Assembly (NCBI GenBank): GCA_025451725.1
Contig: JANWJX010000026.1
Coordinates: 1-34,368 of the forward strand
Length of the DNA: 34,368 nucleotides
Direction: 5' to 3'
DNA from: Allostellaceae bacterium
GTDB taxonomy: Bacteria; Pseudomonadota; Alphaproteobacteria; ATCC43930; CGMCC-115725
Under the pieces are notes generated by a model. The model ran no database searches, was not told the DNA's origin, and saw nothing but the letters and a program-made list of their open reading frames with translations. Of this stretch, positions 1 to 34,368 are shown in pieces. Every line of letters begins with the position of its first letter. Position 1 is the first letter of the stretch. Both the position numbers and the translations under genes were made by a program.

Positions 1-2
1 AT

Positions 3-110
3 CTCGCGAAGCTCGCGGCGGCCGGACGGTTCATCTCGGCCGCGCTCGGCCGCGAGCCCACTTCCAAGGTGGCGCGGGCGCTCGCGGCGAAAAAGCTTAC
101 GGAAAAATAA
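3..110 (+). CDS. C-terminal fragment of an unidentified protein
   Basis: An open frame enters from the left edge and ends at a TAA at 108-110. The readable tail is 35 residues, rich in Ala, Lys and Arg, and ends KKLTEK. I do not recognise the family. It would overlap the 3' end of the convergent hydrolase gene by 14 bp, in keeping with other convergent ends in this window. It may be a chance open frame, because GC-rich DNA gives many; only sequence further left could settle this. Confidence 0.35.
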   Translation, partial: LAKLAAAGRFISAALGREPTSKVARALAAKKLTEK

Positions 111-879
111 CGCCGCGTTCGTTGCTGACGACGAACTTGTCCTGCCGCGTCAGGAAATCGTCGGTGACGGCGGCGCATGCTTCGGGCCGTTCGACATCAA
201 GCGCATGGGCCGCGTCGTAAACCATCACGACGTGGCAGTCGGGCAGCAATTCGCGATAGTGCCGACCCATCGCGGTCGGGATCAGCGAGTCCTCGGTCCC
301 GAGCAGCACCAGCACCGGTACCTTGCACTCCTTCATCCGCGCTTCCATGTCGGCGTCGCGGTCCGGCCCGATGATGCGCATGGCGAAGCCGATGCTTTTT
401 CTCGCCAGCTCTGGGTTGGGCGGCGGCATCGGCGGCAGTCGCTCGGGATGCGCGAACAACATCGCACGGAACTGGGCCGGGTCGGTCGGCGGCCGTGTAT
501 TGGGCGGGCGGATCGCGGCGGGCGCGAACAGCACCGCGGCTGAGACTTTCTCCGGATTGAGGATCGCGGTCCACAGCGCGAGTTTGCCGCCGAACGAAAT
601 CCCGGTGACGCAGAATTTGTCGATGGCGAGCGCGGCGATGGCCTTGCCCATCGTGCCGGCCAGTTCCGCCATCGAGTTGGTGCGCTCGTTCACCGGCGAT
701 TCGCCGAAGCCCGGACATTCGAAGGCGACGACGCGGCGCTTCTCCGCGAGCAGTTCGTGCATCTTGTTGAGTTGCAGCCCGCCGCCGCCGTGGAACCACA
801 CCAGCGGCTCGCCTTTGCCGGCTTCGAGGTAGCGGATGCGAAAGCCGTCCGCCTCGACGAATTTTTCCTGAAATGACAT
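97..879 (-). CDS. alpha/beta hydrolase
   Basis: A 260-residue alpha/beta-hydrolase-fold protein of the single-domain type that includes C-C and ester hydrolases of aromatic catabolism. Visible elements are the oxyanion-hole stretch HGGGG (30-34), the nucleophile elbow GISFG with Ser95, a late acid Asp197 in LGTEDS, and His225 in AAHALD; together these form a complete Ser-Asp-His triad. There is no signal peptide, so it should be cytosolic. It is the last gene of a minus-strand run: its ATG lies 6 bp after the stop of the LLM monooxygenase-like gene, which itself follows a molybdenum hydroxylase subunit. Context suggests it hydrolyses a product of the two upstream oxidoreductases. The substrate cannot be read from sequence; thioesterase, amide hydrolase and haloperoxidase-like activities remain possible. 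Confidence 0.85.
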   Translation of the reverse strand: MSFQEKFVEADGFRIRYLEAGKGEPLVWFHGGGGLQLNKMHELLAEKRRVVAFECPGFGESPVNERTNSMAELAGTMGKAIAALAIDKFCVTGISFGGKLALWTAILNPEKVSAAVLFAPAAIRPPNTRPPTDPAQFRAMLFAHPERLPPMPPPNPELARKSIGFAMRIIGPDRDADMEARMKECKVPVLVLLGTEDSLIPTAMGRHYRELLPDCHVVMVYDAAHALDVERPEACAAVTDDFLTRQDKFVVSNERGVIFP

Positions 880-885
880 TTGGGC

Positions 886-1977
886 TTATTCCATCTCGTG
901 AAGGCGCGGCAGCATCTTGGCGCCGAAAATCTCGATGGCGCGGCGCGCCTTGTCGTCCTCGGGATGCATGAAGATCAGGTCGAGAATTCCGGCGCCGATA
1001 TCGTCGCGGATGCGCTTGATCTGCTTCATCACCGTCTCGGGCGAGCCGAGCAGAATCTGGCCGTTCTCGACCGCGTCCCTGATCGCGCCGGGGCGGCCGA
1101 CGCGGTTGCGCTGCGCCTCGAAGTCGCGGCCGTAGTAGGACGTGCCGGCGACGGCCTGTTCCAGCGCGGGATTGGAAATCGAAAAGCGCCGCTGCGGCGG
1201 CATGTTCGCCATGTCGGCCTGCGCCTGCTCGTCGCTGTCGGCGACATGGATGGCGCAGCGATAGATCACGTCGTCCGCCGTCGGTTTCCATCCCGCCGCC
1301 TCGGCGTGAGTGCGATAGTGCGCCGCCGCCTTGGTCGCGAGCGGCAGCGTCGTCACCGCGAAGCCGAGCCCGACATGATTCTTCGCCGCGAACTCGCCGG
1401 ATTCGGGGCTGGAGCCCGACATGTAGATCGGCGGATGCGGTTTCTGCACCGGGCGCGGCCATACCGAGATGGCGCGGAATTCATAGTGCCTTCCCTGCCA
1501 GCCGAAGGGCTGCGGCTCGGTCCATGCCATGCGCAGCAAGTGCAATCCCTCCTGGAAGCGCGAACGCGATTCCTCGGGATTGACGTTGTAGGTAACGTAT
1601 TCGTTGGGCGTGCCGCGCATCAAGCCGGCGACCACGCGCCCGCCGGTGATGGTGTCGAGCATCGCGAATTCCTCGGCGACGCGCACCGGGTTGAGCATCG
1701 GCAGGGTCGGGCCGAGCACCGCGATCTTCGCCTTCTTCACCACCTGCGTCAGCGCGCCCGCCAGCAGCATCGGGTTCGGCGTCAGCGAGAACGGCGAGAA
1801 ATGATGCTCGGCGACCGTGACCCAGTCGAAGCCGATCTCGTCGGCGAGGCGGAACCGGTCGAGCGCGGTGTTGAAGGAATGGGCCGCCGATTCCTGCGAA
1901 TAGACGTCGGCCGGCACCGGCCAGCCGGGAGAGGCGTTGCCGTGATAGGCAACGGGCGAGAACAGAGCTGCTTTCAT
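886..1977 (-). CDS. LLM class flavin-dependent oxidoreductase (luciferase-like monooxygenase)
   Basis: A 363-residue member of the bacterial luciferase-like superfamily. These are TIM-barrel enzymes that use reduced FMN or F420, usually to hydroxylate or cleave a small organic substrate. The N-terminal strand and helix (MKAALFSP, then SFNTALDRFRLADEIGFDWVTVAEHHF) are typical, as are the LNPVRVAEEFAMLDTITGGRV segment and the late GSPETVMKQIKRIRDDIG segment. Length is normal for the group. The ATG lies 2 bp after the stop of the upstream molybdopterin subunit gene, so the two are almost certainly cotranscribed. Alkanal monooxygenase-like, F420-dependent and ring-opening activities cannot be told apart. 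No dedicated flavin reductase gene is in the window, so a generic reductase must supply reduced flavin if FMNH2 is used. Confidence 0.85.
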   Translation of the reverse strand: MKAALFSPVAYHGNASPGWPVPADVYSQESAAHSFNTALDRFRLADEIGFDWVTVAEHHFSPFSLTPNPMLLAGALTQVVKKAKIAVLGPTLPMLNPVRVAEEFAMLDTITGGRVVAGLMRGTPNEYVTYNVNPEESRSRFQEGLHLLRMAWTEPQPFGWQGRHYEFRAISVWPRPVQKPHPPIYMSGSSPESGEFAAKNHVGLGFAVTTLPLATKAAAHYRTHAEAAGWKPTADDVIYRCAIHVADSDEQAQADMANMPPQRRFSISNPALEQAVAGTSYYGRDFEAQRNRVGRPGAIRDAVENGQILLGSPETVMKQIKRIRDDIGAGILDLIFMHPEDDKARRAIEIFGAKMLPRLHEME

Positions 1978-1979
1978 GA

Positions 1980-4325
1980 TTACTCCGCTGCTTGGCGCGC
2001 GTTTTGGATCGCCTGCCAGACCCGATGCGGGGTCGCCGGCATGTCGATATGGGTAATGCCGTAGACCGACAGCGCATCGACGACCGCATTCATCACCGCG
2101 GGCAGCGAGCCGGAACAGCCCGCCTCGCCGCAGCCTTTGACGCCGAGCAAATTGCTTTTCGCCGGCACCGGGTGGCTCGCGAATTTGAAGCTCGGCACGT
2201 CCGAGGCGCGCGGCATCGCGTAATCCATGAACGAACCGGTGATGAGCTGGCCGTCCTTGTCGTAGCGCACGCCTTCCATCAGCGCCTGGCCGATGCCCTG
2301 CGTCACGCCGCCATGCACCTGGCCCTCGACCATCAGCGGATTCACGATCACGCCGAAATCGTCGACCATGGTGTATTTCGCGACCTGGACCACGCCGGTC
2401 TCGGGATCGATCTCGACCTCGCAGACATGACAGCCGTTGGGAAAGGCCGAGGGCGGGCTGTCCACCACCATCGAGACATCGAGCGAGGTCGGCACGCCTT
2501 CCGGCAGGTTCGGTTTCGCCCGCAGCCGATCGGCGATCTCAAGTAGACCGATCGAGCGGTCGGTGCCGGCGATGGTGAAGTGCGCATTGCCGAACTCGAT
2601 GTCGGCCGCCGCAGCCTCGAGGAAATGGCCCGCCAACTGCTTGCCGTTCTCGATCACCTTGTCGCTCGCGAGCGCGATGGCCGTGCCGCTCGCCATGATC
2701 GAGCGCGAACCGCCGGTGCCGCCGCCCGCGATCAACTGATCGCTGTCGCCCTGCACCAGGCGGATGCGCTCGAACGGAATGCCGAGCCGCTGCACCAGCA
2801 CTTGCGCGAAGGGCGCGGCATGGCCCTGGCCGTAATCGAGCGTGCCGGTGACGATAGTGACATCGCCGTTCGCCTCGAAGCGGATGCCGCCCATTTCCTT
2901 GCCGGGTGGCGCCGTGACTTCGAGATAATGGCCGATGCCGCGGCCGCGCAACTTGCCGCGTTTGTCGCTCGCCGCCTTGCGCGCGGCATAGCCGTTCCAG
3001 TCCGCGGCCTCGAGCCCGTCGCGCAGCACGCTCGGAAAGTCGCCGCTGTCATAAGTGAGATCGGATGGCGCCTTATAAGGGATCGCGTGCGGCTGGATAT
3101 GGTTGCGCCGCCGCAACTCGAGCGGATCGCGCTTCATCTCGCGCGCCGCCTGTTCGATCAGGCGCTCCATATAATAATTGCCTTCCGGCCGGCCTGCGCC
3201 GCGATAGGCGCCTACCGGCGTCGAATTGGTCAGCACGCACTTGGTGTTCACTTCGACCAGCGGCGTGCGATAGACGCCGACGATGTTCTTCACCGCGTTG
3301 ACGGTGACTTGCAGCGGCAGGCCCTGGAACGCGCCGTAATTTCCGTAACCGGTGAGGCGCACGGCGAGAATCATTCCGTCCTTGTCGAACGCGGCTTCCG
3401 CCGTCACTTCATGGTCGCGGCCGTGATTGTCGGAGACGAACGAACCTGAACGCTCGTCGGTCCATTTCACCGGGCGGTTCAGCACCTTGGTGGCATAGAG
3501 CGCGCAGACATATTCCGGATAGGCGACGATCTTCATGCCGAACGAGCCGCCGACATTGCCGGTGATGACGCGCACCTGCGCCGGCGGCACTTTGAGGATG
3601 TCGTTGGCGATGCTCTGTTTGAGGCCGAACACGCCCTGCGAGCAGACCGTGACCGTGTAGCGCCCGTCCTTGAAATCGGCGATGCAGGAACGCGGCTCCA
3701 TCGGATTGACCACGATGCGCTGGCTGATGGGCTTGAGCTTGGTGATATGCGTCGCCTTGGCGAAGGCTTCATTCACCGCCTCGGTATTGCCGAAATGATA
3801 ATCGAGCGTGACGTTCCCCGGCGCCGCTTCGTGAATGGTCGGCGCATCGCGCGCCAGCGCCTCGGCAATCGTGGTAATGGCCGGCAACGGCTCGACTTCG
3901 AGCACGACGGCTTCCGCTGCGTCCTTGCCTTGCGCCACCGTCTCGGCGATGACGACAGCATAGGCTTCGCCGACATAGCGCACTTTGCCGGTGGCGAGGG
4001 CGGGGCGCGGTTTCGCCTTCATGTTGGAACCGTCGCGGGCCTTCACCATCATCGGCGGATTGGACATGCCGATGCCGCCTGCGGCGAGATCGTCCCAGGT
4101 GTAGACACCGAGCACGCCGGGCATCGCCTGCGCCGCCGTCACGTCGATCGACTTGATAACGCCGTGCGCATAAGGGCTGCGCACCATCACGGCATAGGCT
4201 TGGCCCTTGACGTTGACGTCGTCGGTGTAGCTGCCGGCGCCCTTCAGCAGCGTCGGGTCCTCGGTCCGCGACACCGGCTGGCCGATGCCGAATTTCAACA
4301 AGGCGAGATCGTTGTTACTGTCCAT
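1980..4325 (-). CDS. xanthine dehydrogenase family, molybdopterin-binding large subunit (CoxL-like)
   Basis: A 781-residue large subunit of the molybdenum hydroxylase family, whose members insert a water-derived oxygen into N-heterocycles or aldehydes (CO for true CO dehydrogenase). The N-terminal part holds the aldehyde oxidase a/b-hammerhead region. The Moco-binding part contains GGSFGMK, the AYRGAGRPE active-site loop and, near the C-terminus, GVKGCGEAG with the presumed catalytic Glu734. The loop reads AYRGAGR rather than the AYxCSFR of genuine CO dehydrogenase, so this is a form II/BMS-type enzyme and probably not a CO oxidiser. No FAD or 2Fe-2S subunit is adjacent. It heads a run with the LLM oxidoreductase and hydrolase genes and is divergent from a paralogue 219 bp away. 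Confidence 0.88.
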   Translation of the reverse strand: MDSNNDLALLKFGIGQPVSRTEDPTLLKGAGSYTDDVNVKGQAYAVMVRSPYAHGVIKSIDVTAAQAMPGVLGVYTWDDLAAGGIGMSNPPMMVKARDGSNMKAKPRPALATGKVRYVGEAYAVVIAETVAQGKDAAEAVVLEVEPLPAITTIAEALARDAPTIHEAAPGNVTLDYHFGNTEAVNEAFAKATHITKLKPISQRIVVNPMEPRSCIADFKDGRYTVTVCSQGVFGLKQSIANDILKVPPAQVRVITGNVGGSFGMKIVAYPEYVCALYATKVLNRPVKWTDERSGSFVSDNHGRDHEVTAEAAFDKDGMILAVRLTGYGNYGAFQGLPLQVTVNAVKNIVGVYRTPLVEVNTKCVLTNSTPVGAYRGAGRPEGNYYMERLIEQAAREMKRDPLELRRRNHIQPHAIPYKAPSDLTYDSGDFPSVLRDGLEAADWNGYAARKAASDKRGKLRGRGIGHYLEVTAPPGKEMGGIRFEANGDVTIVTGTLDYGQGHAAPFAQVLVQRLGIPFERIRLVQGDSDQLIAGGGTGGSRSIMASGTAIALASDKVIENGKQLAGHFLEAAAADIEFGNAHFTIAGTDRSIGLLEIADRLRAKPNLPEGVPTSLDVSMVVDSPPSAFPNGCHVCEVEIDPETGVVQVAKYTMVDDFGVIVNPLMVEGQVHGGVTQGIGQALMEGVRYDKDGQLITGSFMDYAMPRASDVPSFKFASHPVPAKSNLLGVKGCGEAGCSGSLPAVMNAVVDALSVYGITHIDMPATPHRVWQAIQNARQAAE

Positions 4326-4474
4326 CGCTCACATGCCGATTATTGGAATTTCCGTATCTGGGAATGTTTTAGACCAAATCCACTCGGTCAGTCTTGTTTC
4401 CTCATTGACCCTCGTTTTCGCACAGCGCAGGGCATCGCTGAGTTTATTCGGATATAGCGAGTCCCGCCATTTTT

Positions 4475-4504
4475 TTGACGTTGCAACGGTCGTTTCCGCT
4501 AGCA
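4475..4504 (+). promoter_or_regulatory. possible sigma-70 type promoter for the plus-strand molybdopterin subunit gene
   Basis: In the relatively AT-rich 219-bp divergent spacer, TTGACG (4475-4480) and CTAGCA (4499-4504) are separated by 18 bp. This fits the loose alphaproteobacterial housekeeping promoter. It would start transcription near 4511, leaving a leader of about 34 nt that carries AGGGAG eight bases before the ATG at 4545. I found no equally good candidate facing the minus-strand gene. Confidence 0.35.
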
Positions 4505-4544
4505 TGACCGCAACAGCGCAATCCGCCTTCAGGGAGACGAAAAA

Positions 4545-6866
4545 ATGGCTGGTTTTGGCATCGGGCAACCCATCCGCCGCGTCGAGGACAAACGGTTCCT
4601 CACCGGTCACGGCACCTACATCGAGGACATCAATCTGCCGCGCCAGGCGCATGCGGTGAATCTGCTGTCGCCGCACGCTCACGCCAAGATCAATCGCATC
4701 GACAAGAGCAAGGCCGAGAAGGCGCCCGGCGTGCTCTGCATCCTCACCGGCGCCGATGCCGGTGCCGAGAAGGTCGGGCCGATGTTCCCCCTGATGCCCG
4801 AGGATATGGGCGGCCCGCCGGGCTTCCGCGCGCCGCGCTTCCTGCTCGCCACCGGCAAGGTGCGCTATGTCGGCGAGCGCGTCGCCTTCGTCGTCGCCGA
4901 GACGCAGGAGCAGGCGCGCGACGCCGCCGAGCTGATCGAGGTCGATTACACGCCGCTGCCCGCCGTGACCTCGATGGAAGACGCGATCAAGGACGGCGCT
5001 CCGAAGATTTGGGACGAATGCCCGACCGGCAACGTCGTGTTCCCGATCATGATGGGCAACAAGGAGGCGACCGACGCCGCCTTCGCCAAGGCCGCGCACA
5101 AAGTGACGCTGCGCCTGGTCAACAATCGCATCTCCGCCAACTCGATGGAGACGCGCGGCTATATCGGCGACTACAGCGCCGCCGACGACTTCTACACGCT
5201 CTATACCGCGACGCAGAATCCGCATGGCGCGCGCGGCACTCTTGCCGGCCAGGTGTTCCATGTGCCGGAAAGCCAGATGCGCGTCATCGCCAAGGATGTC
5301 GGCGGCGGCTTCGGCATGAAAGGCGACGTCTACCCCGAAGAGGCGCTGGTGCTGTGGGCGTCGAAAAAGATCGCCCGCCCGGTGAAGTGGATCTCGTCGC
5401 GCACCGAAGGCTTGCTCAACGACACGCATGGACGCGACCAGATCGTCACCGGCGAGATCGCGCTCGACAAGGACGGCACGATCCTCGGGCTGCGCGCGCA
5501 CAGCCTGACCAATCTCGGCGGCAACGTCTCGGGCGCGGGCGTGATCCCGTCGCTGTCGGCATTGCAGATGGCGCCGCAGGTCTATCGCACGCCGACCGTG
5601 TTCTTCACCGGCCAGGCGGTGTTCACCAACACCGCGCCGATGGGCCCGTATCGCGGCGCGGGCCGGCCGGAAGCGACGTACTTCATGGAGCGCATGATCG
5701 AGCACGCCGCCCGCGTTACCGGCATCGACCGCGTCGAGATCCGCCGCCGCAATTTCATCCCGGCGAGCGCGATGCCTTTCACGACGGCGACCGGCGTCAC
5801 TTATGACAGCGGCGATTTCGTCGCGACCATGGATCAGACCATCGCCAAGGCCGACTGGAACGGCTACGCCGCGCGCAAGGCGGCAAGCGAGAAAAAGGGC
5901 AAACTCCGCGGCCGCGGCCTCATCTATTACGTCGAGACCTGCGCCATCTTCAACGACCGCATGGAATTGCGTTTCGACCCCAGCGGTTCGGTGACGATCG
6001 TCGCCGGCACGTTCAGTCACGGCCAGGGGCACGCCACCACTTTCGCGCAGATGGCGTCGGAATGGCTTGGCGTGCCGTTCGAAAGTATCCGGTTCGTCCA
6101 GGGCGACACCAACCAGGTGTCGTTCGGCCGCGGCACCTATGGCTCGCGTACCTCGGCGGTGGGCGGCGGCGCGCTGAAGGCGGCGAGCGCGAACCTCATT
6201 GAAAAGGCGAAAAGCCTCGCCTCGCATCTGATGGAAGCGTCGCCCGCCGACATCCAGTTCGAAAACGGCCGCTTCACCATTGTCGGCACCGACAAGTCGA
6301 TGGCGCTGGTCGATGTCGCAAAGGCCGCTTACGCGCCGATGATGCTGCCGCCCGGCTTCGGCCTCGGCCTCGAAGCGAGCGGCGCCGCCGACGGCGTGCC
6401 GAATTTCCCCAATGGCTGTCACATCTGCGAGCTCGAGGTCGATCCCGACACCGGCACGGTGACCATCGATCGCTATACGGTCGTGGACGACGTCGGTATG
6501 GTGATCAATCCGCTGATCGTCGAGGGCCAGATCGTCGGCGGCCTGGCGCAGGGCTTTGGCCAGGCGCTGCTCGAGAACATCGAGTACGACGCGGAATCGG
6601 GTCAGCTCCTGTCCGGCAGCTTCATGGACTACACCATGCCGCGCGCCGACGATCAGCCCGACTTCTCCTGCGGCTTTAACAATGTGCCGTGCAAGACCAA
6701 CGCGCTGGGCATCAAGGGCGCGGGCGAGGCGGGCTCGGTCGGCGCGCCGCCGGCGGTGATCAACGCCCTCGTCGACGCGCTCGGTCCGCTCGGGGTCAAG
6801 ACCATCGACATGCCGGCGACGCCGAAGCGGGTATGGGAGACCATTCAGGCCGCCCGCGGGGCCTAG
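4545..6866 (+). CDS. xanthine dehydrogenase family, molybdopterin-binding large subunit (paralogue)
   Basis: A 773-residue paralogue of the minus-strand neighbour, colinear over its whole length. Shared landmarks are the FGIGQP.RR.ED start, the GYxGDY/CIADF region, VGGGFGMK, PYRGAGRPE and GIKGAGEAG with presumed catalytic Glu728. It is a Moco (usually MCD form) hydroxylase subunit expected to act with 2Fe-2S and FAD subunits that are not in this window. The loop is again of form II type, so CO oxidation is unlikely. The start is well supported: AGGGAG sits 8 bp before the ATG, and the first residues align with those of the paralogue. It stands alone, followed by a strong hairpin and then phaZ. 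Substrate unknown; N-heteroaromatic hydroxylation is a guess. Confidence 0.88.
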   Translation: MAGFGIGQPIRRVEDKRFLTGHGTYIEDINLPRQAHAVNLLSPHAHAKINRIDKSKAEKAPGVLCILTGADAGAEKVGPMFPLMPEDMGGPPGFRAPRFLLATGKVRYVGERVAFVVAETQEQARDAAELIEVDYTPLPAVTSMEDAIKDGAPKIWDECPTGNVVFPIMMGNKEATDAAFAKAAHKVTLRLVNNRISANSMETRGYIGDYSAADDFYTLYTATQNPHGARGTLAGQVFHVPESQMRVIAKDVGGGFGMKGDVYPEEALVLWASKKIARPVKWISSRTEGLLNDTHGRDQIVTGEIALDKDGTILGLRAHSLTNLGGNVSGAGVIPSLSALQMAPQVYRTPTVFFTGQAVFTNTAPMGPYRGAGRPEATYFMERMIEHAARVTGIDRVEIRRRNFIPASAMPFTTATGVTYDSGDFVATMDQTIAKADWNGYAARKAASEKKGKLRGRGLIYYVETCAIFNDRMELRFDPSGSVTIVAGTFSHGQGHATTFAQMASEWLGVPFESIRFVQGDTNQVSFGRGTYGSRTSAVGGGALKAASANLIEKAKSLASHLMEASPADIQFENGRFTIVGTDKSMALVDVAKAAYAPMMLPPGFGLGLEASGAADGVPNFPNGCHICELEVDPDTGTVTIDRYTVVDDVGMVINPLIVEGQIVGGLAQGFGQALLENIEYDAESGQLLSGSFMDYTMPRADDQPDFSCGFNNVPCKTNALGIKGAGEAGSVGAPPAVINALVDALGPLGVKTIDMPATPKRVWETIQAARGA

Positions 6867-6908
6867 TTATTGGGCAGAGGCATTAACACATATCTGTAGC
6901 ATTTTTGC

Positions 6909-6937
6909 GCGAACCGCCGGATCATCCGGCGGTTCGC
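6909..6937 (+). terminator. perfect 13-bp hairpin, probable terminator after the molybdopterin subunit gene
   Basis: Positions 6909-6921 pair perfectly with 6925-6937 (13 bp, GC-rich) around a 3-nt loop, 43 bp after the stop codon. The following sequence AACTTTCCC is only a weak T tract, so termination may be inefficient; the hairpin may also act as a 3' stabiliser. It lies 45 bp before phaZ. Confidence 0.5.
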
Positions 6938-6981
6938 AACTTTCCCGCCCGCCCGGATTTGTCCACCCTTATCCACCATCG

Positions 6982-8190
6982 ATGATTTATCAGCTCTACC
7001 AGTCGCAGAGCGACATGATGATGCCGCTGCGCGAATTTGCGCGGTACGCGGCGGATTGGCTTGCGCAGATCGGCGCGGACGGTCCGGCGCGGCGCCTCGC
7101 GGCCTCCTACGAAATCGCGTCCCGCCTGAGCCTCAGCCATCGCCGGCCGCCTTACGGCATCGACTCCGTTCAAATCGGAAACCGCGACGTCGCGGTGGTC
7201 GAGGAGAAAGCGGACGCCACGCCGTTTTGCACCTTGCTGCATTTCCGCAAGATCGACGCGGCGCCCGGCGCGAAAGTGTTGTTGGTGGCGCCGCTGTCGG
7301 GGCATTTCTCGACGCTGCTGCGCGATACCGCGCGCACCATGCTGCCCGAGCACGACGTCTATCTGACCGACTGGCACAATGTGCGCGACGTCGCGACGCA
7401 TCATGGCCGCTTCGGCCTCGACGAATATGTCGATCACCTGATCCGGTTCCTCGAAAAGCTCGGCGATCGCGCGCATCTGGTTGCGATCTGCCAGCCGGCG
7501 GTGCAGGCGCTGGCCGCCACCGCGATCATGGCGCAGGACAACAATAAGCTCCGGCCGCGCAGCATGAGTCTGATGGCGGGACCGATCGACACGCGCATCA
7601 ATCCGACCAAGGTCAACGAGTTCGCCGCGGATCATCCGATCCAGTGGTTCGAGCTGAACGCGATCGGCATCGTACCGTTCCGCTACGCCGGCGCGTTCCG
7701 CCGCGTCTATCCCGGCTTTATGCAGATCGCCGGCTTCATGAGCATGAATTTCGACCGGCATTTGCGCAGCTTCCTGCGGCTGCACGATCATCTAAGCAAA
7801 GGCGAGACCGACCGGGCCGAAACCATCGAGACCTTCTACAAGGAATATTTCGCGGTGATGGATTTGCCGGCGGAATTCTATCTCGAAACCGTCCAGCGGA
7901 TTTTCCAGAACCACGAAGTGCCGCTCGGTAGATTCACCTACCGTGGCCGGACGGTCGATCCGGGCGCGATCCGCGATACCGCGCTCCTGACGATCGAAGG
8001 CGAGCGCGACGACATTTGCGCCGTGGGCCAGACCTTCGCCGCGCACGATCTCTGCACCGGCATTCCCGAAGACAAGAAACGCGCCCACGTTCAGGCCGAT
8101 GTCGGCCATTACGGCGTGTTTGCCGGCCGCAAATGGCAGAACGAGGTTTATCCGGTCCTGCGCGACTTCATTTCCGCGAACGGCGCGTAA
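6982..8190 (+). CDS. phaZ: intracellular polyhydroxyalkanoate (PHB) depolymerase
   Basis: A 402-residue PhaZ of the intracellular type, which degrades native PHB granules to 3-hydroxybutyrate or its CoA ester. The N-terminus MIYQLYQSQSDMMMPLREFAR and the segment LVAPLSGHFSTLLRDTARTMLP are hallmarks of the family. The nucleophile elbow reads AICQPAVQ, so the nucleophile is Cys170 instead of Ser, as known for this family. There is no signal peptide, as expected for a granule-bound cytosolic enzyme. The start is set by the conserved N-terminus, although no Shine-Dalgarno sequence precedes it. The gene ends exactly against the malate synthase gene on the other strand. The product feeds acetyl-CoA formation, so the neighbour is metabolically relevant. 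Confidence 0.92.
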   Translation: MIYQLYQSQSDMMMPLREFARYAADWLAQIGADGPARRLAASYEIASRLSLSHRRPPYGIDSVQIGNRDVAVVEEKADATPFCTLLHFRKIDAAPGAKVLLVAPLSGHFSTLLRDTARTMLPEHDVYLTDWHNVRDVATHHGRFGLDEYVDHLIRFLEKLGDRAHLVAICQPAVQALAATAIMAQDNNKLRPRSMSLMAGPIDTRINPTKVNEFAADHPIQWFELNAIGIVPFRYAGAFRRVYPGFMQIAGFMSMNFDRHLRSFLRLHDHLSKGETDRAETIETFYKEYFAVMDLPAEFYLETVQRIFQNHEVPLGRFTYRGRTVDPGAIRDTALLTIEGERDDICAVGQTFAAHDLCTGIPEDKKRAHVQADVGHYGVFAGRKWQNEVYPVLRDFISANGA

Positions 8191-8199
8191 TTACGCGCC
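8182..8199. repeat. 18-bp perfect palindrome covering two convergent stop codons
   Basis: The sequence GGCGCGTAATTACGCGCC is its own reverse complement. It encodes the last Gly-Ala-stop of PhaZ on the plus strand and the last Gly-Ala-stop of malate synthase on the minus strand. No T run follows on either side. It may act as a compact bidirectional end signal or cruciform, or be a by-product of both proteins ending in Gly-Ala. Confidence 0.6.
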
Positions 8200-9795
8200 T
8201 TCGGCGACGATCTCCTGATACGCGGGTAGCGTCAGGAAATCGGGGAATTTCGGCGCCGCCAGCAGATCGGTGAACATCTTGGCGGCATCGCCGTAGCGGC
8301 CCCTATTGTAGGCCTCGTCGCCCGCCAGCGCTTTGAGCTTGGCCAGTTCCTCGTCCATGATTTTCTTGCACAGATCGAGATCGACGGTGCGGCCGTCGCT
8401 CAATTTCGCACCGTGGCGGATCCATTGCCACACTTGCGCACGGCTGATCTCGGAGGTTGCGGCGTCCTCCATCAAATTGTAAAGCGGGACGCAGCCAATG
8501 CCGCGCAGCCACGCTTCGAGATAGCCGATGCCGACGTTGAGGTTCTGGCGCAGCCCGGCTTCGGTGATCGTGCCCTCGGGCATTTTCAGAAGATCGTCGG
8601 CCGTCATGTGCACGTCCTGCCGCTTGCGCGCGATCTGGTTCGCTTCGGGCATTTGCTTGTCGAAAATCTCCTTGGCGATCGGCACCAGGCCGGGATGCGC
8701 CACCCAGGTGCCGTCATGCCCGTCGCCGGCCTCGCGCAATTTGTCGGCGCGCACCTTTTCCATCGCCGCTTCGTTGGCGGCGGGATCGTTGCGGATCGGA
8801 ATCTGCGCCGCCATGCCGCCCATTGCATGGACGTTGCGCCGGTGACAGGTCTTGATCAGGAGCTGGCTGTAAGAGCGCATGAAATGCGCCGTCATCGTCA
8901 CCTGCGCGCGGTCGGGCATGACGCGCTTCGGATCCTCGGCGAATTTCTTGATGGTGCTGAAAATGTAGTCCCAGCGGCCGCAATTCAGCCCGGCGGAATG
9001 GTCGCGCAATTCGTAGAGGATTTCGTCCATCTCGAACGCGGCGAGGATGGTCTCGATCAGCACCGTCGCCTTGATCGAACCCTTCGGCACGCCGAGCTTC
9101 GTCTGGGAATGGACGAATACCTCGTTCCACAGCCGCGCCTCGAGATGCGATTCCATTTTCGGCAAATAGAAATAAGGCCCGGTGTTGCGCGCCAGCAATT
9201 CCTTCACGTTGTGGAAGAAATAGAGGCCGAAATCGAACAGGCTGCCTGACATCGGCTCGCCGTCGACCACGACATGCGCCTCGGGCAGGTGCCAGCCGCG
9301 CGGCCGCACCAACAGCACCGCGGTGCGCGGGTTGAGCTGGTAATGCCGCTTGTTGGTCGGATCGTCGAAGCTGATGTCGCGGCGCACCGCATCCATCATG
9401 TTGATCTGGCCCTCGATCAGATTGTCCCAGCTTGGCGTGTTGGCGTCCTCGAAATCGGCCATGAACACCGACGAGCCGGAGTTGAGGGCATTGATCACCA
9501 TCTTGCGGTCGGTCGGGCCGGTGATCTCGACGCGGCGGTCGAGCAAATCTTTGGGCAGCGGCGCCACGGTCCAATCGGCGTCGCGGATCGCCTTGGTCTC
9601 GGGCAGGAAATCGGGCTTCCAGCCGGCATCGAGCTTCGCTTGCACCTCGACGCGCCGGGCGAGGAGTCGTTTGCGCTCGGCGCCGAATTTGCGCTGAAGC
9701 TCGACGACGAACGCCACCGCTTCCGGCGTCACCACGCGCTCATAGCCGGGCTTGATCGCGCCCTTGAGTTCGACGCCTGGGATGGAAATCGCCAT
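8191..9795 (-). CDS. aceB: malate synthase A
   Basis: A 534-residue malate synthase of the A type, which condenses glyoxylate with acetyl-CoA to give malate in the glyoxylate shunt. The conserved segments [46 protein letters not shown] and [11 protein letters not shown] are all present. Length suits the A isoform rather than the much longer malate synthase G. An in-frame ATG 33 bp further upstream exists, but I chose the ATG at 9795 because GAGGAGG precedes it closely and the protein then starts [12 protein letters not shown]. The upstream GST gene stops 10 bp before this start, so the two are probably cotranscribed. Isocitrate lyase is not in the window. Confidence 0.93.
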
Positions 9796-9805
9796 GCTTA
9801 CCTCC

Positions 9806-10477
9806 TCAGATCGAGCCGCCCGGCTCATATTCGAATTTGTCGATCACGATGGTCTCTCTCGCCGCCGCCTCACACCACGCGATCATCGCCGGGAGCGACC
9901 AGATCGCGTCGGCGTAAGCGGCGCAGACATCGTCGAGTTCAATCTCATAGGTGCGGAACCGCGTCACCACCGGCGCATACATGGCGTCGGCGATGGTGAA
10001 TTGGCCGAACAGGAACGGGCCGCCCGCGCTGTAACGCGCGCGGCAGTCGCGCCAGATCGCCTTGATGCGCTCGATTTGCGCCAGCGCGTCGGCGGTGAAA
10101 CGTCGCCCCGGAATCACCCGTCGCAAATTCATCGACAGCTCCACCCGCAACGCCGCGAAGCCCGCGTGCATTTCGCTCGACACCGAACGGGCCAACGCCC
10201 GCGCACCCGGGTCCTCGGGCCAAAGGTGCGAAGCGGGAAACTGCTCGGCGAGATATTCGCCGATCGCCAACGATTCCCAGATATGACGGCCGCGATGGCG
10301 TAGCGCCGGAACCTTGCCCGACGGCGACTGGCGCAGGATCGCTTCCTTGCTGCCCTCGTCATAGAGCGGGATCATCACCTCCTCGAACGGCACGCCTAAA
10401 TGCTTGAGCGGCAGCCAGCCGCGCAGCGACCATGAGGAATAGACCCGATTCCCGATATAGATGGTGAAGTCCGCCAT
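9806..10477 (-). CDS. glutathione S-transferase family protein
   Basis: A 223-residue cytosolic GST-fold protein. The N-terminal thioredoxin-like domain (about 1-80) has the [16 protein letters not shown] start typical of a bacterial GST subgroup, with Ser15/Ser16 as likely glutathione-activating residues, and the SPSGKVPAL and [11 protein letters not shown] glutathione-binding segments. The C-terminal all-helical domain contains [15 protein letters not shown]. It precedes aceB with a 10-bp spacer and diverges from the aminopeptidase gene across 50 bp. Substrate unknown; detoxification and maleylacetoacetate isomerase-like activity are both possible, but nothing nearby belongs to tyrosine breakdown. 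Confidence 0.85.
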
Positions 10478-10527
10478 CGGTTATTTGATACTCTGGCGAT
10501 TACGCTATTGGCTAGGGGGAGAACAGA

Positions 10528-11904
10528 TTGTTGCCGTTGATCAGCAATGCAGGCGACGCCGTTCCGGTGACGCTGGTGTCCGCCGCCGACCGGGCCGCGA
10601 ACCTCAAGCGGCTCGGCGCGCGCACGTCGCGCTGGGCCGACGCGACCGGCTTCAAGGCCGGCCCCGGCGAGGTGGCGCTGGTTCCCGGCGACGACGGCGC
10701 TCTCGAAGGCGTGCTGGTGGGCTGGAAGCCGGAGGAGCCGCTCTGGGCGCTGGCCGATCTTCCTGACAAGCTGCCCGAGCGGGACTACGCGCTCGACGGC
10801 GCGCCGGCCAAGGCGGCGACCCAACTCGCCTTGGGCTGGGCGCTCGGCGCCTATCAATTCACCCGCTACAAGGCGCGGAAAAAGGGCTGGGCCAAACTGG
10901 TCTGGCCCGAAGGCGCGGACACGGGATTGGTCAAGCGGCTGGCCGACGGGATTTTTCTCGCGCGCGATCTCATCAACACGCCGACCGAGGATATGGGGCC
11001 GGCCGATCTCGCGTCGGCGGCGAAGAAAATGGCTGCCGCGCACGGCGCTAAATTCAGCGTCATCGTCGGCGACGCGCTGCTGAAACAGAATTATCCGACC
11101 ATCCACATGGTCGGACGGGCTGCGGCGGCGGGACGCGAGCCGCGCCTCATCGACATTCGCTGGGGCGATCCCAAGGCGCCGAAAGTGACGCTGGTCGGCA
11201 AGGGCGTATGTTTCGACACGGGCGGGCTCGACCTAAAACCGTCGAGCGGCATGAAACTGATGAAGAAAGACATGGGCGGCGCCGCGACAATGCTCGGCCT
11301 CGCGCATGCGATCATGGCCGCCAAGCTCAAGGTGCGGCTGCGCGTGCTGGTGCCGGCGGTGGAGAATTCGGTTGCGGGCAACGCGATGCGGCCCTTGGAC
11401 ATCGTCAGGACACGGAAGGGACTCACGGTCGAGATCGGCAACACCGATGCGGAAGGGCGGCTCATTCTGTGCGATGCGTTGGCCGAGGCGGATGGCGAGA
11501 ACCCGGCGCTGCTGCTGGATTTCGCCACGCTGACCGGCGCCGCGCGCGTCGCGCTCGGCCCCGATCTGCCGGCGCTGTTCGCCAATGACGATGCGCTGGC
11601 GGCGGATTTTCTGCGCGCCGGGACGGCGCAGGCCGATCCGCTGTGGCGGCTGCCGTTGTGGCAGGGCTATCGCGACACGTACAAAAGCAAGATTGCCGAC
11701 CTCAACAATATTTCGGAATCGCCATTCGCCGGCGCGATCCAGGCCGCGCTGTATTTACAGGAATTCGTCTCGGCCAAGACGCGCTGGGCGCATGTCGACA
11801 CGTTCGCGTGGAATCCACGTTCGCGCCCCGGCCGGCCCGAAGGCGGCGAGGCGCTGGGCCTGCGCGCCGCCTACGCCATGATCGAGGCGCGGTTCGGCCA
11901 ATGA
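10528..11904 (+). CDS. M17 leucyl aminopeptidase family protein (TTG start)
   Basis: A 458-residue cytosolic metallo-aminopeptidase of family M17, which removes N-terminal residues from peptides using two metal ions. The C-terminal catalytic domain shows VGKGVCFDTGG (Lys225, Asp230), MKKDMGGAA and the family signature NTDAEGRL (305-312). The N-terminal domain is short, as in the PepB/alphaproteobacterial branch. An in-frame TAG at 10513 rules out any longer form. The first usable codon is TTG at 10528, with AGGGGGA placed 7 bp before it; a second TTG at 10531 is an alternative. The 3' neighbour is a small membrane protein, and beyond it the peptide importer genes converge, so peptide scavenging is a sensible context. 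Confidence 0.9.
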   Translation: MLPLISNAGDAVPVTLVSAADRAANLKRLGARTSRWADATGFKAGPGEVALVPGDDGALEGVLVGWKPEEPLWALADLPDKLPERDYALDGAPAKAATQLALGWALGAYQFTRYKARKKGWAKLVWPEGADTGLVKRLADGIFLARDLINTPTEDMGPADLASAAKKMAAAHGAKFSVIVGDALLKQNYPTIHMVGRAAAAGREPRLIDIRWGDPKAPKVTLVGKGVCFDTGGLDLKPSSGMKLMKKDMGGAATMLGLAHAIMAAKLKVRLRVLVPAVENSVAGNAMRPLDIVRTRKGLTVEIGNTDAEGRLILCDALAEADGENPALLLDFATLTGAARVALGPDLPALFANDDALAADFLRAGTAQADPLWRLPLWQGYRDTYKSKIADLNNISESPFAGAIQAALYLQEFVSAKTRWAHVDTFAWNPRSRPGRPEGGEALGLRAAYAMIEARFGQ

Positions 11905-11911
11905 ACCTTAC

Positions 11912-12283
11912 ATGAGCGAGGCGCGCGAGCTGCTGCTGGAAAATCCCAAGACCGGCGCGGTGCGTCCGTTCCGCGACGGGTTCGACTGGATTCTGTTCCT
12001 GTTCTCGGGCGTGCTCGGCCTGCCGCTGTTTCTCCAAGGCCTGCCGCTGTGGGGCACAATCTTTGTCGCGCTGTGGATCGTCGATCTGGCGCTGGTCTGG
12101 GTGTTGCCGAGGCAATGGAGCCTCGGCGGCCAGGCGGTGATGGCGGCGATTTTTTTCGCGTTGCAGCTCTGGCTTGGCTTTCGCGGCCGCGAGCTGGTGC
12201 TGCGCGCCTATGTTAAACGCGGCTGGCGGCGGCGCGAGCGCGCGGCGCCTAGGCCACGGCAAGGTCGAAAGCGGCGGACATAA
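11912..12283 (+). CDS. small integral membrane protein, DUF2628-like layout
   Basis: A 123-residue protein with a short polar N-terminus (LLENPKTGAVRPFRDGFDW), then about three hydrophobic segments (roughly 27-50, 50-68 and 72-92), then a very basic tail (RAYVKRGWRRRERAAPRPRQ...). The arrangement of a GF-W motif before the first membrane segment and LRAYVKRGW after the last resembles DUF2628-type proteins, but I cannot assign it firmly. It starts 7 bp after the aminopeptidase stop and is probably cotranscribed with it. Its last 35 bp overlap the 3' end of the convergent yejF-like gene. Function unknown. Confidence 0.7.
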   Translation: MSEARELLLENPKTGAVRPFRDGFDWILFLFSGVLGLPLFLQGLPLWGTIFVALWIVDLALVWVLPRQWSLGGQAVMAAIFFALQLWLGFRGRELVLRAYVKRGWRRRERAAPRPRQGRKRRT

Positions 12284-13859
12284 GCGCTTTGGTGTAGGGC
12301 TCTTTCGGCGCACCGAAGATTTGTTTCGCCGGTCCCGCTTCGACGACGCGCCCGTCCTTCATCACGATGAGATCGTGCGCCAGCGCGCGCACCACGCGCA
12401 GATCGTGGCTAATAAAGACATAAGCGAGGCCGTGGCGCTGTTGCAAATCGCGCAACAGATCGACGATCTGCGCCTGGATCGAGACGTCAAGCGCCGAGGT
12501 CGGCTCATCGAGCATCAGTATGTGCGGCCGCAGCACCAGCGCGCGGGCGATGGCGACGCGCTGGCGCTGTCCGCCGGAAAATTCATGCGGATAGCGGTCG
12601 GCGTCGTCGGGGTCGAGCCCGACCTCCGTCAGCACGTCATGGATCAAGCCGCGTCGCTCGGCCGGCGTGGTGCCGATGCGGTGGACTTTCAGTCCTTCCT
12701 CGACGATCTGCGCGATCGACATGCGCGGCGAAAGGCTGGCGAACGGGTCCTGGAAGACGATCTGCAATTCGCGCCGCAGCGGACGCATGTCGCGCTCGGC
12801 GATGCCGTCGATCTTGCGCCCGGCATAAACGATCGGCCCGTCGCTTTTGACCAGCCGCAACAGCGCCAGGGCCAGCGTGGTCTTGCCCGAGCCGGACTCG
12901 CCGACGACGCCAAGCGTTTCGCCCTGGCGGATCGCGGCGTCGACGCCGTCCACCGCCTTGATGTAACCGATCGTGCGGCGAAAGACTCCGGCGCGGATCG
13001 GAAACCAGACTTTGAGGTCCTTGGTCTCCATCGTCACCGGCGGCGGCGGTTCGATCGAGACCGGCTCGCCTTTCGGCTCCGAGGCGAGGAGGCGCTTGGT
13101 GTAGGGGTGCTGCGGCCGCGCGAAAATCTCGGCGACGGTGCCGCGTTCGACGATCTCGCCTTGCGTCATCACCATGACGCGGTCGGCGATTTTCCGCACG
13201 ATGGTCAGGTCGTGCGTGATCATCAGCATCGCCATGCCGAAACGCGCTTGCAAATCCTTGAGGAGCTTCAGGAGCTGCGCCTGGATGGTGACGTCGAGCG
13301 CGGTGGTCGGCTCGTCCGCGATGAACAGCGCTGGCTCGTTGGCGAGCGCCATCGCGATCATCACGCGCTGGCGCTGCCCGCCCGAGAGTTGATGCGGGTA
13401 GGCGTTGAGGCGTTTTTCCGCCTCGCTCAGCCCAACCAGCTTCAGCAATTCGACCGCGCGCGCCCGCGCCGCGTCGCGGCTCATCTTCTTGTGCAGGAAC
13501 AGCGTCTCGGTGATCTGCTTCAGGATGGTGTGGAGCGGGTTGAGCGAGGTCATCGGCTCTTGGAACACCATTGCGATGCGGTTGCCGCGCACTTCGCGCA
13601 AGACCTTTGGCGGCCCGCCGACCAGTTCGTGTCCCTCGAACTTGATGGAACTGCCGGGTCCGTGGCTCGCGGCGGGATAAGGCAGAAGCTGCAACACCGA
13701 CAGCGCCGTCACCGACTTGCCCGAGCCTGACTCGCCGACGAGCGCGACGATCTCGCCGGGCGCGATGTCAAAGGAGACGCCGCGAACGGCCTCGACGCGC
13801 CGGTCGCCCGACTGGAAGGCGACGGAGAGATTCTCGATGGCGAGCAGCTTCTCAGCCAT
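12249..13859 (-). CDS. yejF: ABC transporter ATPase with two fused nucleotide-binding domains (YejF type)
   Basis: A 536-residue cytosolic ATPase made of two oligopeptide-type NBDs in tandem, so one chain supplies both ATP sites of the importer. The first domain has Walker A GESGSGKS (42-49) and signature LSGGQ (158-162), followed by ADEPTTALD. The second has GESGSGKT (320-327), FSGGQ (427-431) and LDEPTSALD. Fused NBDs plus the gene order mark it as YejF, which powers peptide (and, in E. coli, microcin C) uptake, rather than a separate DppD/DppF pair. Its ATG overlaps the end of the permease gene by 8 bp. Its 3' end overlaps the small membrane protein gene on the other strand. Confidence 0.92.
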   Translation of the reverse strand: MAEKLLAIENLSVAFQSGDRRVEAVRGVSFDIAPGEIVALVGESGSGKSVTALSVLQLLPYPAASHGPGSSIKFEGHELVGGPPKVLREVRGNRIAMVFQEPMTSLNPLHTILKQITETLFLHKKMSRDAARARAVELLKLVGLSEAEKRLNAYPHQLSGGQRQRVMIAMALANEPALFIADEPTTALDVTIQAQLLKLLKDLQARFGMAMLMITHDLTIVRKIADRVMVMTQGEIVERGTVAEIFARPQHPYTKRLLASEPKGEPVSIEPPPPVTMETKDLKVWFPIRAGVFRRTIGYIKAVDGVDAAIRQGETLGVVGESGSGKTTLALALLRLVKSDGPIVYAGRKIDGIAERDMRPLRRELQIVFQDPFASLSPRMSIAQIVEEGLKVHRIGTTPAERRGLIHDVLTEVGLDPDDADRYPHEFSGGQRQRVAIARALVLRPHILMLDEPTSALDVSIQAQIVDLLRDLQQRHGLAYVFISHDLRVVRALAHDLIVMKDGRVVEAGPAKQIFGAPKEPYTKALMSAAFDLAVA

Positions 13860-14886
13860 TCATCTTCCGCGGGTCGAACGCGTCGCGCACCGCTTCGCCG
13901 ACGAAAATCAAAAGGCTCAGCATCACGGCGAGGGTGAAGAACGCCGTCAGGCCGAGCCAGGGCGCCTGGAGGTTGGCCTTGCCCTCGGACAACAGCTCGC
14001 CGAGGGACGGCGAGCCGGGCGGCAGGCCGAAGCCGAGGAAATCGAGCGAGGTGAGCGTCGTGATCGATCCGTTGAGGATGAACGGCAGGAAGGTCAGCGT
14101 CGCCACCATCGCATTGGGCAGGACGTGGCGCCAGATGATCACCGGGTTCGACACGCCAAGCGCTTTCGCCGCGCGGACATAGTCGAAATTGCGCGCGCGC
14201 AGGAACTCGGCGCGCACCAGATCGACCAGCGACATCCACGAGAACAGCAGCATGATCCCGAGCAGCCACCAGAAATCCGGCTGGATGATGCTCGACAGGA
14301 TGATGAGCAGATACAGCACCGGCAGGCCCGACCAGATTTCGAGAAAGCGCTGAAACAATAAGTCGGTGAGGCCGCCGTAATAGCCCTGCACCGCGCCGGC
14401 CGCGACGCCGACGATCGAGCTCAGCACCGTCAGCACCAGCCCGAACAGCACCGAAATGCGGAAGCCGTAGATCAGCCGCGCCAGCACGTCCCGGCCCTGA
14501 TCGTCGGTGCCGAGCAGGTTGGCGCCGCTGGGCGGCGACGGCGCGGGCGAGGGCAGGTGGAAATTGATGGTGCGATAGTCGTAGGGAATCGGCGGCCACA
14601 CGATCCAACCCTTGGCGTCGATGCGCTTCGCCACCTCACGATCGCGATAATCGGCGTCGATCGGCAGATCACCGCCGAAATCGGCCTCGGTGTAGTTGCG
14701 CAGGATCGGCAGATAGAGCTGCCCGTCATATTCGACCAGCAGCGGCCGGTCATTGGCGATCAGCTCGGCGACCAGGCTGAGCAGGAACAGCACCAGGAAA
14801 ACCCACATCGACCAATAGCCGCGGCGGTTGGCGCGGAAATTGGCGAGGCGCCGCCGCGTCAGCGGGCTGAGCGGACGTAGGATCAT
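13852..14886 (-). CDS. yejE: peptide ABC transporter permease (YejE type)
   Basis: A 344-residue inner-membrane permease. It starts with the [21 protein letters not shown] segment and first membrane span seen in YejE/DppC proteins. A long periplasmic stretch follows ([28 protein letters not shown] and beyond). The core domain holds [11 protein letters not shown]-like [19 protein letters not shown] and the EAA loop [22 protein letters not shown], where the ATPase docks. It pairs with the YejB permease, whose stop overlaps this start by 4 bp, and overlaps the ATPase gene by 8 bp, indicating translational coupling along the operon. Confidence 0.92.
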
Positions 14887-15956
14887 GTTTCGCGCGTCGC
14901 GAAATCGATACGCGGATCGACCAACATATAGGTCAGGTCGCTGATCAGCTTCATCACGAGGCCGACCAGCGTGTAAATGTACAGCGTCGCGAACATGATC
15001 GGATAGTCGCGGGCCAGCGCCGCTTGGAAGCCGAGCAGGCCGAGACCATCGAGGGAGAAAATGACCTCGACCAGCAGCGCGCCGGTGAACAGGATGCCAA
15101 CGAACGCCGACGGAAAGCCCGCGATCACCAGCAGCATCGCGTTGCGGAAGACGTGACCATAGAGCACGCGCCGCTCCGACAGGCCTTTGGCGCGCGCGGT
15201 TACGACATATTGCTTGTTAATCTCCTCCATGAAGGAGTTCTTGGTCAGCATAGTGAGGCTGGCGAAGCCGCCGATCACCAGCGCCAGCACCGGCAAGGCG
15301 ATGTGCCAGAAATAGTCGACGATTTTGGCGGCGAGGCCGAGTTCCGCCCAGTCGTCCGACACTAGGCCGCGCAGCGGGAACCATTGGAAATAGCTGCCGC
15401 CGGCGAACAGCACGATCAGCAGGATCGCGAACAGGAAACCGGGAATGGCGTAGCCGACGATGACGACGGCGCTGGTCCACACATCGAAATTGCTGCCGTC
15501 GCGAACGGCCTTGGCGATGCCGAGCGGAATCGAAATGAAATAGACGATGAACGTGGTCCACAAGCCGAGCGAGATCGACACCGGCAATTTATCTTCGATC
15601 AGCTTGATGACCGAGCGGTCGCGGAAAAAACTGGTGCCGAAATCGAACGACGCATATTGCCGGATCATGATCCAGAACCGCTCGAGCGGCGGCTTGTCGA
15701 AACCGTAGAGCTTGTTGAGCCGCGCCAGCAGCGCGGGGTCGATGCCGCGCGAGGCGCGGCTGACGCCGGCGGTCTTCGCGGTCTCCCCGCCGCCGGCCGT
15801 CACGCGGCTCGTGACGTCGCCGCGGCCTTTCAACTGCGCGATCATCTGGTCGACCGGCCCGCCCGGCGCCGCCTGGATGATAAAAAAATTGACCACGATG
15901 ATCGCGAACAGGGTCGGGATCATCAGCAGGATGCGGCGCAGCGCGTAGGCGAGCAT
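14883..15956 (-). CDS. yejB: peptide ABC transporter permease (YejB type)
   Basis: A 357-residue inner-membrane permease of the DppB/OppB/YejB group. The first membrane span is followed by a [12 protein letters not shown] motif typical of the group, then an extended hydrophilic insert (about 40-90) that YejB-like proteins carry. The core includes [28 protein letters not shown]. The EAA loop is [24 protein letters not shown]. It lies 4 bp downstream of the binding-protein gene and overlaps yejE by 4 bp. Confidence 0.92.
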
Positions 15957-15960
15957 CGGA

Positions 15961-17772
15961 TCAGTGCAGCTTGGCTTTGTTCGCCTGCAACGTCTTGTCG
16001 AGCGCCGGGTCGATCCACCAGGTGTCGAGCGCCAGTGCGTAGGGCGGGTTGATCTTGGGCCGGCCGAACTTGTCCCAATAGGCGACGCGGAACACGTCGA
16101 TATGCCAGTTCGGAATGACGTAGTAGCTGTGCAGCAGCACCCGGTCGAGCGCGTGCACGCGCGTCAACAGCGCCTTGCGGTCGGGCGAGCCGATAATAAG
16201 GTCGACCAGTTTGTCGACCGCCTTGCTCCTCACGCCCATGACATTGTTGCCGCCCGGCTCGTCGGCGGCCGCCGAAGTCCAATAGCCGCGCTGTTCATTG
16301 CCGGGCGTCAGCGATTCCGGAATCCCGACCACCACCATGTCGAAATCGTAATTGTTGAGCCGGTTCTCGTATTGCGACGGGTCGATGGTGCGCAGATTCA
16401 TCGCGATGCCGATGCGGCGCAGATTGTCCGCGAACGGCAACAGGATGCGCTCGAACTCGGCCTGGACGTTGAGGAACTCGAAGGCGAATTGCTCGCCCTT
16501 GTCGTTGACCAGCTTGCCGCCCTTGATAGTCCAACCCGCCTCTTTCAGCAGGCCAAGCGCGGCGCGAAGATTGGCGCGGATGTCGCCGGTGCCGTCGGTC
16601 TTTGGCGCCTGGTACGGCTTGGTGAAGACCGTCGGCGGAATGTCGGCCTTGAGCGGTTCGAGGACTTTTAGCTCGTCCGGGCTCGGCAGGCCCGACGACG
16701 CGAGATCGGAATTGGAGAAATAGCTCTCGGTGCGCGCATAGGCGCCGTAGAACAAATTCTTATTCGCCCATTCGAAATCGAACAGATATCCGAGTGCTTC
16801 GCGCACCCGCGGGTCCTTGAAGATCGGCCGTCGCGTGTTGAAGGCGAAAGCCTGCATGCCTTCCGGCACTTGGTTCTTGATCCGCTGCATCTTGAACAAG
16901 CCCGCCGACAGCGCCGGGCTGGTGTAGCCGGTTGCCCAGTTTTTCGCGACGTTCTCCTGACGGATGTCGTATTGACCGGCTTTGAAGGCCTCGAGCGCGA
17001 CTGACGCGTCCCGATAATAGTCGTAGCGGATGGTGCCGAAATTAAAGCGGCCCTTTCGCACCGGCAGATCCTTTGCCCAGTAGTCCGGCACCAGCCGATA
17101 GGTGATCGAGCGGCCGGCGTCGAACGACGCGATCTTGTAGGGGCCGCTGCCGAGCGGCTGATCGAGCGTGGTCTTTTCGAAATCGCGCCCGGCCCAGTAT
17201 TTCTTCGACAGCACCGGCAGTTCGCCGAGAATGATGGGCAGTTCGCGGTTCTCCGCTGAGCGCAGCGTGAACTTGACGCCATGTTCGCCGATCTGCTCGG
17301 CCTTCAGCACGTCGGCGTAATAAAGATGATATTGCGGCGTGCCCTTGGCCTTGAGCGTGTCGAACGTCCAGATCACGTCGGCGGGCGTCATCTGGCTGCC
17401 GTCGTGAAACCGCGCCTCGGGCCGCAGCTCGAACGTCACCGAGAGATGGTCCGGCGCGACCGACACGCTTTGCGCCACCAGCCCATATTGCGAATCCGGT
17501 TCGTCCGACGACGCCACCATCAGCGTGTCGAACAGGTAACCGAGCCCTTCCGCTTTTACGCCCTTCAAAGTGAACGGGTTGAACGTGTCGTAGGTGCCGA
17601 TGCTGTTGAACTTGACCGCGCCGCCTTTGGGCGCGTCGGGATTGACGTAATCGAAATGCGTAAAGCCCGGCTTGTATTTGAGGTCGCCGTAGAGCGCGAT
17701 CCCGCCGGTCGGCTCGGCATGGGCGTTGCCGATAATCAACAGAACGGCGATGGCGGACAGGGCAACGCGCAT
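15961..17772 (-). CDS. yejA: periplasmic peptide-binding protein (YejA type)
   Basis: About 603 residues from the ATG at 17772: a family 5 extracellular solute-binding protein that captures peptides for the YejBEF importer. A signal peptide [19 protein letters not shown] precedes the mature start [11 protein letters not shown]; there is no lipobox Cys. The mature chain has [39 protein letters not shown] and [20 protein letters not shown], all typical of YejA. A GTG at 17793 would add seven residues before the signal peptide. The ATG is preferred because GAGGTG precedes it and a promoter-like sequence lies just beyond. First gene of the four-gene importer unit. Confidence 0.92.
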
Positions 17773-17797
17773 GGGCACCTCAGGATGGAACACGCCA

Positions 17798-17825
17798 CTC
17801 TAGAGAGAGGGCCCGAACCCGACAA
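17798..17825 (-). promoter_or_regulatory. possible sigma-70 type promoter for the yej operon
   Basis: Read on the minus strand, TTGTCG (17820-17825) and CTAGAG (17798-17803) are 16 bp apart. This is in the 66-bp spacer between the SGNH hydrolase stop and the yejA ATG. Transcription would start near 17791, about 20 nt before the ATG at 17772 and with the GAGGTG ribosome-binding site inside the leader. Confidence 0.4.
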
Positions 17826-17838
17826 TGGCCGGGCCGGC

Positions 17839-18444
17839 TTACTTCCGCGTGTCGAGCCAGGTGTGAAATGCCGGCCATTGCCACACGAAATCGGCCAGCG
17901 CGGCGTAGCCGGCCTTGTTGGGATGGACGCCGTCGCCGCGTTTCGCGTCCTGCCGCCACGGCTCGCACGCGGCGACAAAATCGAAAATCGGCAGAAATGG
18001 AACGCCGATCCGCTCGCACAGTTCCGCCTGCGCAGAGGACAAGGCGCCGGCGCGCCGATCGGCGGCCTCGAATTGTATCGGTGCGGGGCCGATCATGATG
18101 GTCGGTGCAAACGGCGCCGCCTCGCTCAGGATAAGCTCGGTATTGGCCAGCGCACGCTTGAATGGCACGCGCGGCCCGCCGCGCTCGTCGTCGGCGCAAT
18201 CGTTGGCGCCGAAGCTGAAAGCGAGCAGCCCTTCGTGCCGACACATCGGCGGCAGGCGCCGCTCTGCTTCGCCGCGCCAGCGCCCCGCGATATCGGCGCT
18301 GGTGTCGCGGCGAATGCCAAGATTATACGAAGTGACGTCGCGGCCGTTGTGGCGCGCCCGCGCCGCGACCCGGCCGACCCAGCCGAGCGCCTCATCGTCG
18401 CCGGTGCCGTTGGTGATGCTGTCGCCGAAGAAGCAGATGCGCAT
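17839..18444 (-). CDS. SGNH/GDSL-family hydrolase
   Basis: A 201-residue SGNH-fold esterase or lipase. Block I is FFGDSITNG with nucleophile Ser9, block III is GAND (Asn81), and block V is DGVHPNKAGY with the Asp171/His174 pair; NLGIRRDTS fits block II. There is no signal peptide, so it is probably cytosolic. The start is fixed by the family N-terminus; the open frame runs a further 150 bp upstream, but that part is antisense-like noise inside the phosphatase gene. Its ATG shares one base with the upstream phosphatase stop (TGATG), which implies translational coupling. Substrate unknown; acyl or acetyl ester hydrolysis is likely. Confidence 0.87.
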   Translation of the reverse strand: MRICFFGDSITNGTGDDEALGWVGRVAARARHNGRDVTSYNLGIRRDTSADIAGRWRGEAERRLPPMCRHEGLLAFSFGANDCADDERGGPRVPFKRALANTELILSEAAPFAPTIMIGPAPIQFEAADRRAGALSSAQAELCERIGVPFLPIFDFVAACEPWRQDAKRGDGVHPNKAGYAALADFVWQWPAFHTWLDTRK

Positions 18445-19214
18445 CAGGCTTTGATCAGGACCGCGCGCGCCTTGGGCAGCAGTGTCGGATCCCCGGCGGC
18501 GATGATGCGGCCATCGGATTTGAGGCCGAGCTTCTTGCCCTGCCAATCGGCGATGGCGCCGCCGGCGCCCGCAATGACGGGCGCCAGCGCGCAATAATCG
18601 TAGGGTTTGAGGTCGGCCTCGACGACGAGGTCGATGAAGCCGCCCGCAAGCTGGGCATAGGCATAACAGTCGGCGCCGAAGCGCGTCGCCTTGACTGCGC
18701 CTTTGAGGCGCTCGAACGCCGGCTGGTCGGCGCCGAACATGTCGGGCGACGTGGCGTAGAGCGTCGCCAGGGCGAGGTCGGCGCAGGCCCGCGTCCTGAC
18801 CGGCGCGCCGTTCTTGAGCGTTTTCTGTCCGGCGACGCCGAGCCAGCGCTCGCGCGAAATCGGCTGGTCGATCACGCCCAGCACCGGCGCGCCGTTTTCC
18901 ACCAGCGCGATCAGCACGCCGAACAGCGGGATACCGGCGATGAAGCTCCTGGTGCCGTCGATCGGATCGAGCACCCAGACCCGCGCCGCGTCGCCGCGCG
19001 CGGTGCCGTGCTCCTCTCCGAGAATGCCGTCGTTGGGAAACCGCAGCTCAATCAGCGTGCGCATCGCCGCTTCGGCCTCGCGGTCGGCGATGGTGACAGG
19101 CGTCCGGTCGGGCTTGGTGTCGACTGCGATCGGCTGGCGGAAATATTTGCGCGCGATCTCACCAGCCGCGTCGGCGAGCCGCTCCGCCAGGTCGATCTCG
19201 GCGGCGCCAATCAT
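18444..19214 (-). CDS. hisN: inositol monophosphatase family, probable histidinol-phosphatase
   Basis: A 256-residue Mg-dependent phosphatase of the IMPase superfamily. Metal and phosphate site elements are GEEHG (Glu67/68), VLDPIDGTRSF (Asp83, Asp86) and the later YDYCALAPVIAGAGG. The form DPIDGTRSFIAGIPLFGVLIAL and the YDYCALAP segment match the HisN subgroup, which dephosphorylates histidinol phosphate in histidine synthesis, better than SuhB or CysQ; this is pattern-based and not certain. No other his gene is nearby, which is common for hisN. The gene overlaps the downstream SGNH hydrolase by one base and lies 15 bp after the cytochrome gene. Confidence 0.85.
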   Translation of the reverse strand: MIGAAEIDLAERLADAAGEIARKYFRQPIAVDTKPDRTPVTIADREAEAAMRTLIELRFPNDGILGEEHGTARGDAARVWVLDPIDGTRSFIAGIPLFGVLIALVENGAPVLGVIDQPISRERWLGVAGQKTLKNGAPVRTRACADLALATLYATSPDMFGADQPAFERLKGAVKATRFGADCYAYAQLAGGFIDLVVEADLKPYDYCALAPVIAGAGGAIADWQGKKLGLKSDGRIIAAGDPTLLPKARAVLIKA

Positions 19215-19229
19215 TTGCGCCGCGTCTTG

Positions 19230-19859
19230 CTATTTGCCGGATGCGGGGGGCGTTGCCGGCGCGGGCTTCGCGGTTGGCGCGGGAGCGGCCGGCTTCGCCG
19301 GTGCGGCAGCCGCCGGCGCGGCCGTCAACGGCGCCGGGTGATCGCTCAGCGAATCGAGATAGGCGATGACGTCGGCGCGATCCTTCGCCTTTGGCAAGCC
19401 GACGAAGGTCATCTTGGTGCCGTGGGCGAAATCCTGCGGATTGCTCAGCCACGCGTTGAGCAGCTCGGCCGTCCATTTTTCCTTTTCATGGGCCTTGAGC
19501 GCCGATGAGAAGGCGTAGTCGTTATGGCCTTCCGCGATCGGCTCGGCGAACACCTCATAGAGATTCGGACCGATGCGGTTCGGATCGCCCTTGTTGAACG
19601 TGTGGCAGGCGACGCACAGGCGGTTGGCGATATCCTTGCCGTTGGCGGCGCTGGCGCTGGCCAGCAGCGGGCCGATCGGCTCCGGCCCCGTCGGCGCGGC
19701 CGCGGCCGTCACGGCGGCCTGCTTCACGCCTGCGACCATGTAGGCGGGCTTGGCCAATTCTTCCGGGCTGATCAGCGCCTTGGCGATGAAGCCGGTCACC
19801 ATCGCCAGAATCATGGCGCCCAGCAACGCCCCTAGAATCTTGTTCATCTCAAAGGACAT
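19230..19859 (-). CDS. membrane-anchored class I cytochrome c (CycM-like)
   Basis: A 209-residue c-type cytochrome that should carry electrons at the periplasmic face of the inner membrane, probably between the bc1 complex and a terminal oxidase. Residues about 7-30 form an uncleaved signal anchor. Heme attaches at CVACH (Cys82, Cys85, His86), and Met150 in GTKMTFVGL is the likely axial ligand. Heme domain features such as IGPNLYEVF and RADVIAYLDSLS are normal. The C-terminal 40 residues are almost entirely Ala and Pro with some Lys, a low-complexity tail. The start is supported by GAGGG 7 bp upstream. Divergent from kdsB across 181 bp. Confidence 0.88.
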   Translation of the reverse strand: MSFEMNKILGALLGAMILAMVTGFIAKALISPEELAKPAYMVAGVKQAAVTAAAAPTGPEPIGPLLASASAANGKDIANRLCVACHTFNKGDPNRIGPNLYEVFAEPIAEGHNDYAFSSALKAHEKEKWTAELLNAWLSNPQDFAHGTKMTFVGLPKAKDRADVIAYLDSLSDHPAPLTAAPAAAAPAKPAAPAPTAKPAPATPPASGK

Positions 19860-20040
19860 CGACCAACCCTCGGCCTGTTTTTTGCACGTTTCCCGCGCCG
19901 GGCATTAGCCCAAATTTCGCTGACAAGACAAACAAAATATGTGATTGAAGCAGCGCCAAGCTTATCGTGCGCGACCCCGCGCCAAGCCTTTGATTTCGTG
20001 CGGCATAACGCCGCAATTTCACGTCCGATTCGGAACCGCC

Positions 20041-20784
20041 ATGCCGTCTTCGTCGCCGCTCATCGTGATTCCGGCCCGCATGGGTTCGACGCGGCTGCCG
20101 GGCAAGCCGCTCGCCGACCTTCAAGGCGAGCCGATGATCGTCCATGTCTGGCGCCGCGCGGTCGAGGCCAAGGCCGGGCCGGTGGTGGTGGCGTGCGCCG
20201 AGCGCGAGATCGCCGATGCCGTCGCGCGCGCCGGCGGCAAGGCGGTGCTGACCCGCGCCGATCACCCCGCCGGTTCCGACCGGGTTCACGAAGCGGTGGC
20301 ACAAATCGATCCGGCCCGGCGGCACGACGTCGTCGTCAATCTGCAAGGCGACCTGCCGACGCTCGATCCCGCCGCGGTGCGCGCGGCGCTGACGCCGCTT
20401 GCGCATCCGGCGGTCGACATCGCGACGCTGGCGGCACCGATGCGCGAAGCGTGGGAGCGCGAGAGTCCGGCGGCGGTGAAGATCGCGGCGTCGTTCGCGC
20501 CCGGCGAGCGGATCGGCCGCGCGCTGTATTTCAGCCGCGCGCTGATCCCGTCGGGCGACGGCCCCCACTATCACCATATCGGGCTTTACGCCTTCCGCCG
20601 CGCCGCGCTGGAGCGGTTCGTGGCGTTGCCGCCATCGCCGTTGGAGCTGCGCGAAAAGCTCGAACAGCTGCGCGCGCTCGAGGCCGGCATGCGGATCGAC
20701 GTCGCGCTGGTCGATACGGTACCGATGGGGGTCGATACGCCGGACGATCTCGAACGCGCCCGCGCTATACTGGCAAAACCATGA
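20041..20784 (+). CDS. kdsB: 3-deoxy-manno-octulosonate cytidylyltransferase (CMP-KDO synthetase)
   Basis: A 247-residue cytosolic enzyme that activates KDO with CTP to give CMP-KDO for the lipopolysaccharide inner core. The nucleotide-binding N-terminus [21 protein letters not shown] is diagnostic. [24 protein letters not shown] (Asp104) and [15 protein letters not shown] follow in the usual order. The frame is open for 96 bp upstream, but ATG 20041 gives the normal length and places the first beta strand a few residues in. The last four bases overlap the pheA start (ATGA). The spacer before it contains a small 6-bp hairpin at about 19999-20015 of unknown meaning. Confidence 0.93.
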
Positions 20785-21656
20785 GTAAGAAAGCCAACCC
20801 CGCCACCACCGTCGCGTTCCAGGGCGCGCCCGGCGCCTATTCCGATCTCGCCTGCCGCCAGGTGTTTCCGCGCCTGACGACATTGCCTTGCGCCGGGTTC
20901 GAGGATGCGATCGCCGCGGTACGGCGCGGCAAGGCGCGGCTCGCGCTGTTGCCGGTCGAGAACTCGGTCGCCGGCCGTGTCGCCGACATCCACACGCTGC
21001 TGCCGGGCTCCGGCCTTCACATCGTCGGCGAGCATTTCCAGCGCGTCGAGCATCACCTCCTCGCGCCGAAAGGCGCGACGCTGCGCGGCCTCAAGACCGT
21101 CTATTCGCACGTTCATGCGCTGGGGCAATGCCGTGACCTGATCCGCGCGCTCGGCCTCAAGGCGGTGGTCGCGGCCGACACGGCGGGATCGGCGGCCGAG
21201 GTCGCTTCACGCGGCGACACCAGCGCGGCGGCGATCGCCTCGGAGCTTGCCGGCAAGATTTACGGGCTGGTCTCGCTCAAGAAGAACATCGAGGACGCCG
21301 AGCACAACACCACGCGCTTCCTCGTCATGGCGCGCGACCCCAAATGGACGAAGGTGGGAAACGGCCTCACTGTCACGACCTTCGTGTTCGATGTGCGCAA
21401 CGTGCCGGCCGCGCTCTACAAGGCGCTCGGCGGCTTTGCTACGAACGGCATCAACATGACCAAGCTCGAGAGCTACATGGTCGGCGGCCGCTTCACCGCG
21501 ACGCAATTCTACGCCGATGTCGAGGGCCATCCCGACGACCGCCCTCTGAAACTGGCGCTCGAGGAGCTGCGGTTTTTCACCAAGGACGTGAAGATTCTCG
21601 GGGTCTATCCCGGCCATCCGTTCCGCCGCCGCGCGATGCAAGATGCGGGAGACTGA
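20781..21656 (+). CDS. pheA: prephenate dehydratase
   Basis: A 291-residue monofunctional prephenate dehydratase that converts prephenate to phenylpyruvate for phenylalanine synthesis. The catalytic domain shows [22 protein letters not shown] and the NTTRF motif (176-180). A C-terminal ACT domain from about residue 197 carries [10 protein letters not shown], the phenylalanine-sensing region, so feedback inhibition is expected. There is no chorismate mutase domain. ATG overlaps the kdsB stop by 4 bp, and the methyltransferase gene begins 1 bp after its stop, so the three genes form a coupled unit. Confidence 0.94.
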
Positions 21657-21657
21657 C

Positions 21658-22425
21658 ATGACTGCCAAAGATCAGGCAACGCTGGTGGTGGCCCAGTTCG
21701 GGCCGCGCGCCGCCGCCTATGTCAACAGCGTCACGCATAGCCAGGGCGAGGATCTGAAACAGCTCGCCGCGCTGCTCGCCGCGCGGCCCGGCGCGCGGGT
21801 GCTCGATCTCGGTTGCGGCGGCGGCCATGCCGCGTTCGCCGCGGCGCCGTACGTCAAGGAGGTCGTCGCCTACGATCTGTCGCATGAAATGGTTGGCGCG
21901 GTGGCGGCCGAAGCGAAACGGCGCGGTCTCGCCAATATCGCGACGCGGCAGGGCGCGGTCGAGACGCTGCCCTTCGCCGACGGCGAATTCGATTTGGTGA
22001 TGACGCGCTATTCGATGCACCACTGGACCGATCTCGCCGCCGGCCTCAAGGAAGCGCGGCGCGTGGTCAAACGCGACGGCAGCGCGGTGTTGATCGACAC
22101 CGTGTCGCCGGGCAAGCCGGTGCTCGACAGCTTCCTTCAGGCGTTCGAGATGTTCCGCGATCCCTCGCATGTGCGAAATTATTCCGTCGCGGAATATCGC
22201 GCGACGCTCGCGTCGGTCGGCTTCGCGATCGACAGGATCACCGAGCGCCGGATTCACATCGCGTTCGGGCCGTGGATCGAGCGCATGAACACGCCGGCGG
22301 TGCAGGCCGAGGCGATCCGCGCGGTACAGCGCCAAGTCTCCGCCGAGGCGCGGCGCCACTTCGCCATCGCCGATGACGGCAGTTTCGAACTCGACACCGC
22401 CGCGATCGAAGCTAGAGCGGTTTAA
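21658..22425 (+). CDS. class I SAM-dependent methyltransferase
   Basis: A 255-residue Rossmann-fold methyltransferase of the Methyltransf_11/UbiE-like type. SAM-binding motif I is VLDLGCGGG (48-56). AYDLSHEMV provides the acidic residue after strand 2, and DLVMTRYSMHHW and GSAVLIDTVSP are the later strands. The ATG at 21658 follows GGGAG by a good distance. Another in-frame ATG at 21643 lies inside pheA without a ribosome-binding site and is rejected. The last four bases (TTAA) are shared with the convergent AI-2E permease gene. The substrate cannot be named; placement behind pheA need not mean an aromatic substrate. Confidence 0.87.
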   Translation: MTAKDQATLVVAQFGPRAAAYVNSVTHSQGEDLKQLAALLAARPGARVLDLGCGGGHAAFAAAPYVKEVVAYDLSHEMVGAVAAEAKRRGLANIATRQGAVETLPFADGEFDLVMTRYSMHHWTDLAAGLKEARRVVKRDGSAVLIDTVSPGKPVLDSFLQAFEMFRDPSHVRNYSVAEYRATLASVGFAIDRITERRIHIAFGPWIERMNTPAVQAEAIRAVQRQVSAEARRHFAIADDGSFELDTAAIEARAV

Positions 22426-23534
22426 CCTTCGAGGAAGTGGCCGATCGCGTTGAGCGGCCCGACATGGTCGCACAGTATCTTGAAGGTCGCGAGCATCGGG
22501 ACGGCGAGCAGCGCGCCGGGAGTGCCCCACATCCAGAACCAGAAGATCAGCGACACCACGACCGCGACCGGATTGAGGCTGGAGCGCCGCGCCAGCACGG
22601 TCGGCGTCACCACCTGGCCTTCCAATAGCACCAGGCCGATATAGATCGCGACCGGCAGCAAGGCGAACCAGTTGTTGCTGAAGGTGAACATGCCGGCCAG
22701 CGCGAATATCATCATCGCGCATAGCGGGCCGACAAAGGGAATGAAGTTGAACGAGAACGCGATCGTGCCCCACAAGACCGGCGCGGGCATGCCGCAGAAA
22801 TAGAAGGCGACGCCGGTCAGCACGCCGAGCCCGGCATTGATGGTGGTGATCGACAGCAGGTAGCCGGAAATGCTGTCTTCGATCTCGTTGACGATCTCGA
22901 CCGCGTTCTTCTTGTCGCTCAAACGCGGCAGGATTTCCACCATGCGGCGCTTGAACGTGTCCCCCGCGGCCAAGAGAAAGAACAGCAACAGAACCACCGT
23001 GCCGGCGCCGCGCACCAGCGACTGCGTGTTCGACGCGAGGAAACCCCCGAGGCCAGGCCCGGCCAGGGTTACGGTCTCGCCACCCGCCGTCGGCGCGACG
23101 ACGACGCGCTCGATCTGATGCGCCGCATCCTGCAAGGCGTCGAGTGGCCGCTTGATGAATTCGAGACGGTCCTGCAACCGCGCAAAATTCTTCGGCGCGT
23201 TGGCGATCCAGTCGCTCGCCGGCCCGCCCAGCGCCGAGCCCAGCAGCGCGATGGCGCCGAGAAAACCGACCATCACGATGACGACGGCAACGATGCGAGG
23301 CAGGCCGTGCCGGGTGAGAAACCTCAGCGGCAATTGCAGGAACAATCGGATCAGAAGCGCGAGCAAAACCGGCACGACCACGTCGCGGGCGAAATACAGC
23401 GTGTAGAGCACCATGATCGTCATAATCACGGTCAGCACCACGCTGCGGAATTCGGTCGGCAACTGAATATCGGGACGCGCCGGGACCTGCGCCGCTTCGC
23501 GCGCCGCCGTCTCGGGTGGCAGCGTCTCGGTCAT
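22422..23534 (-). CDS. AI-2E family transporter (UPF0118 permease)
   Basis: A 370-residue polytopic inner-membrane protein of the AI-2E exporter family. Some family members export autoinducer 2, others sodium or small solutes, so the family name should not be read as a function. Two N-terminal spans (about 30-75) with the RFLTRHGLPR loop are followed by a long soluble region (about 100-165). Then come the hydrophobic core with NFIPFVGPLCAMM, the LLEGQVVTPTVLARRSSLNPVAVVVSLIFW segment and LLAVPMLATFKI. The Shine-Dalgarno candidate GGGAGA is unusually far from the ATG. It converges on the methyltransferase gene with a 4-bp overlap. Confidence 0.9.
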   Translation of the reverse strand: MTETLPPETAAREAAQVPARPDIQLPTEFRSVVLTVIMTIMVLYTLYFARDVVVPVLLALLIRLFLQLPLRFLTRHGLPRIVAVVIVMVGFLGAIALLGSALGGPASDWIANAPKNFARLQDRLEFIKRPLDALQDAAHQIERVVVAPTAGGETVTLAGPGLGGFLASNTQSLVRGAGTVVLLLFFLLAAGDTFKRRMVEILPRLSDKKNAVEIVNEIEDSISGYLLSITTINAGLGVLTGVAFYFCGMPAPVLWGTIAFSFNFIPFVGPLCAMMIFALAGMFTFSNNWFALLPVAIYIGLVLLEGQVVTPTVLARRSSLNPVAVVVSLIFWFWMWGTPGALLAVPMLATFKILCDHVGPLNAIGHFLEG

Positions 23535-23849
23535 GGCCGGTTGGCTCGTTCTCCCGCAACTAGTTGCATATCGGACAGGTTCCCGTAGTCGGATAAAGCT
23601 TGGCCCGCGATTGCGGAAATCCTGTGGTGCGATTGTGGTCGAGGCACGATTTCGCCGAGCCGGCAGGATGGCGGGGAGTGGCGAAGCAACCTTCTCTGTT
23701 TCTCAAAACACAGGCGACGCAATTGAAGCCGGCCGCGAATGACCAGAAGTCGTGACCATGCCGAACGCGAGCAAGAGCAGCTCAAGTCGATGCCGGGATC
23801 GATTTCGGCAACGGCGCCTAACCCCCCTTTTTTGTGATGGAGATACAAG
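23535..23849. other. 315-bp intergenic region
   Basis: This spacer separates the AI-2E permease gene (leftward) from csbD (rightward) and should hold both promoters. Short open frames cross it on both strands, but none has a recognisable product or a good ribosome-binding site. I looked for the GGAAC-N16/17-CGTT promoter of the alphaproteobacterial general stress sigma factor and saw no convincing match. Just before csbD there is a CCCCCCTTTTTT tract (about 23822-23833) and a GGAG-type ribosome-binding site. Confidence 0.6.
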
Positions 23850-24032
23850 ATGGATAAAGATCGCATCGACGGCTCGATCAAACAGACCGCCGGGAAAATC
23901 AAGGAAGCCGCCGGTCGGGCGACTGGTGACGAAAAGCTGAAGCGCGAGGGCCAGGCCGAGCGTGCCGCCGGCAAGGTCCAGAACGCGGTGGGCGGCGTCA
24001 AGGACGCCGTCCGCGACGCGACGAAGAAATAG
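23850..24032 (+). CDS. CsbD family stress protein
   Basis: A 60-residue, strongly charged, Ala/Lys-rich protein of the CsbD family. Members are small and induced by general stress in many bacteria, with no defined biochemical activity. The start MDKDRIDGSIKQTAGKIKEAAGRATGD and the later GQAERAAGKVQNAVGGVKDAVRDATKK match the family along its full length. ATGGAGATACAAG precedes the ATG and supplies a ribosome-binding site. A GC-rich imperfect hairpin at about 24041-24063 follows, then a 24-codon membrane ORF on the same strand. Confidence 0.9.
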   Translation: MDKDRIDGSIKQTAGKIKEAAGRATGDEKLKREGQAERAAGKVQNAVGGVKDAVRDATKK

Positions 24033-24092
24033 CGAGATCGGAGCGGGGCGGCCTGCGCCGCTCGGCTCTCCTCGCCAACTCAGGGGTTTCGA

Positions 24093-24167
24093 ATGAAATA
24101 CGGGCTGTTATGGCTGGTGGGCGTGCCGATACCCGTGCTCATTATCCTGTATTTTATCTTCCACTGA
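24093..24167 (+). CDS. 24-residue single-span membrane micro-protein
   Basis: The ORF encodes MKYGLLWLVGVPI followed by PVLIILYFIFH. It is a short basic N-terminus followed by one continuous hydrophobic stretch with a central Pro pair, enough for one membrane span. AGGGG lies about 7 bp upstream of the ATG, the codons are typical of the genome, and it sits 60 bp after csbD on the same strand. Tiny hydrophobic proteins of this shape occur near stress genes in alphaproteobacteria (recollection, not checked). It is too short for standard gene callers. Function unknown; membrane stress or regulation of a larger membrane protein is conceivable. Confidence 0.6.
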   Translation: MKYGLLWLVGVPIPVLIILYFIFH

Positions 24168-24179
24168 CCGGCCGCGTGC

Positions 24180-24797
24180 TCAAGCGGGCGTGAGCTCGAT
24201 CCGCAGGCGCCGCGGCTCGAGCTTCGGCGGCGCGATCCGCAGCTTGAGGTCCGCCGCGAACAATTGACAGAGATGCGCGTGAACGCCGCGCGCGGTCAGA
24301 TTCTCAACCGACAGATCGGGTCGCAAGCCGGCCTGCGCCTCGGGCGTCAGGCGGACCGTGTCGCCGTCGGCTTCGATCGCCATGCCGAGGCCGTGGCCGC
24401 GGACCGACACGGTGCCGCCGCGCGGCAGCGCTTCCGCCGCCAGCACCAGTAGCACACAGGCGAGGCGCTGCCACGCGTGCGGCCGCGTCGCTTCTTCCGG
24501 TGGCCAATCGCAATGCACGTTGCCGGCCTCGAAAAGCTTCTGCGCCATGTCGCGCCCGATCGCCGGCGCGGCGCCGTCGCCCGGCAGCGTGCCATAGGCG
24601 AAGCGATAGAATTGCAACCGCCGCGACACGGTGCGCGCGCTGGTCCCGACCAGCCGCACCGCGTCGGCGACGAAATCGGGGTCCTCTTCGCTCATCAACT
24701 CGACGCCGTTAACCACGGCCGAGATCGGCCCCGCCAATTCGTGACACATCCGCGCGCTCAACATTTCCATCACGCGCATGTCGATAATGACGCTCAT
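24180..24797 (-). CDS. chpT: ChpT-type histidine phosphotransferase
   Basis: A 205-residue protein of the alphaproteobacterial ChpT family, which relays phosphate from the hybrid kinase CckA to CtrA and CpdR in cell-cycle control. The DHp-like helix reads LSARMCHELAGPISAVVNGVELM, with phospho-accepting His19. The C-terminal part resembles a degenerate histidine-kinase ATPase domain that does not bind ATP in characterised members. The ATG overlaps the stop of mobA (ATGA), so it is translationally coupled to a cofactor gene with no obvious link. Annotation as ChpT is strong from the His motif and length; whether CtrA signalling operates here cannot be seen. Confidence 0.88.
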   Translation of the reverse strand: MSVIIDMRVMEMLSARMCHELAGPISAVVNGVELMSEEDPDFVADAVRLVGTSARTVSRRLQFYRFAYGTLPGDGAAPAIGRDMAQKLFEAGNVHCDWPPEEATRPHAWQRLACVLLVLAAEALPRGGTVSVRGHGLGMAIEADGDTVRLTPEAQAGLRPDLSVENLTARGVHAHLCQLFAADLKLRIAPPKLEPRRLRIELTPA

Positions 24798-25459
24798 GCT
24801 CGCCCCGAACTCCCCGCGCCGCCATTATCGACCGAGGGCCGCATTGCAAGCAACGTCTCCGCTTTGGCGAAATCTTCCGGCGTGTTGATGTTGAAAAACG
24901 GATCGAACGGCACTGCGTCGAATGCGACAGTCGCGATCCGGTAACGCGCGCTCCAGCCGTCGACCTTGCGTATGCCCTCGTCGCGCAGCGCGCGGCGCAG
25001 TTCATCGCGCAGGCGCACCGGCCACAGCGCGAACACCGGGTGGGTTCGACCGCCTGATCGCGCACAGGCGATGTCGGCACCATCGCGCTCCCGCGCCGCA
25101 GCCAATCGAGCGACGAAATCGGGGGGAAAGAACGGCGCGTCGCACGGGAAGCTGGCGAGCCAGGCGATGCCGGCGGCGTCTGCCCAGTCCATGCCGGCCA
25201 GAATGCCTGCCAGCGGTCCCACGAAACCCGGCACAGTGTCCGGCAAAATCGGCAGGCCGAAGGCACCAAGCGGGCCGGGATCGCCGTTGGCGCTGAGCGC
25301 CAGCGTTGCCACCTGCGGCCGCGCCAGCGAAATAGCGTGTTCCAACAAAGACTTGCCACCCAGTAGGCGCAGCGCCTTGTCGCCGCCGAGCCGTCTCGCC
25401 TGGCCGCCAGCCAGCACGATACCGGCAATCCGGCCGCTCAAGTCGTTATGCTCTACCAT
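24794..25459 (-). CDS. mobA: molybdenum cofactor guanylyltransferase
   Basis: A 221-residue nucleotidyltransferase that adds GMP to molybdopterin cofactor, giving the MGD form used by DMSO-reductase-family enzymes. The N-terminal nucleotide motif is [17 protein letters not shown] (14-30). The middle contains [19 protein letters not shown] and [10 protein letters not shown], and the late [14 protein letters not shown] is typical of MobA. The [12 protein letters not shown] form suits MobA better than the cytidylyltransferase MocA. It diverges from moaA across 89 bp and overlaps chpT by 4 bp. It would not by itself supply the MCD cofactor usually used by the xanthine-dehydrogenase-type subunits at the left of the window. 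Confidence 0.9.
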
Positions 25460-25491
25460 ATATATCGCTTGATCCTTGGCCGCTCCGCCAC

Positions 25492-25527
25492 CGGTATGGT
25501 AAGCGTTGTTTTCTGGAAAACATACCG
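25492..25527 (+). promoter_or_regulatory. structured element in the mobA-moaA divergent spacer
   Basis: Two stems stack: CGGTAT (25492-25497) pairs with ATACCG (25522-25527), and directly inside, GTTTTC (25508-25513) pairs with GAAAAC (25516-25521) around a 2-nt loop. A 10-nt bulge is on the left side. It lies 21 bp before the moaA ATG. It could be an RNA element in the moaA leader or a DNA operator (the inner part is a near-palindrome); it does not match the Moco riboswitch layout that I know. Confidence 0.35.
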
Positions 25528-25548
25528 CTCCGGTCCCACATAGACATC

Positions 25549-26541
25549 ATGATCGATCCGTTCGGCCGTTCCATCTCCTATTTGCGCGTGTCGGTGACCG
25601 ACCGGTGCGATTTCCGCTGCGTTTATTGCATGTCGGAAGACATGGCGTTTCTGCCGAAGGCGGAAATCCTGACACTGGAGGAATTGGACCGGCTGTCGGG
25701 CGCGTTCATCCGCCTCGGCGTGAAAAAGCTGCGCCTCACCGGCGGCGAGCCGCTGGTGCGCAAGAACATCATGCATTTGTTCCGCTCGCTCGGCCGCCAT
25801 TTGCAGACCGGCGATCTCGAGGAACTGACGCTGACCACCAACGGCAGTCAGCTCGCGAAATATGCGCGAGACCTGAAAGAGGCCGGGGTCAAGCGCATCA
25901 ACGTCTCGCTGGACACGCTCGATGCCCAGAAATTCGCGGCGATCACGCGCTGGGGCCGGTTCGATCAGGTGATGGACGGCATCCGCGCGGCGAAGTCCGC
26001 CGGCTTGCAGGTCAAGCTCAACGCCGTCGCGCTCAAGGGCGTCAACGACGGCGAGTTCGACAAACTGATCGGCTGGTGCGGCGAGGAAGGGTTCGACCTG
26101 ACCTTGATCGAGGTCATGCCGCTCGGCGAGGTCGGCTCCGGTACGCGCGTCGACCAATATCTGCCGCTGTCGATGGTGCGGGCGGATTTGCGCAAGCGCT
26201 GGACGCTCGACGAAAGCGATTACAAGACCGGCGGACCGGCGCGCTACTACACCGTGCGCGAGACCGGACAGCGGCTCGGCCTCATCACGCCGATGACGCA
26301 TAATTTCTGCGAAAGCTGCAATCGCGTGCGCCTCACCTGCACCGGCACGCTTTATATGTGCCTCGGCCAAGAGGATGCCGCCGATCTGCGCGCGCCGCTG
26401 CGCGCCTCGGAAAGCGACGCGCCGGTCGAGGCCGCGATCCGCGCCGCCATCGACCGCAAGCCCAAAGGCCACGATTTCATCATCGACCGCCGCCACGACC
26501 GGCCGGCCGTGGCGCGCCACATGAGTGTGACGGGCGGCTGA
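25549..26541 (+). CDS. moaA: GTP 3',8-cyclase (molybdenum cofactor biosynthesis)
   Basis: A 330-residue radical SAM enzyme that, with MoaC, turns GTP into cyclic pyranopterin monophosphate, the first step of Moco synthesis. The SAM-binding 4Fe-4S site is CDFRCVYC (Cys20, Cys24, Cys27). The second cluster, which binds GTP, uses Cys254, Cys257 and Cys271 (C-x2-C-x13-C). [11 protein letters not shown] and the C-terminal Gly-Gly tail needed for activity are present. The DRCDFRC start context and family length support the ATG. It diverges from mobA, so two steps of the cofactor pathway flank one control region. Confidence 0.95.
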
Positions 26542-26556
26542 TCCGGGGCCTATAAT
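26527..26556 (+). promoter_or_regulatory. promoter for nadK with perfect TATAAT, predicting a leaderless transcript
   Basis: GTGACG (26527-26532), 18 bp, then TATAAT (26551-26556). The hexamer pair overlaps the end of moaA. A start about 7 bp after TATAAT falls at 26563-26564, the first base of the nadK ATG. No Shine-Dalgarno sequence lies before that ATG. Confidence 0.5.
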
Positions 26557-26563
26557 CCCGCCG

Positions 26564-27334
26564 ATGAGCGGGTTCGAGAATATCGCCATTGTCGCCAGCG
26601 AGGCGCCGGCCGCACAAGCCGCACTCGCGGATTTGCGCGCGCGTTACACGACGGTGCCGCCGGAACAGGCGGACGTCGTGGTGGCGCTGGGCGGCGATGG
26701 TTTCATGCTCGAGACGCTGCACAAATATCGCGCATGCGGTGTGCCGTTCTACGGCATGCATCGCGGCAGCGTTGGATTTCTGATGAACGGTTACGGTCCT
26801 AACGCGCTCGTCGAGCGGCTCGGGCGCGCGCAATCCGTCGCCATTCATCCCTTGGAAATGACCGCGACCGACCACGTCGGCAAAGTCCACAACGCCATCG
26901 CCATTAACGAAGTGTCCTTGGTTCGGCAGGGCCGCCAGGCGGCGAAGCTCAAAATCTCGGTCGACGATACGGTACGGCTCGACGAATTGATGGCCGACGG
27001 CGTGCTGGTCGCGACCCCGGTGGGCAGCACGGCCTATAACCTGTCGGCGCACGGGCCGATCATTCCCTTGAGCGCCGAGGTGCTGGCGCTGACGCCGATC
27101 AGCGCCTTCCGGCCTCGGCGCTGGCGCGGCGCGCTGTTGCCGCACGAGGCGCGTGTCCGGTTCGACGTCCTGGAAATCGAGCGCCGCTCGGTCAGCGCCG
27201 CCGCCGACTTCACTGAAATTCGCGACGTGGCTTCAGTGTCGGTGCGCGAAGCGGGCGAGATCACCTTCACCCTGCTGTTCGACCCCGAGCACAATCTCGA
27301 GGAGCGGGTGCTGAAGGAGCAGTTCCTGTCCTAG
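26564..27334 (+). CDS. nadK: NAD kinase
   Basis: A 256-residue cytosolic kinase that phosphorylates NAD to NADP. The catalytic GGDG motif is at 43-46 (Asp45), and the substrate region reads [30 protein letters not shown] replaces the usual NxGxLGFL form, as in several alphaproteobacteria. The beginning of the protein is short and lacks extensions, as expected for this branch. moaA ends 22 bp upstream, but the spacer has its own TATAAT and no ribosome-binding site. The next gene begins 14 bp after its stop. Confidence 0.93.
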
Positions 27335-27348
27335 CGCGAGGGGTGTGA

Positions 27349-28371
27349 ATGATCCGCACGCGACTGACCGAGACCTATGGCATCCGGCATCCAATCGCTT
27401 CCGCCGGCATGGCGTTCGTCGCGACCGTGCCGCTGACCCGCGCGGTGTCCGCGGCGGGTGGGTTGGGCGTTCTCGGCGCCAGCGGCATGCCGCCCGAGCT
27501 GTTGCGCAGCGAACTGCGCGAATTGCGCGCCGGCGGCGACCCGTTCGGGGTCAACATCATTCCGCGCTTCAACGGCATCGAGCACATCGAGCTGTGCGCC
27601 GAGGAACAAGTGCCGGTCGTGGTGTTCTTCTGGGACGACGTACCGAAGGAATGGATCGAGCGACTGCACGCCGGCGGATGCAATGTGTGGCTTCAGGTCG
27701 GCAGCGTCGCCGAAGCGAAGCGGGCGGTGCGCGCTCACGCCGACGCGCTTATCGTGCAGGGCAGCGAGGCCGGCGGGCACAATCGCGCCGCCGCCGCGAC
27801 CTTGTCGCTGTTGCCCGCGGTCATCGACGCGATCGAGGGTGCGGTGCCGGTACTCGCCGCGGGCGGCATCGCCGACGGGCGCGGGCTGGCGGCGGCGCTG
27901 GCGCTCGGCGCCGACGGCGTCTCGGTCGGCACGCGCCTGCTCGCGTCACCGGAAGCCTTCGCGCACGACGAATACAAGAAGCGCCTGATCGCGGCCGGGG
28001 TGCAGGACACGGCGCGGCACAATATCTTCGGTCCGGATTTTCCCGATGCGACAGTGCGCGGCCTGCGCAACCGGCTGGTGCGCGAATGGGAAAAGCGCGA
28101 CGAGCCGCCGCCGTACAAGACGGTACCGGCCGAAGGGCATCCGGTGATCGGCCAAATGTCGCTCTATGGCCATGCCATGTCGATGCAGCGTTTCATCGGC
28201 TTGCCGCCGACGCCGGAATTCAACGGCGACTTCGAGGAAATGAGCCTGCTTGCCGGGGAGTCGGTCGGCCTGACGGACTCGATCAGGCCGGCGGGCGACA
28301 TCGTCCGCGACATCGCGCGCGACGCCGAGGAGATCGTCACCCGGCGCTTGCCGGGGCTGATCGTCCGCTAG
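27349..28371 (+). CDS. nitronate monooxygenase family protein
   Basis: A 340-residue FMN-binding TIM-barrel protein of the nitronate monooxygenase (former 2-nitropropane dioxygenase) family, which oxidises propionate-3-nitronate or related nitronates. The substrate/FMN motif is IVQGSEAGGHN (136-145), followed by PVLAAGGIADG and GADGVSVGTRLL, the phosphate-binding strands. The N-terminus GIRHPIASAGMAFVATVPLTRAVS is typical, and GAGGGGT-like spacing precedes the ATG. Many homologues have other or unknown substrates, including enoyl-ACP reductases of the FabK type, so the name is a family call. Its final CTAG is shared with the convergent rpoH gene. Confidence 0.87.
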   Translation: MIRTRLTETYGIRHPIASAGMAFVATVPLTRAVSAAGGLGVLGASGMPPELLRSELRELRAGGDPFGVNIIPRFNGIEHIELCAEEQVPVVVFFWDDVPKEWIERLHAGGCNVWLQVGSVAEAKRAVRAHADALIVQGSEAGGHNRAAAATLSLLPAVIDAIEGAVPVLAAGGIADGRGLAAALALGADGVSVGTRLLASPEAFAHDEYKKRLIAAGVQDTARHNIFGPDFPDATVRGLRNRLVREWEKRDEPPPYKTVPAEGHPVIGQMSLYGHAMSMQRFIGLPPTPEFNGDFEEMSLLAGESVGLTDSIRPAGDIVRDIARDAEEIVTRRLPGLIVR

Positions 28372-29264
28372 GGTTGCGGCAGCAGCCGTCGCTCTTGCGC
28401 CGCCTGCTTCATCTGCGCCTGGAGCTTGTCGAAGGCGCGGACCTCGATCTGCCGTACCCGCTCGCGCGACACGCCGTATTTCTGCGCCAGGTCTTCAAGT
28501 GTGGTCGGTTCGTCGCGCAGCCGCCGCTCTTGCAGGATGTCGCGCTCGCGCGGCGTCAGATGCGACATCGCCGCGGTGAGGAGATCGCGGCGCAGGCCGA
28601 GCTCCTCCATTTCGCCCAGCGTCTCTTCCTGATCGTCGGCATCGTCCTGAAGCCAATCCTGCCATTCGCCGCCGACGTCGCCATCGGCGCGGACCGGGGC
28701 GTTGAGCGAATGATCCGGCCCGGCGAGGCGGCGGTTCATGTCGATCACGTCGGACTCGGGCACGTTCAACTCGGTCGCGATCAGCTTCAAATTCTCGGGC
28801 GACAGATCGCCGTCATCGATCGCCTGGATTCGGCCTTTGATACGGCGCAGATTGAAGAACAGCTTCTTCTGCGCCGCCGTGGTGCCGAGTTTCACCAGCG
28901 ACCAGGAGTGCAGGATGTATTCCTGGATCGAAGCGCGGATCCACCACATCGCATAAGTGGCAAGGCGGAAACCGCGCTCCGGGTCGTAGCGCTTTACCGC
29001 CTGCATCATGCCGAGATTACCCTCGGCGATCAGGTCGGCGAGCGGCAGGCCGTAGCCGCGATAACCCATCGCGATCTTTGCGACGAGGCGCAGATGCGAG
29101 GTCACCAGCTTCTGGGCGGCTTCCGGGTCGGCATGCTCGCGCCAGCGTTTGGCGAGCATGTATTCTTCCTCCTGCGCGAGCATCGGAAACTTGCGAATGT
29201 CGCGCAAATAGCGGGCAAGGCCGCCCTCAATCGATGGGGTAGCGAGAGCGGGGACGGTCGCCAT
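28368..29264 (-). CDS. rpoH: RNA polymerase sigma-32 factor
   Basis: A 298-residue sigma factor directing heat-shock transcription. Region 2 holds LVTSHLRLVAKIAMGYRGYGLPLADLIAEGNLGMMQAVKRYDPERGFRL-type sequence and AMWWIRASIQEYI. The RpoH box QKKLFFNLR (132-140) separates it from RpoD. The region 4.2 helix-turn-helix spans about 256-283 (TLEDLAQKYGVSRERVRQIE). AGGAGG stands about 10 bp before the ATG. The gene lies 63 bp after the PAP2 gene on the same strand, with its own promoter-like sequence in that gap. Alphaproteobacteria often have two or more rpoH copies; only one is visible here. Confidence 0.95.
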   Translation of the reverse strand: MATVPALATPSIEGGLARYLRDIRKFPMLAQEEEYMLAKRWREHADPEAAQKLVTSHLRLVAKIAMGYRGYGLPLADLIAEGNLGMMQAVKRYDPERGFRLATYAMWWIRASIQEYILHSWSLVKLGTTAAQKKLFFNLRRIKGRIQAIDDGDLSPENLKLIATELNVPESDVIDMNRRLAGPDHSLNAPVRADGDVGGEWQDWLQDDADDQEETLGEMEELGLRRDLLTAAMSHLTPRERDILQERRLRDEPTTLEDLAQKYGVSRERVRQIEVRAFDKLQAQMKQAAQERRLLPQP

Positions 29265-29292
29265 GATCGGATTCCCTCCTGTGGCTCGTAGA

Positions 29293-29321
29293 ATCTAGGT
29301 GTTCAGGCCGTGGAAGTCCAA
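29293..29321 (-). promoter_or_regulatory. possible promoter for rpoH
   Basis: On the minus strand TTGGAC (29316-29321), 17 bp, then CTAGAT (29293-29298). This matches the relaxed alphaproteobacterial vegetative promoter, whose -10 core is CTANA. The start would be near 29286, leaving a leader of about 22 nt that contains the AGGAGG site. It does not look like a sigma-32 promoter. Confidence 0.45.
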
Positions 29322-29327
29322 TCGGGC

Positions 29328-29918
29328 TCAGACACAAAACCCCACGATCGCGTGAAGGAAACGCGCAATCCTGCCCAACAATCCCTCGGCCGATAGGGAA
29401 TGGCCGCTCAGGAACACGATTGGGACCAAGGCTACCACCCATAGTGGCCAGGCCGGCATGGCGACCGGCCGGTGATGCCGGTAGAACAGCCAGAACAGCG
29501 CCAACGCCGCTATCCCGATAACGAAGCCGACGATCACCTCGGTGATAGTATGAAATTCCAGCACGGCGCGTGACGCGGCGATGGCCAAGACCAATAGCGC
29601 GCCGAGGGCCAGCACGGTCTGCCGCGGCCATTGCCGGTATTGCACCGCCGTAACGAGCGTAACGCCGCCGTAAACGTAAAGACTCATGCTGGTATGGCCG
29701 CTTGGGCTGTCGAGATCGATTCCCGGCGCCGGGCATGCCTTGAAATAGATCTTGAGCGCCGCCGTCACGCCCGCGCACAGGAACAACGCCGCGAGCCACA
29801 ACAGTGCGTTCCGCCGGTCGCCCCAGATCGCGAGCCAGACCAGCACCACGGCGCCGATCGGGAGCGTGATGGCCGAATCGCCGACATTGGTCAGCGCGTG
29901 CATGACGGCATCGATCAT
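29328..29918 (-). CDS. PAP2 family membrane phosphatase
   Basis: A 196-residue membrane protein with about five to six spans and the PAP2 phosphatase core. Motif 2 is SPSGH (71-75), with His75. Motif 3 is SRAVLEFHTITE, with Arg117 and nucleophile His123. Motif 1 is degenerate: KIYFKACPAPG has Lys56, but the expected Arg before Pro is replaced by Cys, and the Asp usually four residues after His123 is Glu127. Undecaprenyl pyrophosphate or phosphatidate-type lipids are the usual substrates; the altered motif 1 leaves activity open. It starts 6 bp after the DUF488 gene stop, so it belongs to the same leftward unit. Confidence 0.8.
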   Translation of the reverse strand: MIDAVMHALTNVGDSAITLPIGAVVLVWLAIWGDRRNALLWLAALFLCAGVTAALKIYFKACPAPGIDLDSPSGHTSMSLYVYGGVTLVTAVQYRQWPRQTVLALGALLVLAIAASRAVLEFHTITEVIVGFVIGIAALALFWLFYRHHRPVAMPAWPLWVVALVPIVFLSGHSLSAEGLLGRIARFLHAIVGFCV

Positions 29919-29924
29919 GGCGGG

Positions 29925-30353
29925 CTAGAGATGCTTCGCGGCCGGCCCGCCCAGTTTGCGCGCGCCCTCGGCCACCAGCGAGCGGTGGCACAGCGCGGGA
30001 TCGGCCTCGAAACAGAGAAGGCACGCGCGCTTGCCCTTGACCAGATCGATCAGCTCCAGGAGCGAATGCGTCTGGCCCGCGAGATATTTCGTGAATTGCG
30101 TGGTCAGCGCCGCGACATCGTGGTCGCGCTTGTAGCGCGCGCGGATGGATTTCGGCGTGCCGAGCGCGACGCGATGCTCATACGCGATGCCGACTTGGTT
30201 CAGCGCGGCCGCCAGCGCCTTCTTGGAAAAGCCGCGCTTGCGAGAGAGGGGCAGGGCGCGGACATCGACCACCATATCGATCCGGTTGGCGTGGAGCTTG
30301 CCCAGCACGTCGTCGAGGGCCCGGCCCTCATAGCCGATGGTGAACAGCGCCAT
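29925..30353 (-). CDS. DUF488 domain protein
   Basis: A 142-residue protein that matches DUF488 along its length: FTIGYEGRALDDVLGKL at the start, VVDVRALPLSRKRGFSKKALAAAL, GIAYEHRVALGTP, and the late LLCFEADPALCHRSLVA with two Cys. No activity has been established that I know of; the conserved DVR and CFE.....CHR motifs suggest an enzyme or nucleic-acid related role. Its ATG shares one base with the stop of the CoA-transferase gene (TGATG), so translation is coupled, and the PAP2 gene follows closely. Confidence 0.85.
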   Translation of the reverse strand: MALFTIGYEGRALDDVLGKLHANRIDMVVDVRALPLSRKRGFSKKALAAALNQVGIAYEHRVALGTPKSIRARYKRDHDVAALTTQFTKYLAGQTHSLLELIDLVKGKRACLLCFEADPALCHRSLVAEGARKLGGPAAKHL

Positions 30354-31594
30354 CAGATCACGCCCGACTTGCGCAGCGCCGCGATTTCGGCGTCGCCGAG
30401 GCCGAGCATCTCGTGGAGGATCGCTTCGGTGTGTTGGCCCATGGTCGGCGGCGGCAATTTGTATTCGACCGGGGTTGCCGAGTACTTGATCGGGTTGGCG
30501 AGCAGCGCGATCGGTTCGGGCGCGCCCGGATGTGCCATGCGCACCACCATGTCGCGCGCCTTCACCTGCTGATCGGCGAACACCTGATTAAGGCTGTTGA
30601 TCGGGCTGCACGGCACGCCGGCCTGTTCCAGCGCCGCGATCCAGTCGGCCGATTTGCGTTGCGCGACGAGGCGCGCGACTTCGGGCACCACGACGGCGCG
30701 GTTGACGACGCGGGCGCTATTGGTGGCGAAGCGCGGATCGGCGGCGAGGTCGGGCACGCCGGCGCACGCGCAGAATTTCCGAAACTGCCCATCATTGCCG
30801 ATCGCCAGCACGATATGGCCATCCGCGCTCGGGAACACATGGTACGGCACCACGGTGGCGTGCGCGTTGCCGAGGCGCGGCGGCGCCTTGCCCGAGGTCA
30901 GATAGGCCTGCGCCTGGTTGCCGAGCCACGCCACCTGGGTGTCGAGCAGCGCCATGTCGATATGCTGGCCCTCGCCGGTGCGGTCGCGGTGATGCAGCGC
31001 GGCGAGGATCGCCACTGCGCTGTACATGCCCGCCATCAGGTCGGCGAACGCGACCGCGCCTTTCATCGGCTCGCCCTCGGGCTCGCCTTGCAGGCTCATG
31101 ATGCCGCCCATCGCCTGGGCGAGGAAATCGTAGCCGGGACGCGGCGCGTACGGCCCGGTCTGGCCGAAGCCCGTCACCGAGCAATAGACCAGGCGCGGGA
31201 AATCATGGCGGAGCGACGGGTAGTCCAGGCCGTATTTGGCCAGGTTGCCGACCTTGTAATTCTCCACCAGCACATCGCTTTGCGCGATCAGGCGCAACGC
31301 GATGGCACGGCCCTCCGGCTTGGTGAAGTCGAGCGTCAGCGAGCGTTTGGCGCGGTTGGCCGAAAGGTAATAGCTGCTTTCGGCGGTGTCGCGCCCGGCC
31401 CCGTCCTTGAGGAAAGGCGGGCCCCATTTGCGCGTGTCGTCGCCTTCGCCCGGCCGCTCGATCTTGATGACCTCGGCGCCGAGATCGCCGAGAAGCTGGG
31501 TGCAGCTCGGCCCCGCCAGCACGCGGCTCATGTCGAAAATGCGAATTCCCTCGAGCGCGCCCGTCACGTCGTCCTCGCTGTTTGGAATTGTCAT
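30353..31594 (-). CDS. CaiB/BaiF (family III) CoA-transferase
   Basis: A 413-residue family III CoA-transferase, which moves CoA between acyl-CoA and a free carboxylic acid. The N-terminus IRIFDMSRVLAGPSCTQLLGDLGAEVIKIERP is diagnostic. Asp185 in FADLMAGMYSA is the expected catalytic aspartate that forms the aspartyl-CoA intermediate, and HIDMALLDTQVAWL and GVPCSPINSLNQVF follow in order. The particular acids cannot be read from sequence; formyl/oxalyl, carnitine, succinyl and mesaconyl types all occur in the family. First gene of a leftward run with DUF488 and PAP2 genes; divergent from a small exported protein gene. Confidence 0.9.
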   Translation of the reverse strand: MTIPNSEDDVTGALEGIRIFDMSRVLAGPSCTQLLGDLGAEVIKIERPGEGDDTRKWGPPFLKDGAGRDTAESSYYLSANRAKRSLTLDFTKPEGRAIALRLIAQSDVLVENYKVGNLAKYGLDYPSLRHDFPRLVYCSVTGFGQTGPYAPRPGYDFLAQAMGGIMSLQGEPEGEPMKGAVAFADLMAGMYSAVAILAALHHRDRTGEGQHIDMALLDTQVAWLGNQAQAYLTSGKAPPRLGNAHATVVPYHVFPSADGHIVLAIGNDGQFRKFCACAGVPDLAADPRFATNSARVVNRAVVVPEVARLVAQRKSADWIAALEQAGVPCSPINSLNQVFADQQVKARDMVVRMAHPGAPEPIALLANPIKYSATPVEYKLPPPTMGQHTEAILHEMLGLGDAEIAALRKSGVI

Positions 31595-31628
31595 AGCATT
31601 GCGCGGCAGCCAAGCAATCTTTTACCGG

Positions 31629-31657
31629 TTGCCGGGGCACTTGCCTTCCCCTAGCGT
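31629..31657 (+). promoter_or_regulatory. possible promoter for the small exported protein gene
   Basis: TTGCCG (31629-31634), 17 bp, then TAGCGT (31652-31657), in the 94-bp spacer between the CoA-transferase gene and the small exported protein gene. The ATG at 31689 would have a leader of about 25 nt with AGGGGG in it. The hexamers are weak. Confidence 0.3.
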
Positions 31658-31688
31658 CGGGCCATAAACGCGAACGTAGGGGGTGACG

Positions 31689-31985
31689 ATGAAGCGTTTC
31701 GCCTTGGCCCTGACGGCGGTTTTCCTGCTGTCGGCGGCGCCGGTCTTCGCCGACGACTACATGCAATTGTGCAAGGACACGGAAGGCGGCAATCCCAACG
31801 CCGAGAAACTGTGTACCTGTACGTCGGGCAAGATCAAAGCGGACGACCGCGCCGCCGTGCTCAAGGCCCTCAAGGCGATGGGCGACGCCATGAACGGCGG
31901 CAAGCCCGCTGATTCCAATGATCCCGAATTCGCCAAGGGCGCGGCGGCCCAGATGGAAGCCGAGAATCAGTGCGAGGAGAACTGA
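31689..31985 (+). CDS. small exported protein with four cysteines
   Basis: A 98-residue protein with a clear signal peptide (MKRFALALTAVFLLSAAPVFA) and predicted cleavage before Asp22. The mature 77 residues are acidic at the C-terminus and contain four Cys (28, 42, 44, 95), two in an LCTCTSGKI motif, so two disulfides or a metal site are possible in the periplasm. AGGGGGTGA stands just before the ATG at 31689; a GTG two codons earlier is in frame but less likely. I do not recognise the family. The motif LCTCTSGKIKADDRAAV resembles helix-forming small periplasmic proteins, with no known activity. Its stop is 1 bp from that of ruvX on the other strand. Confidence 0.75.
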   Translation: MKRFALALTAVFLLSAAPVFADDYMQLCKDTEGGNPNAEKLCTCTSGKIKADDRAAVLKALKAMGDAMNGGKPADSNDPEFAKGAAAQMEAENQCEEN

Positions 31986-31986
31986 G

Positions 31987-32454
31987 TCACCCTCGCGGAC
32001 TCGTGGCGTCGAGAAATCCCTGCAAGATATAGGCGGCGGCGGCGCGGTCGATTATTTCCGCGCGACGCTTGCGGGTCAGGTCGGCGGCGATCATGCCGCG
32101 TTCCACCGCGAGGGTGGACATGCGCTCGTCCCACAGCGCCAATGGCAAATCGCGCGCCGCCAGCACGTTCTTCGCGAATTGCCGGACGCTTTGGGTGCGC
32201 GGTCCGTCGTCGCCGTCGAGCCGCAGCGGCAACCCCACCACCAGTCCGCCGACGCCATGCTTGTCGATGGCGGCATTAAGCGCCGCCATGTCGTCCTTGA
32301 ACTTGGTGCGGTGGATCGTGTCCAGCGGCGAGGCGATACGGAGCCGCGTGTCCGACAGTGCCATGCCTATAGTTTTGGTGCCGACGTCGAGCCCCAGGAG
32401 GCGTACGCCGGGCGGCAGCCGTTCACGGAGTTCGCTGGGATTGCAGAGGGGCAT
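31987..32454 (-). CDS. ruvX: RuvX/YqgF family Holliday junction resolvase-like nuclease
   Basis: A 155-residue RNase H-fold protein of the YqgF/RuvX family, linked to 16S rRNA 5' maturation and to Holliday junction resolution in different studies. LLGLDVGTKTIGMALSD carries the first catalytic Asp (Asp23). LVVGLPLRLDGDDGPRTQSVRQFA, LALWDERMSTLAVERGM and the late DRAAAAYILQGFLD supply the remaining conserved acids and helices. It is divergent from gatC across 48 bp and converges on the small exported protein gene. Confidence 0.93.
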   Translation of the reverse strand: MPLCNPSELRERLPPGVRLLGLDVGTKTIGMALSDTRLRIASPLDTIHRTKFKDDMAALNAAIDKHGVGGLVVGLPLRLDGDDGPRTQSVRQFAKNVLAARDLPLALWDERMSTLAVERGMIAADLTRKRRAEIIDRAAAAYILQGFLDATSPRG

Positions 32455-32502
32455 GGGCGGGTGTTAGCGTGCGCGCGCCTTAGGGAATCCGAGAACTATA
32501 TC

Positions 32503-32790
32503 ATGGCGTTGGACAAGACCATCGTGGCGCGCATCGCCACCCTGGCGCGGATCAAGGTTTCCGACAGCGAACTCGAATCGCTGGCCGGCGAGCTGAGCGG
32601 CATTCTGGCGTGGATCGAGCAACTCAACGAGGTCGATGTCACCGGTGTCGCGCCGATGACCAGCGTCGCGCACATGAAAATGCCGATGCGCGAGGACAAA
32701 GTCACCGACGGCGGCGATCGCGATGCCATCCTCAAAAACGCGCCGCAGGAAGCGCGCGGCTTTTTCGCCGTGCCGAAGGTGGTGGAGTGA
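32503..32790 (+). CDS. gatC: Asp-tRNA(Asn)/Glu-tRNA(Gln) amidotransferase subunit C
   Basis: A 95-residue GatC, the small subunit that wraps GatA and stabilises its contact with GatB in the amidotransferase that makes Gln-tRNA(Gln) and/or Asn-tRNA(Asn). [37 protein letters not shown] and [11 protein letters not shown] are typical, and the ending [12 protein letters not shown] matches the usual C-terminus. The frame is open far upstream, but the family start is at ATG 32503. The ribosome-binding site is weak. gatA begins at a GTG overlapping its stop by 4 bp. Confidence 0.95.
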
Positions 32791-34253
32791 GCGAACTCAC
32801 GCGCCTTACCTTGTCGGACGCGCGCGACGGACTCCGCGCCAAGAAATTCTCGGCGCGCGAACTGACCGAGGCGCATCTCGACGCGATGGCGGCGGCGCGC
32901 TCGCTCAATGCCTTCGTCACCGAAACGCCCGACCAGGCGCTGGCGATGGCGGCGGCGAGCGACGCCAAGCTGGCGCGCGGCGAGGGCGCGGCGCTCGAAG
33001 GCGTGCCGCTCGCGATCAAGGATCTGTTTTGCACCAAGGATGTTCTGACGACGGCGTGCTCGCGCATCCTCGAAGGGTTCAAGCCACCCTATGAAGCCAC
33101 CGTCACGGCGAAACTGTGGGATGCCGGCGCGGTGATGCTGGGCAAGACCAGCCTCGACGAATTCGCCATGGGGTCAAGCAACGCCACGTCGTGCCACGGC
33201 CCGGTGGAGAATCCGTGGCGGCGACGTGGCGACAACCGCCCGCTGGTGCCCGGCGGCTCGTCGGGCGGCTCGGCGGCGGCGGTGGCGGCGCGCATCGCGC
33301 TCGGCGCCACGGGCACGGACACCGGGGGCTCGATCCGGCAGCCGGCGAGCTTTTGCGGTGTGGTCGGCATGAAGCCGACCTACGGCCGATGCTCGCGCTG
33401 GGGCGTGGTCGCGTTCGCCTCCTCGCTCGATCATCCCGGGCCGATCACGCGCACGGTGCGCGATGCCGCGCTGATGCTGCAGGCTATGTCGGGGCACGAT
33501 CCCAAGGATTCGACGTCCGCGCCGGTTCCGGTGCCGGATTTCGCCGCTTCGCTGACCGGCGACATTCGCGGCCTCAAGATCGGCGTGCCCAAGGAATATC
33601 GCGTCGACGGCATGCCGGCGGAGATCGAAGCGCTGTGGCAACGCGGCGTCGAATGGATCAAGTCGGCGGGCGCGATTCCGGTCGAGATCAGCCTGCCGAT
33701 GACCAAGTACGCGCTCGCGACCTACTACATCATCGCGCCAGCCGAAGCGTCGTCGAACCTCGCGCGCTATGACGGCGTGCGGTTCGGCTTGCGCGTGCCC
33801 GGCGAGTCTCTCGACGCGATGTACGAGAACACCCGCGCGGCCGGGTTCGGCGCCGAGGTCAAACGCCGCATTCTCATCGGAACGTATGTCCTCTCGGCCG
33901 GCTACTACGACGCCTATTACCTCCGCGCGCAGAAAATCCGCACCTTGATCGCGCAGGACTTTGAACAAGCGTTTACGCGCTGCGACGCGATCCTGACGCC
34001 GACCACGCCGTCGCCCGCCTTCGCGCTGGGCGAAAAGCAGGACGATCCGATCACGATGTATCTGAACGATGTGTTCACCGTGCCCGCCGACCTCGCGGGC
34101 CTGCCGGCCATTTCGCTGCCCGCGGGGCTGAGCGATGATGGTCTGCCGCTCGGCCTCCACGTTATCGGCCGTGCCTTCGACGAGGAGACCGTGTTCCGCG
34201 TCGCCGCCGTTCTCGAAAGCGCCGCGAACTTCACCGCGGAGCCGACGCGATGA
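32787..34253 (+). CDS. gatA: Asp-tRNA(Asn)/Glu-tRNA(Gln) amidotransferase subunit A
   Basis: A 488-residue amidase-signature protein that releases ammonia from glutamine and passes it to GatB. The Ser-cisSer-Lys triad is visible: Lys78 in LAIKDLF, Ser158 in [15 protein letters not shown], and Ser182 in [11 protein letters not shown]. Length is normal. The start is a GTG overlapping the gatC stop (GTGA), which gives [16 protein letters not shown], the usual GatA beginning; the longer open frame upstream is out of register with gatC and not coding. Its stop overlaps the gatB ATG (ATGA), so all three subunits are translationally coupled. Confidence 0.96.
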
Positions 34254-34368
34254 GCAACCTCGTCAAAGGCCGCACCGGCGAGTGGGAGGTAGTGATCGGT
34301 CTCGAGACCCACGCGCAGATCGTGTCCGAGGCGAAGCTGTTTTCCGGCGCGGCGACCGCGTTCGGCGC
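34250..34368 (+). CDS. gatB: Asp-tRNA(Asn)/Glu-tRNA(Gln) amidotransferase subunit B (5' part, runs off the window)
   Basis: The first 39 codons of gatB. The translation [19 protein letters not shown], then [20 protein letters not shown], matches the GatB N-terminus, where the VIGLE.HAQ segment binds Mg and phosphorylated tRNA-linked substrate. GatB phosphorylates the mischarged Glu- or Asp-tRNA and amidates it. The ATG overlaps the gatA stop. The rest lies beyond the right edge. Confidence 0.95.

Follow-up and report, generated by a model that had tools for sequence, protein, structure and literature searches.

Two lone CoxL-type catalytic subunits in an alphaproteobacterial genome as candidate spokes of a molybdenum hydroxylase served by one CoxS-CoxM hub

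The window, a stretch of 34,368 nucleotides that makes up the entire contig C26 of draft genome G000 (1.73 Mb, 61% complete), carries at one end three genes on the minus strand and, beside them, a fourth gene on the plus strand.

97-879, minus strand: alpha/beta hydrolase, 260 aa, third gene of the trio (Abhydrolase_1, PF00561)
886-1977, minus strand: LLM-class flavin monooxygenase, 363 aa, second gene of the trio (Bac_luciferase, PF00296, E 3.7e-52)
1980-4325, minus strand: MOA, CoxL-type molybdopterin-binding large subunit, 781 aa (MoCoBD_1, MoCoBD_2 and Ald_Xan_dh_C in Pfam)
4326-4544, no strand: MOA-MOB intergenic region, 219 bp, from the ORF coordinates
4545-6866, plus strand: MOB, second lone CoxL-type large subunit, 773 aa (Pfam and sequence)

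The preliminary description had proposed that positions 97-4325 hold a three-gene unit of molybdenum, LLM and alpha/beta hydrolase families, and our analysis bore this out: the ORFs are intact, they are spaced by 2 bp (1978-1979, MOA to LLM) and 6 bp (880-885, LLM to hydrolase), and all three family assignments were matched by Pfam. Co-transcription of MOA, LLM and the hydrolase is likely. The 2-bp gap is variable within the genus: the end of MOA and the start of LLM lie at 947 and 1045 in G003 (L039), and at 9570 and 9692 in G001 (L040). MOB and MOA are transcribed divergently from opposite strands, and both promoters would be expected inside 4326-4544; a sigma-70 scan of 4300-4600 found no promoter. 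Comparison with the congener G001 gave dN/dS values (NG86) of 0.088/0.779 (MOA), 0.176/0.912 (LLM), 0.227/0.879 (hydrolase) and 0.064/0.710 (MOB). Within the genus, purifying selection acts on all four genes, and because dN/dS against G001 is low, the trio ORFs are genuine genes and not chance frames.

The MOA protein contains the loop AYRGAGRPE at residues 373-381, DYGQGHA at 497-503 and KGCGEAG at 730-736, the Glu of the last motif being what we take to be the catalytic base, and the active-site loop of MOB reads PYRGAGRPE. The monooxygenase matched PF00296, yet it fell below every NCBIfam subfamily cut-off. In the hydrolase we located a triad of Ser95, Asp197 and His225, with Ser95 within GISFGG and with Asp197 and His225 invariant in an alignment of nine sequences. 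Lactonases were among its best NCBIfam matches, all of them under cut-off, and for the PcaD-type enol-lactonase model TIGR02427 it scored 83.5 bits against a cut-off of 255.85.

To be a three-subunit molybdenum hydroxylase operon, the locus should have genes for an FAD subunit (CoxM, PF00941) and a [2Fe-2S] subunit (CoxS, PF01799) adjoining that of the large subunit; no such genes adjoin MOA, and the two families had zero matches on the whole of C26. In related enzymes, the [2Fe-2S] and FAD subunits carry electrons off the molybdenum site, and therefore MOA alone is unlikely to constitute a complete hydroxylase. Thus, of the name "molybdenum hydroxylase" given earlier, the molybdopterin large subunit stands, whereas the complete enzyme does not, since neither CoxS nor CoxM is nearby. 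A private partner of MOA may lie in the missing part of G000. Orthologues of MOA were examined as a set of 80 named loci, 46 of which have 5 kb or more of flanking sequence on each side. With an HMM derived from our own CoxM sequences, CoxM was found near 0 of 80, and CoxS occurred near three, at 2.2, 2.3 and 9.2 kb, the two at 2.2-2.3 kb being of XDH type.

The nearest solved relative of MOA is the CoxL of 8uem (E 4e-151), and MOA aligns over nearly the whole large subunit of the form I Mo-Cu CO dehydrogenases (8uem, 1n5w, 1ffu). Unlike these enzymes, it has AYRGAGR in place of an AYxCSFR-type loop; the Cys of the CSFR-type loop in form I CO dehydrogenase binds Cu. Quinoline 2-oxidoreductase (1t3q, E 3e-112) and 6-hydroxypseudooxynicotine dehydrogenase (7dqx, E 2e-110), both three-subunit enzymes, belong to the same superfamily, but their large subunits score lower against MOA than CoxL does and give no sign of a common substrate. 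The N-heterocycle substrate suggested in the preliminary description found no support, given the AYRGAGR loop of MOA and its position among orphan CoxL.

We also determined how widely the trio is conserved. Searching 99 genomes with LLM gave hits at E ≤ 1e-60 in 23, and the order MOA-LLM-hydrolase was found in G000, G001 and G003, all of the genus of the window, with identities to the LLM of the window of 96% (G003) and 76% (G001). The G001 locus also retains malate synthase, PHB depolymerase and MOB, as well as HMGL-like and biotin carboxylase genes on the far side of the hydrolase. Conservation of the gene neighborhood, on which the preliminary description had staked the unit, therefore held inside the genus but failed outside it: in the rest of the family, the LLM-hydrolase pair occurs without MOA (e.g. 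L041, L043, L047-L054 and L058), and the L041 hydrolase has no Ser motif. Separately, L150, which is 84-92% identical to the genome of the window, has MOB and MOA, and its sequence stops inside MOA. The MOA orthologues nearly always stand alone, and any LLM plus hydrolase was near only one of the 80 (L072), where the two proteins are about 30% and 26% identical to those of the trio and are encoded on the opposite strand, 2-3 kb off. A broadly conserved trio pathway was therefore rejected. Other neighbors of MOA were considered as a substrate clue and also rejected, since they vary with lineage: Reyranella-type loci have MR_MLE enolase-like and NIPSNAP genes, Bradyrhizobium relatives have FtsJ-like and Ppx/GppA-like genes, and other lineages have SDR or MFS genes. 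Every match in plasmid searches with LLM and MOA was below 60% identity.

These results bear on the view that MOA, LLM and the hydrolase form a dedicated catabolic route for N-heterocycles in which MOA is a self-sufficient molybdenum hydroxylase. The tight spacing on one strand and the purifying selection on all three genes speak for such a route. However, the contig has neither CoxS nor CoxM, the trio is confined to one genus while MOA is far more widespread, and the quinoline and nicotine enzymes resemble MOA only at the superfamily level, with CoxL scoring higher. We consider this explanation highly improbable. The trio is real but narrow in range, and more interesting than the trio is that the window holds two members of a large clade of partnerless catalytic subunits.

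To count such genes, an orphan was defined as a CoxL-type gene with neither CoxM nor CoxS within 8 kb. The count covered 16 genomes, four of them from a set of eight whose other members (G002, G003, G016 and G022) are too fragmented; it excluded large subunits of XDH type, recognized by a PF02738 match weaker than ~1e-45 or by split PF20256 matches. Among the matches listed, the 16 genomes have 165 CoxL-type genes, 71 with both CoxM and CoxS, 2 with CoxS only and 92 with neither. L069 (G000:C23) is counted as an orphan here; the CoxS in its vicinity adjoins XDH-type genes. The pattern is present in long-contig isolates and draft bins alike: G010, assembled in 10 contigs, has 15 orphans and one paired gene among the matches listed, as does G019, and 10 of the 22 CoxL-type genes listed for Reyranella soli are orphans.

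Trees were made with FastTree and a quick IQ-TREE run, without bootstrap. The first CoxL tree, from which fragments shorter than 600 aa (e.g. L267) were excluded, had 127 rows, 124 of them different: 57 orphan rows (3 duplicates), 12 hub rows, i.e. from the coxSLM clusters described below, and 58 paired rows. One clade with support 100 brought together all 12 hub CoxL with 55 of the 57 orphan rows and contained none of the 58 paired rows. When 23 rows were added, one of them duplicating L107, the same clade grew to 90 rows, comprising 78 of 80 orphan rows and the 12 hub rows, with no paired row. MOA falls among the orphan CoxL, and MOB lies in a 14-row clade made up wholly of orphans. Two orphans were exceptions: L248 grouped within a paired clade, and L245, which lies at the end of a contig, fell outside the orphan/hub clade; L244, at a contig start, falls inside the hub-CoxL clade. 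All 12 hub rows carry the loop AYRGAGRPE, as do 26 of the 57 orphan rows. Most of the lone subunits keep the Moco and Glu motifs and vary in the residue before YRGAGR (A or P) and in the DYGQGH/SHGQGH stretch, variation that is expected if their substrates differ; a few orphans have altered motifs (KGSGQAG in two rows, VTRGPGFAE in one).

It is conceivable that each orphan CoxL acts without CoxS or CoxM, by means of another electron acceptor or through non-redox chemistry, and the orphans are indeed many, conserved and devoid of neighboring partners. They nevertheless share the one CoxL clade that contains the hub CoxL, and this explanation leaves unaccounted for a second class of loci, in which CoxS and CoxM are retained with no resident CoxL. 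Therefore, we regard it as unlikely. Such CoxS-CoxM clusters, with no adjacent CoxL, occurred in seven genomes, with a CoxG-like gene in five of the seven. In a tree of 75 CoxM, the 7 solitary proteins and 12 CoxM from form-II-like coxSLM clusters formed one clade with support 100, with the other 56 outside, and the starred branches of this tree require at least three changes to the solitary state. For the solitary hub, comparison of G010 with G019 gave dN/dS of 0.152/0.700 for CoxM and 0.056/0.489 for CoxS, indicating purifying selection.

The argument for a hub is strongest in G010, G019, G108 and G109, whose hub CoxS-CoxM genes lack an adjacent CoxL, the contigs being 72 kb to 1.85 Mb long; Bradyrhizobium, Afipia and Rhodopseudomonas are weaker cases because a second complete coxSLM accompanies the solitary hub. 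A solitary CoxS-CoxM might serve in trans a single relocated CoxL, with the other orphans having unrelated partners or roles, and moving one subunit gene is a simpler event than the sharing of one pair by many. Among the genes examined, however, 0 of 15 orphans in G010, 0 of 15 in G019, 0 of 3 in G108 and 0 of 5 in G109 belong to the hub-CoxL clade. With these 38 orphans lying in the wider orphan/hub clade and none of them in the hub-CoxL clade, the retained CoxS-CoxM would have only spokes of that wider clade to serve, and the one-to-one explanation appears decidedly unlikely. Class-wide, with up to three CoxL candidates scored per genome, 145 of 289 genomes had both a hub CoxM and an MOA-type CoxL, one had the hub only, one the CoxL only and 142 neither; 115 of the 145 had more MOA-type CoxL than hub CoxM. 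As most hubs come with a CoxL of their own, this co-occurrence is to some extent trivial. Altogether, the survey across genomes favors a single partner module that is shared.

The presumed hub of the genome of the window lies on another contig, C70.

G000:C70:10215-14612, minus strand: presumed hub, in the order CoxG, CoxS, CoxL, CoxM
G000:C70 10215-11009, minus strand: hub CoxM
G000:C70 11033-13396, minus strand: hub CoxL
G000:C70 13396-13869, minus strand: hub CoxS
G000:C70 13992-14612, minus strand: hub CoxG

From the orphan/hub clades and the genomes with solitary CoxS-CoxM, we therefore read MOA and MOB, on sequence evidence, as probable exchangeable catalytic "spokes" of a hub-and-spoke molybdenum hydroxylase, with one CoxS-CoxM hub elsewhere in the genome. 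In this arrangement, one form-II-like CoxS-CoxM pair, usually with CoxG, would be encoded about once per genome and would dock in turn with the resident CoxL and with dispersed lone CoxL paralogues, each of which would set the substrate and be placed beside its own downstream enzymes. MOA, assembled with the hub, would oxidize a substrate with water-derived oxygen, and its electrons would exit via CoxS and CoxM of G000:C70, perhaps passing through CoxG to quinone, a role that has been proposed for CoxG (cited in the available text of PMC13240472). LLM might then insert oxygen, perhaps in a Baeyer-Villiger step, after which the hydrolase would open a lactone or ester.

This Baeyer-Villiger step followed by lactone hydrolysis is our best guess for the trio, although a doubtful one; it was suggested by the sub-cut-off lactonase matches of the hydrolase and by a similar reading of LLM proteins in SAR202 (available text of PMC5395668). 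The reaction order and substrate proposed for the trio are hypothetical. A general pairing of LLM with molybdenum subunits was considered and rejected, since LLM is not enriched near orphan CoxL: LLM genes within 3 kb accompanied 3 of 41 orphan CoxL versus 3 of 71 CoxL of the paired and hub groups, and 3 of 84 CoxL in the MOA-orthologue loci. As a side observation that is suggestive only, four spokes of G010 have an LLM gene within this distance (L062, L228, L230 and L072).

In the available portions of PMC13203968 and PMC13240472, form II Cox is described as having the AYRGAGR motif and the coxSLM order. MOA shares the motif (373-379) and MOB has PYRGAGR, the presumed hub on C70 has the order coxS-coxL-coxM, and hub CoxL and orphans fall in one clade. 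Unlike form II Cox, MOA and MOB lie outside any coxSLM operon, on a contig with no CoxS or CoxM, and the available text of the two papers describes no shared CoxS-CoxM. These portions also report that the role of form II Cox is unclear and that form-II-only isolates often consume no CO (PMC13203968), that its activity has yet to be settled, and that a form-I coxL standing alone likely reflects an incomplete genome (PMC13240472). For SAR202 Chloroflexota, five SAGs were reported to encode 152 LLM-type monooxygenases and 28 CODH/XDH/aldehyde-oxidase proteins, a paralogue expansion read as oxidation of recalcitrant matter (Landry 2017, PMC5395668, available text). The point of resemblance is the joint occurrence of LLM-type monooxygenases and such paralogues; however, SAR202 belongs to a different phylum, and no LLM-hydrolase-CoxL operon, orphan CoxL or shared subunits are described in that portion of the paper. 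In sponge symbionts, according to the available text of a further paper, each genome carries numerous COG1529 genes, of which over half have no known substrate. In our literature searches we recognized no paper describing orphan CoxL that share CoxS-CoxM, and a search combining LLM, hydrolase and Mo terms found none, in agreement with the earlier suggestion that the order of the trio is undescribed.

More broadly, we think it somewhat better than an even chance that the form II "CO dehydrogenase" of Alphaproteobacteria is a platform rather than one enzyme, in which a single CoxS-CoxM(-CoxG) electron-transfer module is common to up to 15 dispersed, exchangeable CoxL. If true, this would offer a testable function for form II Cox and would explain the frequent lack of CO uptake in form-II-only organisms. 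Lone coxL genes should then not be dismissed as assembly gaps, and coxL tallies would not equal the number of CO oxidizers. Furthermore, a new oxidation could be gained by acquiring or duplicating one catalytic gene, with no need for a new electron-transfer chain.

In the class-wide survey of 289 genomes, the co-occurrence of CoxM from the proposed shared CoxS-CoxM(-CoxG) module (the hub) with MOA-type CoxL had two exceptions, genomes G323 and G225. Because the CoxL gene of G323 lies near a contig start, the hub of this genome may have been cut off.
C63:405-2759, CoxL of G323

Solitary CoxM-CoxS-CoxG clusters, without an adjoining CoxL, were found in both G010 and G019 at ~3.5-5 kb from a pair of genes encoding a luciferase-like flavin monooxygenase (LLM) and a hydrolase, and these pairs are related to the LLM-hydrolase pair of the window.
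L047 3461-10932 (G010), solitary cluster with LLM-hydrolase pair
L048 2246-10989 (G019), solitary cluster with LLM-hydrolase pair

In locus L074 and 9 further loci, the MOA orthologue has two genes immediately upstream, one of the enolase superfamily (MR_MLE) and the other of the NIPSNAP family. Another orphan CoxL, in G010, stands in a set of the same kind as the window's trio, but differently arranged.
L074 7880-9716, MR_MLE and NIPSNAP genes
L062 9035-14314 (G010), LLM, metallo-beta-lactamase-fold gene, then orphan CoxL, all on the same strand

The two molybdenum subunits of the window, MOA and MOB, share their contig with MobA-like and MoaA-type genes. The window also carries an oligopeptide-type ABC transporter cluster, comprising a family 5 solute-binding protein, two permeases and a fused double ATPase close to YejF.
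12249-17793, minus strand, ABC transporter cluster
24794-25459, minus strand, MobA-like NTP transferase gene
25549-26541, plus strand, MoaA-type gene (Mob_synth_C and Radical_SAM)

Finally, first-look LLM candidates exceeded 70 per genome in several members of the window's family (G008, G017, G022 and G034), numbers reminiscent of the LLM expansion in SAR202 Chloroflexota (PMC5395668).
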